The notes beneath the pieces were generated by a model. That model saw only the letters and a list, made by a program, of their open reading frames with translations. It was not told the DNA's origin and searched no databases. From the NCBI RefSeq assembly GCF_039645565.1, contig NZ_CP147914.1:865573-929572 (forward strand): a DNA stretch of 64,000 bases. Reading direction: 5' to 3'. The translations under genes and the position numbers were made by a program. This stretch comes from Sulfurimonas sp. HSL1-2. GTDB lineage: Bacteria; Campylobacterota; Campylobacteria; Campylobacterales; Sulfurimonadaceae. Of the stretch, positions 1-64,000 are shown piece by piece (within the stretch, counting starts at the first letter, position 1; every line of letters starts with the position of its first letter).

Positions 1-1910
<1,910 letters not shown>

Positions 1911-1914
1911 ACGC

Positions 1915-3753
1915 ATGAAAAGCCCCACAGAAAATATTATCGTCGGTGATTACCAGGAGATCCTGGAACTCCAGAATGTCATCCTGGAAAAGGTGGCCGA
2001 AGATGCAAGCAAGGAGGCCGTGCTCGAGGAGCTCTGCCGGCTGCAGGAGAAGATGGTCCCCGGCAGCGTCGCGTCGATCATGCTGCTGAATGCCGATGAC
2101 GGAAAGCTCTACGTCGAGGCGGCACCGTCGCTCCCGAAGGGGGCGATCAATACGCTCGACGGGCTGCTTCCCGGCCCGCGAAACGGCTCCTGTGCGAATG
2201 TCGTCTTACAAAACGAACCGCAGTTCGTCTGCGACATCAGCAGCGACGAGCGCTGGCAGAACGTGCTGGAGTTTGCCCAGAAGTTCGGGCTCAACGCCTG
2301 CTGGTCCATGCCGGTCGTCCTGGAGGGAAAGACCGTCGGGACGTTTGCCCTGACCTCTTTTGAAGAGCGTGCACCGTCCCTGTTTCATAAAATGCTGCTC
2401 ACCGTGGGTGCCCGGATCGTCAGTATCGTCCTCAAACGGGAGCAGAACCGCGAAAAACTGAGCTACCTTGCCTTTCACGACCCGTTGACGGGACTGGTGA
2501 ACCGGGTAATGCTCGAGGAGCGGCTCAAACACATGATCGCCCGTTCCGAACGTACCGGAAAGGGGGCGGCGCTCTTTTTCATCGACCTGGACCGCTTCAA
2601 GTTCCTCAACGATACCTACGGGCACGCGACCGGGGACCGTCTGCTGGTGGAGGTGGCCAAGCGCCTCGGCGAAAACGTGCGCAACGAGGATACGGTGGCG
2701 CGCTTCGGCGGAGACGAATTCGTCCTCCTGTTCGAAGAGGATGAGGACAGGGACGAGGTCCTGGAGAAGGCCCAGCGTCTGATCGATGCTTTCAGCGAGC
2801 CGTTCCAGCTGGCCGAGCAGCGTTTCCATATCTACGGCAGCATCGGCATCGCCATGTTCCCGGCCGACGGGAAGGATGCCCAGTGCCTGCTCAAACATGC
2901 CGACACGGCGATGTACCAGGCGAAGCAGGCCCAGGACCATATCCGTTTCTACACCCCGCAGATGAGCGAGCAGAGCTTCAAGAGCCTGGTACTGGAAAAG
3001 GAGCTGCGTGAAGCGATCAGCAACAACGAGTTCGTTGTCTATTACCAGCCCGTTTTCGAAGGCAGCGGCACGAGCATCCGCGCGGCGGAGGCTCTGGTGC
3101 GCTGGCAACACCCCGAACGCGGACTCCTTCTGCCCAGCGAATTCATCCCCTTCGCCGAGGAGACGGGGCTGATTTCGCGGATCGACGAGATGGTGCTTAC
3201 CCAGGTCATTGCCGACCTGCGGCGCTGGCATGCGATGGCGATCAACCGGATCATTCCGCTCTCGGTCAATATCTCCGGCCGCCACATCAACGAAAAAGAT
3301 GTGACCCGCCTGACGGAGATCCTCAACCGGAGCGCACTGGCGCGGGACTACATCGGCCTGGAACTGACGGAGACCTACCTGATGCAGTTTGCCGAGGAGA
3401 CCGTCGTACAGCTCGAACGGCTCAAACATGCCGGGGTCAGACTGGCGATGGATGATTTCGGCAGCGGCTACTCGTCGCTGGGGTACCTCAAACGTTTCAA
3501 GATCGACACCCTCAAGATCGACCAGCTCCTCGTACGCGACATCGTGGAAAATCCCGATGACCGCTCCATCGCCGAAGCGATCATCAAGATGGGGCACAGC
3601 CTAGGGCTGCAGATCGTCGCGGAAGGGGTCGAGACGCTGGAACAGCTGGAACTGCTCAAGACGATGGAGTGCGATGCCCTGCAGGGCTTTTACTTCGACC
3701 GTGCCCTGCCGCCGGAGCTTTTTGAAACCAAGTACCTGCGGAGGCGGGGGTGA
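1915..3753 (+). CDS. GAF-GGDEF-EAL protein, c-di-GMP synthesis and breakdown
   Basis: 612 aa soluble signalling protein with three domains: an N-terminal GAF sensor (about 15-170), GGDEF (about 185-345) and EAL (about 365-605). The GGDEF active site is intact (residues 265-269), and an RNED inhibitory I-site lies exactly five residues before it. The EAL domain keeps EAL (392-394), the ELTET segment, DDFGSGYSS (from 513) and AEGVET, so phosphodiesterase activity is plausible as well. No transmembrane segment is visible, so the input is probably a cytoplasmic ligand or redox signal sensed by GAF. Which activity dominates cannot be told from sequence. A GEMM-type riboswitch elsewhere in this window (37221-37305) would read a related signal. 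Confidence 0.93.
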   Translation: MKSPTENIIVGDYQEILELQNVILEKVAEDASKEAVLEELCRLQEKMVPGSVASIMLLNADDGKLYVEAAPSLPKGAINTLDGLLPGPRNGSCANVVLQNEPQFVCDISSDERWQNVLEFAQKFGLNACWSMPVVLEGKTVGTFALTSFEERAPSLFHKMLLTVGARIVSIVLKREQNREKLSYLAFHDPLTGLVNRVMLEERLKHMIARSERTGKGAALFFIDLDRFKFLNDTYGHATGDRLLVEVAKRLGENVRNEDTVARFGGDEFVLLFEEDEDRDEVLEKAQRLIDAFSEPFQLAEQRFHIYGSIGIAMFPADGKDAQCLLKHADTAMYQAKQAQDHIRFYTPQMSEQSFKSLVLEKELREAISNNEFVVYYQPVFEGSGTSIRAAEALVRWQHPERGLLLPSEFIPFAEETGLISRIDEMVLTQVIADLRRWHAMAINRIIPLSVNISGRHINEKDVTRLTEILNRSALARDYIGLELTETYLMQFAEETVVQLERLKHAGVRLAMDDFGSGYSSLGYLKRFKIDTLKIDQLLVRDIVENPDDRSIAEAIIKMGHSLGLQIVAEGVETLEQLELLKTMECDALQGFYFDRALPPELFETKYLRRRG

Positions 3754-4298
3754 GAGGCGTAGGCATGCTGCTCGCGGCGACCCTGCTGTGCGCTGCCGAG
3801 CGCAGCGGTCCCTACCTGGAAGCGGGGGCGGGCCTGGGCAGCTACAACGACGACAGCCGCCGCGCGGAGGTCACGACCGATAGCGTCACACAGTACCGTT
3901 TCGGGGCGGGGGCATTTATCAATGACTACCTCTCCGTCTCGCTTGATTATGCCCAGTTTGGGGATTTCGACGGGCGTACGGGAACAGGCGAAACCTCCCG
4001 GGAGACCTTCAAAGCGCTGTCGGCCGCCGTGACGGGGCACTACCCCGTCTTTAACGAGCGGATCGACCTCTATGCGCGTTTCGGCGCCGGGGAGCTCTAC
4101 TGGGACCAGAGCCGCCCCGAGCGCAAGAGCAGTTCGGCCGGGACGGTCGTCTACGGCATCGGCATCGGTGTAAGGGCACTGGAGTGGCTCACGGTCAACG
4201 CAGGGTATGATCTCTACCAGTTCGGGATGGACGAGAACGGGACCTCCTATGACATGAATCTCGGCAGTGCCTATGTCGGCATCCAGGTGCTTTTTTAG
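3750..4298 (+). CDS. Predicted outer-membrane beta-barrel protein
   Basis: 182 aa. A short signal peptide (hydrophobic stretch MLLAATLLCAA) is followed by alternating polar/apolar strands rich in Gly and aromatic residues, with repeated short Gly-containing turns and a C-terminal strand ending in Phe (YVGIQVLF). This is typical of small porin-like or Opa/OmpW-like barrels. The GTG start overlaps the previous stop (GTGA); an ATG five codons later (3765) would also leave a usable signal peptide. The stop overlaps the tlyA start (TAGTG), so it sits in a tightly coupled operon. No specific function can be assigned. Confidence 0.7.
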   Translation: MRGVGMLLAATLLCAAERSGPYLEAGAGLGSYNDDSRRAEVTTDSVTQYRFGAGAFINDYLSVSLDYAQFGDFDGRTGTGETSRETFKALSAAVTGHYPVFNERIDLYARFGAGELYWDQSRPERKSSSAGTVVYGIGIGVRALEWLTVNAGYDLYQFGMDENGTSYDMNLGSAYVGIQVLF

Positions 4299-5005
4299 TG
4301 CGTCTCGACCACTACCTCGTCGAAGCGGGCCTGGCACCGACGCGTTCGAAAGCGCAGCAGCTCGTCAAAGCGGGAAGCGTCACCGTTGAGGGCAGCGTCG
4401 TGACGAAACCGGCCTTCGACGTCACGTCGCAGCAGGTGGCGGTGACCGAAGCGATGCCCTATGTCAGCCGCGCGGCGCTGAAGCTCAAGGGATTTCTGCC
4501 ATCCTTGCCGTTCGACGTGACGGGGATGCATGCACTCGATATCGGCGCTTCGACGGGGGGATTCACCCAGGTGCTCCTCGAAGCGGGCGCGGCAGAGGTC
4601 GATGCCGTCGATGTCGGCAGGGACCAGCTCCACCCGGAGGTGAAGGCGGACCCGCGCGTCCGGAGTTTCGAACAGACCGATATCCGCCGTTTCACGCCGG
4701 GCCGGACCTACGACGTCGTCACCAGCGACGTCTCGTTCATTTCGCTGCACCATATCCTCGATGACGTGGAGCGGCTCGCAGCACGCTGGATCGTACTGCT
4801 CTTCAAACCGCAGTTCGAGGTCGGCCGCGACGCGGCGCGGGACAGGAAGGGGGTCGTCACGGACAAGGCGGCCGTCGCGAAAGCGATGGAGGAGTTCGAA
4901 GCGGCCTGCGCGGCGCGGGGCTGGCGGCTGCGTGCAAAGGAAGAGGCTGCAATCACGGGCAAGGAGGGGAACAGTGAAACATGCTACTGCTTTGAAAGAG
5001 GTTGA
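4298..5005 (+). CDS. tlyA: TlyA family rRNA 2'-O-methyltransferase
   Basis: 235 aa. An N-terminal S4 RNA-binding domain (residues 1-60, starting MRLDHYLVEAGL) is followed by an FtsJ-like SAM methyltransferase fold with motif I ALDIGASTGGFTQ at 79-91. In characterised relatives TlyA methylates 16S (and in some species 23S) rRNA ribose 2'-OH and affects capreomycin sensitivity; the old 'hemolysin' label is historical. The length is standard. The GTG start overlaps the preceding TAG, and the 3' end overlaps the ribF start by 32 bases. Confidence 0.93.
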   Translation: MRLDHYLVEAGLAPTRSKAQQLVKAGSVTVEGSVVTKPAFDVTSQQVAVTEAMPYVSRAALKLKGFLPSLPFDVTGMHALDIGASTGGFTQVLLEAGAAEVDAVDVGRDQLHPEVKADPRVRSFEQTDIRRFTPGRTYDVVTSDVSFISLHHILDDVERLAARWIVLLFKPQFEVGRDAARDRKGVVTDKAAVAKAMEEFEAACAARGWRLRAKEEAAITGKEGNSETCYCFERG

Positions 5006-5813
5006 GGCCGTCGCCATCGGAGGCTTTGACGGGATGCACGAAGGGCATCAGCACCTTTTCAACGCCCTGGGCGAAGCGGGGGCGATCGTCGTGATCGAGA
5101 CGGGATACGCCAACCTGACCCCGGGGCGCGAGCGGGAGCATTTTACGTCACACCCCATTGTCTACCTTCCCCTTGACGACATCCGTATGCTCGACGACCG
5201 GGGTTTCGTCGATTATCTTCTGGAACGTTTCCCGGCGCTTGCGAAAATTGTCGTGGGGTATGATTTCCGGTTCGGCCGCGACCGCAGGTTCTCCCATGCG
5301 GACCTCACGAAGGCTTTCGGGGGCGAGGTGCAGGTGATTGACGAAGTGACCGTCGGCGGCGAATCGGTGCATTCGCACAAGATCCGGGCGAAGCTGATCA
5401 TCGGCGACGTGACCGGGGCGAACCGCTTTCTCGGTCACAATTACACCGTCCGTGGCAGGGTCGTCCAGGGGCAGGGGATAGGCAAAAAGGAGCTTGTGCC
5501 GACGGTCAACATGCTCACTGACGGTTTTCTGCTTCCCAAAGAGGGGGTCTACGCGAGCCTCGCCCGCCTTGACGGCGAGGAGCACTACCATCCCGCCGTC
5601 ACGTTTGTCGGCCACCGTGTCACCACCGACGGCAGCTTTGCCGTGGAAACGCACGTCCTTGACGGGGAGATCGCCTGCCGGGAACAGATCGATGTCAGTT
5701 TCGTCCGGCGGCTGCGCGGCAACGAAAAGTTCCCGTCGCTCGAGGCACTGAAGGCACAGATCGCACAGGACATCGCGGCAGCGCGTAAAGCGGTGGTACG
5801 GCTGGAACTCTGA
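4974..5813 (+). CDS. ribF: Bifunctional riboflavin kinase / FAD synthetase RibF
   Basis: 279 aa enzyme making FMN and then FAD from riboflavin. The N-terminal nucleotidyltransferase motif IGGFDGMHEGHQ is close to the start. The C-terminal riboflavin kinase domain carries GRVVQGQGIGKK and PTVN, close to the usual PTAN. The GTG start at 4974 is chosen because a strong Shine-Dalgarno (AAGGAGGGG, 4961-4969) sits just before it and the protein then has the normal length. An upstream extension of the open frame runs through tlyA and is not credible. Translation is probably coupled to tlyA. Confidence 0.94.
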   Translation: MKHATALKEVEAVAIGGFDGMHEGHQHLFNALGEAGAIVVIETGYANLTPGREREHFTSHPIVYLPLDDIRMLDDRGFVDYLLERFPALAKIVVGYDFRFGRDRRFSHADLTKAFGGEVQVIDEVTVGGESVHSHKIRAKLIIGDVTGANRFLGHNYTVRGRVVQGQGIGKKELVPTVNMLTDGFLLPKEGVYASLARLDGEEHYHPAVTFVGHRVTTDGSFAVETHVLDGEIACREQIDVSFVRRLRGNEKFPSLEALKAQIAQDIAAARKAVVRLEL

Positions 5814-5932
5814 ACGCTTTTTATGCATCACCGCAGCCAAAATGGCGCAATAGTGCCCATTCCGGGGCTCTTTTTCCGGTGACAGCCCGCCGCATCCGGC
5901 ATTGGCTTAGGCTCTTTTAATGCGAAGAGGGC

Positions 5933-5938
5933 TATAAT
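5933..5938 (+). promoter_or_regulatory. Promoter -10 element TATAAT for atpB
   Basis: A perfect TATAAT lies 31 bases before the atpB start, in the 155-base gap after ribF. This suggests atpB is transcribed from its own promoter. No clear -35 hexamer is visible, which is usual for sigma-70 promoters in this phylum. Confidence 0.65.
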
Positions 5939-5968
5939 CGCACAACTATTTTGATCGAAGGAATTCTC

Positions 5969-6649
5969 GTGGGTGAACTCTTTACTTTCTTCGGTGTGAT
6001 CAGCGAAAATCACGCCTACCTCTTTATGTCGCATATGCTGCTGACAGCACTGATCGTTATCATGCTTGCCAAAATGGCGACCAAGAACCTCAAAGTCGTC
6101 CCGGGGGGCACACAGAACCTGATGGAAGCGTACCTCCAGGGCGTTGTTGCAATGGGTTCGGACGTTATGGGCCGCGAAAAAGCGATGCGCTACCTGCCGC
6201 TCGTCGCGACACTGGGTCTCTTTATCGGTATTGCCAACCTGATCGGGGTTATCCCGGGCTTTGAAGCACCGTCCGCATTCCTGGACTTTACGCTGGCGCT
6301 GGCGCTGATCGTCTTCATCTACTATAACTTCGAAGGGATCCGCCGTAACGGTGTCGTCGAGTACTTCAAGCACTTCATGGGGCCGGTATGGTGGCTCGCA
6401 TGGCTGATGTTCCCGATCGAGATCGTTTCACACATCTCCCGTATCGTTTCACTCAGCTTCCGTCTTTTCGGTAACGTCAAAGGGGACGACATGTTCCTCA
6501 TGGTCATGCTGATGCTCGCACCGTGGCTGCTGCCGATGATCCCGTTCGCGCTGCTCTCGTTCATGGCGCTTCTGCAGGCGTTCATCTTTATGATGCTGAC
6601 CTACGTTTACCTCGGCGGAGCCGTCACCCTTCACGAAGAATCCCTCTAA
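5969..6649 (+). CDS. atpB: F0F1 ATP synthase subunit a
   Basis: 226 aa integral membrane subunit forming the proton path of the F0 sector. Several hydrophobic helices are visible, and the essential arginine lies in SFRLFGN near residue 160. The GTG start at 5969 follows AAGGA with a six-base gap and gives an N-terminus typical of the group (MGELFTFFGV). A TTG 18 bases upstream is in frame but has no ribosome-binding site. The gene is alone here without the other atp genes, as is normal in Campylobacterota, and is followed 18 bases later by a small membrane protein. Confidence 0.95.
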   Translation: MGELFTFFGVISENHAYLFMSHMLLTALIVIMLAKMATKNLKVVPGGTQNLMEAYLQGVVAMGSDVMGREKAMRYLPLVATLGLFIGIANLIGVIPGFEAPSAFLDFTLALALIVFIYYNFEGIRRNGVVEYFKHFMGPVWWLAWLMFPIEIVSHISRIVSLSFRLFGNVKGDDMFLMVMLMLAPWLLPMIPFALLSFMALLQAFIFMMLTYVYLGGAVTLHEESL

Positions 6650-6667
6650 TCTTTTCTGGGACGCCGG

Positions 6668-6937
6668 ATGAAACGCAGCACGTTTGATACGCTTCTGAGT
6701 TTCCTGCTCGGCTTTGCCTGGGCCCTGCTGGTGCTGGGCTCCTGGCTTGTCTTCAATATTACCGCCATCTTCGGTTTCTCCATCGCGCTTCTCGCGACCA
6801 TCCTTTTTGTCTTTCTGATACTCTGTGCCGTTTTGATGCTCGAAGGGCTCAACCTCTATAAAGACCGTGTCGAAAACCAGCGCCGCCAGACCGAACTGCT
6901 GCAGCGGATCGCGGAGCTGCTTGAAAAGGAGGCGTGA
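6668..6937 (+). CDS. Small two-helix membrane protein downstream of atpB
   Basis: 89 aa with two hydrophobic segments (about residues 8-33 and 36-58) and a charged, heptad-like C-terminal tail of about 30 residues that may form a coiled coil (NQRRQTELLQRIAELLEKEA). It lies between atpB and a thiE-like gene and is probably co-transcribed with both. I do not recognise a family. Codon use and spacing support a real gene. Confidence 0.7.
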   Translation: MKRSTFDTLLSFLLGFAWALLVLGSWLVFNITAIFGFSIALLATILFVFLILCAVLMLEGLNLYKDRVENQRRQTELLQRIAELLEKEA

Positions 6938-6941
6938 TCCA

Positions 6942-7526
6942 ATGCCTTTTTTCGCCTACCTGATTACCGACGGCTGCTACGGAGCCGCGACGCCGGGCGC
7001 CTTCGCCAAACGGCTTGAAACGCTCTTTGAGGCCCATAGCGTCGATTATGCACTCTACCGGGACAAAGCGAACCCGGACTATGCGCGGTTTGCCGCCGTA
7101 TTTGTCGATGCGTGCCGGGCGCACGGGGTCAAAGCGATCATCCACCGCGACACGGCCCTGGCGCTCTTGCTGGGGGCGGACGGCGTGCACCTGACGTCGA
7201 CGCAGTTCGAAGCGATCAAAGGGGCGAAAGCCGAGGGGCTCTTTACCGTGATTTCAGCGCACAGCCCCGTCGAACTGGCGCATGCGGCGGCCGAGGGGGC
7301 CGATGCCGCGACCTACAGCCCGATCTTCGAGAGCCCGGGCAAAGGGGAGCCCAAAGGTTTAGACGATTTAAATGAAACAGCGGGTAAAATTGACCTACCT
7401 GTTATCGCGCTGGGGGGCATCGTCAGCCCCGATCAGATCAGCGCGGTCCGCGCCGCCGGTGCCGCCGGTTTTGCATCGATCAGATACTTTATAAATTCAG
7501 CCAAGGAATCCTTTTGTTCGAAGTGA
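6942..7526 (+). CDS. Thiamine phosphate synthase family protein (ThiE/TenI-like)
   Basis: 194 aa TIM-barrel protein. It shows the ThiE/TenI signature pieces: YLITDG at the N-terminus, [34 protein letters not shown] and PVIALGGI. ThiE joins the pyrimidine and thiazole halves of thiamine; TenI proteins have the same fold but aromatise the thiazole. The N-terminal active-site region is short and altered, so I cannot choose between them. The ATG at 6942 is preceded by AAGGAGG (6926-6932). The 3' end overlaps gatB by 13 bases. Confidence 0.8.
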
Positions 7527-8938
7527 TTATCGGACTCGAAGTCCACGTCCAGCTCAATACGAAAACCAAACTTTTTTGTTCGTGTCCCACCAGTTTCAAC
7601 GACCGCCCGAACGTCAACACCTGCCCGACCTGTCTGGCTCTCCCGGGTGCGCTCCCGGTCTTCAACAGAGGCGCGCTTCACAAGGCGGTAATGTTCGGTA
7701 CCGCGATTGACGCGACGATCAACCGCACCAGCTTCTTCGACCGCAAAAGCTACTTCTACCCGGACAGCCCGAGCGCGTACCAGATTACGCAGCTCTATAC
7801 GCCCGTCGTCGAGCACGGAAAGCTGGAGATCGATTTCGAGGACGGTACGCACAAGACGATCCGCATCAACCGCGCCCATATCGAGGCAGATGCCGGCAAG
7901 AACATCCACGACGGTGCCGTCTCGAAAGTCGACCTCAACCGTGCGGGCACCCCGCTGGTCGAGATCGTTTCCGAGCCGGACATGCGATCGGCGGACGAGG
8001 CGATCCTCTACCTCAAAAAGCTGCACTCCATCGTACGCTACCTCGATATCTCGGACGCGAACATGCAGGAGGGCTCCTTCCGCGTCGACGTAAACGTCTC
8101 CATCCGCCCCAAAGGGGACGAGAAGCTCTACACCCGTGTCGAGATCAAGAACATCAACAGCTTCCGCTTCATCCAGAAGGCGATCGAGATGGAGGTCCAG
8201 CGCCAGATCGACGCCTGGGAAGACGGGGTCTATGACGAGGAGATCGTCCAGGAGACCCGCCTGTTCGACCAGGCGAAGCAGGAGACCCGCTCCATGCGCG
8301 GGAAGGAAGAGGCGGCGGATTACCGCTACTTCCCCGAACCCGACCTTCTCAAGGTCGTCGTTGACGACGCGATGTACGAGAGCGCGACACAGATCCCCGA
8401 ACTGCCGGACGAGAAGCGCGAGCGCCTTGTCAAAGAGCACGGGCTGCGCGAGTATGATGCGAGTGTCATTACCGCCGAGCTGGAGATGGCGCACTTCTTC
8501 GAGAAGATGCTCTCCCAGGGCATCAGCGCCAAGAATGCCGTCACCTGGCTCACCGTAGAACTCCTGGGACGTCTCAAGGGCGGCATGACGGTTGCCACCT
8601 CGCCGGTCGATGCCGACAAACTGGGCCTCATCGTCAAGCGTATCGAAGACAACACCATCAGCGGCAAAGCGGCCAAAGAGGTGCTTGACTACCTGATGGA
8701 AAACGACGAGAGCGTCGATGCGACGATCGAAAAACTGGGCCTCAAACAGGTCAGCGACACGGGGGCCATCGAAGCGATGGTCGACGAGATCCTCGCGGCG
8801 AACCCGGCCAAGGTCGAGGAGTACCGCGGCGGTAAAGACAAGCTCTTCGGCTTCTTCGTCGGTCAGGTAATGAAAGCCAGCAAAGGCAGTGCGAATCCTC
8901 AGGCGGTAAACGATATCCTCAAGCAGAAGCTGGGCTGA
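7514..8938 (+). CDS. gatB: Asp-tRNA(Asn)/Glu-tRNA(Gln) amidotransferase subunit B
   Basis: 474 aa, the kinase/tRNA-binding subunit that activates mischarged Glu-tRNA(Gln) or Asp-tRNA(Asn) for amidation. The N-terminus [17 protein letters not shown] and the two CxxC-type cysteine pairs are characteristic, and the C-terminus carries the GatB/YqeY helical domain. The TTG start at 7514 follows AAGGA with a six-base gap and overlaps the thiE-like gene. gatA and gatC are not in this window. Confidence 0.97.
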
Positions 8939-8942
8939 TTCC

Positions 8943-10508
8943 GTGAACCTTTTCTCCAGGGCGCTTGTCGACAGTGCCTATGCTCTGGAGTCCTCCGAAG
9001 GCCTGCGCCGGACGCGCCACCATGTCGACAACCTGATGAACAACGCCGGCTACCGCTACAAGCGCTACTTCGACCTCTTTATGATGGTGCTGATCCTCTC
9101 AAGCGTTTTCATCCTTATCCGCGACGTCAAGTTCCAACAGAACGATTTCCTGGCCGTTTTCAACAACTACATCATCTCCTTTATCTTCCTGATCGAATAC
9201 CTGATGCGCTTCTGGGTCAGCAGCGACAGTGCGCGCATCATGATTGACCAGTATGAGAAGGATGTGCTGCTGCAGCGGAATTTCCGTGTCGGCAGGGCCG
9301 TGATGAAGGTACTCTACGCCAAGTGGCGCTACATGAGCTCCCTGGCGGCCATCATCGACCTGCTTGCAATCATGCCGTTTTTCCACGAACTGCGGCTGCT
9401 GCGCCTCTTTATCATCTTCAGGGTCTTCAAGCTTTTCCGCTACGCCCAGAACATGCACCATTTCGGGGCGATTCTGGCCAGCAAGAAGTTCGAACTCCTG
9501 ACGCTCTTTACCTTCGTCGGCCTCATCATTTTCGTTGCGTCGGTGATGATCTACGTCATGGAGGCGCTCAACCCCGACTCCAAGGTCAATACGCTCTTTG
9601 ATGCACTCTACTGGTCGGTCGTGACGATCTCGACCGTGGGATACGGCGATGTCGTTCCCGTCAGCGGCGAAGGGAAGATCGTTGCATTGATTGTCATCGT
9701 CTCCGGGGTGGCTGTCCTCGCTTTCGCGACCTCGATCGTCGTTTCGGCCTTCACCGAGAAACTTGATGATATCCGCGACGGGAAGCTGATCCAGGAGCTG
9801 CAGAAACTGAAGCATATCTACCTGATCTGCGGCTACGGCACGGTGGCGCAGCAGACGGCCTCCAAACTCCGCCGGATGGGCCGGGAGGTGGTCATCCTCG
9901 ATGCCGATGCATCAAAGATCGCCGAAGCGCGCCGTCATCATGACCTGGCCCTGGCGTTCGACCCCGCCAGCCTTGAGTCGATCGGGCAGCTCGGCATCGA
10001 CCCCGTACGGCAGATCCGGGCCGTCATCCTGCTCGGCGATACCGATGTCGAAAACGTCTATACGGCGCTCACACTGCGTTCGATGAACAAAGAGCTGCGG
10101 ATCCTCTCCCTGCTGCATGACAAAAAACACCGCCGCAAACTGGAGAGTGCCGGGGTGAACGACATCGTCTACGCCCAGGAGCTGATCGGGCAGCTGTCAC
10201 GCGAATACAGCGATCAGCCCATTGCGTTCGAGGCGCTGCATGCATTGCGTGCCGAGCACTCCGGTGTCGTGATCGACGAGATCCTCGTCGACGAACGGAT
10301 GGCCCGTTTTATACAGAGCGTGCAGGATCTGAAAATCAGGGGAGGGCGCATTATCCTGCTCGGTGTCGAGTCGCGCCGCGAACAGCGTTTCGTTTTCAAT
10401 CCTGCATCCGATTTCGTCCTCGCGGAGGGGGACCTCCTGGTCGTCATCGGGGAGAATGCGATGCTGCATGAGTACCGCATCGATCTTCACAAGGCGGTGC
10501 GCTCATGA
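8943..10508 (+). CDS. Voltage-gated-type K+ channel with C-terminal RCK/TrkA domains
   Basis: 521 aa. The first 270 residues have a six-helix channel pattern: an S4-like helix with spaced arginines (LRLLRLFIIFRVFKLF), a pore loop with the selectivity filter TVGYGD at 231-236, then S6. A cytoplasmic Rossmann TrkA-N domain follows (LICGYGTVAQQTASKL, near 295), then a TrkA-C-like region at the end. This is the Kch/MthK layout for nucleotide- or ligand-gated K+ flux. The GTG start is four bases after the gatB stop. The gene overlaps the next one by ATGA, and the next gene encodes another RCK-type protein. Confidence 0.9.
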   Translation: MNLFSRALVDSAYALESSEGLRRTRHHVDNLMNNAGYRYKRYFDLFMMVLILSSVFILIRDVKFQQNDFLAVFNNYIISFIFLIEYLMRFWVSSDSARIMIDQYEKDVLLQRNFRVGRAVMKVLYAKWRYMSSLAAIIDLLAIMPFFHELRLLRLFIIFRVFKLFRYAQNMHHFGAILASKKFELLTLFTFVGLIIFVASVMIYVMEALNPDSKVNTLFDALYWSVVTISTVGYGDVVPVSGEGKIVALIVIVSGVAVLAFATSIVVSAFTEKLDDIRDGKLIQELQKLKHIYLICGYGTVAQQTASKLRRMGREVVILDADASKIAEARRHHDLALAFDPASLESIGQLGIDPVRQIRAVILLGDTDVENVYTALTLRSMNKELRILSLLHDKKHRRKLESAGVNDIVYAQELIGQLSREYSDQPIAFEALHALRAEHSGVVIDEILVDERMARFIQSVQDLKIRGGRIILLGVESRREQRFVFNPASDFVLAEGDLLVVIGENAMLHEYRIDLHKAVRS

Positions 10509-11230
10509 CCATCGAAGCCATCATCCTTTTCGGGTACAACGAATTTGCGCGGGAGATTGCGCAGCAGCTCCGCTACACCTGCCCGCGCATCGTCGTTTAT
10601 GCGCTCAATAACAGTGATGTCGAGCAGGCGCAGGCCGCGGGGCTCGAGGCGCATCTCGCGGATCTGGAGGACAACTGGGACGACCTGCTCTCCTTTGACT
10701 TCTCTGTGACACGGATCATCTGTGCCCTTGAGAGCGAGGCGGAAAACGTCTTCCTGACCCTCTCGCTGCGCGACCGCTTCCCCGAGGCGGTGATCGTCGC
10801 CCTGGCCACGACGCAGGAGAATGCATCCAAGCTCCGTCTGGCCGGTGCCAACAAGGTCATTGCCGAACTGCAGACAACGGCGAACCTGATCATCGAGCGG
10901 CTGGAAAAACCGGTGATCACGCGGCTGCTTGAAGCACTCATGGATAGGCAGATGGATCTCAAGGTCGCGCAGATTGTTCTCTCGGAGCAGTCATCCGCGG
11001 TCGGCAGACATATCAACGAACTGCTTGAATCAACGCAGCGGGACATCATCGTCCTGGCCGTCGTTGACCAGCGCATGAGCGAGTCGTTTATTTTTACGGC
11101 CAAAGGCTACAACCACCTGCTGAATGCGGGGGATGTTTTAGTCGTGATAGGCTACGATAAGGAGATCAAGGCATTTGAAGAGGAAGTCGGAGGGGTATGT
11201 GAAACGGATCGCAGTCATCGGAGCGGGTAA
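10505..11230 (+). CDS. Stand-alone TrkA-N/RCK-type regulatory protein
   Basis: 241 aa soluble protein with a Rossmann-like domain (IILFGYNEFAREIAQQL) in which the usual GxGxxG is degenerate (GYNEFA), so nucleotide binding is uncertain. The C-terminal 80 residues resemble a TrkA-C ligand-binding domain (GRHINELLES...AVVDQ...NAGDVLVVIG). Translation is coupled to the upstream K+ channel, which already has its own RCK domain, so this is probably a second regulatory subunit of that channel. The 3' end overlaps the gpsA start by 32 bases. Confidence 0.83.
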   Translation: MTIEAIILFGYNEFAREIAQQLRYTCPRIVVYALNNSDVEQAQAAGLEAHLADLEDNWDDLLSFDFSVTRIICALESEAENVFLTLSLRDRFPEAVIVALATTQENASKLRLAGANKVIAELQTTANLIIERLEKPVITRLLEALMDRQMDLKVAQIVLSEQSSAVGRHINELLESTQRDIIVLAVVDQRMSESFIFTAKGYNHLLNAGDVLVVIGYDKEIKAFEEEVGGVCETDRSHRSG

Positions 11231-12095
11231 ATGGGGCTCGGCCCTGGCGTTCGCACTGGGGGAGAATGGGGAAAACGACGTGGTCATCACGTCTCGGCAC
11301 TCAAGGGATGTTCCCAATTTCGTCGACCTGGAGACGGCGCTGCAGCGCGAGTACCTCGTCATGGCGATCCCGGCACAGCAGGTCGGCGCATGGCTGAAGG
11401 AGCACTTCCGCTATAACGACCAGAAGGTGCTGGTCGCCGCGAAGGGGATCGAAGCACAGAGCGGCCGTTTCCTCAATGAAATCTTCGCGCCCTATGTCCC
11501 CGACCAGAACATTGCATTCCTCTCCGGCCCCTCTTTCGCGGCGGAGGTGATTCAGGGGCTGCCGACCGCACTGGTCGTCAGCAGCACGGATGCCCAGACG
11601 GCCATGGGGTTCGCCGAGGCGTTCCCGGAATTCATCCGCACCTATACCGACGACGACATCGCCGGGGCGGAAGTGTGCGGCAGCTATAAAAACGTCATCG
11701 CGATCGCCGCGGGGATCTGCGCGGGGCTGAAGCTCGGCAACAACGCCGCGGCGGCACTCATTTCCCGGGGCCTGATCGAAATGCGGCGCTTCGGACTCTC
11801 CTACGGGGCGAGGGATGAGACCTTCCTCGGCCTCAGTGGCGCCGGGGACCTTTTCCTCACCGCCAGCTCCGTGCTGTCGCGCAACTACCGTGTCGGCCTG
11901 GGGCTGGCCGAAGGCAAAGCGAAAGAGCAGATCGTCGAGGACCTCGGCGAAGTGGCCGAGGGGATCGGGACGGCCTACGCCCTGCACGGCATCGCGCAGC
12001 GCAGCGGGGTCTACCTGCCGATCGCGACGGAGGTGTATGAAATCCTGGAGGGCAAAGCCCCCCGGGAGAGCCTCAACGATCTGCTGACGAGGTAG
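11199..12095 (+). CDS. gpsA: Glycerol-3-phosphate dehydrogenase [NAD(P)+]
   Basis: 298 aa. It makes sn-glycerol-3-phosphate for phospholipid synthesis from dihydroxyacetone phosphate. The N-terminal NAD(P)-binding motif IGAGKWGSALA and the catalytic-lysine region GSYKNVIAIAAG are intact. The GTG at 11199 is chosen as start because it sits just before KRIAVIGAG and after a GGAGGGG sequence; a TTG at 11175 would add eight residues with no family support. The gene lies inside the 3' end of the RCK gene and is followed three bases later by the transporter gene. Confidence 0.95.
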   Translation: MKRIAVIGAGKWGSALAFALGENGENDVVITSRHSRDVPNFVDLETALQREYLVMAIPAQQVGAWLKEHFRYNDQKVLVAAKGIEAQSGRFLNEIFAPYVPDQNIAFLSGPSFAAEVIQGLPTALVVSSTDAQTAMGFAEAFPEFIRTYTDDDIAGAEVCGSYKNVIAIAAGICAGLKLGNNAAAALISRGLIEMRRFGLSYGARDETFLGLSGAGDLFLTASSVLSRNYRVGLGLAEGKAKEQIVEDLGEVAEGIGTAYALHGIAQRSGVYLPIATEVYEILEGKAPRESLNDLLTR

Positions 12096-12098
12096 CGC

Positions 12099-13457
12099 AT
12101 GGAAGCGTCGGCGGTCAAGATTGTCTGGGCCGTAGGTACGGCACTGCTCTTTTACACCGCTGCGCTTCTGCTGCTTTCACCGGTGCAGGCGGCCCTGGTC
12201 GGGGTGGTGACGCTGCTGGTGGTGCTCTGGACGAACGAGGGACTGCCGCTCGGCGTCGTTTCCCTCCTGCCCATCGTCCTTTTCCCGGCCCTTCACATTC
12301 TGCCGACAAAGGCAACGACCGTCAACTACGCCCACCCCATCATCTACCTCTTCCTGGGGGGCTTTATGCTTGCCATCGCCGTGGAAAAGAGCGGCCTGCA
12401 CATCTGGATCGCACGCAAAATGCTGGGGATCTTCCCGGCGACGGGGCGGGGGATCATCATCTCCCTGGCGCTGACCTCGGGGGTGATGAGCTCCATCCTC
12501 TCGAACACGACGACGGCCCTGCTGCTGATGACCATTGCGCTTTTCCTCTCCGACGATCCGCGGCTGAAGATGCGCTTCACGCTGGCCATCGCCTACGGCG
12601 CCAGCATCGGGGGGATACTGACGCCCATCGGCACCCCGCCGAACCTGATCCTGCTGGGCGTCATGGAAGAACACGGCATGGCGATGATCCCCTTCGTACA
12701 GTGGATGTGGATGGTCGCCCCTCTGGCCCTCGTGATGGTCATCATCATCTCCCTGGTCCTGGCACTGGGGATACGTGATGTGCGCCTGGAACTCCCGGAG
12801 GTGGAGAAGCCGCTGACGCCGGAGCAGAAAAAGGTCCTCGCGCTGCTGGGCGGGCTCGTGGTACTGCTGCTCGTGAACGCCCCCATCCGTCCCTGGTGGG
12901 AGGGGCTCGGCATGAGCGAACCGGTGATTCTGCTCAGCGCGGGTCTGCTGCTCTTCGCGCCCCCGTTCAACCTGCTGGTCTGGCAGGAGGACAAGGCGAA
13001 GATCCCCTACCGCATCATGTTCCTGTTCGGGGCGGGGTTCGCCATCGCCAAGGCCTTTTCCGAGACAGGCCTGGCGGGAAGGGTAGCAGAGTACCTTGTC
13101 GACTACAGCTACCTGGCACCGCTCTACCTCATGCTGATCGTTGCGGCGCTGATCACCTTTACGACGGAGATCACCTCCAATACGGCATTGATCTCCATCA
13201 TGCTGCCGGTCATCTACGCGGTGACACAGCAGACGGGGCTGGATGCAACCCTTTTCATGATGGTCGCGACGATCTGTTCGAGTTACGCGTTCATGTTGCC
13301 CATCGCGACCCCGCCCAATGCCATTGCGATGTCCAGCGGGGTGATCCCGATACGGACGATGGCCCTGTACGGGCTTCTGTTCAACCTTGTCGGCATCATC
13401 CTGATCGTGCTGATCGCCTATCTCTTCTGGCGTCCGGTACTGGGGGTAGTAGGCTAG
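12099..13457 (+). CDS. SLC13/DASS-family anion transporter
   Basis: 452 aa with about eleven hydrophobic segments. Both halves carry the family's paired motifs: SNTTTALLL with PIGTPPNLILLG in the first, and SNTALISIMLP with PIATPPNAIAMSSG in the second. These motifs form the Na+ and carboxylate/sulfate sites of DASS transporters. The substrate (dicarboxylate, sulfate or another oxyanion) cannot be read from sequence. The ATG start follows GAGG, three bases after gpsA. The stop overlaps the end of a convergent gene by four bases. Confidence 0.9.
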   Translation: MEASAVKIVWAVGTALLFYTAALLLLSPVQAALVGVVTLLVVLWTNEGLPLGVVSLLPIVLFPALHILPTKATTVNYAHPIIYLFLGGFMLAIAVEKSGLHIWIARKMLGIFPATGRGIIISLALTSGVMSSILSNTTTALLLMTIALFLSDDPRLKMRFTLAIAYGASIGGILTPIGTPPNLILLGVMEEHGMAMIPFVQWMWMVAPLALVMVIIISLVLALGIRDVRLELPEVEKPLTPEQKKVLALLGGLVVLLLVNAPIRPWWEGLGMSEPVILLSAGLLLFAPPFNLLVWQEDKAKIPYRIMFLFGAGFAIAKAFSETGLAGRVAEYLVDYSYLAPLYLMLIVAALITFTTEITSNTALISIMLPVIYAVTQQTGLDATLFMMVATICSSYAFMLPIATPPNAIAMSSGVIPIRTMALYGLLFNLVGIILIVLIAYLFWRPVLGVVG

Positions 13458-14170
13458 CGCTTGAAGGTAGCCAGAATGGGGTTGTGGTCCGAGACCCGGC
13501 CCGTATCCACGGCTTCGGCGGCCAAAAGCGTCACATCTCGGTAGTAGAGATGGTCCAGGGGTTTGGAAAAACGCTGCTTGATATGATGGCCGTTGAGGTA
13601 GGCGGCGGGCAGGAGACCGACGGCCGCGGCAAAGTGCTCAAGGTACTCCATCCGTTTGCGGCTCCAGGTATTGAAATCGCCCGTGACGATCAGCGCTCCC
13701 GTTCGCTGTAGCAGTGCGACGCGCAGCCGCTCGATCTCTTCGACGAAGACGGCGGCGGAGACGAAATTGATGGCGTGAAGGTTGACGGCCGTGAGTTCGC
13801 TCCCGTCTTCAAACGGGTGGGTCGTAATGAGCATACTTTTGCGGGTGGCAATGTGCATCTCGCGGCGGTTGGTTTTGAGGCCGACGGTATCGTGAATGGG
13901 ACACCGGGCCGCGGTCAGAACACCGTATTGGCGGTGGCGGAGGTCGATGTTGATGGCGGCAGAGACGTTGTAGCCCGGAAAATGGTCTGAAGTATGCGCA
14001 TCGAGGACCGCCTCCTGGAAGAGGATCAGTTCGGGACTGCCGGTGGCCAGGAGTGACTGGAGCGTTTTGTCGAAGGGGGAACGCCCCATCTCTTTGTGGA
14101 CGTTCCAGCTCAGTAGTGAAAAGGTATACGGCAGGGGGCTGCCCGCCGCTTCCGATCGGTAGTGTCGCAT
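13454..14170 (-). CDS. Endonuclease/exonuclease/phosphatase family protein
   Basis: 238 aa. EEP-fold metal-dependent hydrolase with the family markers in order: LLSWNVHKE, FQEAV, the central NLHAINF, GDFNTW, the DHLYYR region and the C-terminal SDHNPI. Members hydrolyse nucleic acids, sphingolipids or phosphoinositides; the substrate here is unknown. No signal peptide is evident, so it is probably cytoplasmic. It converges with the DASS transporter and is divergent from the Dabb-domain gene, sharing an intergenic region with an inverted repeat. Confidence 0.88.
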   Translation of the reverse strand: MRHYRSEAAGSPLPYTFSLLSWNVHKEMGRSPFDKTLQSLLATGSPELILFQEAVLDAHTSDHFPGYNVSAAINIDLRHRQYGVLTAARCPIHDTVGLKTNRREMHIATRKSMLITTHPFEDGSELTAVNLHAINFVSAAVFVEEIERLRVALLQRTGALIVTGDFNTWSRKRMEYLEHFAAAVGLLPAAYLNGHHIKQRFSKPLDHLYYRDVTLLAAEAVDTGRVSDHNPILATFKR

Positions 14171-14180
14171 AATTCAATCA

Positions 14181-14196
14181 TAACCTACATAGGTTA
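14181..14196. promoter_or_regulatory. 16-bp inverted repeat overlapping a -10 element
   Basis: TAACCTA-CA-TAGGTTA is a dyad with perfect 7-bp arms. It lies between the divergent EEP and Dabb genes and overlaps a TAAAAT -10 candidate (14195-14200) for the rightward gene. The position is that of a repressor operator. No cognate regulator is adjacent. Confidence 0.5.
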
Positions 14197-14249
14197 AAAT
14201 GGCATCAAAAATATGCCCGTCTCGGCGGGAAAAACAGAGGAGAAAAGAG

Positions 14250-14540
14250 ATGATTGTCCATATTGTCATGTTTGCATTCAAAGCGGAGAACAAAGCGGAG
14301 AACGTCGCCAAAGCCAAGGCGATGCTCGAAGCGCTTACGGAGAAGATCGATCCGCTGATCAGTATGGAAGTCGGCGTGGACTTCAGCGGCAGCGAGCGGT
14401 CGATGGACCTGGTGCTGACGTCGACGTTTGAAACGAAAGAGGGGCTCTCTACCTATGCGACGCATCCGGCGCATCTGGAGGTCGTGGCGTTTATCAAGGA
14501 AGTGACGGAGCTGTCAAAGGTGGTCGATTACGTCCGTTAA
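14250..14540 (+). CDS. Dabb (stress-responsive alpha/beta barrel) domain protein
   Basis: 96 aa. It starts MIVHIVMFAFK and has the ferredoxin-like Dabb pattern (VGVDFSGSERSMDLVLTSTF, YATHPAHLEVVAFIKEV). Such proteins are small dimers, some of them enzymes and some stress-induced; no function can be fixed here. The ATG at 14250 follows AGAGGAGAAAAGAG. An upstream in-frame ATG at 14199 lies inside the promoter region and is rejected. The gene is transcribed alone and is followed by a hairpin. Confidence 0.85.
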   Translation: MIVHIVMFAFKAENKAENVAKAKAMLEALTEKIDPLISMEVGVDFSGSERSMDLVLTSTFETKEGLSTYATHPAHLEVVAFIKEVTELSKVVDYVR

Positions 14541-14558
14541 GGGGAGGTGAATGCAGCG

Positions 14559-14577
14559 GGCCGGAGCAGCTCCGGCC
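14559..14577. terminator. GC-rich hairpin between convergent genes
   Basis: GGCCGGAG-CAG-CTCCGGCC, a perfect 8-bp stem with a 3-base loop, lies between the ends of the Dabb gene (+) and the lipoprotein gene (-). No T-run follows on either strand, so if it terminates transcription it does so weakly or in both directions. Confidence 0.45.
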
Positions 14578-14583
14578 TGTGCG

Positions 14584-15069
14584 TCAGTTACACTCGTTCA
14601 GAGACGGGTTCTGGAAGAGCTGGTTGATGTTCTCTTCGATAAAGCGGTAATCGACACCGTCGATGTGGAACGCTGCTTTCTTGATCTCGATGCACTTGAC
14701 GTTTGTTTTGGACCATTTGCCGCCCAGAACGCCTTTCTGGCTGCTTTTGTCGGGGGCAACGCGCTCATAGTCATCCGCCCAGAGGGTCACGGTCTTGCCG
14801 TCCTCTGTCATGCCCTCGACGTAGAACGTAGCCATGTCCACCGGCTTGGGTGACGCATTGACGAAGTAGACGACCGGCCGGCTGTCGCCCTTGTCATCGG
14901 TTTCGACATCAACATCGTAGATGACGACCGGCATATTCATCTTTTTCGCGCTTTCCAAATCCACATGGCTCGGTACCAGCACATTCGTCAACGTGTTCAG
15001 TTTGGCACAGCCGGTCATAAGGGCTGCAGCCGCAACTGAAGAAATAAGAAACGCAAATCCTCTTCGCAT
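14584..15069 (-). CDS. Predicted lipoprotein
   Basis: 161 aa with a lipoprotein signal peptide ending in the lipobox LMTGC (Cys21). After cleavage it would be anchored in a membrane facing the periplasm. The mature part is hydrophilic and looks like a small beta-sandwich (VVIYDVDVETDD, RPVVYFVNASPKPV, KTVTLWADDYERV); two further cysteines near the C-terminus could form a disulfide. I cannot name the family. A good AGGAGG site precedes the start, and TATAAT is read on the minus strand at 15100-15105. Confidence 0.8.
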   Translation of the reverse strand: MRRGFAFLISSVAAAALMTGCAKLNTLTNVLVPSHVDLESAKKMNMPVVIYDVDVETDDKGDSRPVVYFVNASPKPVDMATFYVEGMTEDGKTVTLWADDYERVAPDKSSQKGVLGGKWSKTNVKCIEIKKAAFHIDGVDYRFIEENINQLFQNPSLNECN

Positions 15070-15181
15070 AAAGCTATCCTCCTAAAGATATTAGGATTGA
15101 TTATATCGGATGGCTGCCTTAAATGACCATGAAGATATAATAATTTATTAAATTGGCTTTTGGATGTGATAGTTTTATGAT

Positions 15182-15195
15182 GCCCGCTTACGGGC
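15182..15195 (-). terminator. Small hairpin enclosing the methyltransferase stop codon
   Basis: GCCCG-TAAG-CGGGC on the minus strand places the TAA stop of the methyltransferase gene in the loop. There is no strong T-run after it. It could be a weak terminator or 3'-end protecting structure at the end of the uup-methyltransferase operon. Confidence 0.35.
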
Positions 15196-15835
15196 GTTTC
15201 GAGAGCAGTACCGTTTTCTTGTTATCGTGGAAAATGAGCTCCATGTCCAGCCGTTCCGCGGCCGTTTCGAAGCTTCTTGGTGTGAAAAAAACAAGGTGTG
15301 TCGGATCGCGTCGGTACCACCAGTTCTGATAGAACGCCTCGCTGCTCTGGTGGAACTGCGTCATCAGCGCCAGGGTGCCGCCCGGCACCAGGCGCGCTTT
15401 GAGCTCTGCCAGGGTCTGCATCGGGTCGGCGATGTGCTCGATCACCTCGGTCGCGGTGATCAGGTCGAAACGCGCCTCCGGCGCCGGGGCTTCCGGCGCG
15501 AAAAATTTATCGTAGATCGTCACCTCGAAGCCGCGGCGGCGCAGCAGTTCGGCCAGTACCGGTGTCGGGCCGGAGCCGAAATCGAGCACGTTTTCAACAC
15601 GATGGCCGGTGTGCGCAAGGGTGGCATCGATGAACTGCTCGAACATCGCGACATACCCCTCGTTCTCGAGCGAGTTGTGATGCTCGTTGTACTTTTTCAG
15701 CTCCTGTTCCGCGGAAGGGTGGGCCGCTTCCTCTTTGAAGATCAGTTCGCAGCGGGGGCAGTGGTACGTGAGGCAGCCCAGCTGCCGGTCGCGGAAGGAA
15801 GGGGAGGGGGTCTGGCAGAGGGGACACGCTCTCAT
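15188..15835 (-). CDS. SAM-dependent methyltransferase with N-terminal zinc ribbon
   Basis: 215 aa. The N-terminus has two CxxC pairs (CPLC at about 4-7 and CPRC at about 26-29) typical of a zinc ribbon. A class I methyltransferase domain follows, with motif I VLDFGSGPTPVLAELL and the TATEVIEHIADP segment. The substrate is unknown; similar proteins modify small molecules or sugars. The start at 15835 overlaps the uup stop (ATGA) and places the first CxxC at the N-terminus. The longer open frame reaching 15958 runs through uup and is rejected. Confidence 0.86.
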   Translation of the reverse strand: MRACPLCQTPSPSFRDRQLGCLTYHCPRCELIFKEEAAHPSAEQELKKYNEHHNSLENEGYVAMFEQFIDATLAHTGHRVENVLDFGSGPTPVLAELLRRRGFEVTIYDKFFAPEAPAPEARFDLITATEVIEHIADPMQTLAELKARLVPGGTLALMTQFHQSSEAFYQNWWYRRDPTHLVFFTPRSFETAAERLDMELIFHDNKKTVLLSKRP

Positions 15836-17784
15836 TGTCCTTCGATCTGCTCCGCTTTTTCCTCGATGGTGAGAAGCGCGTCGACTTTCGTTTCGTAGTC
15901 GGCTTCGAGGGCTTCGAGCTCCTTGGCCAGGACCGAGATCCCCTTCTCGGCGTAGCACTTCGGGTCGGCGAGACAGGCATTGAGCTCTTCCATCTTCGCC
16001 TCCAGCGCTTCGATCTCGCCGGGCAGTGACTCGAGGGCCATCTTCTCTTTGTAGGTGAGGCGCAGCGGCTTATCCTTCTTCGGTTTCTCCTGCACGGCCG
16101 GTTTGGCGGTTGCTGTTTCGGCATCGCGCTCCATCGCCTCCATTTCGCGGAACTCTTTCTCCTGCTCGAGGTACTCGCTGTAGAGCTGGTAGCGCTCCTC
16201 GACATCGCCGTCGCCTTTGAAGACGAAGAGCTTCTTGGCGATCTTGTCGACGAAGTAGCGGTCGTGGCTGACGAGGATGACGGCACCCGGGAAGGATTGC
16301 AGCTTCTCTTCGAGGATGTTGATGGTCGGGATGTCGAGGTCGTTGGTTGGTTCGTCGAGGATGAGGCAGTCGACCTGCTTCGTAAAGAGCAGGGCGAGGG
16401 CCACGCGGTTCTTCTCGCCGCCGCTGAGGATACCGATCTTCTTGTCGAGGAATTCGCGCGGGAAGAGGAAGTTCTTGAGGTAGCCGTAGACGTGCATGTT
16501 CCTGCCCTGGACCTCAACCCGGTCGCCGCCGTGGGGGCAGAAGGTCTCTATGAGGTTCTTGTCGTCATCGAGCATCTCGCGGTGCTGGTCGAAGTAGCCG
16601 ATGGAGAACTCCCCCTGCTTGATCTTGCCCGCCGTCGGCTTGAGGCGTCCCAGCAGCGCTTTGAGCAGGGTCGACTTTCCGCTGCCGTTGGGGCCGACGA
16701 CGGCGATGACGTCTTTTTGAAGGATGCGCGTCGAGAAGTCTTTGATGAGCATTTTGCTGCCCAGGGTGATGTCGAGGTGTTCGATCTCGAAGAGCATCTT
16801 CTGTTTGTTGATGCTCTTGTCGCGGTTGAAGTGCTTCGCTTCGCGGTCGAGTTCGACTTTCATCTTGCGGATCTGCGCCGGGTTCGTCTTTGCCTGCTCG
16901 CGCAGGTTCATCAGCCGCTCCTTGCGCCCCTCGTTGCGCTTGAGGCGGGCACGCACGCCGCGCGAATACCACTCGTTCTCGGAGCGCAGCAGGCGCAGGA
17001 GGTTGTCGTGCTGCTTCTGCATCGTGCGCAGCAGCTCCTCCTTTTGCGTCAGGTAGCTGCTGTAGCCCCCTTTGAACTCCCGCAATGAGGCATCTTCCAC
17101 CTCGACGGTCTTCGTCGCGATCTGGTCGATGAAGTAGCGGTCGTGCGAGATGAAGACGAGGGTGAACTTCTCTTTGAGGATAAGCTCTTCGAGGAACTCG
17201 ACCATGTAGACGTCGAGGTGGTTGGTCGGTTCGTCGAGCAGCAGGACGTCGGGCTTCTGCAGCAGCAGGGATGCCAGCGCGACCCGGCGCTGTTCGCCCC
17301 CGCTGAGCAGGTTGACGTTCTTGGTCTCGTACATCTTGAGCTGGAAGTGCTGCAGGACCCGCTCGATCTTGTCGTCGAGGTTCCAGGCGCTGTGGTGGTC
17401 GAGGTAGGCGGAGAGCTCCGTGTGCTCCTTGATGAGCTGCGGGTCGTCGAACTTCTCGGCCATCTGCGCCGAAAGGACGTCGAAACGCGCCAGCGCCTGC
17501 TTGAGTTCGACGAGGCCGTGTTCGATCGCCTCGCGCACGCTGTGCCCCTGCTCGAAATGCGGCACCTGGGCGAGCATCCTGACCTGCAGGTTCTGGCGGA
17601 TGATGCGCTCGCCCTCGTCGTACTCCAGCGTGCCGCCGACGATCTTCATCAGCGTCGATTTGCCGCTTCCGTTCTTGCCGACGATAACGACGCGCTCCCC
17701 TTCGTCGACATGGAAATCGACGTTCTCGAGGATTTTTTGCGCTTCGTAGTTTTTGGAGATGCCGTGCAGATCGATGAGGGCCAT
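15832..17784 (-). CDS. uup: ABC-F family ATPase, Uup-like
   Basis: 650 aa with two ABC domains in one chain and no membrane segment. Each has Walker A (GKNGSGKST; GPNGSGKST), a signature (LSGGEQRRVALA; LSGGEKNRVALA) and Walker B (LLLDEPTNHLD; LILDEPTNDLD). A charged linker joins them, and the C-terminal 90 residues form a coiled-coil-like tail, the mark of Uup rather than EttA. ABC-F proteins act at the ribosomal E site or in DNA transposon stability. It leads a two-gene operon with the methyltransferase. Upstream TATAGT/TAAAAT-like sequences on the minus strand could be the promoter. Confidence 0.93.
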   Translation of the reverse strand: MALIDLHGISKNYEAQKILENVDFHVDEGERVVIVGKNGSGKSTLMKIVGGTLEYDEGERIIRQNLQVRMLAQVPHFEQGHSVREAIEHGLVELKQALARFDVLSAQMAEKFDDPQLIKEHTELSAYLDHHSAWNLDDKIERVLQHFQLKMYETKNVNLLSGGEQRRVALASLLLQKPDVLLLDEPTNHLDVYMVEFLEELILKEKFTLVFISHDRYFIDQIATKTVEVEDASLREFKGGYSSYLTQKEELLRTMQKQHDNLLRLLRSENEWYSRGVRARLKRNEGRKERLMNLREQAKTNPAQIRKMKVELDREAKHFNRDKSINKQKMLFEIEHLDITLGSKMLIKDFSTRILQKDVIAVVGPNGSGKSTLLKALLGRLKPTAGKIKQGEFSIGYFDQHREMLDDDKNLIETFCPHGGDRVEVQGRNMHVYGYLKNFLFPREFLDKKIGILSGGEKNRVALALLFTKQVDCLILDEPTNDLDIPTINILEEKLQSFPGAVILVSHDRYFVDKIAKKLFVFKGDGDVEERYQLYSEYLEQEKEFREMEAMERDAETATAKPAVQEKPKKDKPLRLTYKEKMALESLPGEIEALEAKMEELNACLADPKCYAEKGISVLAKELEALEADYETKVDALLTIEEKAEQIEGQ

Positions 17785-17943
17785 AATGCTCTTTTTTTCT
17801 TCGTATTTTACTATAACGGGTTGAAAGTCAGGTGTCGGGGGATAATGCTTTCGCGTATGGTGACATGAAAGTGGATAGGGCTTGAAGGGAAATGCCCTTA
17901 TTCGGTGCCGGTACGCCGCCTGATGCGGGCGTTACCGGAAAGC

Positions 17944-18660
17944 CTAGAGGCACTGGTCGACAACGTTCTCCTGTGTCTGGTAGAGGAAGATCTCGACGCG
18001 GCGGTTTTGCGCCATATTGGCTTCGCTGTTGTTGGGGACGAGCGGTTTGTCGAAGGAGCAGCCGCGGGCATAGACGGCGTTGGAGAGCCCCTGGTTGACC
18101 ATCGCCGTGGCGACGGTGCGTGCACGGCGCTCGGAGAGCTGCAGGTTGTAGTCATAGGAACCGCGCGGGTCGGTATGGCCGACGACCTGGACGATGGAGC
18201 TGGGGTATTTTTTCAGCGCCGTCGTCAGCTGGTCGATCTTCGTGAGTGCCATCGGCGTCGGGTTGTCAGAGTTTGTCGGGAACATCATAGCGCTCTTGAA
18301 GGTAACTTTGACAAATTTCTCATGCTGGGTGACAATGATATTTTCCGCACCGACGTCACTCTGGCTGACGGTGGTGTTGAGGGACTTGGCGACGTCTTTG
18401 GCCTGCTGGTCCATCGCATAGCCGATCCCCCCGCCGGCGGCGGCGCCGACCGCGGCACCGATGAGCGCGCCCTGGCCTTTGTTCTTGCCGCCGAGAAGCA
18501 GGCCGCCGACCGCGCCGACCGCCGCGCCGATCAGTGCTCCTTTTTTCGTCTTGTCGTATTCATCCGTCTGCGTGCCGTCTGCATTGGGCTGGGTGCTGGC
18601 ACAGCCGCCGATCAGTACAGCAGCGAGGACGAGTGAAAGTGATTTGGTTTGAAAGGTCAT
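17944..18660 (-). CDS. OmpA-family lipoprotein with glycine zipper
   Basis: 238 aa. A lipoprotein signal ends in LIGGC (Cys20), followed by a glycine-zipper segment (GALIGAAVGAVGGLLLGG and a second copy) able to insert in membranes. The C-terminal OmpA-like peptidoglycan-binding domain includes GHTDPRGSYDYNLQLSERRA and NRRVEIFL, with the Asp and Arg that bind diaminopimelate. It probably tethers the outer membrane to the wall, as YiaD-like proteins do. GGAG precedes the ATG. Hairpin-forming sequence lies beyond the stop near 17900-17940 but without a T-run. Confidence 0.9.
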   Translation of the reverse strand: MTFQTKSLSLVLAAVLIGGCASTQPNADGTQTDEYDKTKKGALIGAAVGAVGGLLLGGKNKGQGALIGAAVGAAAGGGIGYAMDQQAKDVAKSLNTTVSQSDVGAENIIVTQHEKFVKVTFKSAMMFPTNSDNPTPMALTKIDQLTTALKKYPSSIVQVVGHTDPRGSYDYNLQLSERRARTVATAMVNQGLSNAVYARGCSFDKPLVPNNSEANMAQNRRVEIFLYQTQENVVDQCL

Positions 18661-18720
18661 GATTGATACTCCTAAACTAGATGGCTTATTGTATCAAGAA
18701 ATTGTCTCTATTTCGTGATA

Positions 18721-19581
18721 TTAGCCGACGGGCGTTTCTGTCTGCAGGTAGTCGCCGTGCACCCACCCCTCGCGGCAGATACGGACCTTCTGCCATACGC
18801 CGTTGCGTTCAACCAGTTCGACCCGGGTCCCTTTCTCGATCGGATCACCCGCGAGCGGGGCGCTTCCCGAGGGCTGGGACCGGACGTTGAGGAGGCTGGC
18901 GGTGACCGTCGCGTTTGCCGCTCCGGCCTCCTTCTCCTCCGCCGTTTCCGCGTCGGCATGGCGCCCCGTCAGGATCCTGTCGCGCAGACGCTCCAGCGGG
19001 AAGGCCGGGCCGGGGTCGATCTTACGGCCGGGGGCGATCTCCTCGTGGCCGAGGATCGTCTGGATACCGTAGCTGCTTTTGAGCACCCGGCACACCTCGA
19101 AACAGGCTTCGATCTGTTCGGCCGTATAGGTGTGCCAGTAGGAGGGCGACGTCTGGTTCCGGTGAATGGCCTGGATGACCTCCGCCTCTTCGTATCGTCT
19201 GCCGAACCAGGCGAGGTAGCCCCCGCCGGAGGGGGTGAGTTCCCCGGCGTTGACGAGCTCGATGCCGATGGCATAGCGGTTGAGGCTGCTGCGCTCCTGC
19301 CAGCGGCTCGTCCCTGCATGCCAGGCGATACGGTCGAAACCGACCATCTGGACAACACTGCCGTCCCGGTCGATGATGAGGTGGGCCGAGGCTTCGACGT
19401 CGGGGTTTTTAAAGGTATTGACGGCGGAGGCGAGGGTGGGGCCGGCGGTAAAGTGGATGACGACGGTATCGGGCAGACCCGCCTCGTAAGGGCCGCTGTC
19501 TTTGTTTTCGCAGGGATCAAAAACGACTTCCCGGCCGAACAGGTCGCCGGCCAGCTGGTGGGTATCGATACGCAGTGCCAT
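18721..19581 (-). CDS. N-acetylmuramoyl-L-alanine amidase (Amidase_2) with SH3 tail
   Basis: 286 aa. The Amidase_2/AmpD-type catalytic domain shows zinc-ligand regions VVIHFTAG and GHEEIAPGRKIDPG, plus GIELVNAG. A linker is followed by a bacterial SH3-like domain (ASLLNVRSQPSG...GWVHGDYL). The enzyme cleaves the bond between muramic acid and the stem peptide. No signal peptide is visible, which fits AmpD-like cytoplasmic recycling or an endolysin but is unusual with an SH3 tail. The ATG at 19581 follows AAGGAG at a good distance; a GTG two codons earlier touches that site. Confidence 0.88.
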   Translation of the reverse strand: MALRIDTHQLAGDLFGREVVFDPCENKDSGPYEAGLPDTVVIHFTAGPTLASAVNTFKNPDVEASAHLIIDRDGSVVQMVGFDRIAWHAGTSRWQERSSLNRYAIGIELVNAGELTPSGGGYLAWFGRRYEEAEVIQAIHRNQTSPSYWHTYTAEQIEACFEVCRVLKSSYGIQTILGHEEIAPGRKIDPGPAFPLERLRDRILTGRHADAETAEEKEAGAANATVTASLLNVRSQPSGSAPLAGDPIEKGTRVELVERNGVWQKVRICREGWVHGDYLQTETPVG

Positions 19582-19707
19582 CGTCACTCCTTTTTAAATC
19601 ACATAAACCCATTATTATTCATGGTTTATTAATAAAGGATAAACCCGCGTGCAGCGGATTCGACGGCAGGATGCTGTTGTGAGGCTAAAAGTCCAGGGTT
19701 TGGAAGG

Positions 19708-20010
19708 TCAGAGATCGCAGAGCATGCGGCGGACGATGAACCATTTGGCAATGGCCTGGTCGGTGTACTGATACTCCTGCTGGGCAGGGGGGATGGAGAT
19801 GTTCCGGATCTTGGCACGGAGGATGCCGAACGCGACGAAGCCGAACAGCAGCGCCGCAATGGCGTAGAACCAGTCATAATAGAACCAGGCCGCCACGGCG
19901 AGGAGGTAGGTGCCGTAGGAGAAAAGCCACCCCAGCAGGAGTACCGCGGCGCGGCAGAAGGGTTTGATCGGTTCGGGCGTCGGTTCGAGCAGCGGGATAT
20001 CGGTTTTCAT
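19708..20010 (-). CDS. Small two-helix membrane protein of unknown function
   Basis: 100 aa. A proline-rich N-terminus (PLLEPTPEPIKPF) is followed by two hydrophobic segments (about 20-43 and 46-65) and a basic/aromatic tail. No family is recognised. It stands alone between the amidase gene and an AT-rich promoter region, with a TATAAT-like sequence just upstream on the minus strand (complement of ATTATA near 20016). Confidence 0.65.
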   Translation of the reverse strand: MKTDIPLLEPTPEPIKPFCRAAVLLLGWLFSYGTYLLAVAAWFYYDWFYAIAALLFGFVAFGILRAKIRNISIPPAQQEYQYTDQAIAKWFIVRRMLCDL

Positions 20011-20083
20011 GGCATGATTATAGCAATTTGGGCAGGGAAGATAAACTGACGAAAAAATAAATAAAAAAATAGACTTAAATCGT

Positions 20084-20095
20084 CAGATTAATCTG
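20084..20095. promoter_or_regulatory. 12-bp palindrome upstream of a small membrane gene
   Basis: CAGATTAATCTG is a perfect palindrome. It overlaps the right arm of a second inverted repeat (CTGACGA at 20046-20052 with TCGTCAG at 20080-20086). The very AT-rich region separates two divergent genes, so an operator is plausible but unproven. Confidence 0.35.
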
Positions 20096-20162
20096 GAAAC
20101 CGGTTGGCGGCGTCATGAAGAATAAGTATGATTTTGACAAATAAAAATTAAAAGGATAGATT

Positions 20163-20360
20163 ATGAGTGAGCCGACACTGCAGAGCATTGGCGATTACAA
20201 TGGCCTCAAAGGTGAGAAAAAATGGGTGGTCCGGGGGGTACTGCTTACGGGTCTGCTGCTGGGGGCGCTCTATGTCATCGTGTCGAACAGCTATATCGGG
20301 GATGTGCATGACCGGCTGCCGGTCAGTGACGGCATTACCGCCGTTCCCTTCAACCGCTGA
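20163..20360 (+). CDS. Small single-pass membrane protein
   Basis: 65 aa. A hydrophilic N-terminus of about 23 residues is followed by one hydrophobic helix (GVLLTGLLLGALYVIVS) and a short polar tail. The ribosome-binding site AAGGA stands seven bases from the ATG, and AT-rich promoter-like sequence lies upstream. I do not recognise it. The next gene has its own putative -10, so this may be a single-gene unit. Confidence 0.6.
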   Translation: MSEPTLQSIGDYNGLKGEKKWVVRGVLLTGLLLGALYVIVSNSYIGDVHDRLPVSDGITAVPFNR

Positions 20361-20435
20361 ACTTCTTTGCCCTTCGCTGACCCGTTTTAGGGTCGCGATG
20401 CTACAATTACCGACATACTCTCATAAGGTTTCTTC

Positions 20436-21719
20436 ATGGTGACAGCACTGATGGTTATGATCAGCCTCTATTTTATCGTCAAGCTCTATATCAGCGTGAT
20501 GCAGGTCGGTTTCATCAACCGCGCCAAGCGGATGGCCCCGGTGATGATGGGGAGCGCGGATTATCTTAAAGCCGGCAATTACGCCGTGGCCAAAGAGAAG
20601 CTGCAGATGACGGGGATGCTGATCGAATATATCCTGTTCCTTGTCTGGCTCGACGGCGGTATCCGCTGGCTCGAGAGCGTGACGGGTGGGATAGACGAAC
20701 CGATGAAGAGCATCAGTATGGTGCTGGCATTTCTGCTGATCAATACGCTGGTGGAGCTGCCGCTGTCGCTCTATGAGAAATTCGTGCTCGATGCGAAATT
20801 CGGGTTCAACCGTACGTCAGTCGGTCTCTACATCAAAGATACGCTGATTACGATGACACTGGTCGCACTGCTGGGCGGTGCGGTCATCTGGGGGGTGACG
20901 GCGATCATCGCGTCGGCGGCGCTGTGGTGGTTCTGGACCTTCCTTTTCCTCTTTGCCGTCGTCGTCGCACTCAATATGCTCTTCCCGACGCTTCGGGCGC
21001 TCTTTTTCGACAAGCTGACGCCCCTGGAGGATGCAACACTGGCGGGCGAGATCGATACGCTGATGCAGAAGACCGGCTTTGTCAGCAGCGGGGTCTTCGT
21101 CAGCGACGCCAGCAAACGGGACACCCGGCTCAACGCCTATTTCGGCGGGCTGGGCAAGAGCAAGCGTGTCGTCCTCTATGATACGCTGCTCGAAAAGCTC
21201 GAAGACCGCGAACTCCTGGCCGTTCTCGGACATGAACTGGGGCACTTCGCCCACGGCGACCTCTACAAGAACATCGGGATCGTCGGGGGAGTCCTCTTTT
21301 TCATGCTCGCACTCTTCGGGAATCTGCCCGAGTCGCTCTTTATGCATCTTGGGGTCGGCAACACACCGGCAGTAACGGTTATCCTGTTCCTGCTTTTCAT
21401 GCCGCTGGTCAGTTTCTTCATCATGCCGCTCATGGGACTCATCAGCCGCCACAACGAGTACGAGGCGGATCGCAGCGGGGGTGAACTCGTCGGCAAGCTC
21501 TACCTGGCCAACGCCCTGCGCAAACTGGTGACGGAGAACCGCTCCTTCCCCCTTTCGCACCCGCTCTATATCTTTTTCTACTACACCCATCCGCCGGTGA
21601 TCGAACGCCTGCGGGCCCTCGGATTCGAGGAGCGGGGAAGCGGAAAGGGCGCGATGCGCTCGGAGTGCGACGCCGACAGCGTCGAGCGTGAGCTTGATGA
21701 CGAAGGGGTACGCTCCTGA
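20436..21719 (+). CDS. M48-family membrane zinc metalloprotease (Ste24/CAAX prenyl protease-like)
   Basis: 427 aa with several transmembrane helices. It carries the zinc motif HELGH within VLGHELGHFAHGD and the downstream glutamate site NEYEADRSGGE. The family is integral-membrane gluzincins related to Ste24 and HtpX; bacterial members act in membrane-protein quality control. The N-terminal region (GNYAVAKEKL, ...ETKFGFNRT-like KFGFNRTSVGLYIKD) matches Ste24. The ATG follows ATAAGG. The stop overlaps the prmC start (TGATG), so the two are probably co-translated. Confidence 0.93.
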   Translation: MVTALMVMISLYFIVKLYISVMQVGFINRAKRMAPVMMGSADYLKAGNYAVAKEKLQMTGMLIEYILFLVWLDGGIRWLESVTGGIDEPMKSISMVLAFLLINTLVELPLSLYEKFVLDAKFGFNRTSVGLYIKDTLITMTLVALLGGAVIWGVTAIIASAALWWFWTFLFLFAVVVALNMLFPTLRALFFDKLTPLEDATLAGEIDTLMQKTGFVSSGVFVSDASKRDTRLNAYFGGLGKSKRVVLYDTLLEKLEDRELLAVLGHELGHFAHGDLYKNIGIVGGVLFFMLALFGNLPESLFMHLGVGNTPAVTVILFLLFMPLVSFFIMPLMGLISRHNEYEADRSGGELVGKLYLANALRKLVTENRSFPLSHPLYIFFYYTHPPVIERLRALGFEERGSGKGAMRSECDADSVERELDDEGVRS

Positions 21720-22555
21720 TGGGTGAACATGTCCGTCCGCTGCGCGAATGCCTCGATATCATCGCCGCCGAAATCGCCGTGAGCGCGGAGCGCCCGCGGC
21801 GGGAGGCGGAACGGATGCTGATGGAGTATCTGGAGCGTGACGGCCTCTGGCTGATCACCCACCAGGACGAACCGCTCTCCTGCGACGAGCGGCTCTGGGA
21901 GTGGGTGGCACGGCGCAAAGCGCATGAGCCGCTGGAATATATCTTCAACCGTGTCAGTTTCTATTCGCAGCTCTTCTATATCGCACCGGGGGCCCTGATC
22001 CCGCGCCCGGAGACGGAACTCCTGATCGACCGTGTCCTCGAAGCGGTGGATCACGACGGAAATTTCACGCTCTGTGAGGTCGGGGTCGGCAGCGGTGCGG
22101 TCAGCGTGACCCTAGCGCTCCACCTGGAGAAGGCGACGATGATCGGCGTCGATATCAGCGAGGATGCCCTGGGGGTTGCGGGAAAGAACATCGCGGATTT
22201 CGGGCTCGAAGCGCGGATCGACCTGCGGCAGAGCGACCTGCTTGCGAACGTTCCGGAAACGATCGACGTCCTCGTTTCCAATCCCCCCTACGTCGCCGCC
22301 GATGCGGCACTCGAACGCAATCTCGATTATGAACCCGACCTGGCCCTTTTCGGCGGCGTAACGGGGATGGACATCATCGTCCGCCTGATCGACGCGGTCG
22401 CCGAGAGGCAGATCCCGCTCTTTTGCTGCGAAATGGGTTACGACCAGCGCGAGGCCGTCTCGGCCATCGTCCCGGAGGGGTATGGGGTTAAATTCTACAA
22501 GGACCTTGCGGGGCTTGACCGCGGGTTTGTCATGACACGAAAGGATGATAGATGA
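21719..22555 (+). CDS. prmC: Release factor glutamine N5-methyltransferase PrmC
   Basis: 278 aa. It methylates the GGQ glutamine of peptide release factors RF1 and RF2. The N-terminal helical domain binds the release factor. The catalytic domain has motif I (EVGVGSGAVSVTLAL) and the diagnostic NPPY in VSNPPYVA. The length is standard. Starts overlap on both sides (TGATG with the protease, ATGA with the next gene) and indicate a three-gene operon. Confidence 0.94.
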   Translation: MGEHVRPLRECLDIIAAEIAVSAERPRREAERMLMEYLERDGLWLITHQDEPLSCDERLWEWVARRKAHEPLEYIFNRVSFYSQLFYIAPGALIPRPETELLIDRVLEAVDHDGNFTLCEVGVGSGAVSVTLALHLEKATMIGVDISEDALGVAGKNIADFGLEARIDLRQSDLLANVPETIDVLVSNPPYVAADAALERNLDYEPDLALFGGVTGMDIIVRLIDAVAERQIPLFCCEMGYDQREAVSAIVPEGYGVKFYKDLAGLDRGFVMTRKDDR

Positions 22556-23043
22556 ATACAAAACAGTTAAGCGTCACGCTTTACCTGCTCGCAGTCGCAG
22601 CAACGCTCGGTGCGGTGTTGATCCTGGGCATCGTGGTCGCCCCGGTGATCTTCCACTCGGCGGCGGTCCTGCCGAACGATCTGCTGAGCCGCTATGAAGA
22701 GGGGATGCTGATGGGGGAGATCTTCCGTCGTTTCAGTTACTGGGCCTACGTGATGGCCGTCATTATGCTCGTCTTCGAAGGAAACGAGTACCGCCGCCAG
22801 CGCCGTGACAAGTGGGCCATCATGAGCGCGCTGCTCGGGGTGGCGACCCTGCTGATGTTCGCCGCGGTCTATGTGCCGATGATCCTTGCCATGCAGGCAG
22901 AGGGGGCCGATGCCACAGCCAGCGAAGCCTTCGCATCCCTGCACAGCGCCAGCGAATTCGATTTCAAACTGCTGGCGGTCGCACTCATCGTGCTGTTCGT
23001 CCGCCGCATGCAGCTGATGTTTCTGCCCGCTGCCGGGCGCTAA
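22552..23043 (+). CDS. DUF4149-type membrane protein
   Basis: 163 aa with four hydrophobic segments. The pattern (APVIFHSAAVLPNDLLSRYEEGMLMGEIFRRFSYW split by the first loop) resembles the DUF4149/TMEM205-like family, whose function is unknown. It is translationally coupled to prmC through ATGA and is the last gene of this operon; the next gene converges on it after 20 bases. Confidence 0.78.
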   Translation: MNTKQLSVTLYLLAVAATLGAVLILGIVVAPVIFHSAAVLPNDLLSRYEEGMLMGEIFRRFSYWAYVMAVIMLVFEGNEYRRQRRDKWAIMSALLGVATLLMFAAVYVPMILAMQAEGADATASEAFASLHSASEFDFKLLAVALIVLFVRRMQLMFLPAAGR

Positions 23044-23063
23044 TTTAAGAGGATACCGCCCCG

Positions 23064-23453
23064 TTAGGAGCGGTTGATGCTGTAACGCCCCGGCCCGGAG
23101 AAGAAGAGGGCCAGTGCGGCAAAAAGATAGAGCAGGGCCATTTCGCTGACCGGACCGCCTGTTTTGGTGAGCTGCAGCGGGAAGAGACCGCCGAGAAGGG
23201 CCACGGCCACCATCATATTGACGGCCATCAGCGCCGCGCCGATCCGCGCATAGAATCCCAGAATGATCATCACCGGGGCGACCACTTCGCCGACAAAGAC
23301 GCCGTATCCGAGCCAGCCGGGCAGTCCGTGCGCCTGCATCATCCCCTGGATGTGGGAGATGCCGTGCAGCAGTTTGTGGACACCGTGGAACAGCATCAGA
23401 ATGCCGACAGAGAGGCGCAGCAGCAATCGGGCAAGATCATCGTTTCTTAACAT
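23064..23453 (-). CDS. DoxX family membrane protein
   Basis: 129 aa with four predicted helices. The N-terminal LLRLSVGILMLFHGVHKL and GYGVFVGEVVAPVMIILGFYARIGA match DoxX/YphA proteins, some of which are subunits of thiosulfate:quinone oxidoreductase or act in redox stress. No partner DoxD/A gene is next to it. It lies nine bases after the J-domain gene and is the last gene of the ppiD-ftsA-ftsZ strand. Confidence 0.87.
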   Translation of the reverse strand: MLRNDDLARLLLRLSVGILMLFHGVHKLLHGISHIQGMMQAHGLPGWLGYGVFVGEVVAPVMIILGFYARIGAALMAVNMMVAVALLGGLFPLQLTKTGGPVSEMALLYLFAALALFFSGPGRYSINRS

Positions 23454-23462
23454 AGAGTCTCC

Positions 23463-23753
23463 TTAGCGTCCGCCGAACTTCTGCTCCCACCACTCCTGGG
23501 GGGTGAGGCAGGTCTCTTTGAGGTAGGGCTCGTCCAGGCGGTATTCGTAATGTTTGACAAATTCGAGCAGCGTTTTGTAGGCGTCGTTGATCCGTGCGCT
23601 CATGGCGTTGGCCGTGTCCGGGTCGTCGGCGTGCTTGTCAGGGTGCCAGCGGTGCATCATGTTCTTATAGCGTGTTTTGATTTCGGACAGGGTCGCTTTG
23701 TCGTGAAGGCCAAGCAGGGTCTTGGCCTTCAGAACGCTCTCATAAGGGGGCAT
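23463..23753 (-). CDS. J-domain protein (DnaJ-like)
   Basis: 96 aa. A J domain occupies residues 8-72 with the HPD motif (MHRWHPDKHADD) that stimulates DnaK ATPase. There is no Gly/Phe region or zinc domain, and a short C-terminal tail ends WWEQKFGGR. It is a class III co-chaperone with unknown client. It sits 11 bases after ftsZ, so it is expressed with the division genes. Confidence 0.9.
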   Translation of the reverse strand: MPPYESVLKAKTLLGLHDKATLSEIKTRYKNMMHRWHPDKHADDPDTANAMSARINDAYKTLLEFVKHYEYRLDEPYLKETCLTPQEWWEQKFGGR

Positions 23754-23764
23754 TGGGAAGGGCG

Positions 23765-24916
23765 TCAGTCTTTCTGCTGGCGCATATAGGTCGGTACGTC
23801 GAGGTAATCGTCACTCAGGTCACCGCCGACGACCATTCTCGGGCGTGTCACGGTACGGCCGGCAGCAGGGGCCTCCTGTGCCGGTGTTTCATAAGTGTCG
23901 TTATTGACGGAAGGCGCTTTTTTCGCCGTCTCTTCATGGTCGAAGCCGGTGGCAACGAGGGTGATTTTGATGTAGTCGATCGCCAGGGTCGCATCCGTCG
24001 TGGTTCCGAAGATGACATCGGCATTCTCGTCCGCGCTCTCCTCGACGACACCCATCGCTTCGCCGATGGCGACCATCGGAAAGTCGGGGTGCATCGTAAA
24101 GTGGACGAGGACGCCCATGGCGCCGTTGATGCTCATGTTATCAAGCAGCGGTGACTCGATCGCCGCACGGATCGCTTCATAGGCGGCGTTATCACCCTGA
24201 TACTCCCCGACACCCATCAGGGCCATACCATGGTGGCACATGACGGTTTTGAGGTCGGCGAAGTCGAGGTTGATGTCGTTGTCACCGGAGGAGAGGATGA
24301 CCCCGGACGTCCCGCTGACGGCCTGCGCGAGAATGCTGTCGACGATCTTGAAGGACTCCTTGAGGCCCAGGTTCTTGTCGATGATGGAGAGGAGCTTGTC
24401 ATTGGGGATGACGACGATGGAATCGCTCTCTTTTTTCAGTTCGGCCAGCCCCTGCTCGGCGAGCTTGAGACGTTTGCGCCCCTCGAACGCGAATGGTTTG
24501 GTGACGACGGAGATCGTCAGGGCACCGATATCGCGTGCGATCTGGGCAATGACCGGAGCCGCACCCGTTCCGGTGCCCCCGCCGAGACCGGCAGCGATAA
24601 AGACGATGTCGGCCCCCTCGATGGCAGCGCGGATATCGTCATAATTCTCGATAGCGGAATCTTTGCCGACGCTCGGCTTCATCCCGGCGCCGAGCCCCTT
24701 CGTCAGACGGCTTCCCATCTGGATTTTGACCGGTGCAAAAGAGGTTTGAAGCACCTGGGCATCCGTATTGGCGACGACCATCTCGATGCCCTCAACCCCC
24801 TCGTTGATCATATGACCGATCATATTGCCGCCGCCGCCGCCGACGCCGATGGCAACGATGCGCGCACCGTTGTTGGCCGTCGTCTCTTCGATTTTGAACA
24901 TATTGTCAGATCCCAT
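23765..24916 (-). CDS. ftsZ: Cell division protein FtsZ
   Basis: 383 aa tubulin-like GTPase that forms the division ring. The N-terminal IGVGGGGGNMIGHM and the tubulin signature GLGGGTGTGAAPV are intact. A variable linker (about 315-370) precedes the C-terminal peptide that contacts FtsA (LDVPTYMRQQKD). The start at 24916 follows AGGGGAG; an internal ATG five codons on is also possible. It lies 14 bases after ftsA in a ppiD-ftsA-ftsZ operon. Confidence 0.98.
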   Translation of the reverse strand: MGSDNMFKIEETTANNGARIVAIGVGGGGGNMIGHMINEGVEGIEMVVANTDAQVLQTSFAPVKIQMGSRLTKGLGAGMKPSVGKDSAIENYDDIRAAIEGADIVFIAAGLGGGTGTGAAPVIAQIARDIGALTISVVTKPFAFEGRKRLKLAEQGLAELKKESDSIVVIPNDKLLSIIDKNLGLKESFKIVDSILAQAVSGTSGVILSSGDNDINLDFADLKTVMCHHGMALMGVGEYQGDNAAYEAIRAAIESPLLDNMSINGAMGVLVHFTMHPDFPMVAIGEAMGVVEESADENADVIFGTTTDATLAIDYIKITLVATGFDHEETAKKAPSVNNDTYETPAQEAPAAGRTVTRPRMVVGGDLSDDYLDVPTYMRQQKD

Positions 24917-24930
24917 CTGTCACTCCCCTG

Positions 24931-26298
24931 TTAAAATAACTGTGTAATCCAGTTCCAAAACTTGCTGCCGATGCCGGCCGCTTTTTCCGCACCCTTCTTC
25001 GTATCGAAGGATTTGATCCTGATCGTACCGGCTTCCTCGGAGGGGGGCAGCGGAATCTCTTCCTCTGCCGGCTCCTGAACGGAAGGTTCGGTCAGATCCG
25101 GTTTCTCCAGCGGCTCCTCGCTGCGGTAGCGCACCTGCCGGTTGACGTCGATTTCGTAAGGCGCGTAGCCTCCCGCCGCGTATTTGACAAGACCGACCGC
25201 CGTGGCGGTTGCCGGGTCTTTGAGGGCTTCAAAGAGTCCGTCGACATTGCTCGGCTTGGCCAGGCGTACCGGGACGTTGTCAAAGATCGCGACGGCAAGG
25301 TCGCGGAGACCGTCGAGCTTGGTAAAGCCGCCGGTGAGAACAACCCCGGCCCCCAGCTGATCCTTGAGGTTGCTTTTGTCAATGGACTGGGCGAGGATCA
25401 TCAGTGTCTCTTCGACCCGGGCGTAGATGACGTTGTGCACGACCCCCAGGGAGACTTCATGGGTGGACTCCTCGTCCCCGATAATGGGGAGCTCGATCAG
25501 GTCGTCGCTCGGGGAGCTCAGCGAGCCGAATTTAATCTTTACATTTTCGGCGACGTTGAGGGGCGTATGCAGCGCCATGGAGAGGTCGCTGGTAATGTGG
25601 TGCGAACCTACTCCCAGAAAATCGTTGTAGCGGATGGCGGTACCTGAATGGATCACGGTGTCGCAGGTATGGCCACCCATGTCGATGACGGCTGCGCCGA
25701 GCTCTTTCTCATCCTCGTTGAGCACGGCGATGGCGGAGGCATAGCCGCTGAGGACGACGGTATCGACTTCGACCCCTGCGCCGCGAACGGCTTTTTTGAG
25801 GTTGTTCAGGTTGGACTTCTGCGTCGTGATGATGTGCGTTTCGACCTCGAGGCGCGACGCATTCATCCCCAGCGGGTCCTCGATGAAATCCTGGTCGTCG
25901 ACGATGAAGTTGTACGGCAGCGTATGCAGTACCTCGTACTCGTTGGGAATGTTGGCGTTGTAGAGCGACGTGTGCATGACACGACTGATCTCTTTGAAGG
26001 TGATCTCGCGGTTGGGGATATTGACGATCCCGCTGGAGTTCAGGCTCTTGGTGTAGGCGCCTGAAATGGAGACGATGGCCCGTTTGATTTCGGTACCGGC
26101 GACGCGTCTTGCATCTGCCAGGGCGGCCTTGATCGCTTTGGAAGCGAGCTCGATATTGGTGATGGAGCCCTTTTTGATCCCCTGGGAGCGGACGATACCG
26201 GCCCCCGAGATCTGGATCGCCCCGTCAGGGGAGATGTCCGCGATGATGGCGCAGATCTTGCTGGAGCCGATATCGATCGCGAGGACGCTTTTTTTCAC
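24931..26298 (-). CDS. ftsA: Cell division protein FtsA
   Basis: 455 aa actin-like ATPase that links FtsZ to the membrane. The N-terminus LAIDIGSSKICAIIAD is the phosphate-1 motif, and VIDMGGHTCDTVI and VLTGGFTKLDGL follow. The C-terminus ends in an amphipathic helix (SKFWNWITQLF), the membrane-targeting sequence. A long acidic linker (about residues 390-435) precedes it. The start overlaps the ppiD-like stop by four bases. Confidence 0.97.
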   Translation of the reverse strand: MKKSVLAIDIGSSKICAIIADISPDGAIQISGAGIVRSQGIKKGSITNIELASKAIKAALADARRVAGTEIKRAIVSISGAYTKSLNSSGIVNIPNREITFKEISRVMHTSLYNANIPNEYEVLHTLPYNFIVDDQDFIEDPLGMNASRLEVETHIITTQKSNLNNLKKAVRGAGVEVDTVVLSGYASAIAVLNEDEKELGAAVIDMGGHTCDTVIHSGTAIRYNDFLGVGSHHITSDLSMALHTPLNVAENVKIKFGSLSSPSDDLIELPIIGDEESTHEVSLGVVHNVIYARVEETLMILAQSIDKSNLKDQLGAGVVLTGGFTKLDGLRDLAVAIFDNVPVRLAKPSNVDGLFEALKDPATATAVGLVKYAAGGYAPYEIDVNRQVRYRSEEPLEKPDLTEPSVQEPAEEEIPLPPSEEAGTIRIKSFDTKKGAEKAAGIGSKFWNWITQLF

Positions 26299-27770
26299 TG
26301 CCCGAATCCTTTGAGGAAGATCTGTGTTTCATACCGCTCGGCAAGGTCGGCGATCAGGGACTGGCTGAGGAGGGTCTCTTTGACCTGGGCAACGGCCTCG
26401 GTCTCATTGGGCGCGCTTGCAGGGTCGATCTTCTGGTCGACGATGCGGTAGAGCACGATTTTGCCAGAAGAGAGCTGCGCCATGTTTTCGGCTTTGCCTG
26501 AACGGAAGAGGCTGGCGAGCAGTGCCTGTGTCTCCTGTTCGTTCAGTCCTTCGACACCGGCTGTCGCATCACGTTTGAGGTAGCCTTCCGTCGTCGTGCC
26601 GCGGAAAGACGTGAGCGAGGACTGTGCCAGTTCCATCAGTTTCTGGCCGCGCATCTGGCTGGTGTAGGCAGCAAGGAGGTCTGCTTTGGCTGCTTCGAAG
26701 CTTTTCGGCATCGGCGCGATGGTCTCGAGGCGCTTGATGACCACGTAGGCCCCGTGCTCTTTTTTCGGTTTGAGGTAGGGACTGGCCGCATCGGCGGTTG
26801 CGATGGCCTGCATCGTCTCGGCGCTGAAGCTGCCGTCGCCTTCGCGGACGGTCGTCTCGACGATCTTGGCGCCCTCGTCGAGTTTCTCTTTTTTGAAGGC
26901 GATGTAGGTTTTCAGGGCCTCTTTGTTGGTCGCTTTGTCGTTGACGGCGGCGGTGACGGCGCTCTTGGCGTTTTCAAAGGCCATGATCTTGCCGTCCGGT
27001 CCTACGAAGTCGTATTTGTGTGCGTCGTAGTATGCCTGCAGCTCTTCGTCGCCGGCACCGGCATCAACCGCTTCCTGGGTGATGTAGGCGATCTTGAATG
27101 CCTGCGGTGTCATGTAGTCGTTTTTGTGGCTCTCCCAGAACGCTTTGAGTGCTGCGTCGGAGGTGTCAATGTTGACCATGGCACCGTCAAGCACTTTGTA
27201 CTCGAACTTGTCGGCAATGCCGAGGGCGGTTTCGAACGCCGTCTTTTCGACACTGTTCGCCGTGGCAGGGAAAAGAGCAAAAAGCTTCTGGATCAGCAGC
27301 GCGCGGCGGATATCCGCTTCGTAGTCGACCGGGGTCAAACGGTTCTGTTTGAGCACTTTCTGGTAGAGCTCTTTGCTGAAGACACCGTTCTCAGTGAAGG
27401 CCTGCTGGGACTGCAGTACTGAGGCCACCTCTTTGTCGGTCGCTTCGAGGTTATAGCTGTTAGCCAGGTTGACGAGCAGGGCCTGGTTGACGAGCTGTTG
27501 TAACGCCTGTTTGTCCAGGCCGAGTTTTTTAGCTTGCTCTTCGTCGAACTGGCCCTGGAAGATCTGGCTGTAGCGGTTGAAAAGCTGTGCGTAGGTCTTC
27601 TGGAGTTCCCGGCTGGTGATGCTGACGTCACCGACTTTGGCCACGGCCCCCGATTTGTCGCCGTAGCTGTACTGTCCCCATCCGACAAATCCGGCCCCGA
27701 TAAACGCGATCGTTGAGATCCAGATCGTTATGACGAGGTATTTTCGGTGTCGTTGCATCCATGTAATCAT
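26295..27770 (-). CDS. PpiD/SurA-type periplasmic folding protein
   Basis: 491 aa. An N-terminal membrane anchor (about residues 12-32, YLVITIWISTIAFIGAGFVGW) is followed by a SurA_N-like helical chaperone region and a long helical periplasmic part with a divergent parvulin-like segment. PpiD proteins hold nascent outer-membrane and periplasmic proteins at the translocon. I do not see clear catalytic parvulin residues, so it may be only a chaperone. It heads the ftsA-ftsZ operon, an arrangement known from Campylobacter. A TATAAA-type -10 lies upstream on the minus strand. Confidence 0.88.
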   Translation of the reverse strand: MITWMQRHRKYLVITIWISTIAFIGAGFVGWGQYSYGDKSGAVAKVGDVSITSRELQKTYAQLFNRYSQIFQGQFDEEQAKKLGLDKQALQQLVNQALLVNLANSYNLEATDKEVASVLQSQQAFTENGVFSKELYQKVLKQNRLTPVDYEADIRRALLIQKLFALFPATANSVEKTAFETALGIADKFEYKVLDGAMVNIDTSDAALKAFWESHKNDYMTPQAFKIAYITQEAVDAGAGDEELQAYYDAHKYDFVGPDGKIMAFENAKSAVTAAVNDKATNKEALKTYIAFKKEKLDEGAKIVETTVREGDGSFSAETMQAIATADAASPYLKPKKEHGAYVVIKRLETIAPMPKSFEAAKADLLAAYTSQMRGQKLMELAQSSLTSFRGTTTEGYLKRDATAGVEGLNEQETQALLASLFRSGKAENMAQLSSGKIVLYRIVDQKIDPASAPNETEAVAQVKETLLSQSLIADLAERYETQIFLKGFGQ

Positions 27771-27924
27771 CTGTGTCGTTTGCCTTCTTGCGTCGTAGTT
27801 GTCAATTTTATAAGTTTAAAGCTTAAGAATTGCCTTAAACTCCCTGTTTTCCGCACGTTTTTTCACTGTGAGTTCAATATTTTTCGATAAGATTTTCAAA
27901 ATTCTACCGTAGGAAGGGTACAAG

Positions 27925-29223
27925 ATGAACAACCGCGAAATTTCCGAGAGGGACCTGCGCCATATCTGGCATCCGTGTACGCAGATGAAAGATCACGAAT
28001 TTCTGCCGCTCACGCCGATCAAAAAGGGGAACGGTGTCTATCTCGAGGATTTCGACGGCAACTGCTATATCGACGCGGTGAGCAGCTGGTGGGTCAACCT
28101 TTTCGGCCATGCGAACCCGATCATCTCCTCGGCGGTCAAAACCCAGGCCGAAACGTTAGAGCACGTTATTTTGGCCGGCTTCACCCACGAGCCGGTTGTT
28201 CGTCTTTCCGAACGCCTGGCGGCGCTGACACCGGAGGGGCTAACGCGCTGTTTTTACGCGGACAACGGCTCGAGCGCCATTGAAGTTGCCCTGAAAATGG
28301 CCTATCACTATTATAAGAATATCGGAAAAGAGCGGCCGCTTTTCATCTCGCTGACGAACAGTTACCACGGCGAGACGATCGGGGCCCTTTCCGTCGGGGA
28401 CGTGTCGCTCTACAAAGAGACCTACGGACCGCTCCTGCTGCACACGATCCAGACACCGGTACCGGCCGATCAGAGCGAGGAGGCCGCGTTAGCTGCCGCG
28501 GTGGAGTTGGAAGCCCTGCTCAAGGCCCGCGGGGAGGAGGTCGCAGCCCTCATCGTCGAGCCGCTGATCCAGGGGGCGGGGAACATGCATATGTACCATC
28601 CGCGCTACCTGAAAGAGGCGCGAAAACTGTGCGATGACTATGACATTATGTTGATCGCCGATGAAATTATGACGGGATTCGGACGAACCGGAACGATGTT
28701 TGCCTGCGAACAGGCGGGAATTACCCCGGATCTGATGACCCTTTCCAAGGGGTTGACCGGTGGTTATCTGCCGCTTTCTGTTACGATGACCACGGAAAAA
28801 GTATACGAGGCGTTCTACTGCGACTACAACCTCTATAAAGCATTTTTGCATTCGCACAGCTATACGGGCAATGCGCTTGCCTGCGCCGCGGCCAATGCCA
28901 CGCTCGATATCTTTGAACTCGACAATGTCATCGAAGCCAACCGCAAACTCTCTGCGATGATGGCGGAGGGACTCAAACGTTTTGAAAGCCTGCCGAACGT
29001 CAAGTCGGTGCGGCAGACGGGGATGGTCGCCGCGGTGGAACTGCAGGGGTACGCTCCCGAGGAGCGTATCGGGTTGAAGGTCTTTGATTTCGCACTGACC
29101 AGAGGGGTGCTGCTGCGCCCCCTGGGGCCGGTCGTCTACTTCATGCCGCCCTACATTATTACTGAAGAGGAGCTCACCTACGTGATGGATACGGCCTACG
29201 AGGCAATTACGTCACTGTTGTAG
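27925..29223 (+). CDS. bioA: Adenosylmethionine-8-amino-7-oxononanoate aminotransferase
   Basis: 432 aa PLP enzyme that converts KAPA to DAPA in biotin synthesis using SAM as amino donor. The N-terminal IWHPCTQMKDHE is specific to BioA. The PLP-binding lysine lies in TLSKGLTGGYLPLS, and the ADEIMTGFGRTG segment is intact. It stands alone, divergent from ppiD, with GGAAGGG before the ATG. No other bio genes are in the window. A structured repeat follows the stop. Confidence 0.95.
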   Translation: MNNREISERDLRHIWHPCTQMKDHEFLPLTPIKKGNGVYLEDFDGNCYIDAVSSWWVNLFGHANPIISSAVKTQAETLEHVILAGFTHEPVVRLSERLAALTPEGLTRCFYADNGSSAIEVALKMAYHYYKNIGKERPLFISLTNSYHGETIGALSVGDVSLYKETYGPLLLHTIQTPVPADQSEEAALAAAVELEALLKARGEEVAALIVEPLIQGAGNMHMYHPRYLKEARKLCDDYDIMLIADEIMTGFGRTGTMFACEQAGITPDLMTLSKGLTGGYLPLSVTMTTEKVYEAFYCDYNLYKAFLHSHSYTGNALACAAANATLDIFELDNVIEANRKLSAMMAEGLKRFESLPNVKSVRQTGMVAAVELQGYAPEERIGLKVFDFALTRGVLLRPLGPVVYFMPPYIITEEELTYVMDTAYEAITSLL

Positions 29224-29232
29224 TATTGAAAT

Positions 29233-29425
29233 AAAAGTGCAGAATATCTGCGTGCGAGCGCTCCAAGAGCACTTCTTTCAGGGCGCACTCTGCTGATGTA
29301 GTGAAGCGGAATTCCGCAATGAAGTGAGGACAACGAGAACACAGCGTTAGCGTAGGTATCTGGGCTTTCGAGGAAACATCGCTTCGCGAGCAGTACCCTT
29401 GTTTTGCTCAGATGCCGTATAAAAG
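29233..29425 (+). repeat. Structured dispersed repeat, copy A (expanded)
   Basis: This copy shares with two others a 19-nt core (29337-29355: gaacacagcgttagcgtag). Stem 1 pairs 29237-29242 with 29248-29253. Stem 3 pairs 29355-29365 with 29406-29416 over 11 positions, counting G-U pairs. Compared with copies B and C it has longer sequence between the CTGCTGA element and the core and a 40-base loop in stem 3. It fills the gap between bioA and the stop codon of the convergent gene. Pairing is seen directly; whether it acts as RNA or DNA is unknown. Confidence 0.7.
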
Positions 29426-30004
29426 TTAGGAGAGCATACTCTGCCGGAGCATCAGGATCCGGCAGCTCTTCTCCAAAACGGCCAGCTGCTTCGCCATCTC
29501 ATGCAGGTCACGGTTGTAGGCGTAGATGCCGTAGCCGCGGATGACGACCAGCTCCAGGTCGGAATTCAGCAGCCGTTTGGGGATCTCGGTGGAAGCACGC
29601 TCGTACCACTGGTCGAAGGAGCGGGGGTCATAGACTTCCACACGGGGCATCTCCTTGATCCCGAAGTAGTCCATGGGCTCGATGATGGGGTGCAGCAGGC
29701 TGTAGGCCATCGTATTGGGCGGCATCGAGAAGGTGATGAACTTCGCATCGCTGATCTGACGGTAGATGCTGTGGTGGATGGCCGCGTCGATACTGGCCTC
29801 GTTCCAGCGGTAGTCTTTCTGGAAATAGAGTTCGATCAGCTGCTGCTCGTTCATATGGTCGAAGATGGTGTCTTTCGTATTGATAATGAAACGGCTGTTG
29901 TCCGATTTGGCCGAGACGCTGCCGTGGTAGATGCTGAAGAACTCTTTGCGGAACATCGAGAGGGAAAAAGAGACGAGCTGTTCTTTGAGATGCTGTTTGT
30001 TCAT
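29426..30004 (-). CDS. Class II aldolase/adducin-fold protein lacking zinc-ligand histidines
   Basis: 192 aa with the class II aldolase/adducin fold: FRKEFFSIYHGSVSAKSDNSRFIINTK is split as the early strand-turn-strand, and HHSIYRQ precedes the core. In active members zinc is held by HxH and a later HG motif. Here the matching segments read FITFSMPPNTMAYS and IRGYGIYAYN, so all three histidines are replaced. This suggests a non-enzymatic or repurposed protein, as in adducin. It is a single gene; its stop abuts repeat copy A. Function is unknown. Confidence 0.78.
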   Translation of the reverse strand: MNKQHLKEQLVSFSLSMFRKEFFSIYHGSVSAKSDNSRFIINTKDTIFDHMNEQQLIELYFQKDYRWNEASIDAAIHHSIYRQISDAKFITFSMPPNTMAYSLLHPIIEPMDYFGIKEMPRVEVYDPRSFDQWYERASTEIPKRLLNSDLELVVIRGYGIYAYNRDLHEMAKQLAVLEKSCRILMLRQSMLS

Positions 30005-30066
30005 AGCGCTATTGTAACGGAAGATAGGTGAATTTTTGTGTGAACGAGAAGGGGGTGGGGCCGGCC

Positions 30067-30378
30067 TTACGGCTGGCCGTTTCCGTACTGCTCGGCGAGA
30101 TAGTCAGTGATGAGGGTCTGGTCCTCTTCGGTGATGGGCGCTTTGAACGCGTCGACCATCTTTTCGACTTTCTCTTTCCAGAAGCTGCGGGACTGTTTGC
30201 CCTGGTTCAGGATGTAGCCGAAAGAGTGGCAGGTCAGACAGTTGGCCTGGACCAGGTCGAAGTGTTTGCCCATCTTGATCTCAAACGGGACATATGGGAC
30301 TTCGACATCCTCGTTCAGGACGGCGTGGAGATTAAGGGCGCCCAGGCTCAGCAGGGCGGCAAAGATTGTTTTTTTCAT
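30067..30378 (-). CDS. sorB: Sulfite dehydrogenase cytochrome c subunit (SorB-like)
   Basis: 103 aa periplasmic c-type cytochrome. A signal peptide (MKKTIFAALLSLGALNLHA) is followed by one haem site CLTCH (about residue 47). The small size and position 11 bases after the sorA gene match SorB, which takes electrons from the molybdenum subunit and passes them to soluble cytochrome c. The methionine ligand cannot be fixed with certainty (candidate in EKMVDAF). Confidence 0.88.
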   Translation of the reverse strand: MKKTIFAALLSLGALNLHAVLNEDVEVPYVPFEIKMGKHFDLVQANCLTCHSFGYILNQGKQSRSFWKEKVEKMVDAFKAPITEEDQTLITDYLAEQYGNGQP

Positions 30379-30389
30379 AAAGGCTCTCC

Positions 30390-31580
30390 TTAGACTACTT
30401 CGACGGTAACGACGTCGATTCCGTTAAATTTGTAACCGCCGTGGTTCCACTTGATGTCCTTGGCAAACGGCTGCTCTTCGCCGGCGCGGTTGATCGCCTT
30501 GGCCATGATGGTCTGCTTGCCGTACTTCTTCGGTTTGAAGTCGAAGGTGAAGGCGCGGAAGGCGTAGCGGCCCAGATCGTCGCCCAGCGTCGCCTCCTGC
30601 CACGTTTTGCCGTCGTCGAAGGAGAGCATGACCGCCTTGATTCCCGCACCGTAATCGAAGGCAACCCCGCGGATTGTCGCGTAGGAGTTGTGGTAGAGCG
30701 TTTCGCCGTTTGTCGGATAGCCGATGAAGGATTTGACGTTCATCTTCGTGATCGGTTTCGTCGGAACGTGCTCTCCCGGCTTCTGACATTCGCACTCGTT
30801 GTCCGGTACGCGGTACGCCTTGTCCATGAAGAAGAGGTGCTGATAGTCACTGGTGACGGTCAGGTTGCTCAGCATTTTGACCCAGCTGTCGGAGTAGGTG
30901 CCCGGGATGACGAGGCGGACAGGGTAGCCGTTGAGGTACGGCAGGTCCTCGCCGTTCATCTCATAGGCGACGATGACGTGGTCACCGATCTCCTCAAGGT
31001 GCAGTTCGCGGACAAAGTTCGGCGTTTCGTAGTAGGCAGCCGTTTCGGAGCCGTTGAAGCCGACCCACTCCGCCTCTTTTTTCAGCCCGGCACGTTCGAG
31101 GATGTCGCGCAGACGCACGCCTTTCCAGCGTGCGCACCCCATGGCGCCGCTGCCCCACTGGATACCGCCGGCCGTCGGTTTGAACGCGGAGCGGCTGTTA
31201 CCGCCGCACTGCAGGACGGCATAGACCTCGACCGGCTCGAAGTCATGCTTCAGCTGGTCGACGGAGAGGGAGAGCTCGCGCTCGACGAGGCCGTTGACCT
31301 TGATACGGAAGGTTCCCAGGTCGATATGCGTCGGGATATCCGGCATGTGCCAGCGTACGAAGAACATGTCGTTCGGTGTCACCGGGTGGGCAAAGACGTA
31401 GCGCGGAGATTCGAGCAGCGGCGGACGGTCGGAGTAGGTGATCATCGGCCGTTTCTGCGGGAACGGAATGGAGGAGATTTTGCGGTTATCGACGGGCTGG
31501 CCCGCGGCAAAGGCATCGGGGCCCAGCGCGGTCACGCCGGCACCGGCCAGCGCGCCTTTAAGGAAAGATCTGCGTTTCAT
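30390..31580 (-). CDS. sorA: Sulfite:cytochrome c oxidoreductase molybdenum subunit (SorA-like)
   Basis: 396 aa. It oxidises sulfite to sulfate in the periplasm. A twin-arginine signal (MKRRSFLKGALAGAG) fits export of a folded cofactor enzyme. The molybdopterin domain carries the active-site cysteine in YAVLQCGGNSRSAF. The C-terminal Mo-co dimerisation domain follows (ESYATIRG-like NSYATIRGVAFDYG to WNHGGYKF). With sorB it forms a two-gene operon, divergent from a LysR regulator. It supports a sulfur-oxidising lifestyle. Confidence 0.93.
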   Translation of the reverse strand: MKRRSFLKGALAGAGVTALGPDAFAAGQPVDNRKISSIPFPQKRPMITYSDRPPLLESPRYVFAHPVTPNDMFFVRWHMPDIPTHIDLGTFRIKVNGLVERELSLSVDQLKHDFEPVEVYAVLQCGGNSRSAFKPTAGGIQWGSGAMGCARWKGVRLRDILERAGLKKEAEWVGFNGSETAAYYETPNFVRELHLEEIGDHVIVAYEMNGEDLPYLNGYPVRLVIPGTYSDSWVKMLSNLTVTSDYQHLFFMDKAYRVPDNECECQKPGEHVPTKPITKMNVKSFIGYPTNGETLYHNSYATIRGVAFDYGAGIKAVMLSFDDGKTWQEATLGDDLGRYAFRAFTFDFKPKKYGKQTIMAKAINRAGEEQPFAKDIKWNHGGYKFNGIDVVTVEVV

Positions 31581-31611
31581 GATTTGAGGACCTTGAGACG
31601 ATATAAAATCG

Positions 31612-31643
31612 TTTGATAAAAATTATGTCCGTATTTTATCAAA
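31612..31643. promoter_or_regulatory. 32-bp dyad between sorA and the LysR gene
   Basis: Perfect 10-bp arms TTTGATAAAA (31612-31621) and TTTTATCAAA (31634-31643) are separated by 12 bases. The dyad lies about 30 bases upstream of sorA, next to its TATA-like promoter, and on the far side of the LysR promoter (TACAAT, 31676-31681). This is where a LysR-type activator would bind. The binding partner is inferred from neighbourhood only. Confidence 0.55.
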
Positions 31644-31758
31644 AATATATGGTTCAGAAAAATAAAACAAAAATGATACAATGTGCAATAAAACTGTACT
31701 TAAATGGGTGCCCTCCATCCCTGCTGGCAGGGGCTTTGAAGGTACAGGGGGAGGCAGA

Positions 31759-32646
31759 ATGTATACGTTGAAACAGCTGGAACTTTTCCTCGATCTGGGA
31801 CGGAGTGAAAAGATCATCGATACGGCCAAAAAATTCGGGCTGAGCCAGTCGGCCGTATCGATGGCGATCAAGGAGCTCGAGCGGCTGCTCGACGGACCGC
31901 TTTTCGAACGGATCGGCAAGCGGCTGGTGCTCAACGGGCGGGGGGCGATGCTGATGCGCAGTGCCTCCCCCCATGTCGATGCCCTGCATGCCCTCTACGA
32001 CCAGATGCGCAGCGATTCGCTGCGCGGCGAGCTCCGCCTGGCGGCCAGCGTGACGATCGCGGAGTACTTCATCCCGACGCTGGTCTGCAACTACATGGAA
32101 CAGAACGAACATGTCACGATCTCCCTCAAAAGCGCCAATACCGCCGACGTCATCCGGAAAGTCACCTCGGGCGAGGTGGACATCGGCTTCATTGAGGGGG
32201 AGGGGATCCTCGAAGAGGTCGAGAGCCGGGTGCTGATGCGCGACGAACTGGTCGTCCTCAGCAGCGACAAAAAATTGGCAAAGCAGGGCCCGTGGTTCAT
32301 CGACCAGCTGGCGTCGCGGCCGTGGATCATGCGCGAAAAGGGCTCCGGGACCCGGGCCGTCTTTCTCAACGCCATCAGCCCCGTCGACCAGGAGCTCAAC
32401 ATGGTGATGGAGCTGGAGCATATCGAGTCGATCAAGAACTTCCTGCTGGCCAAGCCCGATTACCTCAGTGTCCTGCCGCGCATTTCCGTCAAAAGGGAGC
32501 TCGAAGAGGGGCACCTGTTCGAGGTACCCGTCAAGGCGCACCATTTCGAGCGCGACTTTACGATGATCGCCCGCAGCCAGCAGACCCTGCTGCCCCTGCA
32601 GGCGCATTTTCAGGAGTACCTCTTAAGTTCCATCGGGTTACAATAG
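31759..32646 (+). CDS. LysR-family transcriptional regulator
   Basis: 295 aa. An N-terminal winged helix-turn-helix (MYTLKQLELFLDLG ... FGLSQSAVSMAIKELERLL) is followed by a periplasmic-binding-protein-like effector domain (GELRLAASVTIAEYFIP ... GEVDIGFIEGE). It resembles the CysB/CbbR group. The ATG at 31759 follows GGGGGAGG; the open frame extends to 31681 but that part is leader DNA containing a small CCCTG/CAGGG hairpin. It is divergent from sorAB and probably regulates it and itself. Confidence 0.92.
   Translation: MYTLKQLELFLDLGRSEKIIDTAKKFGLSQSAVSMAIKELERLLDGPLFERIGKRLVLNGRGAMLMRSASPHVDALHALYDQMRSDSLRGELRLAASVTIAEYFIPTLVCNYMEQNEHVTISLKSANTADVIRKVTSGEVDIGFIEGEGILEEVESRVLMRDELVVLSSDKKLAKQGPWFIDQLASRPWIMREKGSGTRAVFLNAISPVDQELNMVMELEHIESIKNFLLAKPDYLSVLPRISVKRELEEGHLFEVPVKAHHFERDFTMIARSQQTLLPLQAHFQEYLLSSIGLQ
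32639..32644 (+). promoter_or_regulatory. Candidate -10 element TACAAT overlapping the LysR gene stop
   Basis: TACAAT overlaps the last codons of the LysR gene and lies five bases before the rsmH ATG, which has no Shine-Dalgarno sequence. The layout matches that at 1903-1908 and suggests a leaderless transcript. Inference from position only. Confidence 0.4.
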
Positions 32647-32649
32647 CGC

Positions 32650-33582
32650 ATGCAGAATATCCCCCATATCCCGGTGCTTTACCGCGAAGTTACCGATGCT
32701 TTTTCCGGATGCGACGCCGGTATTGTCGTCGACTGTACCATGGGGTACGGCGGGCACAGCAGCCTGCTGCTCGAAGCGAACCCCAACATCCGCCTGATCG
32801 GCATCGACCAGGACGAAACGGCGATCCGTTTCTCCACGGAACGGCTCGTCCCGTTCGGCGACCGTGTCGAGATCCGTAAGGGGCGCTTTTCCAAAGTCCT
32901 GGAAACCATCGTACAGGATTACGGTGCTGAGCAGATCCGCGGGGTGCTCGCGGATATCGGCGTCTCTTCGCTGCAGCTCGACGAAAAGGATCGCGGCTTC
33001 TCTTTTGAGAGCGAGACCCTCGACATGCGGATGGACCCTTCGGCGCCGCTCGATGCCGCGACGGTCGTCAACACCTATGCCGAGGCGGAGCTTGAACGCA
33101 TTTTGCGCGACTACGGCGAAATCCCCAACGCAAGGAAAGTCGCCCAGGTGATCGCTGCGCAGCGCCCTTTCACCTCCGCCAAAGCGCTTGCCGACGCGGT
33201 CCGCCCCTACGCCCCGCGCGGCAAGAAAATCCATCCGGCGACACTGGTGATGCAGGCGATCCGCATCGAGGTGAACGACGAACTGGGGGAGCTGAACCGT
33301 CTGCTCGACGTCTGCGAACGCGCCTGTTTCCCCGACGCGGTCATCGGGATCATCTCGTTTCATTCGCTCGAGGACCGGATCGTCAAACAGCGTTTCGCGC
33401 AGTGGAGCCGCAACTGTATCTGCCCCAGCGACGCGATGCGCTGCACCTGCGGCAACAACCACGCCCTGGGGCGTCCCCGGCCGAAAAAGCCGATCACGGC
33501 CCTCCCCGATGAACTCAAACAGAACCCCCGCAGCCGCAGTGCGAAGCTGAGGCTCTTCGAGATGAACTGCCATGGACGCTAA
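32650..33582 (+). CDS. rsmH: 16S rRNA (cytosine-1402-N4)-methyltransferase
   Basis: 310 aa (formerly MraW). It methylates N4 of C1402 in the decoding centre of 16S rRNA. The N-terminal HIPVLYREV, the GYGGHSSLLL motif I, DIGVSSLQLD and the C-terminal ISFHSLEDRIVK are all diagnostic. The length is normal. It overlaps the following FtsL-like gene by 11 bases, the classical start of a division/cell-wall cluster, although mur genes do not follow here. Confidence 0.96.
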   Translation: MQNIPHIPVLYREVTDAFSGCDAGIVVDCTMGYGGHSSLLLEANPNIRLIGIDQDETAIRFSTERLVPFGDRVEIRKGRFSKVLETIVQDYGAEQIRGVLADIGVSSLQLDEKDRGFSFESETLDMRMDPSAPLDAATVVNTYAEAELERILRDYGEIPNARKVAQVIAAQRPFTSAKALADAVRPYAPRGKKIHPATLVMQAIRIEVNDELGELNRLLDVCERACFPDAVIGIISFHSLEDRIVKQRFAQWSRNCICPSDAMRCTCGNNHALGRPRPKKPITALPDELKQNPRSRSAKLRLFEMNCHGR

Positions 33583-33865
33583 AGCGAACCTCCTGGAGGA
33601 GACCGGCAGCGCCATTGTGACCCGCAAGGGAATAGGCCTGCGTTTCCTGCTCAGTATGCTGATGGTCTTCGGGATCGGCTGGATGCTGCTTTTCCCCAAG
33701 ATCTACCTCCAAAACAGCATCTACTACAAGAGCCGTGACATCGCGACGCTGCAGCGCGAATACGAGACCCTCAAAGAGGAGAACCTCGTCATCAAACGGC
33801 GGGTGGAGGCGATGAAGTTTAAAAACCAGGTGCTTGACACCCTCTTTGCCGAGGAGCAGCCGTGA
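33572..33865 (+). CDS. FtsL-like bitopic coiled-coil protein
   Basis: 97 aa. A cytoplasmic N-terminus of about 23 residues is followed by one transmembrane helix (LRFLLSMLMVFGIGWMLLF) and a periplasmic heptad-rich segment (IATLQREYETLKEENLVIKR split over about 30 residues). The size, topology and position right after rsmH match FtsL, which joins FtsB and FtsQ in the divisome. Sequence identity in FtsL is always low, so this is an assignment by layout. It overlaps the RND gene by four bases. Confidence 0.65.
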   Translation: MDAKANLLEETGSAIVTRKGIGLRFLLSMLMVFGIGWMLLFPKIYLQNSIYYKSRDIATLQREYETLKEENLVIKRRVEAMKFKNQVLDTLFAEEQP

Positions 33866-36800
33866 TCGCACGTCTGATCGAGTTCGCGCTGAACAAGCCG
33901 CTGCTCAACCACATGCTCCTGCTCTTCATCCTGCTCCTCTCCGTTTTCGCCTACATCAACATCCCCAAAGAGATCTTCCCGCCGATCCAGATGGACAAGA
34001 TCACGATCACCGGCGGTTACGCCGGGGCGAGTGCGGATGTCCTCGACAAGATGGTCGTCACGACCATCGAGGATGAGCTGGGCAATATCAGCGAGCTGGA
34101 GACGGTGACGACGACGATCAAGAACGGCGCCTTCACCATTACGGGCGATATCAAGCCGGGGTCGCAGAATATCAACGTGCTCAACGACGTCAAGGATATC
34201 ATTGCCCAGACGAAGCGGGACCTCCCCTCCGATATGGACGAACCCGTCGCGCAGATCCATGAAGAGACGATCCCGCTGGTGCTGGTCGCCATCGCGGGAG
34301 ATGTCCCCATGACGGTACTGCTTGAACGTGCCGATGAACTCAAAAGCACGCTGTCGCGCTTCAAGGAGCTCAGCGACATTACGATCCGCGGCGACTCCGA
34401 CGACGAGCTCGTCTTCCGCATCGACCCGGACAAACTGGACGCCTACGGCCTCTCCACCGATGCCGTCGTCGCGGCGCTGCAGAACCTCAGCTCCATCTTC
34501 CCCGTCGGAACCATCAAACGCCGGGGGGAACACCTCTACATCAGCACCTACAACGGCGAAAAGGATACGGCGGCGATCGAGAACACGGTCATCGGCGTCG
34601 GCGGCAAGCGGGTAAAAATCGGTCAGATCGCCACCGCCAGCTTCGAGCTGGGGGACGCGACGGAGCTGTCGCACTACAACGGAGTACGCAACGTCTCCGT
34701 CAACATCACGAAGTCGAAATCGGGCAACGCCATCGCGCTGGCCAAACAGATCCGTGAAACCCTGAAGGAATTCGAGGCGCGCTACCCGGACCTGAAGTTC
34801 GCCGTCTACACCGATACCTCCGTCTGGATCAAGAACCGTCTCAACACCGTCGTTTCCAACATCATCGTCGGGCTGATCCTCGTCTTCAGTGCCATGCTCA
34901 TCTTCGTCAACCGCGGCATCGCGCTGGTTGTGGCGATGGGGATCCCGATGAGTTTCATGATCGGGCTGATCGCGACGGAGATGATCGGCTATTCACTCAA
35001 CATGCTCTCCCTGCTCGGCGCCCTGATCGCCCTGGGGATGCTCGTCGACGAGGCGATCGTCGTGGCGGAGAACATCTACCGCCATATGGAGGAGGGGATG
35101 CCGCGCCGTCAGGCAGCAGTCCAGGGGGCGGTGGAAATGTTCCCCGCCGTGCTGACGGCGACGCTGACGACCGTCTTCGCCTTTTTGCCGATGCTGCTCA
35201 TCAGCGGGGAGATGGGGACCTTTATCAAGATCCTGCCGGTGATGATCACGATCCTGCTGCTCAGCTCCCTTTTCGAAGCCTTCTTCTTCCTGCCGCTGCA
35301 TTCGCACGAACTGCTGCGCCTGCGCCGGGAGAGCCATGTCAGCCACAGCATCTGGGAACACCTCTACCGCTGGTACGACAAAACACTTCACCGGCTCTTC
35401 CGACGCCGTAAGCTCTCCTTGATGCTGATCGTCGTTTCCATCGCAGCGTTGACGGCGGTGATGGTATCGCAGAGCCGTTTCCAGCTCTTCCCCGCGTTCG
35501 ACGTCACCCAGGTCTATGTAACGGGGAAAGTCAATATCAACAACGAACTCGAAGATACGGAGGAGCGGGTCGCGGCCATCGAGCGGGTGCTGCTCTCGAA
35601 GCTTGACCCGGAAGAGTACTCCTCGGTGACGGCGGTCATCGGGATGCGCCTGGACGCGAAGAACAAGGCGGAGATCGGGGAGAACCTTTTCCAGGTCTTC
35701 ATCGACCTGCACGAGCGCGCCCCCGACAACTGGTACAACCGCTACATCAACCCCATCTTCTCCATCGAATACAATGCGGAGGTGCTCAAACGGCAGCGCG
35801 ACGCCAAGCGGATCAGCGAGGATGTCAAGCAGTGGCTCGAACCGCTTGCACAGCGCAAGGAGGCGGACGGGACGAAAACGTTCGAGAACTTTAATGTCAC
35901 CGTCCCGGGAACGGGGGTCGTCGCGCACGATATCGAGCTCGCACTCAGCGGCAAGGACGACGCGCAACTGGCCACGGCCGTCACTGCGCTGGAGAAGGCA
36001 CTGGCCGGGGTGACGGGGGTCTATAACATCTCCGATGATGCCGACCTTGGCGAACGGGAGCTGAAACTGCGTATCAACGACTACGGCTACGACCTGGGGC
36101 TGAGCGAAGCGGAAATCAGCCGCCAGCTTCGCGCCCACTACCTCAAAGGCGAATACGGCAAGATGTTCAGTGAGAGCGGCCTGGTGCGCATCCGTATCGA
36201 GAGCGTGCAAAAAGACGACCCCGAGAGTCTGGAAAGCTTCCGCATCCAGCTCCCGGGCAGTACGCAGACGGTCGCACTCCGCGATATCGCCGACTTTATC
36301 TATACCCAGGGGTATGTGACAATAGAGAAGGAGGACGGTGTGCGTATCCGCAGCGTCTACGCCTCGTTGGACAAGGATCTCCGGACGTCATCGGAGGTGA
36401 TGACGGCGATCGCCCCGGTCATCGCACAGCTGGGTACCGAAGGGTTCCATATCGAGGTCAAGGGTGAGGAGAAAGAGAACGCCAAAACGGTGCGGGAGAT
36501 GTCCCAGGCGGCCGCCGTGGCGATCTTCCTCATCTTTATCACGCTCGTATGGCTCTTCGATTCGCTTGTCCTGGCCCTGATCGTGCTCAGTACGATCCCG
36601 CTGGTGCTCGTCGGGGTCTATGTCGGCCACTGGATCATGGGACTGACGATCACGATGCCGAGTCTCATCGGTGCGGTCGGTCTGGCAGGGGTCGTCGTCA
36701 ACGACGGGCTGATCATGGTGAGTTTTATCCGAAAAGCGAAGGACAGCGAAGTCCTGATGCAGCGTGCGCGGACCCGTCTGCGTCCGATCCTGATGACGTC

Positions 36801-36969
36801 GATTACCACGGTACTCGGGCTGATGACGCTGATCTTCTTCGCTTCCGGTCAGGCGCAGATTCTTCAGCCGATGGCGGTATCGCTGGGGTACGGGATTTTA
36901 TGGGCAACGGTACTGAACTTGTTCTATGTACCGCTGCTTTATGCCGTCGTCTACCGCATCAAGCGGTAA
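33862..36969 (+). CDS. RND-family efflux transporter, inner-membrane subunit
   Basis: 1035 aa with the AcrB-like pattern: a first helix, a large periplasmic domain, six helices, a second large domain and six more helices. The TM4 proton-relay motif reads GMLVDEAIVVAEN, with one Asp and one Glu in place of the usual Asp pair. The TM10 segment is GVVVNDGLIMV rather than the Lys-containing form of AcrB, as in several other branches of the family. No membrane-fusion or outer-membrane partner gene adjoins it. The GTG start overlaps the FtsL-like gene. The substrate is unknown. Confidence 0.92.
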   Translation: MIARLIEFALNKPLLNHMLLLFILLLSVFAYINIPKEIFPPIQMDKITITGGYAGASADVLDKMVVTTIEDELGNISELETVTTTIKNGAFTITGDIKPGSQNINVLNDVKDIIAQTKRDLPSDMDEPVAQIHEETIPLVLVAIAGDVPMTVLLERADELKSTLSRFKELSDITIRGDSDDELVFRIDPDKLDAYGLSTDAVVAALQNLSSIFPVGTIKRRGEHLYISTYNGEKDTAAIENTVIGVGGKRVKIGQIATASFELGDATELSHYNGVRNVSVNITKSKSGNAIALAKQIRETLKEFEARYPDLKFAVYTDTSVWIKNRLNTVVSNIIVGLILVFSAMLIFVNRGIALVVAMGIPMSFMIGLIATEMIGYSLNMLSLLGALIALGMLVDEAIVVAENIYRHMEEGMPRRQAAVQGAVEMFPAVLTATLTTVFAFLPMLLISGEMGTFIKILPVMITILLLSSLFEAFFFLPLHSHELLRLRRESHVSHSIWEHLYRWYDKTLHRLFRRRKLSLMLIVVSIAALTAVMVSQSRFQLFPAFDVTQVYVTGKVNINNELEDTEERVAAIERVLLSKLDPEEYSSVTAVIGMRLDAKNKAEIGENLFQVFIDLHERAPDNWYNRYINPIFSIEYNAEVLKRQRDAKRISEDVKQWLEPLAQRKEADGTKTFENFNVTVPGTGVVAHDIELALSGKDDAQLATAVTALEKALAGVTGVYNISDDADLGERELKLRINDYGYDLGLSEAEISRQLRAHYLKGEYGKMFSESGLVRIRIESVQKDDPESLESFRIQLPGSTQTVALRDIADFIYTQGYVTIEKEDGVRIRSVYASLDKDLRTSSEVMTAIAPVIAQLGTEGFHIEVKGEEKENAKTVREMSQAAAVAIFLIFITLVWLFDSLVLALIVLSTIPLVLVGVYVGHWIMGLTITMPSLIGAVGLAGVVVNDGLIMVSFIRKAKDSEVLMQRARTRLRPILMTSITTVLGLMTLIFFASGQAQILQPMAVSLGYGILWATVLNLFYVPLLYAVVYRIKR

Positions 36970-37009
36970 AGACGTGCTTTGAAATGAGAGGAGAAAAGGA
37001 AGTGCGGTT

Positions 37010-37035
37010 GGGAGGGAAGCCGACACTTCCCTCCC
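37010..37035. terminator. Strong hairpin after the RND gene, usable on both strands
   Basis: GGGAGGGAAG and CTTCCCTCCC form a perfect 10-bp stem with a 6-base loop, 40 bases beyond the RND stop. On the plus strand TCTGTTTG follows; on the minus strand a pyrimidine-rich stretch with TTTT comes about 12 bases later. It can end the RND transcript and also the leftward riboswitch transcript. Confidence 0.65.
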
Positions 37036-37042
37036 TCTGTTT

Positions 37043-37140
37043 GAATTCGGTTACTCGTTTGATTACAGACGCCCAGTCCGCACAGACGTCAGCGCCTGCA
37101 AGTTGGCATCAGGTTGAGTAGTAAGGAGTGAACCGAATTC
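37043..37140 (-). ncRNA. Predicted structured RNA downstream of the GEMM riboswitch
   Basis: On the minus strand, GAATTCGGTTCACTC (37126-37140) pairs with GAGTAACCGAATTC (37043-37056). The stem is 14 bp with a single bulged C, closing a loop of about 70 nt that has further GC-rich pairing potential (around 37065-37100). It begins about 80 nt after the riboswitch and ends just before the hairpin at 37010-37035. No open frame longer than a dozen codons with a ribosome-binding site is found between the riboswitch and that hairpin. The fold is seen; expression as an RNA is inferred. Confidence 0.5.
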
Positions 37141-37220
37141 ACCTTATGTTGAACCGAGAAAAAATGTGTGCTAATTAGTAGAGCGTGTGCAAGACACTCG
37201 AGGAGTAGAAGACCTTATTT

Positions 37221-37305
37221 TTATGTTTAGGCAACCCGGCCGTCTCAGTGAGACCCGTAGGCTTTCCGTCCCCGTTTCGCAACGAGTTTGGCATTATCTA
37301 CATAA
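37221..37305 (-). promoter_or_regulatory. GEMM-I type riboswitch aptamer (c-di-GMP or cGAMP class)
   Basis: Read on the minus strand it shows all GEMM-I parts in order. P1 is TTATGT (37300-37305) with ACATAA (37221-37226). Next comes the linker ending in CCAAAC, then P2 CTCGTT-GCGA-AACGGG with a GNRA tetraloop. The conserved joining sequence GGACGGAAAGCC (37260-37271) follows, then P3 with the hairpin GTCTC-ACT-GAGAC (37242-37254). It ends with GCCGGGTTGCC (37230-37240). The P3 and joining sequences resemble Geobacter-type variants, some of which bind 3',3'-cGAMP; the specificity base appears to be G (37292), favouring c-di-GMP, but the linker alignment is uncertain. A TATAAC -10 lies at 37324-37329. 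Confidence 0.82.
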
Positions 37306-37460
37306 TTAAGCAACAACAGATTGTTATAAGTTACAGCTTACAGTTTCATTAAAATTTGATTTTTTTCTAGCTTTATTTTTTTATCGGATCGTAAAGTAGC
37401 GATGGGCAAAGTCCGGACGGTGATTATGAGTTGAGGAGATGCACTTAAGCCCAAAAGGGG

Positions 37461-37466
37461 TATAAT
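37461..37466 (+). promoter_or_regulatory. Promoter -10 element TATAAT
   Basis: A perfect TATAAT lies 27 bases before the start of the 95-aa gene that opens the ispB-hemA-proS-hemC run. AT-rich DNA lies upstream. It is probably the main promoter for this long operon. Confidence 0.65.
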
Positions 37467-37493
37467 CACGAATTATTTTCAAGGTAATGCAAA

Positions 37494-37781
37494 ATGTACG
37501 AAGCACTTTTTGAAGACGAAGGCGATATCTTCGGCGGTTCGCCCCGCAGCAAATTCATGGACGTGATCTTCAACGCCAACCGTTCCGTCGCCGAAGGGGA
37601 GCTCCAGCGCCTCATCGAGCGCCTGGCGGCGATGGAGAAACTGCTCGGCCAGACCATGGACGATGCGACGATTGACCGGACGATCAAACAGCTTCAGTTC
37701 GAAGAAGCGGATGCCGTCAATGACATGGCGAAGGAACTCTATATCGAGTCGATGGGCAACGTCCTCAGTCAAAGCGAATAG
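37494..37781 (+). CDS. Conserved-looking small acidic protein upstream of prenyl synthase
   Basis: 95 aa, soluble, predicted mostly helical, with no membrane segment or cysteine. AAGG lies about ten bases before the ATG, and the next gene follows after 15 bases, so it is the first gene of the operon. I do not recognise a domain. The position next to isoprenoid and haem genes gives no firm hint of its role. Confidence 0.7.
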   Translation: MYEALFEDEGDIFGGSPRSKFMDVIFNANRSVAEGELQRLIERLAAMEKLLGQTMDDATIDRTIKQLQFEEADAVNDMAKELYIESMGNVLSQSE

Positions 37782-37796
37782 GGGGAAGGCGCCGAG

Positions 37797-38687
37797 ATGG
37801 TCGAAGCGGTAGCGCGCAGAATGCAGGAGATGGTCGCAGCGGTGGGATACCCGTACGCGACCGGGCTTTTTGAAACACTGTCCGGCGGTAAGCGCCTCCG
37901 TGCCCGGCTGATCATGATGATCGCGGGCGAGAGCGACGCTTCCGTGACACTGGCCGCGGTGATCGAGCTGATCCACGCCGCCAGCCTGCTGCACGACGAC
38001 GTCATCGACGAGGCCCAGCTGCGCCGCGGCACCCCTTCGGTCAATGCGACCGAGGGGAGCAAGCAGGCGGTGATGCTCGGCGATATCCTCTACTCCAAGG
38101 CGTTCAGCGAACTGACACAGTTCGACGCGCAGATCGCAAAGACCGTTGCAGATGCCGTTACGTCGCTCTCGGTCGGCGAGATGATGGATGTGCAGATGGC
38201 GAAAGCATTCAACGAGGATGATACCCGCTATCTGCAGATGCTCTATCTCAAAACGGGGGTCCTGATCGAAGCCGCGGCAAAAAGTGCCGCCATGCTGGTC
38301 GGCAAGAATGCCGGGGCGTATGCGCTCTACGGCAAAAACCTCGGGGTCGCCTTCCAGATCATCGACGACATCCTCGATATCGTTTCCGATGAAGCGACGC
38401 TGGGCAAACCGGCGATGAACGACTTTGTCGAGGGCAAATGCACCCTGCCGTATATCCACCTCTACCGCACCCTCGAAGGGGAGGCGAGAGAACGCCTCAT
38501 TGCCCTTCACGGCAAAAGTGCGACGGCGGAGGAGACCCGCTGGCTCAAGGAGCAGCTGGAGGCAAGCGGTGCGGTCAAAGCCGCCTACGCACAGGCCCGC
38601 CGTCTCAGTGACGAGGCAAAACAGGCGGTCAGCGGCGACGCGCCGCTCGAAGCGGTCATTGAATCCATGATGCAAAGAACCTTCTGA
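37797..38687 (+). CDS. ispB: Polyprenyl diphosphate synthase
   Basis: 296 aa trans-isoprenyl diphosphate synthase with both aspartate-rich motifs: LLHDDVIDEAQLRRG (first) and QIIDDILDI (second), plus the early GGKRLRARL. The small residues just before the first motif favour a long product such as octaprenyl diphosphate for the quinone side chain, so ispB is more likely than ispA. The ATG follows GGGGGAAGG. The stop overlaps the hemA start (TGATG). Confidence 0.9.
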   Translation: MVEAVARRMQEMVAAVGYPYATGLFETLSGGKRLRARLIMMIAGESDASVTLAAVIELIHAASLLHDDVIDEAQLRRGTPSVNATEGSKQAVMLGDILYSKAFSELTQFDAQIAKTVADAVTSLSVGEMMDVQMAKAFNEDDTRYLQMLYLKTGVLIEAAAKSAAMLVGKNAGAYALYGKNLGVAFQIIDDILDIVSDEATLGKPAMNDFVEGKCTLPYIHLYRTLEGEARERLIALHGKSATAEETRWLKEQLEASGAVKAAYAQARRLSDEAKQAVSGDAPLEAVIESMMQRTF

Positions 38688-39931
38688 TGCACTACCTCAT
38701 TCTCAGTTTTACGCACAAAAACACGACGCTCCCCATCCGGGACAAGCTGGCGTTCAACGATGATAAAACCAAAGAGACGTTTCTCGCCCGTACCCTGGAA
38801 GCCCCCTACCTGAACGAAGCCTTCGTCCTCTCCACCTGCAACCGTATCGAGCTCATCAGCAGCTGCAACAATCCCGGCGAAGCGGCCAAACACCTCTTTA
38901 TGCTGCTGCACCAGCACTCGGGCATCAGCCTCAACGAGCTGGAAGGGCGCGCAGAGCTCTTCGAAGACCAGGGGGCGATCCACCACCTCTTCAGCGTCGC
39001 CAGTTCGCTGGATTCGCTTATCGTCGGCGAGACCCAGATCTCCGGCCAGCTCAAAGACGCCTACCGTTTCGCCCTGGAACGCGGCTACTGCGGCGACAAA
39101 CTGACCCGGGCGGTCAACTACGCGTTCAAGTGCGCGGCCGAAGTCCGCAACCGTACCGACATCTCCTCCAAGCCGGTCTCCGTCGCCAGCGTCGCCGTGG
39201 CTGCGGCCCGCCGGGCGTTCGGGACGCTTGCGGGCAAACGGGCGCTGGTCATCGGTTCGGGTGAAATGTCCGTGATCGCGGCGCGGACCCTGAAAAACCA
39301 CGGGGCGGAGGTCAGCCTGATGAACCGCACGATGGCGAAGGTGGAAGCGCTGGCCGAAGAGGTCAACGGGACGCTGGTCCCCTTTACGCGCCTCAAGGAT
39401 GTGCTGGCCGAATACGACATGATCTTTACGGCCACGAGCGCGGAAGAGCCCATTATCGACGGCAAGCTCGGCCTGAAAAAGGAACGGGAGTGCCACTGGT
39501 TCGACATGGCGGTCCCGCGGGACATCGGTGACATCGACCACGCGATGGTGACGGTGCACCGGGTCGACGACCTGAAAAACACGGTTGATGAGAACATCAT
39601 GCTGCGCGAAGAGGAGGCGAAGGCCTCCTTCGCCATCGTCGGCCGCTACACGGCGGAGTTCTACGCCTGGCTGAAATCGCTCAACATCGAACCGCTGATC
39701 AAGGAGCTCTACCGCCGTGCGGATACGGCGGCGGCGACGGAGGCGGCCCGTGTAGTGGGCAAGGGGTATCTGCCCGAAACGTATGAAGCCCAGGCGCAGA
39801 AGATGGCCCTGCAGGCGATCAAGCGTTTCCTGCACCCGCAGGTACAGCAGCTGCGGAAAGCAGCTGACGAAGGCGACATCGACGCCATGATCGATTCGAT
39901 GGCATTTATTTTAGACATGAGTGAGGAGTAA
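38687..39931 (+). CDS. hemA: Glutamyl-tRNA reductase
   Basis: 414 aa. It catalyses the first step of C5 tetrapyrrole synthesis, reducing Glu-tRNA to glutamate-1-semialdehyde. The active-site cysteine lies in STCNRIEL, followed by LIVGETQISGQLKDAY, the NADPH domain (ALVIGSGEMSVIAARTL) and a C-terminal dimerisation helix. It is translationally coupled to ispB and followed six bases later by proS. This order is also known in Campylobacter. Confidence 0.96.
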   Translation: MHYLILSFTHKNTTLPIRDKLAFNDDKTKETFLARTLEAPYLNEAFVLSTCNRIELISSCNNPGEAAKHLFMLLHQHSGISLNELEGRAELFEDQGAIHHLFSVASSLDSLIVGETQISGQLKDAYRFALERGYCGDKLTRAVNYAFKCAAEVRNRTDISSKPVSVASVAVAAARRAFGTLAGKRALVIGSGEMSVIAARTLKNHGAEVSLMNRTMAKVEALAEEVNGTLVPFTRLKDVLAEYDMIFTATSAEEPIIDGKLGLKKERECHWFDMAVPRDIGDIDHAMVTVHRVDDLKNTVDENIMLREEEAKASFAIVGRYTAEFYAWLKSLNIEPLIKELYRRADTAAATEAARVVGKGYLPETYEAQAQKMALQAIKRFLHPQVQQLRKAADEGDIDAMIDSMAFILDMSEE

Positions 39932-39937
39932 CCGACA

Positions 39938-41644
39938 ATGCGTATGTCCCAGGCTTTTATCCCGACGGAGAAGGAGGCGCCCAAAGACGCGGTGCTCCCG
40001 AGCCACATCTATCTGACCCGGGCCGGGTTTATCGCCCAGGTCGCCAGCGGGCTGTACAACCTGATGCCGTTGGGCAAACGGGTGCTGAAAAAGATCGAAA
40101 CGATCATCAACGAAGAGATGGCGCGTGCCGGTGCACAGGAGGTGGAACTCAGTTTCGTCACCCCGGCCGAGCTGTGGGAAGAGAGCGGCCGGATCGAGAA
40201 GTTCGGCAAGGAACTCCTGCGCTTCCGCGACCGTAAAGAGAACCTTTTCGTCCTGGGGCCGACCCACGAGGAGATGATGGTCAACCTCGTACGTAACCGC
40301 GTCAACAGCTACAAGCAGCTGCCGCTGAACCTCTACCAGATCAAGACGAAGTTCCGCGACGAGGCACGTCCGCGTTTCGGCCTGATGCGCGCCCGCGAGT
40401 TCGTCATGAAAGACGGCTACAGTTTCCACACCTCCTACGAGGACCTCGACCGCGAGTTCGATGCGATGGAAGCGGCCTACAAGCGCGTCCTGGAGCGCCT
40501 GGGACTTGACTTCCGCATCGTCGAGGCCGACAGCGGCGCGATCGGCGGCTCGGGCTCGAAAGAGCTGATGGTGCTCGCCGACAGCGGCGAAGATACCCTG
40601 GCGGTCTGCGACCGCTGTGAATACGGCGCGAACATCGAGGCGGCCCGACGTTCGGAACGCAGGGCGATTCCCGAAGCGCCGGAAGCGGACTTCAACAAGT
40701 TTGCGACACCGGGCATCAAGAGCATCGAGGATCTCGGCGGCTTTTTCCACGTCGACCCCTACTACACGCTCAAGGCCGTGGCCAAGCGGGCGATCTACGA
40801 AGAGGGCGATGAGGTCGTCGTCTTCTTCCTGCGCGGCTGCGACGACCTGCAGGAGGTCAAAGCGGTGAACGCCTGCGGTGCGCTCGACCTGGTCGATGTC
40901 AGCGAAGAGGAGCTCTCCGCACTGGGGCTGGTGCCGGGCTTCATCGGGCCGCTGGACCTCGACAGCGTACGCACGATCTTTGATGCGGACGTCAAAGGGG
41001 CATCCAACATGATCTGCGGTGCTAACGAAGCGGACTACCACTATGTCGGCGTCGATCTTTCCGTGCTGCCCGAAGCGGCGCAGTATGCCGCGCTGTACGA
41101 GGTCAAAGAGGGCGACGGCTGTCCGGTCTGCGACGGGACGCTCTCCTATACGAAAGGGATCGAGGTCGGGCACATCTTCAAGCTCGGCACGGTCTACTCG
41201 GCACCGCTGGGGGCACAGTTCCTTAACGAAAACGGCAAAGCGGAGCCCTTTGTCATGGGCACCTACGGGATGGGCGTGAGCCGTCTCATCGCCGCCGTGA
41301 TCGAGCAGCACCATGATGAGAAAGGGTGCGTCTGGACAAAGGCGACGGCACCGTACCTGGTCAACCTGATGATCTCCAACATCAAAGACGAGGAGCAGGT
41401 GGCCCTGGCGGAGAGCCTTTACGCTTCACTGCAGGCGGCAGGTGTTGACGTCATCATGGATGACCGCAAGGAGCGTTTCGGCTTCAAGGCGAAAGATGCG
41501 GAGCTGGTCGGTTACCCGCTTACCGTCATTATCGGCAAGGAGCTGGCGAACGGGATCGTGCAGTTCTTTGACCGTGCCGAAGATACGAAAACCGATGTGC
41601 CTTCTTCCGAGGCCTTCGCGCGCATCATGGAGTGGATCGGATGA
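39938..41644 (+). CDS. proS: Prolyl-tRNA synthetase
   Basis: 568 aa class II aminoacyl-tRNA synthetase of the bacterial type, with an editing insertion between motifs 2 and 3 (about residues 225-380). Motif 2 is seen around [19 protein letters not shown], and the C-terminal anticodon-binding domain near [20 protein letters not shown] (split). GAGGAG precedes the ATG. The stop overlaps fxsA (ATGA). Confidence 0.96.
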
Positions 41645-42060
41645 TCTACTTTCTCCTCTATCTTTTCCTGGAAGTGGTCGTTTCCGTCAATATCGCTTCG
41701 GCGATCGGCGGCATCTGGACCTTCGTCGAGCTGATCGCGAGCGCCCTGGCGGGCATCGTGATTTTGGCAAACTTCCGGGGAACGCTGGCGGAGAATATCA
41801 ACGCGCTGAACCAGGCGCGTATTGACCCCTTCGAGTTCCAACAGCTCAACCTCTTCACCATTCTGGGGGCTTTTTTGCTGATCGCCCCCGGTTTTCTGAC
41901 CGATATCCTCGGCGTGCTGCTGCAGTTCAGCGTGATTACGAAGATGTTGGTTAACCGATTTGTGTCACAATCCAAGCACGATTCATCAACTCACTTCACA
42001 CAAAAGGATGACCATGTCATTGATGTCGAAATTGTCAGCGACGATGCTGATAAGCGCTAG
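41641..42060 (+). CDS. fxsA: FxsA family membrane protein
   Basis: 139 aa with about three hydrophobic segments in the first 105 residues and a charged cytoplasmic tail. The [33 protein letters not shown] region (split here by its helix) is the FxsA core; the E. coli homologue relieves F-plasmid exclusion of phage T7. The ATG at 41641 overlaps the proS stop; an ATG three codons earlier is less suited. The 3' end overlaps the Dsb-like gene by 47 bases. Confidence 0.88.
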
Positions 42061-42853
42061 CGTTTTTGCCGCGACCAACAGCGAAGTCGAAACCTTCCTT
42101 ACAAACAATCTCTCCAAAAATCCGGCGATTTCGTCACTGACCGTCAAAGTGATTGAACGCAACCCGATTGATGGCATGAAAGGATGGGACAGTTTCATCG
42201 TGGCGCTGGATGCCAAAGTCAAGCAGGGCAAAGAGGAGCGCGAGGTCAAGCAGCGCGTGATCTATTTTGCCAATGACACGGTAATCACCGGCGAACTGAC
42301 GAATATGAAGACGGGCAAAAGCCTGCGCGACAGTGTAGCGCCGCAGTTCAAAGCCGACTACTACACCCAAGAGAACCTGATTTACGGAAATGCGGACGCC
42401 AAGCACAAAGTCGCGATCTTCTCCGATCCGCTCTGCCCCTTCTGCCGCAGCTACGTCCCCAAAGCACTGGAGTATATGAAGCAGTATCCGGAGACCTTTG
42501 CCGTCTACTACTACCACTTCCCGCTGGAGCGGCTGCACCCGGCAGCCTCGACGCTGACGCGTGCGGCGGTGGCCGCGGAACTGCAGGGACGCAAGGATGT
42601 AACGCTGGCGCTCTACAGCGTACCGACGACCATTACGCGTGAAACGGACGAGCAGAAGATTCTCGATGCCTTCAATAAAGCCGTCAATACGAACCTCAAA
42701 GTCAGCGACCTGCACGCGGCGGCCGTCAACGCCCATGTGGATGCGGACAATGACATTATCGAATCCCTGATGGTCAGCGGGACGCCGACAGTCTATTTCG
42801 ACGGCGAGAAAGATGCGACCAAAAACCGTTATAAGGAAGTCAACGTTAAATGA
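42014..42853 (+). CDS. Periplasmic thiol:disulfide interchange protein (DsbA/DsbC-like)
   Basis: 279 aa. A signal peptide ([20 protein letters not shown]) is followed by an N-terminal domain of about 110 residues and a thioredoxin-fold domain with the active site CPFC in [12 protein letters not shown] and the cis-proline [10 protein letters not shown]. The two-part layout resembles DsbC/DsbG isomerases. The ATG at 42014 follows AAAAGGA; several upstream in-frame ATGs lie inside fxsA. It overlaps fxsA and hemC, so it is co-expressed with haem synthesis and may serve cytochrome c maturation. Confidence 0.88.
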
Positions 42854-43788
42854 AGAAACTCGTCATCGCAACCCGCGGAAGCAAGCTGGCACTCTGGCAG
42901 TCCGAACACATCAAGGCCGTTCTTGAAGAGCAGAACCCGGGACTGGAAGTGTCGCTAAAAATCGTCGTAACGAGCGGCGACAAGATCCTCGATGTACCGC
43001 TCGCAAAGATCGGCGGCAAGGGGCTCTTTCTCAAGGAGATCGAAGAGACGATGCTGGCGGGCGAAGCCCAGCTCGCCGTCCACTCGCTCAAAGACGTTCC
43101 GACACAGATGCCCGACGGGCTCCTGCTCGCGGCGATCACGGAACGCGAAGACGACCGTGACGCGATGCTGAGCGAAAAGTATGCCAGCATCGACGCCCTG
43201 CCGCAGGGGGCCGTCGTCGGTACCTCCTCGCTGCGCCGCCGGATGCAGATCCTCGCCCTGCGCCCCGACCTGACCATCAAGGACCTCCGCGGGAACGTCG
43301 ATACCCGTATCCGCAAGCTCAAAGAGGGCGAATTCGACGCGATCATTCTCGCTTCTGCGGGTATCAACCGCCTGGGGCTGCTCGACAGCGTCGAGTACGT
43401 CTACCCGATCGCACTGACCGACATGGTCCCGGCAATGGGGCAGGGAGCGCTCGGGATTGAGGCGGTCGATGACCCGGAGGTGCTCGCCATCGCACGCGGA
43501 CTCGAAGACGAAAACACGCGCATCGAGACGACGATCGAGCGCGAATTCGTCGATACGCTGCAGGGCGGTTGCCAGGTGCCGATCGGTGTCAATGCCACGG
43601 TCCTCGAGAACGGCCAGGTGCTCACCCAGGCGATTGTCGGGCTCCCGGACGGAACCGAAGTGATCGCCGAAACGGTTGAAGTACCGAAAGCATCCGTCGG
43701 CAATCTCGGCCGGCAGATGGCGGAGACGTTTATCGAACAGGGTGCCCGGGAACTGCTTGCCAGGGCCGAAGAGATGGCCTTCAAATAG
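42850..43788 (+). CDS. hemC: Hydroxymethylbilane synthase (porphobilinogen deaminase)
   Basis: 312 aa. It polymerises four porphobilinogens into hydroxymethylbilane. The N-terminal [12 protein letters not shown], the HSLKDVPTQ motif with catalytic Asp region, and the dipyrromethane-cofactor cysteine in [10 protein letters not shown] are all intact. The start overlaps the preceding gene by four bases. It is the last gene of the ispB-hemA-proS-hemC run; a palindrome follows two bases after the stop. Confidence 0.97.
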
Positions 43789-43790
43789 AA

Positions 43791-43808
43791 TGTGACAATA
43801 TTGTCACA
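43791..43808. promoter_or_regulatory. Perfect 18-bp palindrome, CRP/FNR-like activator site
   Basis: TGTGACAATATTGTCACA is a perfect palindrome two bases after the hemC stop. Its centre is about 42 bases upstream of the start point predicted from TATAAT at 43830-43835, the standard place for a class II CRP/FNR-family activator. The half-site TGTGA matches the CRP type but with 8 rather than 6 central bases. A further TGTGACA sequence lies near 43845. The regulator is not in the window. Confidence 0.65.
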
Positions 43809-43829
43809 GTTAAGGCTCGCATAATAATA

Positions 43830-43835
43830 TATAAT
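43830..43835 (+). promoter_or_regulatory. Promoter -10 element TATAAT for the cytochrome gene
   Basis: TATAAT lies 40 bases before the ATG at 43875, with the 18-bp palindrome upstream in place of a -35 element. This arrangement is typical of an activator-dependent promoter. Confidence 0.65.
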
Positions 43836-43874
43836 GTATTCTTGTGTGACACCTCCCATGGAGAAAGGATGCGG

Positions 43875-44210
43875 ATGAAGAAGGTCGTTTTCCCTGTTCT
43901 TTTAGCGGCACTGATGACCGGTGTTGTCAGCGAGGCCGCCGTTTACAAAGGGCAGCGCGAGTTTCACAAGCAGTGTAAGGCTTGTCATGATGACGGGCAG
44001 GATATCGCCTCCACCTTCAAAAGAAGGACATGGAAGAAGATGATGGAGAAAAACGGCGAAGGGTTGGCCGAACTGCATCTTAACAACGAGAAAGCGAAGA
44101 AATCCTGGAAATACTTCAAGAGCAAGAAGTTCCAGAAGAATTCGAAACATCTCAAGGACTTCATGGTCGAATACGCCAAGGACAGCGGGAACGTTCCCGC
44201 CTGTAACTAA
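43875..44210 (+). CDS. Periplasmic monohaem c-type cytochrome
   Basis: 111 aa. A signal peptide (MKKVVFPVLLAALMTGVVSEA) is followed by one haem motif CKACH (about residue 35) and a lysine-rich mature domain ending CN. No clear distal methionine context can be assigned beyond KKMMEKNGEG. It is a small electron carrier, and the partner is unknown. The ATG at 43875 stands five bases after AAAGGA. It is a single-gene unit with its own promoter, palindrome and terminator, which suggests regulation by oxygen or another electron acceptor. Confidence 0.87.
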   Translation: MKKVVFPVLLAALMTGVVSEAAVYKGQREFHKQCKACHDDGQDIASTFKRRTWKKMMEKNGEGLAELHLNNEKAKKSWKYFKSKKFQKNSKHLKDFMVEYAKDSGNVPACN

Positions 44211-44217
44211 AACCTCC

Positions 44218-44234
44218 GGGCCCGAGGGCCCTTT
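44218..44234 (+). terminator. Hairpin with short T-run after the cytochrome gene
   Basis: GGGCC-CGAG-GGCCC followed by TTT lies seven bases beyond the stop. The stem is short but GC-only. The end of the coding sequence also contains a 16-bp palindrome (GCGGGAACGTTCCCGC, 44185-44200), which could add to termination. Confidence 0.55.
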
Positions 44235-44289
44235 CTGCACTTTAAACCCTATTCGCTAAAATACCGTAATTTATTTTGGAGACAGAGCT

Positions 44290-45678
44290 ATGGAAAAAAT
44301 GTGGTCCGGCCGTTTCAGCGCCTCAGCCTCTTCGCTTCTAGACCAGTTTAACGCCTCGATCATGTTCGACCGCGAACTGTACCGCGAAGACATCGAAGGT
44401 TCATTGGCACACGCCGCCATGCTGCAGAGCCGCGGCATCCTCAGTGCAGAAGAACTTGAAGCGATCCGCGGGGGACTGGCACAGGTACGTCAGGAGATCG
44501 AATCGGGCGAATTCGAGTGGAATATCAGCGACGAAGACCTGCACATGGCGATTGAAAAACGCCTCACCGCGCTCATCGGCGACGCCGGCAAGAAACTGCA
44601 TACGGCCCGCAGCCGCAACGACCAGGTGGCCGTCGACTTCCGTCGCTACGTTCTGCGCAAGGACCTCGAGATCGCCGGTCAGCTTAAAACCCTGATGCAG
44701 ACCCTCATTGACATTGCCGGCAGGCATACGGAGACACTGCTGCCGGGGATGACGCACCTGCAGCATGCCCAGCCGATCAACTTCGGTTTCCACCTGCTGG
44801 CGTACGCGAGCATGTTCAAACGCGATATCGACCGTCTCCTTTCCAGCCGCGAGCGCAACAATGTCTCCCCGCTGGGCTGTGCCGCACTGGCCGGTACCCC
44901 GCACAATATCGACCGCAGCTTTACCGCGCATGAACTGGGCTTTGACAGTGTCAGTGTCAACTGCCTGGATACGGTCAGCGACCGTGATTTCGCCCTGGAG
45001 ATCCTCTTTAACATCTCGACGATGATGATGCACGTCTCCCGCCTGAGCGAAGAGCTGATCCTCTGGTCGAGCTATGAATTCGGTTTTGTCGAACTCTCCG
45101 ACGAATACTCGACGGGCTCCTCGATTATGCCCCAGAAGAAGAACCCGGACGTCCCGGAACTGCTGCGGGGAAAAACGGGCCGTGTCTACGGCGCGCTGAT
45201 GGGACTGCTGACGGTGATGAAGGGGCTGCCGCTCGCCTACAACAAAGATACCCAGGAGGACAAAGAGGGGGTCTTCGATGCCGTGGCAACAGCGCACATC
45301 TCCCTCGAGATCCTTAACGAAGCCCTCAAGACGATGACGGTCAAACCGGAGAACATGCTGGCAGCTTCGAAGAAAGGGCATCTGAGCGCCACCGACCTGG
45401 CCGACTACCTCGTCGAGCGCTGCGGGGTGCCGTTCCGCGAAGCGCACTTCATTACGGGTAAGGCCGTCGCCCGCGCCGAAGTCCTCGGAATAGACCTGAG
45501 CGAGATCGCCTTCGGCGAGCTCAAGGCCATTGACGAGCGTATCGGCGAAGATGTGATCCCGCATCTTCAGCTGGCACACTCCATGAACGCCCGTACCTCC
45601 TCCGGCGGGACGGCGACGGTACGCACGCTCGAACAGATCGTGCACTTCGAAAACTACCTCAAGGAGCTTGATTTATGA
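44290..45678 (+). CDS. argH: Argininosuccinate lyase
   Basis: 462 aa. It splits argininosuccinate into arginine and fumarate, the last step of arginine synthesis. The N-terminal MWSGRFSA, the [12 protein letters not shown] segment and the superfamily signature [12 protein letters not shown] are present. A TAAAAT-type -10 and GGAG precede the ATG. The stop overlaps the OsmC-like gene by four bases. No other arg genes are in the window. Confidence 0.97.
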
Positions 45679-46142
45679 AAGTAACGATTTCCCACCTGGA
45701 TGAGATGCGTTTCGAAGCAAAAACGGACCGCGGACAGAGCTTTGTCATTGACTGCCCGGTGATCTCGCCGATCGAATATTTCCTCTCCGGCCTTGTCGCC
45801 TGTACGACCAGCGACCTCATTGCCATCCCGAAAAAGCAGGGCAAGACGGTCACGAACCTCAGTGTCGAGGGTGAGGTCGTACGCAACGAAACACCGCCGT
45901 GCAAGTTCAACACCCTTCACCTCGACTACCGCTTTGACTCCGATGCCGACGATATGACGGCGCTGCGCTGGGTCATGGGCAGCATCGAGACCTACTGCTC
46001 GACGATCAACACCGTCCGTGATACGACGAAGATCAGCTACTCCGTCACGCACAACGGTAACGTACTGCGTGAAAACGAAGAGATTATCAGTGGGCAGGGT
46101 GGCAATATCGACTTCGGTGAAATCGAAGCCTGCCCTAGCTAA
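45675..46142 (+). CDS. OsmC family protein
   Basis: 155 aa. OsmC/Ohr-fold protein with the two conserved cysteines in [10 protein letters not shown] (near residue 58) and [10 protein letters not shown] (near residue 105), which in relatives reduce organic peroxides. The N-terminal strand pattern ([21 protein letters not shown], split) is typical of YhfA-like OsmC members. It is translationally coupled to argH, and no regulator of the OhrR type is nearby. Confidence 0.88.
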
Positions 46143-46192
46143 GCCGAAACTCCTCTACACGCCGCAAACCCTTTTCTAGGTCCTTTGTTCCC

Positions 46193-46220
46193 CTTCTTTT
46201 TTGCTTGTCCAAAAAAGAAG
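46193..46220. repeat. Inverted repeat with A/T-run arms
   Basis: CTTCTTTTTTG (46193-46203) and CAAAAAAGAAG (46210-46220) form a perfect 11-bp stem with loop CTTGTC. The T-run is inside the stem rather than after it, so it does not look like an ordinary terminator. Another segment just downstream (46231-46247) could pair with 46180-46200 instead. Confidence 0.55.
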
Positions 46221-46348
46221 CCGAACCGGGAAGAAAAAAGGACAAAGCGGCTGCCGCACGAAACACGCTTTTAACGCACTTCATATTCACTATTACGTGG
46301 ACATTCCAAGCCGGAATTTTTTAAAAGTATTTGTTTGTATGGGGAGAT

Positions 46349-46437
46349 AAAGCGCAGTGCAGCTGCGCGTGAGCTCTCTGCTGAAGAGAACCCAGTGTTA
46401 ACGTAGTCGCAGGAGCTTGGCCCCTGCGGCGTATGGT
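46349..46437 (+). repeat. Structured dispersed repeat, copy B
   Basis: Stem 1 is GCGCAG (46352-46357) with CTGCGC (46363-46368). Stem 2 is CTCT (46376-46379) with AGAG (46385-46388). The core is 46388-46406 (gaacccagtgttaacgtag). Stem 3 pairs 46406-46416 with 46420-46430 at 10 of 11 positions around a 3-base loop. It ends against the stop codon of the HIT gene on the other strand, as copy A does with its neighbour. Confidence 0.75.
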
Positions 46438-46794
46438 TTATAAAAAGTCTTTCGGGTCCGCGTCTGCGAAGTGGCCCCAGCGGAGTCTGGCACCGCCGAG
46501 AATGTGGAAATGGAGGTGCTTGACCTCCTGGCCGCCGTTTTCCCCGATATTGGTAATGACACGGTAGCCGCTCTCTTTCACATCAACCTTTTCGACTACT
46601 TCCTGGATAAATGCAGTCATAGCGGCCATCATCTCCGGCGTCACGTCGTTGAAGCTGTCAACGTGGGTTTTGGGAATGGCGAGCACATGGACCGGGGCCT
46701 TGGGATTGATGTCGTGGAAGGCGATAAAATCGTCGTTTTCATGCACCGTGTTGGCACTCAGTTCATTGTTGGCGATTTTGCAGAAAAGACACAT
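46438..46794 (-). CDS. HIT family nucleotide hydrolase (HinT-like)
   Basis: 118 aa. It starts CLFCKIANNEL and ends with the histidine triad HLHFHILGG, the nucleoside phosphoramidase/Ap4A-type active site. HinT proteins hydrolyse AMP-linked substrates such as lysyl-AMP. It is a single gene on the minus strand, divergent from pheS, with repeats at both sides. A HIT gene beside pheS is also found in Campylobacter. Confidence 0.94.
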   Translation of the reverse strand: MCLFCKIANNELSANTVHENDDFIAFHDINPKAPVHVLAIPKTHVDSFNDVTPEMMAAMTAFIQEVVEKVDVKESGYRVITNIGENGGQEVKHLHFHILGGARLRWGHFADADPKDFL

Positions 46795-46905
46795 GAATGT
46801 TCCTTGAAAGAGCGTTTTTGTGATTGTAGCATAGAAGCCTTTGAGGCTAACCTGCTTTGAATCGGAGGGGTTTCGGTATTGATTTTAAAGCAGGTGATTT
46901 CAGAG

Positions 46906-46988
46906 ACAAAGCGCCGACGGCGCGCGAGCCCGCTGCTGAAGCGAACTTAGCGTTAGCGTAGCTGTAGGGGCTTTGCTCCTGCAGTGTA
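46906..46988 (+). repeat. Structured dispersed repeat, copy C
   Basis: Stem 1 is GCGCC (46911-46915) with GGCGC (46919-46923). Stem 2 is CGC (46931-46933) with GCG (46941-46943). The core is 46943-46961 (gaacttagcgttagcgtag). Stem 3 pairs 46962-46971 with 46975-46984 at all ten positions counting G-U. Its arms differ from those of copies A and B while pairing is kept. Unlike those copies it lies between divergent genes (HIT and pheS), about 110 bases upstream of the HIT start. Confidence 0.75.
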
Positions 46989-47075
46989 ATTGATTAATAA
47001 TACTGCCCTTTAAATCTCTTTGGATACAATACGCGCAAGATAAATGGGGGAGACGTCCCCGGGAAGGAGCCACGG

Positions 47076-48068
47076 TTGCAGGAGTGGTATGACGCCATTG
47101 CGTCGGCGCAGAGTGTCGACAAGCTTGAAGAGATCCGTATTGCGGTGTTCGGGAAAAAAGGGGTGCTCGCGGCTGAGTTCGCGAAGATGAAGTCCGTTCC
47201 CAGCGAGGAGAAGGGGGCTTTTGCCAAGGAGCTGAACGAGCATAAGGCCGGTCTGACCGAGGCCTTCAATGCCCGCAAAGAGATCCTGGCTCTCGAGGCG
47301 CTCGAGGCGGGCATGAAAGCGGAAGCGATCGACGTCACGCTGTTCGGACGCGGGAGCGAACGCGGTGCGCTGCACCCGGTGATGCAGACGATGGACCGCA
47401 TCGTCGAATATTTCGTCGCCATGAACTTCTCGGTCAAAACCGGGCCGATGGTCGAAGATGATTTCCACAATTTCGAGGCGCTGAACCTGCCCAAGTACCA
47501 CCCGGCACGCGACATGCAGGATACGTTTTATTTCAAAGACGAGATGCTGCTGCGCACGCATACCTCCCCGGTACAGATCCGCACGATGAAGCGGGAGAAG
47601 CCGCCGATCCGTATGATCGCGCCGGGCGCCGTGTTCCGCCGCGACTACGACCTGACGCACACCCCGATGTTCCACCAGGTCGAGGGGCTCCTTGTCGACG
47701 AAGAGGGGAAGGTCTCCTTCGCGAACCTGAAGTTCATCCTCGAGGACTTCCTCAAGTACATGTTCGGCGATGTTGAAGTCCGCTTCCGCCCGAGCTTCTT
47801 TCCGTTCACGGAACCGTCCGCGGAAGTTGACATCAGCTGTATCTTCTGCGGCGGCGACGGCTGCCGCGTCTGTTCGAAGACCGGGTGGCTGGAAGTCCTG
47901 GGGTGCGGGATCGTCGATCCCAACGTCTTCAAGGCGGTCGGCTATGAAAACGTCAGCGGCTACGCCTTCGGCCTCGGCGTGGAGCGTTTTGCGATGCTGA
48001 TCCACCGTATCGGGGATCTGCGGTCGCTGTTTGAGGGCGATATCAGACTTCTGGAGCAGTTCAAATGA
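47076..48068 (+). CDS. pheS: Phenylalanyl-tRNA synthetase alpha subunit
   Basis: 330 aa class II catalytic subunit. After an N-terminal coiled coil the core shows [15 protein letters not shown], motif 2 around [20 protein letters not shown] and motif 3 in [13 protein letters not shown]. The TTG start at 47076 follows AAGGAG (47064-47069) and gives the normal length. The stop overlaps pheT by four bases. It opens the pheST-aroA-ispH-rpsA-serA run. Confidence 0.97.
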
Positions 48069-50398
48069 TTGTCACACGCCACTGGCTGAACGAATGGATC
48101 GACCTTTCCGACATTACGACGGAGCAACTGGCCAAGACCTTCAATGCGATCGGTCTGGAAGTCGACAGAGTCGAATCTTTCCGGATCCCCGAAAAGATCG
48201 TCGTCGGCAAGGTCGCGGCATGCGAAAGACACCCGGACGCGGACAAGCTCAACGTCTGCCAGGTCGATCTGGGCGGTGAAACGCGCCAGATCGTCTGCGG
48301 GGCGCCCAACGTTGCTGCGGGGCAGTATGTTCCCGTCGCCGTCGTCGGCGCGGTGATGCCCGGCGGCCTGGAGATCAAACCGGTCAAACTGCGCGGTGTC
48401 GATTCCGCGGGGATGATCTGTTCCGCGACCGAACTGGGACTGCCGAAAGTGAACGACGGCATCCTCGTGCTTGACGAGAGTATCGGGGCCCTCGAGCTCG
48501 GCAAACCGCTCTCCGAGTACCCGCTGCTCAACGACGACCTGATCGAGATCGAACTGACGGCGAACCGCGGGGACTGTCTGAGCATCCGCGGGGTCGCCCG
48601 CGACCTCTGTGCAGCCCTGGACAAGAGCCTGAAGCCGCGGACCGCCGGCCGTGAAGATGAGAACCGCCTGGGCATCGGGCGTCTGCTGAAACTCGATGTC
48701 GACGGTGACGTCACCGGCAGTGTCCGCTACCATGCGGTCTCGGTCGAGTTCTTCGACGACTCGCTGCTGATGATGCTGCGCCTGGCCATGATCGACGAAA
48801 GCCGCGCCAACGCCGTCGAAGGGTGCCTCGAGTATGCGATGCACAGCACCGGCGTCATTCTCCGCGCCTACCCGGTCGATTTCTTCCGCGCCAACGACGA
48901 GAAGCTTGCCGGGATCGTCATCAAGCGCGATGAACACGGTCTGAGCGCCGTTTACGGACGCGAGTGCGCGTCCATCATCGGGATCCGCCAGGAAGATGCT
49001 TCCCGGCTCCAGGATGTCCGCGGCGTCATCGTGATCGAGGCGAGCTACATCGCGCCGGACGTCATCTCGCAGAAGATGGCGGAGACGAAACTGCAGAGCG
49101 GGCCGCTGTACTACCGCACGTCGCGCGGCAGCGAACCCGAACTCGCGCTCGGAAGCGACTTCCTGTTCAGCTGCATCGAGGCCAAAGGCGAAGGTAAAAT
49201 CTACGGCGGTACCCTGGAACACGCCGAAGCCTTCGAACCGAAAAACATCAGTATCGATATGGGGTATGTCAGCCGCATTATCGGTACGGAAATCGATAAG
49301 AGCCGTGTGGCGAACATCCTGAAAAACCTCGGGTTCGACATTTCGAAGTCGAGCGAGGAACAGATCGTCGTCAGCGTACCGCGTTTCCGCCACGACATCG
49401 TCAACCGCCAGGACCTGATCGAAGAGGTCGTCCGTATCGTCGGTATCGACAATATCCCGGCGAAACCGTTTGTGCTGACCGAAGCGGACCGGATCGACGA
49501 CGACTATTTCGCCTTCCGGAAAAAGCAGACCTACCGCCAGCGCGCGGCACAGAGCGGCTTCTACGAGAGTGTCCACTTCGTTTTCAACGAACGCGAGCAG
49601 CTCGATGCTCTCGGCCTTCCAAGCGTCGCGAAAGAACTGGCGCTGCTCAACCCGATCGCGGGGACCCTCGATACGCTGCGGCCGACACTGCTGGCAGGAC
49701 TGCTTAATGCGGCCAGCAGCAACGCCAAGAACGGGCGCAAGCGCATCCCGCTCTTCGAGATCGGTTCGGTCTTTGACGTCCAGCGCCGTGAATCGGTCAA
49801 GATGGCGCTGCTCTTTGCGGGAACCCTTAATGAGGACAGCCTCGACAACAGCGGAAAACCCGAAACGGTCAGCTTTGAGTCCTTCACCAAGCTGGCAGCG
49901 GACGTCCTGGGGGATTTCACCCTGAAGCCCGTCACACCGGCGCACAAGATGGCCCACCCCTACCAGGCAGCGGCCGTTTACCAGCACGGCGTGAAAATAG
50001 GGGAGATGTTTACCCTGCATCCGACACTGCAAGCTGAGATGGACCTGCCGCGCACCGTCATGTTCGAAGGGACGTTTGACGCGCTGGCCTTTGAGCGGGT
50101 CGAAGCGAAAGCGTATTCAAAATACCAGGCGTCACACCGCGACCTCAGTATCCTGATGCCGCAGGCGATGCCGTACGAGAAGGTTTCGGGCGTTATCGAA
50201 AGCAGCCGCAGCGGCGAGATCGTCCGCTTCTACCCCGTCGACCGTTACACGGACGAGAGCCTGGGCGACCAGATGAGCCTGACGCTGCGTTTCGTGCTGC
50301 AGTCGCAGGAGAAGACCCTGGAAGAAGAGGAGATTACGGCGGCGATGGAAGGGATTCTTACCGCCCTCCAGAACGATCTCGGGGTAGCACTGCGATGA
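48065..50398 (+). CDS. pheT: Phenylalanyl-tRNA synthetase beta subunit
   Basis: 777 aa. The order of domains is the usual one: an N-terminal tRNA-binding EMAP-like domain ([19 protein letters not shown]), the B3/B4 editing domains, B5, a class II-like core without catalysis, and a C-terminal FDX anticodon-binding domain ([15 protein letters not shown] to the end). With PheS it forms the alpha2-beta2 enzyme. It overlaps pheS and aroA by four bases each. Confidence 0.97.
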
Positions 50399-51678
50399 GC
50401 CGGGTCCGTATCGCGCCGGCGGAGACGTTTGCGTTCCGCAGCGACAGGATCGCGGCGGATAAATCGATTTCGCACCGCAGCGCGATGTTCGCGACCCTTG
50501 CCGAGGGCAAGAGCGTCGTCCGCAATTTCCTGCGCGGCGAAGATACGATGAACACCCTGCGCATCGTCGAAGCACTGGGGGCCGAGGTCGAGGATGACGG
50601 TGATGTCATTACCATCGTCTCGCGCGGTATTCAGGAGCCCGGCGACGTTCTGGACTGCGGCAACTCCGGTACGGGGATGCGGCTTTTCTGCGGCCTGCTC
50701 GCCTCGGCCGAGGGGCATTTCGTCCTTACAGGCGATGAATACCTCCGCCGCCGCCCGATGAAACGGGTGACGGCACCGCTGCGCAGCATCGGCGCGATGC
50801 TCGACGGCCGCAATAACGGCGACCTGGCGCCGCTGAGCGTGCGCGGCGGTTCGCTCAAAGCCTTCGATTACAAAAGCCCCGTTGCTTCGGCGCAGGTGAA
50901 GAGTGCGATGATCCTTGCCGCGCTGCGGGCCGACGGCCCCTGTTATTTCGAAGAGCCCGAGCTCAGCCGAGACCATACGGAGCGTATGCTAAGCGGGATG
51001 GGAGCACAGATCAAAACGGAGAACCTCCGTACGGAAGTGCAGCCCCTTACCGGCCTGCTGCAGCCCCTCGATATCCGGGTGCCGGCCGACCCGTCCAGCG
51101 CCTTCTTTTTTGCCGTTGCCGCGGCGATCACCCCCGGCAGCAGTGCCGTGATCGAGGGCGTCACCCTCAACCCGACCCGCATCGAGGCCTTCAAGGCGCT
51201 GGAGCGCATGGGGGCGGACATCCGCTACGAGGTGACTGACGAACGGTATGAACCCATCGGTAATATCGAGGTACGCTATCGGCCGCTCAAAGCGATCGTC
51301 GTCGAGGAGAACATTGCCTGGCTCATTGATGAACTCCCGGCGCTTGCCATTGCTATGGCGACGGCGGAGGGGACGAGCGAAGTGCGAAATGCCGAAGAGC
51401 TCCGGGTCAAGGAGAGCGACCGCATTACGACGGTGATGACGAACCTGCAAAAATGCGGCATTGCCTGTGAAGAGTTCAAAGACGGTTACCGCATTACCGG
51501 CGGCGAGCTGCAGATGGCCGGCGTCGACAGTTTCGGGGACCACCGTATTGCGATGAGCTTCATTGTCGCCGGGTTGCGCTGTGGGATGGAGGTGGAGGAT
51601 GTCGACTGTATCCAGACCTCCTTTCCGAACTTTTTCGAGCTGATCAATGCGATTGGGGAAGTGCATCATGAAGATTGA
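50395..51678 (+). CDS. aroA: 3-phosphoshikimate 1-carboxyvinyltransferase (EPSP synthase)
   Basis: 427 aa. It joins phosphoenolpyruvate and shikimate-3-phosphate in the chorismate pathway. The family motifs [34 protein letters not shown] and [10 protein letters not shown] are all present. The length is normal. Start and stop overlap pheT and ispH. Confidence 0.97.
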
Positions 51679-52495
51679 ACTGGCTGAGAATTACGGCTTC
51701 TGTTTCGGGGTCAAACGCGCGATCAAGATCGCCGAGGAGAACCGCAGTTCCGCGACCTACGGGCCGCTGATCCATAACGCCAAGGAGATCGACCGCCTCA
51801 AGAAGGATTTCCAGGTTGCATTGACGGAGAACCTGGACGATTTCAAAGCGGGTGACACGGCGGTCATCCGGACGCACGGCATTCCGAAGCAGGAGCTAGA
51901 GATGCTCTATGCGCGTGATGTCAACGTCGTCGACGCCACCTGCCCCTATGTGACCAAACCGCAGCAGATCTGCGAGGAGATGAGCGAGCAGGGGTATGAC
52001 ATCGTCATTTTCGGCGACGAAGCCCACCCGGAGATCCGGGGGGTAAAGAGCTATGCCAAGCACGGCGCCTATGTCGTCATGAGTGTCGAGGAGCTCGAAC
52101 AGATCCGCTTCAAAGAGAAGATCGCCGTTGTGGCCCAGACGACGCGCAAGGTCGAAGAGTTTCTCAAGATCGTCAACTACCTGATCCCGCGCTACAAGGA
52201 GGTCAGGGTCTTCAACACGATCTGCAACGCAACCTTCGAAAACCAGGACGCGGTGCGGGACCTCTCAAAAAGGGCCGATGTGATGATCATCATCGGCGGG
52301 AAAAACTCCTCCAACACGAAACAGCTGCAGAGCATCGCCCAGGAGTACTGCCCGGATAGCTACCATATCGAAGGGCCCGACGATATAGACGACAGCTGGT
52401 TCATAGGCAAAGAGTATTGCGGTATCAGCGCCGGTGCCTCCACCCCGGATTGGATCATTCAGCAGGTGATCGAACGGATCAAAAAAAGGCACTAG
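51668..52495 (+). CDS. ispH: 4-hydroxy-3-methylbut-2-enyl diphosphate reductase
   Basis: 275 aa [4Fe-4S] enzyme making IPP and DMAPP in the MEP pathway. The three cluster cysteines lie in [18 protein letters not shown] and NTICNATF, and the catalytic Glu/His regions are in place ([15 protein letters not shown]). The ATG at 51668 starts [12 protein letters not shown], the family N-terminus; the longer frame from 51647 lies in aroA. It overlaps aroA by 11 bases. A 136-base gap with a promoter precedes rpsA. Confidence 0.96.
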
Positions 52496-52592
52496 AACGT
52501 ACGGGACTCCCGCTGCGTTTCGGGGAGATGCTTCTAACCGTAAAAAATCAACCCTCCCACAATATTTCTGCTTCATAAAAGCTTTCTTTCGC

Positions 52593-52598
52593 TATACT
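52593..52598 (+). promoter_or_regulatory. Promoter -10 element TATACT for rpsA
   Basis: TATACT lies 34 bases before the rpsA start in the 136-base gap after ispH. It suggests rpsA has its own promoter besides any read-through from the pheST operon. The start point would fall at about 52605, just before the palindrome at 52608. Confidence 0.55.
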
Positions 52599-52607
52599 CA
52601 CGAGATT

Positions 52608-52621
52608 TTATTACGTAATAA
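52608..52621. promoter_or_regulatory. 14-bp palindrome in the rpsA leader
   Basis: TTATTACGTAATAA is a perfect palindrome between the predicted transcription start and the rpsA ATG (10 bases further on). It covers the place where a ribosome-binding site is expected; only a weak AAGGG follows its right arm. It could be an operator or, in RNA, a short AU hairpin near the start codon. S1 genes are autoregulated in E. coli by leader structure. Confidence 0.45.
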
Positions 52622-52631
52622 GGGTACAGGT

Positions 52632-54293
52632 ATGGCTTTCGATAACGAAGCATTTGAAGAAGAAAATTTCGCCGAGATGCTGGAGGCTTCTTTCCAGGAG
52701 CAAGAATCAAATCGCATCACTGAAGGTGAAATTGTCGCAATCCAGGAAGACGATAATCGCGCGCTCGTCGGAGTGGGAGAAAAACTGGAAGGTATCATCA
52801 GTCTTGATGAGATCAGGGATGAAGCGGGTAATCTGCTTTTCAACGTCGGTGACAAAATCACGGTTATGGTAACGGGACACTACAACGAGCGTCCGAAAAT
52901 CTCCTACCGCAAAGTCCTCGAGCAGCAGAAAACGATGGAGTTCGTCGAAGCGCACAAAGAGGATTTCGAAGATGTGATCATCGAAGGAACCGTGACCAAG
53001 AAGAACCGCGGCGGCTATGTTATCGAAGCGGACGGCGTCAGCTTCTTTATGCCGCGTTCACTCGCAGCCTTCAAAGAGAGCGACAACGTTCTCGGCCGCA
53101 AAGTCAAAGCACAGGTCATCAAGCTTGATCCGGAAGACAACTCCATCGTCGTTTCCCGCCGCAAACTCTTCAACGAAGAGCGCAAGCGCAAGAAAGAGAT
53201 CATCGACCAGCTGATGGAAGAGGGTACGGTCGTTGAAGGTGTCATCAAGAAGATCACCAGCTACGGTATGTTTGTAGACGTCGGCGGTGTCGACGGTCTG
53301 GTCCACTACAACGAGATCAGCTACAAAGGGCCGGTCAACCCGTCCAAACTCTACAGCGAAGGCGACAAAGTCAACGTTAAAGCCATTGCCTACGATAAAG
53401 ACAAGCGCCACCTCTCCCTCTCCATCAAAGCGGTCCAGCCGGATCCGTGGAAAGAGATCGAGGATGAACTCGAAGCGGGCGATACCATCACCGTTACTGT
53501 CAGCAACATCGAGCCGTACGGTGCCTTTGTTGACCTTGGAAACGATATCGAAGGCTTCCTCCATATCTCCGAGATCACCTGGGACAAGAACATCAAGAAC
53601 CCGAAAGACTACCTGACCGTCGGCAGCGATATCGATGTTGAAGTGATCGACGTTGATCCGGACAAGCACAAACTGCGTGTCTCCCTTAAACGCCTCCTTC
53701 CGAAGCCGTTTGACGAGTTCGCGAAGAAATTCAAAGAGGGTGACATCGTTACCGGTACAGTCACATCCCTGACTGACTTCGGTGCGTTCGTCAAGATTGC
53801 CGGCGTCGAAGGCCTCCTGCACAACCAGGATACGACGTGGGAAAAAGGTGTCAAAGCCAAAGACCTCTTCAAAGCCGGCGAGGAAGTGGAAGTCAAGATC
53901 GCGAAGATCAACCGTGACGATCAGAAGATCTCCCTCAACCGCAAGATGCTCGAAGAGAGCCCGGTCGAGAAGTTCGCATCTTCCCACCGCGTCAACGACA
54001 TCGTCAAAGGTACGGTCCGTGACGTGAAAGATTTCGGTGTCTTCATCTCCCTCGTTGACGGTGTCGATGCATTGATCCGCAACGAAGACCTCGAGCCGCT
54101 CAAGGCCGAAGAACTGGAAAAAGGGCAGGAGATCGAAGCGGCTATCGTTGCGATCGATGCCAAGCGTGATCGTATCCGCCTCTCTGTCCGCAAACTCGAC
54201 AGACTGCACGATCAGAAAATCCTCGACAAGCTCAACGAAGAGGACGGATCCAACAGCCTCGGCGATCTGATCAAAGACCAACTCAAAAAATAA
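52632..54293 (+). CDS. rpsA: 30S ribosomal protein S1
   Basis: 553 aa with six S1 (OB-fold) repeats: the first two bind the ribosome, the later ones bind mRNA. Repeats are easy to see from the recurring GxVxxVxxFGxFVxxxxxxGLxH pattern (for example VVEGVIKKITSYGMFVDVGG and IVTGTVTSLTDFGAFVKIAG). The length is normal. It is followed by two hairpins before serA. Confidence 0.97.
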   Translation: MAFDNEAFEEENFAEMLEASFQEQESNRITEGEIVAIQEDDNRALVGVGEKLEGIISLDEIRDEAGNLLFNVGDKITVMVTGHYNERPKISYRKVLEQQKTMEFVEAHKEDFEDVIIEGTVTKKNRGGYVIEADGVSFFMPRSLAAFKESDNVLGRKVKAQVIKLDPEDNSIVVSRRKLFNEERKRKKEIIDQLMEEGTVVEGVIKKITSYGMFVDVGGVDGLVHYNEISYKGPVNPSKLYSEGDKVNVKAIAYDKDKRHLSLSIKAVQPDPWKEIEDELEAGDTITVTVSNIEPYGAFVDLGNDIEGFLHISEITWDKNIKNPKDYLTVGSDIDVEVIDVDPDKHKLRVSLKRLLPKPFDEFAKKFKEGDIVTGTVTSLTDFGAFVKIAGVEGLLHNQDTTWEKGVKAKDLFKAGEEVEVKIAKINRDDQKISLNRKMLEESPVEKFASSHRVNDIVKGTVRDVKDFGVFISLVDGVDALIRNEDLEPLKAEELEKGQEIEAAIVAIDAKRDRIRLSVRKLDRLHDQKILDKLNEEDGSNSLGDLIKDQLKK

Positions 54294-54317
54294 CCCCTTT
54301 CCGCTGCTGCGGAGGGG
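54294..54317 (+). terminator. Hairpin directly after the rpsA stop
   Basis: CCCC-TTT-CCGC pairs with GCGG-A-GGGG around a 4-base loop, beginning at the rpsA stop codon. The arms are GC-rich with unequal small bulges, and no long T-run follows. It is a weak terminator or 3'-end stabiliser for a highly expressed gene. Confidence 0.45.
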
Positions 54318-54327
54318 CTTCCCAAAT

Positions 54328-54366
54328 TTATCAGCAATGCCCTGCGTGGCAGGTACTTGTTGATAA
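54328..54366 (+). promoter_or_regulatory. Long hairpin upstream of serA
   Basis: TTATCAGCAA (54328-54337) pairs with TTGTTGATAA (54357-54366) except for one G-T pair. An inner stem CCTGC-GTG-GCAGG (54341-54353) completes a cruciform-like structure of 39 bases. It ends 29 bases before the serA ATG and is followed by CATTTT. It may be a second rpsA terminator or a serA leader element. Confidence 0.5.
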
Positions 54367-54395
54367 CATTTTCAATTTCACTGTAGGATTTTAAG

Positions 54396-55982
54396 ATGGA
54401 AAAATATAAAGTAGTCGTATGTGACCACATTCACGAAGCCGGGCTCGAGATGCTTCAGAACGATCCGCAGATCGATTACGTGTTTGCTGCCGATGTCGAC
54501 AAAACGGCGCTGCTTGATGTGATTGCGGACGCCGACGTTACGATTACACGTTCCTCAACCGATGTTGACGACAAATTCATCGCTGCCGCCAAGAAGATGA
54601 AAGCGATCGTGCGCGCCGGCGTCGGGGTTGACAACGTCGATATTGAAGGCTGCTCCAAAGAGGGTATTATCGTTATGAACGTCCCGACGGCCAACACGAT
54701 TGCCGCGGTTGAGCTGACGATGGCCCATATGCTCTCCTGTATGCGTATGTTCCCCTACTCACACGACCATCTTAAAAACCAGCGTATCTGGAAACGCGAG
54801 AAGTGGTACGGCTACGAACTCAAAGGCAAAAAGCTCGGTGTCATCGGCTTCGGTAACATCGGCAGCCGCGTCGGGACGCGCTGTAAGGCATTCGAGATGG
54901 ACGTCATCGCATACGACCCGTATATCCCGGCGTCAAAAGCGACAGACCTCGGCGTGAAATACACCGAGAACTTCGACGATATCCTTGCCTGTGACGTCAT
55001 TACGATCCACACGCCGAAAAACCAGGAGACGATCGACATCATCGGTGCCGAGGAGATCGCCAAGATGAAAGACGGCGTTGTGCTCATCAACTGTGCACGC
55101 GGCGGTCTGTACAATGAAGAAGCACTCTACGACGGCCTGAAGTCCGGCAAGGTCCGTTTCGCCGGCATCGACGTCTTCAAAAAAGAGCCTGCGACTGACC
55201 ACCCGCTGCTTGACCTCGACAACATCGTCGTCTCCCCGCACCTGGGTGCGAATACCTTCGAATCCCAGTACAACATCGGAACGCAGGCAGCGCAGCAGGC
55301 GATCGAGGCAGCGAAGGGCATTGCCTACCCGAACGCCTTCAACCTGCCGATCGACGAAACGAAGATCCCGGCATTCGTCAAACCGTTCCTGGAACTCGGA
55401 CAGAAGATCGGTTTCATGGCCAGCGAGCTCAACCGCGCGCCGATCGTTTCCATCAAGGTCAGCGCCCAGGGCGATATCGCCGAGTATCTTGACTCACTGA
55501 GCACCTTCGTCACCGTCGGTGCCCTGGCGGACAAGACGGGTGACACCATCAACTACGTCAACGCCTCGTTCATTGCGGAGCAGAAGGGGATCAAGATCGA
55601 GACCTCTGCGGAACTCTCCAGCAGCGCCTACAAGAACCTTATTTCCGTCAAGGTGACGACGGACAAGCGTGTCGTCGACATCGACGCGACGATCTTCGAA
55701 GAGGGCGTACAGCGCATCGTCGAGGTCAACGGTTTCGACCTCGACGTCGAGCCGAAGGGGAACTTCATCCTCTTTAAAAATACCGATGTCCCGGGCGTTA
55801 TCGGTAAAGTCGGTACACTTCTGGCGGAAAACAGCGTCAACATCGCGGACTTCCGTCTGGGCCGCAATAACAGCGGCGAAGCCCTGGCCGTCATTATCAC
55901 GGACACCCCGGTCAAAGATACGGCACTCGCCAAGCTGGCTGCCCTCGAAGAGTGCATCAGCGTCGACGCCGTCCGCCTCTAA
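54396..55982 (+). CDS. serA: D-3-phosphoglycerate dehydrogenase
   Basis: 528 aa, the first enzyme of serine synthesis. The NAD-binding domain has VIGFGNIGSRVGTRC, and the catalytic segments include INCARGGLYNEEAL and VSPHLGANTFESQ. An intervening ASB domain and a C-terminal ACT domain (FILFKNTDVPGVIGKVGTLL) make it the long form, which is often feedback-controlled by serine through ACT. It has no clear Shine-Dalgarno, though TAGGA lies near. It ends the run of housekeeping genes. Confidence 0.97.
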   Translation: MEKYKVVVCDHIHEAGLEMLQNDPQIDYVFAADVDKTALLDVIADADVTITRSSTDVDDKFIAAAKKMKAIVRAGVGVDNVDIEGCSKEGIIVMNVPTANTIAAVELTMAHMLSCMRMFPYSHDHLKNQRIWKREKWYGYELKGKKLGVIGFGNIGSRVGTRCKAFEMDVIAYDPYIPASKATDLGVKYTENFDDILACDVITIHTPKNQETIDIIGAEEIAKMKDGVVLINCARGGLYNEEALYDGLKSGKVRFAGIDVFKKEPATDHPLLDLDNIVVSPHLGANTFESQYNIGTQAAQQAIEAAKGIAYPNAFNLPIDETKIPAFVKPFLELGQKIGFMASELNRAPIVSIKVSAQGDIAEYLDSLSTFVTVGALADKTGDTINYVNASFIAEQKGIKIETSAELSSSAYKNLISVKVTTDKRVVDIDATIFEEGVQRIVEVNGFDLDVEPKGNFILFKNTDVPGVIGKVGTLLAENSVNIADFRLGRNNSGEALAVIITDTPVKDTALAKLAALEECISVDAVRL

Positions 55983-56003
55983 AGCGTACATCGGAGCCTT
56001 CCG

Positions 56004-56696
56004 GTGTTCTCGCACTTTCCCGCAGGAACCCTCCCTTTTTTAGCCGAACTCCAGCGCAATAACACCAAAGCATGGTTTGACGCCAACAAGATGCTCTACC
56101 ATGAACTCGTCCTCGAGCCCAGCCGTGCCTTCGTCGAAGAGATGGGCGAACACCTTATGGCCCTCGTGCCGACGATCAATGCCGTACCGAAAGTCAACGG
56201 CTCGCTCTTCCGCATCTACCGCGACCAGCGTTTTCATTTCGACGAGCCGCCGCTCAAGGACCACATCGGGATTGTCTTCTGGCAGGGGAGCGGGAAGCGG
56301 ATGCAGAGCAGCGCTTTTTACCTCCATTTCGATCCGAGGACGCTCTTCGTCGCGACGGGACTGCGCCGTTTCAAACCGGCGATGCTCTCAGCCTACCGCG
56401 CCTACCTCAAATCCGAAACGCGTCGCCGAGAACTGCAGCAGATCCTTGACGGTTTGACGGAGAAGGGGTATCGGCTTCCCGAGAAGCGCTATAAACGTTT
56501 CCCGCCCGGTTTCGACAAGCAGATACCGTTTGCGGAGCTTGCCCTTTACGATTCACTGTACGCCTATACGGAGACTGATGCCGCGCTGATCACATCAGAC
56601 AAACTGCTCGATACCCTCTATGCCCATTACGAAGCGATGCTCCCGCTGCAGCAATGGGTGTACGAACTGACGCTCTACGCGGCGGAAAACGGCTGA
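56004..56696 (+). CDS. DUF2461 family protein
   Basis: 230 aa. It matches the DUF2461/TIGR02453 pattern: FLAELQRNNTKAWFDANK at the N-terminus, the FRIYRDQRFHFDEPPLKDH region (split) and a Phe/Pro-rich C-terminal part (KRFPPGFDK). The function is unknown. The GTG start lies 21 bases after serA without a strong ribosome-binding site. The stop is two bases from the end of the convergent AraC gene. Confidence 0.85.
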   Translation: MFSHFPAGTLPFLAELQRNNTKAWFDANKMLYHELVLEPSRAFVEEMGEHLMALVPTINAVPKVNGSLFRIYRDQRFHFDEPPLKDHIGIVFWQGSGKRMQSSAFYLHFDPRTLFVATGLRRFKPAMLSAYRAYLKSETRRRELQQILDGLTEKGYRLPEKRYKRFPPGFDKQIPFAELALYDSLYAYTETDAALITSDKLLDTLYAHYEAMLPLQQWVYELTLYAAENG

Positions 56697-56698
56697 TA

Positions 56699-57652
56699 CT
56701 ACCATTTTTTCCCCGCCATCAGCGCAGGGTACTCTATCCGGTTCCTCAGACGGTACTCCTTCGGACAGATCCCTTCATGGTTTTTGAAAAAGCGTCCCAG
56801 CTGTGAGGGGCTTTCGAAGTTGAGGGCGTAGGCAATCTGCTTGATGGACATGTTGCCGAAACAGAGCAGGTACTGGATCTCCTTGATGATACGCAGGTGG
56901 ATGTAGGAGAGCGCTGTGTGTTTCAGGGTCGCCTTGACGGTTTCACTGAGATGCTTTGGCGTGATCCCCATGAGCTCGGCATAGGACTGCACGCTTTTGC
57001 GCTGCCAGAAGTGCTCTTCGATCAGCACCAGGAATTCGGCACTGAGCTGTTCGGCCCGGGTCAGGTTCTGGGGCAGGCCCGCGTTCTGCTTCTCACGCCT
57101 TAGCAGGAAGAGCAGCTGGGTGATGAGCATCTTGGCCATACTTTTATAATCCTCTTTTTTCTGTCGCAGTTCGTAACTGAGCTGTTCGAAGAGTGAAAGG
57201 ACCTGTGCGTAGCTTGAGGTGTCGAGCACGACGTCATTCTGGTGGATACGGTGAAAAACGAAGAGGGGTTCAAGGGTCTCTTGGGAGAGGTTCTCCTCTT
57301 CAATGAACGCCTTGTCGAACAGCAGCACATAGGTTTTCGACTCTTCCGAGATGTCCCTGAAGGCGTAGATGGAGCCGGGGGAGACAAGCTGCAGCGCCTG
57401 CGGCCGGATGGTATAGTCGAAGTGGTTGACGGTCCGGATCGTCTCCCCTTTCAGCCGGAGAAAGAGCGCGTAGTAGTCGAAACGCAGCGGGATGCCGTGG
57501 CTCGGGGCGATGTCATCGAGCAGCAGCACGACATCCTTGGCTTCGAAGTCCTCGGCGTAGAAATCCATGCCGAAGGTCGGGTTGGGTTTGAAAAGGTATT
57601 TGTAGGTATTGATCGTCTGTTCGATCGTATAAAGCGGAAGCGGGGCTCCCAT
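56699..57652 (-). CDS. AraC-family transcriptional regulator
   Basis: 317 aa. An N-terminal cupin-like ligand domain (about 40-160) is joined to a C-terminal double helix-turn-helix: LSETVKATLKHTALSYIHLR (first part) and the conserved QIAYALNFESPSQLGRFFKNHEGICPKEYR (second part, split by its turn). It is probably a soluble dimer responding to a small molecule. It is divergent from the exported cupin gene, its likely target. TATAAT is read on the minus strand near 57678-57683. Confidence 0.93.
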   Translation of the reverse strand: MGAPLPLYTIEQTINTYKYLFKPNPTFGMDFYAEDFEAKDVVLLLDDIAPSHGIPLRFDYYALFLRLKGETIRTVNHFDYTIRPQALQLVSPGSIYAFRDISEESKTYVLLFDKAFIEEENLSQETLEPLFVFHRIHQNDVVLDTSSYAQVLSLFEQLSYELRQKKEDYKSMAKMLITQLLFLLRREKQNAGLPQNLTRAEQLSAEFLVLIEEHFWQRKSVQSYAELMGITPKHLSETVKATLKHTALSYIHLRIIKEIQYLLCFGNMSIKQIAYALNFESPSQLGRFFKNHEGICPKEYRLRNRIEYPALMAGKKW

Positions 57653-57835
57653 CGTGTCACCTTTCGTCTTTTGCCTATTATAGTGTCATGTCAAGTATAG
57701 AAAAATCAAATATTCCGACAAATCGTATTGTTAAGCGAAGATTGGCTCTTTTCAACGACGGGGCGTAGTGTTAAGATGCTCGTGTGGTACTGCAAATACT
57801 AAAAGTAAGCACTGTCTTACGCCAAAGGAATCATT

Positions 57836-58297
57836 ATGGTGACATCTATGCGAACGGTGACGGCGATGCTGCTGGTATCTGCCGTAACGGGCCTCTTTTC
57901 GGCAGCGACGGCCGGAGAACCGGCATTGGCTTATAAATATGACGACAAACAGCTGCAATGGGGTCCCTGTCCCGCATTTTTGGGAGAGGGGTGCGGCATC
58001 GCGGTCCTGCACGGTGATCCGGCGACACCGCGGACCGACGTCTTTTTCAAAGTACCGGGCGATTACAAGATCCCGCACCACTGGCATACGTCGGCGGAAC
58101 GGATGATCCTCGTTTCGGGCAATATGACTGTCCAGTATGACGGCCAGAAACCCGTGCTGATTGAAACCGGCATGTACGCATTCGGTCCTGAGAAACATCC
58201 TCATGTCGCCTACTGTGAAAAAGGGGACCCCTGTGTGCTCTTTATCGCGTTCAACGAACCGATTGATGCGTTTGAGATTATGAAGGCCTCTGAATAG
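57836..58297 (+). CDS. Exported cupin-domain protein
   Basis: 153 aa. A signal peptide (MRTVTAMLLVSAVTGLFSAATA) is followed by a single cupin domain with the metal-site cluster PHHWHTSAERMILVSG and a later HPH in the second motif (EKHPHVAY). Four cysteines in the mature part (CPAF, GCGI, YCEKGDPC) could form disulfides in the periplasm. Function is unknown. AAGGA lies before the ATG at 57836. It is divergent from the AraC gene. Confidence 0.82.
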   Translation: MVTSMRTVTAMLLVSAVTGLFSAATAGEPALAYKYDDKQLQWGPCPAFLGEGCGIAVLHGDPATPRTDVFFKVPGDYKIPHHWHTSAERMILVSGNMTVQYDGQKPVLIETGMYAFGPEKHPHVAYCEKGDPCVLFIAFNEPIDAFEIMKASE

Positions 58298-58311
58298 GAG
58301 GTGTGCTTCGG

Positions 58312-59058
58312 CTACTTCCGGCGGCGCTGCCGCCAGAGGCGCATCAGGACGTTTTCGCCCAGCGGGAGCTTATGCTTGACCCGGAAGCTGTGCATCCACT
58401 CCCGGCCGAAATCCTTCTGCAGGGCGGCGTTGATGGCCGCGGTGAGGAGCATGGCCAGGAGGGCGCCGATGGTCGCGAACAGCATATCCTTGTGGGCATC
58501 CCAGACATCCCCCTGCGTGCCGAGGTAGGCCATACCGAGCTCCCCGCCGAAATAGACGGCAGCGCCCCATTCAACCAGCTCGTACAGCATGGAACTTGCC
58601 ATTGTGACCAGGAGTGGGAAAAAGTAACCCCAGAACCCTTTGACGTCGACTACCCGCAAAAAAAACTCCCGCAGCGGATAGGCCAGCAGCAGCCCGTAGA
58701 GAAAATGGACGACCCGGTCAAAGTTGTTGCGTTCCCAGCCGAAGAGCCCGTTCAGCGAAATACCGAAGAGGGATTGTCCCCACGCCTCGTAGGGGACCTC
58801 TGCATAGGTGTAGTGGGCACCGACTTCGTGCAGGTAGAGAAATAGAAAAATCAGGGTCAGTGAGATGCGCGAGAGGGGGAACGTTTTGTAGGTCGTGGCA
58901 AAAAAGAGCACGGCCAGCAGGACCAGCACGTTTTCCAGCAGCCAGTCGTGACGGTCGTAGGGGGAAAATGCCAGGAGGGTGAACTCCAGTGCGAAGAGCA
59001 GGGAGAGAAGCAGAAGGTAGCGGTTATGGGCGTAGCTGTACTCCTCATCCCGTGGCAT
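58312..59058 (-). CDS. DUF2238-type membrane protein (YjdF-like)
   Basis: 248 aa with about six hydrophobic helices. The sequence HEVGAHYTYAEVPYE, the FDRVVHFLYGLLLAYP helix and the ASSMLYELVEWGAA helix match the DUF2238/YjdF family, with conserved His/Asp/Glu residues inside or beside membrane helices. Function is unknown. It converges with the cupin gene and lies 20 bases after the bactofilin gene, so it may belong to that operon. Confidence 0.85.
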   Translation of the reverse strand: MPRDEEYSYAHNRYLLLLSLLFALEFTLLAFSPYDRHDWLLENVLVLLAVLFFATTYKTFPLSRISLTLIFLFLYLHEVGAHYTYAEVPYEAWGQSLFGISLNGLFGWERNNFDRVVHFLYGLLLAYPLREFFLRVVDVKGFWGYFFPLLVTMASSMLYELVEWGAAVYFGGELGMAYLGTQGDVWDAHKDMLFATIGALLAMLLTAAINAALQKDFGREWMHSFRVKHKLPLGENVLMRLWRQRRRK

Positions 59059-59078
59059 TCAGGCTCCTTTCGTTCCGA

Positions 59079-59516
59079 TCAGCTCTTCTTTTCGGCAGGT
59101 TTTTCGGCGGCGGCTTCCTGGAGGGGTTTGGCCGCGGTTTCGGTCGTTTTACGATGGCTTTCGCCTTCGAAGATCCCTTTGGATTCGATGACCATCTCTT
59201 TGGAAGAGATGATCCCTCCGACATAGCCGTTCTCTTTGATCTCGACACGGTCGACGTCGACGGTCCCTTCGATACGGCCGCGTACGATCAGGTGGGGTGC
59301 CTTGACTTCGCCGACGATCACGCCGTTTTGTCCGACGGTGATGACCCCCTTGGAATGCATCGTTCCTTCCAGGCGGCCGTCAAAAAAGACGTCGCACTCC
59401 AGTGTCATTTCGCCTTTGAGTAAAGCGCCAGCTGTGATGATGGTGGTACTGGTGTTGGTGACGGGAGCTTTTGCAGGTTTTGATTCCGTGTTATTGTTGC
59501 TACCAAAGATTGCCAT
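59079..59516 (-). CDS. ccmA: Bactofilin (CcmA-like cytoskeletal protein)
   Basis: 145 aa polymer-forming bactofilin. The middle 100 residues form a right-handed beta-helix with repeats of the type KGEMTLECDVFFDGRLEG and GRIEGTVDVDRVEI. The N-terminus has FGSNNNTES and the C-terminus an Ala/Lys-rich tail. In Helicobacter the bactofilin CcmA helps set helical cell shape together with Csd peptidases. Its first 112 bases overlap the M23 gene in another frame, the same coupling as csd1-ccmA. Confidence 0.93.
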   Translation of the reverse strand: MAIFGSNNNTESKPAKAPVTNTSTTIITAGALLKGEMTLECDVFFDGRLEGTMHSKGVITVGQNGVIVGEVKAPHLIVRGRIEGTVDVDRVEIKENGYVGGIISSKEMVIESKGIFEGESHRKTTETAAKPLQEAAAEKPAEKKS

Positions 59517-60358
59517 GGTACTTTTTTCTCCTTTTCAAATATGGTGGCATAGTGTTCGAGATCCCACTTGATAAACCAGTAGGGGTTGAGTTTGCGCTGG
59601 ATAAAACGCACTTCGTAATGCAGGTGCGGACCGTTGCTCATACCCGTATTACCGCTGTAACCGATAAGATCGCCTTTTTTGACGTACTGGCCGGACTTGA
59701 CGCTGATCTTGTTGAGATGGCCGAAATAGGTTTTGAAGCCATAGTTGTTGTCGACGATGATCAGGCGCCCGTAACCGCTGTTGCTGTGCATCCCGGCGTA
59801 CTCGATGACACCGTCCGCCGTGGCATGGACAGGGGTGTTCATCGGGGCACGGAGGTCGCTGCCGGGGTGGAACTCTTTACGGTTCAGGGTGGGGTGGGTG
59901 CGGTAGCCGAACTTACTCGTAATGCCGCGGTACTCTACGGGTGAACCGTTGGGAATGTGCTGCAGAAGTGCCGCCCGCTGTACGGAGTTCATCTGGGCGA
60001 TTTCCACCCGTTCAAGCAGGCTGCTTTCCGTTTCCGTATCCGGCGCCAGACCGATCAGCGTCTCGATACCGTCAAGCCGGTCGGAGACCGTGGTGAGTTC
60101 GGCCTGTTTGTCGGCGAGCTCTTTTTCTGCCGTGGTGATGGATGTCAGCAGCTCGGCGTTGTGCGCTTCGAGTTGGGCTTTTTTCTCGTCGATCTCGTTG
60201 AGAGAGGCGTTGAGGAAGAGAATAAAGGCGAGCCCGGCGGCGATAAGCGTAACGAGACCGGCCCCTGCGTAGAGAAGGACTTTTTTGACGATATTGTGCA
60301 GGCTGTACTGCCGCACGCCGTCAAGGTCATGGATCGTAACAGTGAAGCGTTGATGCAT
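59405..60358 (-). CDS. M23-family peptidoglycan endopeptidase (Csd1-like)
   Basis: 317 aa. A cytoplasmic start of about 25 residues is followed by one transmembrane helix (VLLYAGAGLVTLIAAGLAFILFL split), a coiled coil (about 50-100) and a LytM/M23 domain. Zinc ligands are seen in RKEFHPGSDLRAP (His and Asp) and GPHLHYEVR (HxH), so the enzyme should be active. It cuts peptide cross-links of the wall. The overlap with the bactofilin gene makes this the cell-shape pair of Campylobacterota. TATAAT on the minus strand at 60454-60459 is a probable promoter. Confidence 0.93.
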   Translation of the reverse strand: MHQRFTVTIHDLDGVRQYSLHNIVKKVLLYAGAGLVTLIAAGLAFILFLNASLNEIDEKKAQLEAHNAELLTSITTAEKELADKQAELTTVSDRLDGIETLIGLAPDTETESSLLERVEIAQMNSVQRAALLQHIPNGSPVEYRGITSKFGYRTHPTLNRKEFHPGSDLRAPMNTPVHATADGVIEYAGMHSNSGYGRLIIVDNNYGFKTYFGHLNKISVKSGQYVKKGDLIGYSGNTGMSNGPHLHYEVRFIQRKLNPYWFIKWDLEHYATIFEKEKKVPWQSLVATITRNQNLQKLPSPTPVPPSSQLALYSKAK

Positions 60359-60681
60359 CCGTTCGCGTCTCCTCGGTACTGCCGGAACAGTCCTCCGTTA
60401 TTTACGTCTTAAAAAGGAATTATTATCTAGATTTAATAGAATGTTTATATACCATTATACCTTTTCGGTATTCGTCCTGTTCGGAAAAACAGATCATATT
60501 TTAGGCCATCACACAATTTACATAATTTTTTTAAATATCGCGCCCATTGTACATTGCTAAACTTAAGAAATTTATAAAGTGTCTGTTGGTTGTTTATATC
60601 TGTTTTATTGAGTATTAAACTGATTTATCATGCCTCGTATATGTAGCACTTTTGGCCAATGGGAACAGGGAAAGGGCTCTA
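60359..60681. other. AT-rich intergenic region with the csd1-type promoter
   Basis: About 320 bases with no credible gene, clearly AT-rich against the surrounding DNA. It contains a perfect TATAAT on the minus strand (60454-60459) about 100 bases upstream of the M23 gene, and several A/T-runs. The end of the GNAT gene lies on the same strand at its right edge. I see no repeat, tRNA or riboswitch in it. Confidence 0.6.
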
Positions 60682-61170
60682 TCATATCACATTCTCAATA
60701 TCACTTTTCAGTTTCCGGCCGCCGGAAATTTCGAAAGCATTGCGTTCATAAAATACGAGTGTTCTATCAAACTGAGGCAGGGGAGGTGTCGTGACTTCCA
60801 GCCGTTTCCACCCTTTGGCGACGGCAAAATCCCTTGCCCGCTGCAGCAGTTGCCTTCCGATCCCCTCCGAGCGGTAGGGCGGGCGGACATAGAGTTCCGG
60901 GATCGTGCCGTAGGCGCCTTCGGCGTAGAGCGCATAACTTTCGTAGAGCGAAAGGAACCCGACCTTTTCCCCGGTACCAGGTTCTTTGGCGAGAAAGACG
61001 TAATAAACTCCCCTGGAGAGCAGCTCCCCGGCCCTCTCCTCCGTCTCTTCCCGGTTAAAACGGAATGCCTTGACGTCGATACGTTCCATGATCTCGTGCA
61101 GCAGTTCGCCGGTCAGGACGGAGATGGACCGGGCATCTTCGGATGTCGCCTGGATGATGACGGGTGTCAC
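60682..61170 (-). CDS. GNAT-family N-acetyltransferase
   Basis: 162 aa. The acetyl-CoA-binding region is clear: ELYVRPPYRSEGIGRQLLQRA matches the R/Q-x-x-G-x-G/A motif, and the later FYERNAFEISGG is the C-terminal GNAT strand. The substrate is unknown. The GTG start overlaps the stop of the upstream exported protein by four bases (GTGA), so it is the last gene of that minus-strand cluster. Confidence 0.9.
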   Translation of the reverse strand: MTPVIIQATSEDARSISVLTGELLHEIMERIDVKAFRFNREETEERAGELLSRGVYYVFLAKEPGTGEKVGFLSLYESYALYAEGAYGTIPELYVRPPYRSEGIGRQLLQRARDFAVAKGWKRLEVTTPPLPQFDRTLVFYERNAFEISGGRKLKSDIENVI

Positions 61171-62771
61171 TGATCTTCTCCCTTCTCTTCGCGTTGGAAC
61201 GGTTTCTCTATCCCGCTGTTATAGAGGTTGATATAGCCGTTGACGCCGTGGCAGACGGCATCGGTCCGGACTTCCTCCCACTTATAACTCCTGATAAGGC
61301 CGCCGATCGCTTTATCGGGCGCTTTCAAAAAGTAGGTGTTAGCTTCGGAGTAGGTGTTCTGCATCAGCCATCGCGTCATTTTCAGCATAGGCTCCCTGTA
61401 GGTCATGCAGCCCGTCCAGTGCTCTTTTTGGCACGTCAGGTACACTTCCGAGGTGACCTCGTTGATCCATCCGTTGCCGCTTGTATTTTGACCGGTACCG
61501 ATCCTGCCGTAATTTTTCATATCGTCGGGATCGTTTTTCTGCCGTTTCAAAATCTCGCCGAGACAGATGCGCAGCACCTTTTTATAGAGGTCGTTGCCGC
61601 TGATCTTGTAAAAATCAAGCAGGCTCATCACGCCCCAGCTTGTCGGCACGGCATCCGTCGGCGAACGATAGTCGTCCGTCAGAAAACAGGCATTACGCTC
61701 GGCCCTTTCGCGAAAATTGTCCGCCAGAATTTCAGCGGCGTCGTAGTAGCGGCGGTCTGAAGTGGCTGCGTACATCCTGGAGAGGGCTGAGAGTACTTCG
61801 CCCGTATAGAGGTTCGAGTACCGTCTGTCAAAAACCGGCCGGCCGTTTTCGATTTTCACCTGGTTGATCACGCTGCCGTCGGGATTGCGCATGCTAAGCA
61901 GCCAGTCGGCGGCCGACCTGGCGGCATCCAGGTACCTGACGTCGTTTGTCCTTCTATGGAGTTCCAGCAGGGTGAAGATGGTTTTCGAAGCCGTTCCGAC
62001 GACGAGCCGGCCGTCTTTTTCGCCGCTTTCGAGGGAGAGAGAGTAGTGAAACGCACCCTTGTAGGGACCTTCGTGAAGTTGCATCGAGAGGATGAAATCG
62101 GCGATAAGGGGGATCAGTCTGACAATGTCCCCATCCTGCTTCAGATCATTGAGTTTTAGAAGGCTGTAAAGTGCGGAGGAGGAGTAGGTGGTGAGGACGC
62201 GGCGGTCAAAGGTGCCGCTCGTGGCCGTATAGAGCTTATGAAACCCGTGCGTCTTTTCATCCATTGCACGCAGGAGGTACGCTTTGGCCGCCATAATCTT
62301 GGTGTAGATCATCTCCCTGTCCACGTTCCGAACGGCCACGACGTCGCCAATCAGCTCTTCGGCTTTCCCCCTGTACTCGATCAGTGCATTATCTTCCGCG
62401 CCGGGCCGGGAAAAAGCGATCATAAAACGTGCATTCCTGATAGCCTCTTCATCTGGATGTCGATCGCCGGACGTTGAAAGCAGCCCACCGACGGCATCGA
62501 TAACGGCCCCGTAGAGCGGGTGGCTTTGCCCGGTACCGGTGCCGAGGGGCTCGCCGTGGAGATAGGGGGTGACCGAGACGGTCCAGTTGCCATCGAGCGC
62601 GATCGATGCCGGCAGCGCTACCGGTGTGCCTGAAAAATGCGATTGCGTAAGCGAACGCGCAAAATGAAGCAGATCGTTTCTGAGACGATCATCGGCGGTG
62701 CGGTCGGTGGCAGCGTATGCCGCCCCGATCATCCAAAGCAGTACGATGAGGTAACGGTAGATTCTGATCAT
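61167..62771 (-). CDS. Exported protein with alpha/alpha-toroid-like domain
   Basis: 534 aa. A signal peptide (MIRIYRYLIVLLWMIGAAYA) supports the ATG at 62771; a GTG 14 codons upstream would spoil it. Residues about 25-150 have the pattern LDGNWTVSVT, GEPLGTGTG, HPLYGAVIDAV, ARFMIAFSRP, reminiscent of an AMMECR1 fold. The rest is made of helical hairpins with TYSSSALYSLLKLND, RYLDAARSAADWLL and RYYDAAEILADNF repeats, as in six-hairpin glycosidases and epimerases. The catalytic residues are not identified. Secreted sugar or wall processing is a guess. Confidence 0.7.
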   Translation of the reverse strand: MIRIYRYLIVLLWMIGAAYAATDRTADDRLRNDLLHFARSLTQSHFSGTPVALPASIALDGNWTVSVTPYLHGEPLGTGTGQSHPLYGAVIDAVGGLLSTSGDRHPDEEAIRNARFMIAFSRPGAEDNALIEYRGKAEELIGDVVAVRNVDREMIYTKIMAAKAYLLRAMDEKTHGFHKLYTATSGTFDRRVLTTYSSSALYSLLKLNDLKQDGDIVRLIPLIADFILSMQLHEGPYKGAFHYSLSLESGEKDGRLVVGTASKTIFTLLELHRRTNDVRYLDAARSAADWLLSMRNPDGSVINQVKIENGRPVFDRRYSNLYTGEVLSALSRMYAATSDRRYYDAAEILADNFRERAERNACFLTDDYRSPTDAVPTSWGVMSLLDFYKISGNDLYKKVLRICLGEILKRQKNDPDDMKNYGRIGTGQNTSGNGWINEVTSEVYLTCQKEHWTGCMTYREPMLKMTRWLMQNTYSEANTYFLKAPDKAIGGLIRSYKWEEVRTDAVCHGVNGYINLYNSGIEKPFQREEKGEDQ

Positions 62772-62825
62772 TGTTCTTGTATGAACCTCTCTGGCAATGT
62801 TGGAAATGGACACGCAAAAAACTGT

Positions 62826-63299
62826 TTATCGCTCCAGTTTCGTTTTTACAGTTGCGATCGCCCGGGCGAGGACCGACTTGATGTCACTGAAGTGCGTCTC
62901 TTGATTCGTGTTGAAGTCGATAAGCCTGTGTTTGCTCCACCGCTCCCGGTACAGATCATCGATCGCAAACCGCACCTCCTGAATGGCAGGCTGACGGTGG
63001 ACATACCTGCCCGTGACGGTGACGGAAGCCTGCTTCAGTGCACAGTAAAGGTCCAGCCTTTGGGAGAGGGAACAGTCCGAAAGGTGCTCTTTCCGCCATG
63101 AACCCTCATCTGCCAGCAGCGTATCTGCCCTGACCAGGATCTCCAGATCGACCGGGGAAACATGAATGCTTCTTTTCTCATAATCTGGAAGTCCCAGCAC
63201 GATACCGTTTTCGGTTTTATAAACACCTATGACTCCAAAAACGATAAAGGCGCCCAGTGACAGCAGCGCCAACAGTATATAGACTATTTTTTGCTTCAC
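62826..63299 (-). CDS. Membrane-anchored protein of unknown function
   Basis: 157 aa. An N-terminal hydrophobic anchor (IVYILLALLSLGAFIVFGVIG) is followed by a periplasmic part with two cysteines close together (SDCSLSQRLDLYC) that may bond. No family is recognised. It lies between a membrane protein gene and the toroid-domain gene on the same strand with short gaps, so a common transcript is likely. Confidence 0.65.
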   Translation of the reverse strand: MKQKIVYILLALLSLGAFIVFGVIGVYKTENGIVLGLPDYEKRSIHVSPVDLEILVRADTLLADEGSWRKEHLSDCSLSQRLDLYCALKQASVTVTGRYVHRQPAIQEVRFAIDDLYRERWSKHRLIDFNTNQETHFSDIKSVLARAIATVKTKLER

Positions 63300-63328
63300 A
63301 GCGTGATCCTAAAAATCTCCGTGCGGCT

Positions 63329-63721
63329 TCACTCCACCTGCCGGGTGACAAGGTCCCGCGCATATGCGGCGATGAAGGTCAGGTTGGTGAGCAGGAGCGT
63401 CAATAGTACCATAAGGAAGAGAAACACGGCTGCACCGTGTTTGGTGTGGAGATACTTAAGGGACCACACGATGACCGCAAGGCTGACCAGAATGGCCGTA
63501 ATCCCGGTAGCGAGAAAGTTGGGGATGACGGTAAAAGCCCCCTCCGTTCCGTAGCGCCAGAACCGGTGTGATTCGCCTATGGCTTCAATAAAAAAGCCCT
63601 GGATGGGGGTATTGCCCTGAAGGATTTCAAACAGCCCGTGATTGATCATGCCGCCCAGGGCGAGAAGGACGCCCAGTATGGAAGCGGTGACCCTGGTGTG
63701 CCGATTGATTCGTTCAGGCAT
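63329..63721 (-). CDS. Multi-pass membrane protein of unknown function
   Basis: 130 aa with three clear hydrophobic helices: ASILGVLLALGGMINHGLF, a long central one (FLATGITAILVSLAVIVW) and a C-terminal one (AAVFLFLMVLLTLLLTNLTF). The first two are separated by a loop of about 35 residues containing GESHRFWRYGTEG. No family is recognised. It starts three bases after the stop of the partial gene at the window edge. Confidence 0.65.
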   Translation of the reverse strand: MPERINRHTRVTASILGVLLALGGMINHGLFEILQGNTPIQGFFIEAIGESHRFWRYGTEGAFTVIPNFLATGITAILVSLAVIVWSLKYLHTKHGAAVFLFLMVLLTLLLTNLTFIAAYARDLVTRQVE

Positions 63722-63724
63722 CTA

Positions 63725-64000
63725 CTATTTTGTATACCTTTTCGTCAATCGGCAGAAATCGTAAAAATCGCTCAGCATCAGGTAGCGGATCTCTATGTCT
63801 TCAAACTTCTTCTGCAGGATCGGGTGGCCCTGCAGATAGAGTTTGACATCGTTCTGGAACTCTTTGGGATACTCTAGCTTTTCCGCCTGCAGGGAAGAGA
63901 AACAGTCCAAAAAATCAAAAAAAAGTTTTGTCACGATCTTCTCTTTCTCCTGCGATCGGTTCGAAAGAAAATCCGTTGTCTCCTCAAACGTTTTGCATAT
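63725..64000 (-). CDS. C-terminal part of an unknown protein, running off the window
   Basis: The frame is open to base 64000, so the visible 91 codons are the 3' part of a longer gene; the GTG at 63934 is internal or only one possible start. The visible part is hydrophilic and probably helical, with several aromatic residues (YLMLSDFYDFCRLTKRYTK) and no membrane segment. No domain is recognised. It is the most upstream visible gene of the minus-strand cluster 60682-64000. Confidence 0.55.
   Translation of the reverse strand: MCKTFEETTDFLSNRSQEKEKIVTKLFFDFLDCFSSLQAEKLEYPKEFQNDVKLYLQGHPILQKKFEDIEIRYLMLSDFYDFCRLTKRYTK

Follow-up and report, generated by a model that had tools for sequence, protein, structure and literature searches.

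Three copies of a short sequence with a common core and three stems, in which the letters change and pairing is kept, raise the question of what kind of genetic element they represent: a new RNA motif, a REP-like repeat or a small non-autonomous mobile element. They lie in a stretch of 64,000 nucleotides (the window) that corresponds to positions 865573-929572 of the single-contig 2.52 Mb genome of Sulfurimonas sp. HSL1-2 (G000) and has a GC content of 57-59%. Inspection of the sequence places copies B and C at 46349-46437 and 46906-46988 and the start of copy A at 29233, as in the original prediction, and sequence and alignment together bear out the three stems and the common core. The structure could be refined: the three stems stand, stem 2 being a 4-bp stem with the loop GCYRA, and are joined by additional pseudoknot-type helices, PKa, PKb1 and PKb2. 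Copy A does belong to the family, as a long form with hairpin modules in the junction between stems 1 and 2, in the stem-2 loop and in the stem-3 loop, and because of these insertions its match to our covariance model (R1) is partial. The features of the three copies are as follows (window coordinates).

29233-29420, + strand: copy A, a long form that contains extra hairpin modules (R1 match at G000:894876-894995, 44.9 bits, partial)
27925-29223, + strand, and 29426-30004, - strand: neighbours of copy A, a class-III aminotransferase gene and an aldolase-II gene
29260-29286, + strand: extra hairpin module of copy A in the stem 1/stem 2 junction, missing in short copies (read by eye)
29292-29332, + strand: module of copy A after the GCTGA loop (TGTAGTGAAGCGGAATTCCGC...GAGGACA)
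29366-29405, + strand: module of copy A in the stem-3 loop (TTTCGAGGAAACATCGC...CTTGTTTT), common to the own-genome copies L019, L032 and L039
46349-46433, + strand: copy B, short form (R1 match at G000:911916-912009, window 46344-46437, 88 bits, E 4e-17)
45675-46142, + strand, and 46438-46794, - strand: neighbours of copy B, an OsmC-like gene and a HIT-family gene, which make this a convergent intergenic site
46352-46368, + strand: stem 1 of copy B, GCGCAG with CTGCGC
46372-46382, + strand: helix PKa of copy B, AGC (46372-46374) with GCT (46380-46382) in the stem-2 loop, showing G-C/A-U covariation
46376-46388, + strand: stem 2 of copy B, CTCT with AGAG, loop GCTGA
46389-46402, + strand: PKb helices of copy B, AAC (46389-46391) with GTT (46397-46399) and GT (46395-46396) with AC (46401-46402)
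46403-46430, + strand: GTAG tag (46403-46406) and stem 3 of copy B (46406-46416 with 46420-46430)
46908-46988, + strand: copy C, short form (R1 match at G000:912475-912564, window 46903-46992, 94 bits, E 1.6e-18), intergenic between the HIT gene (start 46794) and pheS (47076, + strand), which diverge from each other
46911-46923, + strand: stem 1 of copy C, GCGCC gac GGCGC
46927-46937, + strand: helix PKa of copy C, AGC (46927-46929) with GCT (46935-46937)
46931-46943, + strand: stem 2 of copy C, CGCT with AGCG
46944-46957, + strand: PKb helices of copy C, AAC (46944-46946) with GTT (46952-46954) and GC (46950-46951) with GC (46956-46957)
46958-46985, + strand: GTAG tag (46958-46961) and stem 3 of copy C (46961-46971 with 46975-46985)

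We consider it likely, at a probability of about 0.72, that these copies belong to a small non-autonomous dispersed mobile element with a core of about 85-95 nt, whose structure is an enzyme substrate and whose loops carry optional modules.

Copies were searched for by BLAST with copy B, which returned three more, then with core-based patterns and then with R1, a model of 90 positions. The genome itself holds about 20 copies, 17 of them clear and a few weaker by R1, so that the repeat extends well beyond the three from which it was predicted. R1 matches occur in 40 of 60 relatives, with a maximum of about 40 copies in one genome, and in 32 of 249 evenly drawn Campylobacterota genomes, from the family of the window and three others; the named genomes matched by pattern scan are from Sulfurospirillum, Sulfurimonas, Sulfuricurvum, Sulfurovum, Hydrogenimonas and Arcobacter. 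The hosts are many free-living sulfur-cycle relatives of Campylobacter. A BLAST search with copy C gave no match in plasmid records, and viral contigs yielded a single pattern match. We discarded a match in a Xanthobacteraceae bin (L124), which is a pattern match only and fails under the model, and one in a soil bin labelled 'Proteobacteria' (L127), where an element of the Sulfurospirillum type sits in what is probably a mis-binned assembly.

The fold, with three hairpins and two small pseudoknots, is conserved far better than the letters. In the alignment of 12 own-genome copies, 96.1% of 333 pair cells are paired and 15 of 29 pairs have changed on both sides, whereas shuffled controls average 81.9% and reach the observed value in 0 of 500 cases, and 29-47% remain paired when the partners are shifted by one to three columns. 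Among 99 copies from other genomes, pairing is 97.0%, 23 of 27 pairs have changed on both sides, and 655 cells are double-changed against 194.5 expected (matched by 0 of 500 shuffles). The compensated changes, and with them the selection on structure that had been proposed from three copies, thus hold on this much larger alignment.

With no fold assumed, mutual information was computed for every pair of alignment columns in 93 copies. The 15 highest-ranking pairs all belong to stem 1, 2 or 3, apart from 25-35 (G-C in 51 copies, A-U in 41) and 49-54 (C-G 50, U-A 39, U-G 3), and 42-52 (A-U 83, G-C 10) comes within the first 17. These three pairs define two interleaved pseudoknot-type arrangements directly 5' of the GTAG-tagged third hairpin: PKa, in which GRGC pairs with GCY of the stem-2 loop, and PKb, in which RAC pairs with GUY and the enclosed GY with the RC that comes next. 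They were not imposed by the alignment, since the model that aligned the larger sets contained neither PKa nor PKb. Taken alone, the pseudoknot helices are 99.1% paired and have 96 double-changed cells against 36.3 expected (0 of 500 shuffles), and the second unit of L175 has GUC...GAC where AAC...GUU is usual, two compensated changes at once. A tree-based count gives at least 43 switches of the PKa pair, against a shuffled mean of 55, a figure of limited weight, since there is little signal in a tree built from 90 nt. Position 45 co-varies with pair 49-54 (C45 with U-A, U or A45 with C-G), which could reflect a tertiary contact or shared ancestry.

Immediately 5' of hairpin 3, nearly all of 177 distinct copies carry YTAG (U57, giving GTAG, in 155; C57, giving GCAG, in 20). 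Among the unpaired residues, A47, G56 and A58 do not vary in this set, and the tag residue G59 pairs nearly throughout with C/U83 (GC 161, GU 12, AU 3, CG 1). Stem 3 also tells the two strands apart: across the same copies it contains 239 G-U against 13 A-C cells, or 145 against 11 when the mostly G-U pair 67-75 is left out, an excess that a fold of the opposite strand would reverse; therefore the given strand is the folded one, although the asymmetry outside stem 3 is weak (36 against 21). RNA is more likely than single-stranded DNA as the folded molecule, the G-U test being compatible with DNA too. The folded strand would form hairpin 1, then an H-type pseudoknot through PKa, then the second small pseudoknot through PKb, and then the YTAG-tagged hairpin 3, ending in CGU. 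A trans-acting enzyme might recognise this single-stranded folded element during copying, as TnpA-REP does REP hairpins, and by this analogy we infer that the structure is conserved because it is recognised as a single-stranded substrate.

Orthologous sites, compared in two sister genomes (G006 and G007) and, for sites B and C, in further sisters, are polymorphic for the element. Site B is occupied in G003, G004, G006 and G007, and the copies in G007 and G004 differ from our own by an apparent whole-copy replacement, while site C is without the element in G006, G005 and G001. Of the remaining own copies, those at 2329259 and 238242 are missing at the matching G006 sites, that at 464319 from both G006 and G007, and that at 1342457 from G007, and the site of copy A (894876) is empty in G007 and filled in G006. 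Presence and absence at orthologous sites, as for MITE-like elements, is thus found for five own copies (G006 and/or G007) and for site C. Most of these empty/filled comparisons show blurred edges, and some 'empty' sites could be deletions instead of sites that never held a copy.

Copies are almost all intergenic and occur in every orientation to the neighbouring genes (same/same 37, opposite/opposite 26, same/opposite 21, opposite/same 16 among the copies scored, by simple ORF calls); the element is therefore not tied to one gene side. The genes flanking the copies in the window are mutually unrelated, and some copies lie just upstream of start codons. Head-to-tail tandem arrays with a unit period of 86-96 bp are found, as are head-to-head pairs. 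The intergenic location, the free orientation and the tandem and inverted arrays speak against cis-regulation and favour a small non-autonomous mobile element, and the copy number, mixed orientation and empty/filled sites agree with the dispersed repetition and the REP-like or small mobile nature suggested at the outset. By a hand count in five genomes, with three own-genome copies added to the main list, 69 of 106 copies are co-oriented with replication if the origin is assumed near coordinate 1 and the terminus mid-genome, a bias too weak, and too confounded with gene orientation, to be used. In G035, a head-to-head pair lies in the spacers of rRNA operons, in four near-identical copies (L361-L364), and should for that reason be co-transcribed with the rRNA; we rejected these copies as candidates for an autonomous element, as they are the repeat itself, lodged in the rRNA spacer between tRNA genes and 23S.

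The hairpin loops are free to gain and lose extra modules. Whole hairpin modules in the stem 1/2 junction and in the stem-2 loop distinguish the orthologous copies of B and C in sister genomes, and the signature of the stem-2 module, GCGGAATTYCGC, is found at five places in the own genome, three of which are elements (464319, 894876, 1654209) and two chance matches inside genes. By eye, the junction module apparently occurs in both orientations among L016, L023, L026 and L028. In L152 and L142, an extra palindrome, TTAGCGTAGCTAA, stands just 5' of stem 1 and reuses the GTTAGCGTAG core. An outer inverted repeat (AATGCCATTAAG ... CTTAATGGCATT, also read by eye) encloses the element at loci L281, L284, L291, L328 and L330 of G005 and G033, where it is a possible closing stem. 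Because lineages carry different outer modules, either outer hairpins or an outer inverted repeat, the element ends are not sharply defined.

A scan over offsets gave no consistent fixed-length target duplication. Flanking direct repeats of 17-48 bp are present in eight non-tandem copies (L168, L117, L155, L164, L149 and L054; L351 and L325), cases chosen after looking from 158 copies. At a score of at least 18, flanking duplications are found in 6 of 85 copies of a first set, the tandem L116 among them, against 0.05 expected, and in 2 of 73 copies of a second set against 0; L054, with a lower score of 11, is counted because its empty site is known, while L116, L151, L137 and L157 (tandem or hairpin-module cases) were set aside by inspection. 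Several of the repeats end at a stop codon or begin at a start codon. At L054 (G000:2329259), it is the right repeat that agrees with the empty site in G006, the left one differing from that site mainly at synonymous positions; the duplications of L054, L117, L168 and L351 all lie at gene ends and differ mainly at synonymous codons, as if these gene ends had been recoded or imported. The duplications are possibly long target duplications of variable length, or imported DNA captured by homology on one side.

The search for a mobiliser covered two enzyme families. Y1 transposases (PF01797; RAYT/IS200) are absent from our genome and from seven other copy-bearing genomes (G003, G005, G006, G007, G013, G021 and G035), and some PF01797-free genomes are complete and rich in copies; the transposase with a REP-like target that the original prediction called for is thus not found, as a Y1 enzyme, in the own genome. 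No R1 match lies within the ~1.5 kb examined around the Y1 loci of relatives, no transposase lies beside the element at any copy examined, and we know of no autonomous version of it. A reverse transcriptase (RVT_1, PF00078) is absent from nine of the 12 genomes searched, all nine copy-bearing (G000, G004, G006, G007, G022, G035, G055, G246 and G284). The element seems to rely on some enzyme different from a resident Y1 transposase; the mobilising enzyme is either encoded elsewhere or lost from the own genome, and the agent may be absent today.

Given these results, it is possible, if doubtful, that we are looking at a REP family in the strict sense, in which GTAG-tagged hairpins are spread by a RAYT (TnpA-REP, a Y1 HUH enzyme) and the remainder is a BIME-like linker. 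REPs are palindromes of 20-50 nt preceded by a conserved unpaired GTAG, with the RAYT gene flanked by the repeat. GTAG repeats are reported in epsilon-proteobacteria, Sulfurovum NBC37-1 included (PMC3733652), so that the third hairpin by itself may already have been catalogued. As in the REPs, BIMEs and REPINs of the GTAG superfamily (PMC3733652), tagged hairpins are dispersed between genes in high copy number, in inverted and tandem arrangement and with G-T pairs in their stems, and the folded substrate is strand-specific, as in the TnpA-REP model (PMC8266576). Unlike these, however, the conserved unit measures ~90 nt and comprises three stems as well as two pseudoknots, the last G of the tag is paired in the stem, optional hairpin modules sit inside loops, and neither the genomes nor the Y1 loci surveyed above link the copies to a RAYT gene; a classical REP with its resident transposase is not what the own genome contains. 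It is unlikely that the RNA form is itself the moving or recognised species, a pseudoknotted, SINE-like molecule that spreads by means of some enzyme and integrates at gene ends with long variable duplications. A retroposed small RNA, of which the folded transcript is reverse-transcribed into new sites and leaves such duplications behind, would account for the RNA-like strand asymmetry, the pseudoknots and the 17-48 bp repeats, and is nevertheless very unlikely in view of the nine copy-bearing genomes devoid of RVT_1 and of duplications that affect only about 5% of copies, several of which look not so much like plain target duplications as like gene ends that were recoded.

The strong RNA-type covariation and the copies just upstream of start codons would also suit an RNA that regulates in cis, be it a riboswitch, a leader or a terminator, or a family of sRNAs that act in trans, a highly improbable reading with four neighbour orientations at comparable frequency, unrelated flanking genes in the window, orthologous sites without the element, no U-tract after hairpin 3 and no Rfam match; gene context and empty sites led us to disfavour the cis-regulator. 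It is most improbable that pairing is kept by mutation alone, through quasipalindrome correction or gene conversion between copies, and that the structure has no role. The near-perfect Watson-Crick stems, the tandem copies and the apparent whole-copy replacement at site B speak for such processes, but one would not expect quasipalindrome correction to link PKa and PKb, interleaved helices of 2-3 bp that are 98-99% paired and yet vary, and the unpaired A47, G56 and A58 are invariant as well. Among the options first put forward, the best fit is a mobile element with a structured motif in it, and the neighbourhoods speak against a stand-alone regulatory RNA.

Pneumococcal BOX, Neisseria NEMIS and enterobacterial ERIC are dispersed intergenic stem-loop repeats, BOX and ERIC being modular, and the element resembles all three in its nature and BOX and ERIC in its modularity; to our knowledge their sequences are unrelated to it and no double pseudoknot has been described for them. 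For miniature elements derived from IS200/IS605, a plausible analogy lies in their subterminal hairpins and in single-stranded substrates specific to one strand, but IS200/IS605 elements leave no flanking duplications, whereas some copies here have them, and no TnpA was detected here. The integron attC site (core RYYYAAC...GTTRRRY, with gene cassettes between sites) was dismissed, as the core of the element reads GTYARCG and adjacent units lie a few bases apart, with no cassette between them. BOX, NEMIS and ERIC are among the families listed in PMC2267715. The best functional analogue is provided by the repeats bcr1-bcr18 of the Bacillus cereus group, which are 100-400 bp long, interspersed, MITE-like and mobile, several with conserved secondary structures and about half of their copies transcribed, and for which the mobiliser is unclear (PMC6542083; PMC3446304). 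Unlike bcr repeats, which belong to one species group, the element spans several families of Campylobacterota, a different phylum, and has no TTTAT motif that we could see.

Rfam release 15 gave no match at E<=10 around copies B and C and none for copy A in a whole-window gathering scan, and for 12 other loci the sole match was a chance-level one to CsrC; a literature search, covering open-access articles and few subscription journals, found no paper on the complete element. We class it as a variant of the REP/MITE kind without an Rfam match, larger than GTAG-tagged REPs and, unlike them, pseudoknotted. An elaborate pseudoknotted repeat under clear selection offers new material for studying the spread of REP/MITE-like elements, its modular loops and its occupied and empty sites in sister genomes make mobility testable, and it deserves masking or naming in the annotation of its host genomes. 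Two other features of the window were recorded: a second, unrelated dispersed repeat at 46184-46258 (CTTTTTTGCTTGTCCAAAAAAGAAGC..., terminator-like), with dozens of copies of 81-98% identity in the own genome and the genus, and a c-di-GMP-I-GGC riboswitch at 37226-37301 on the - strand, with a score of 60.4 bits (gathering score 59).
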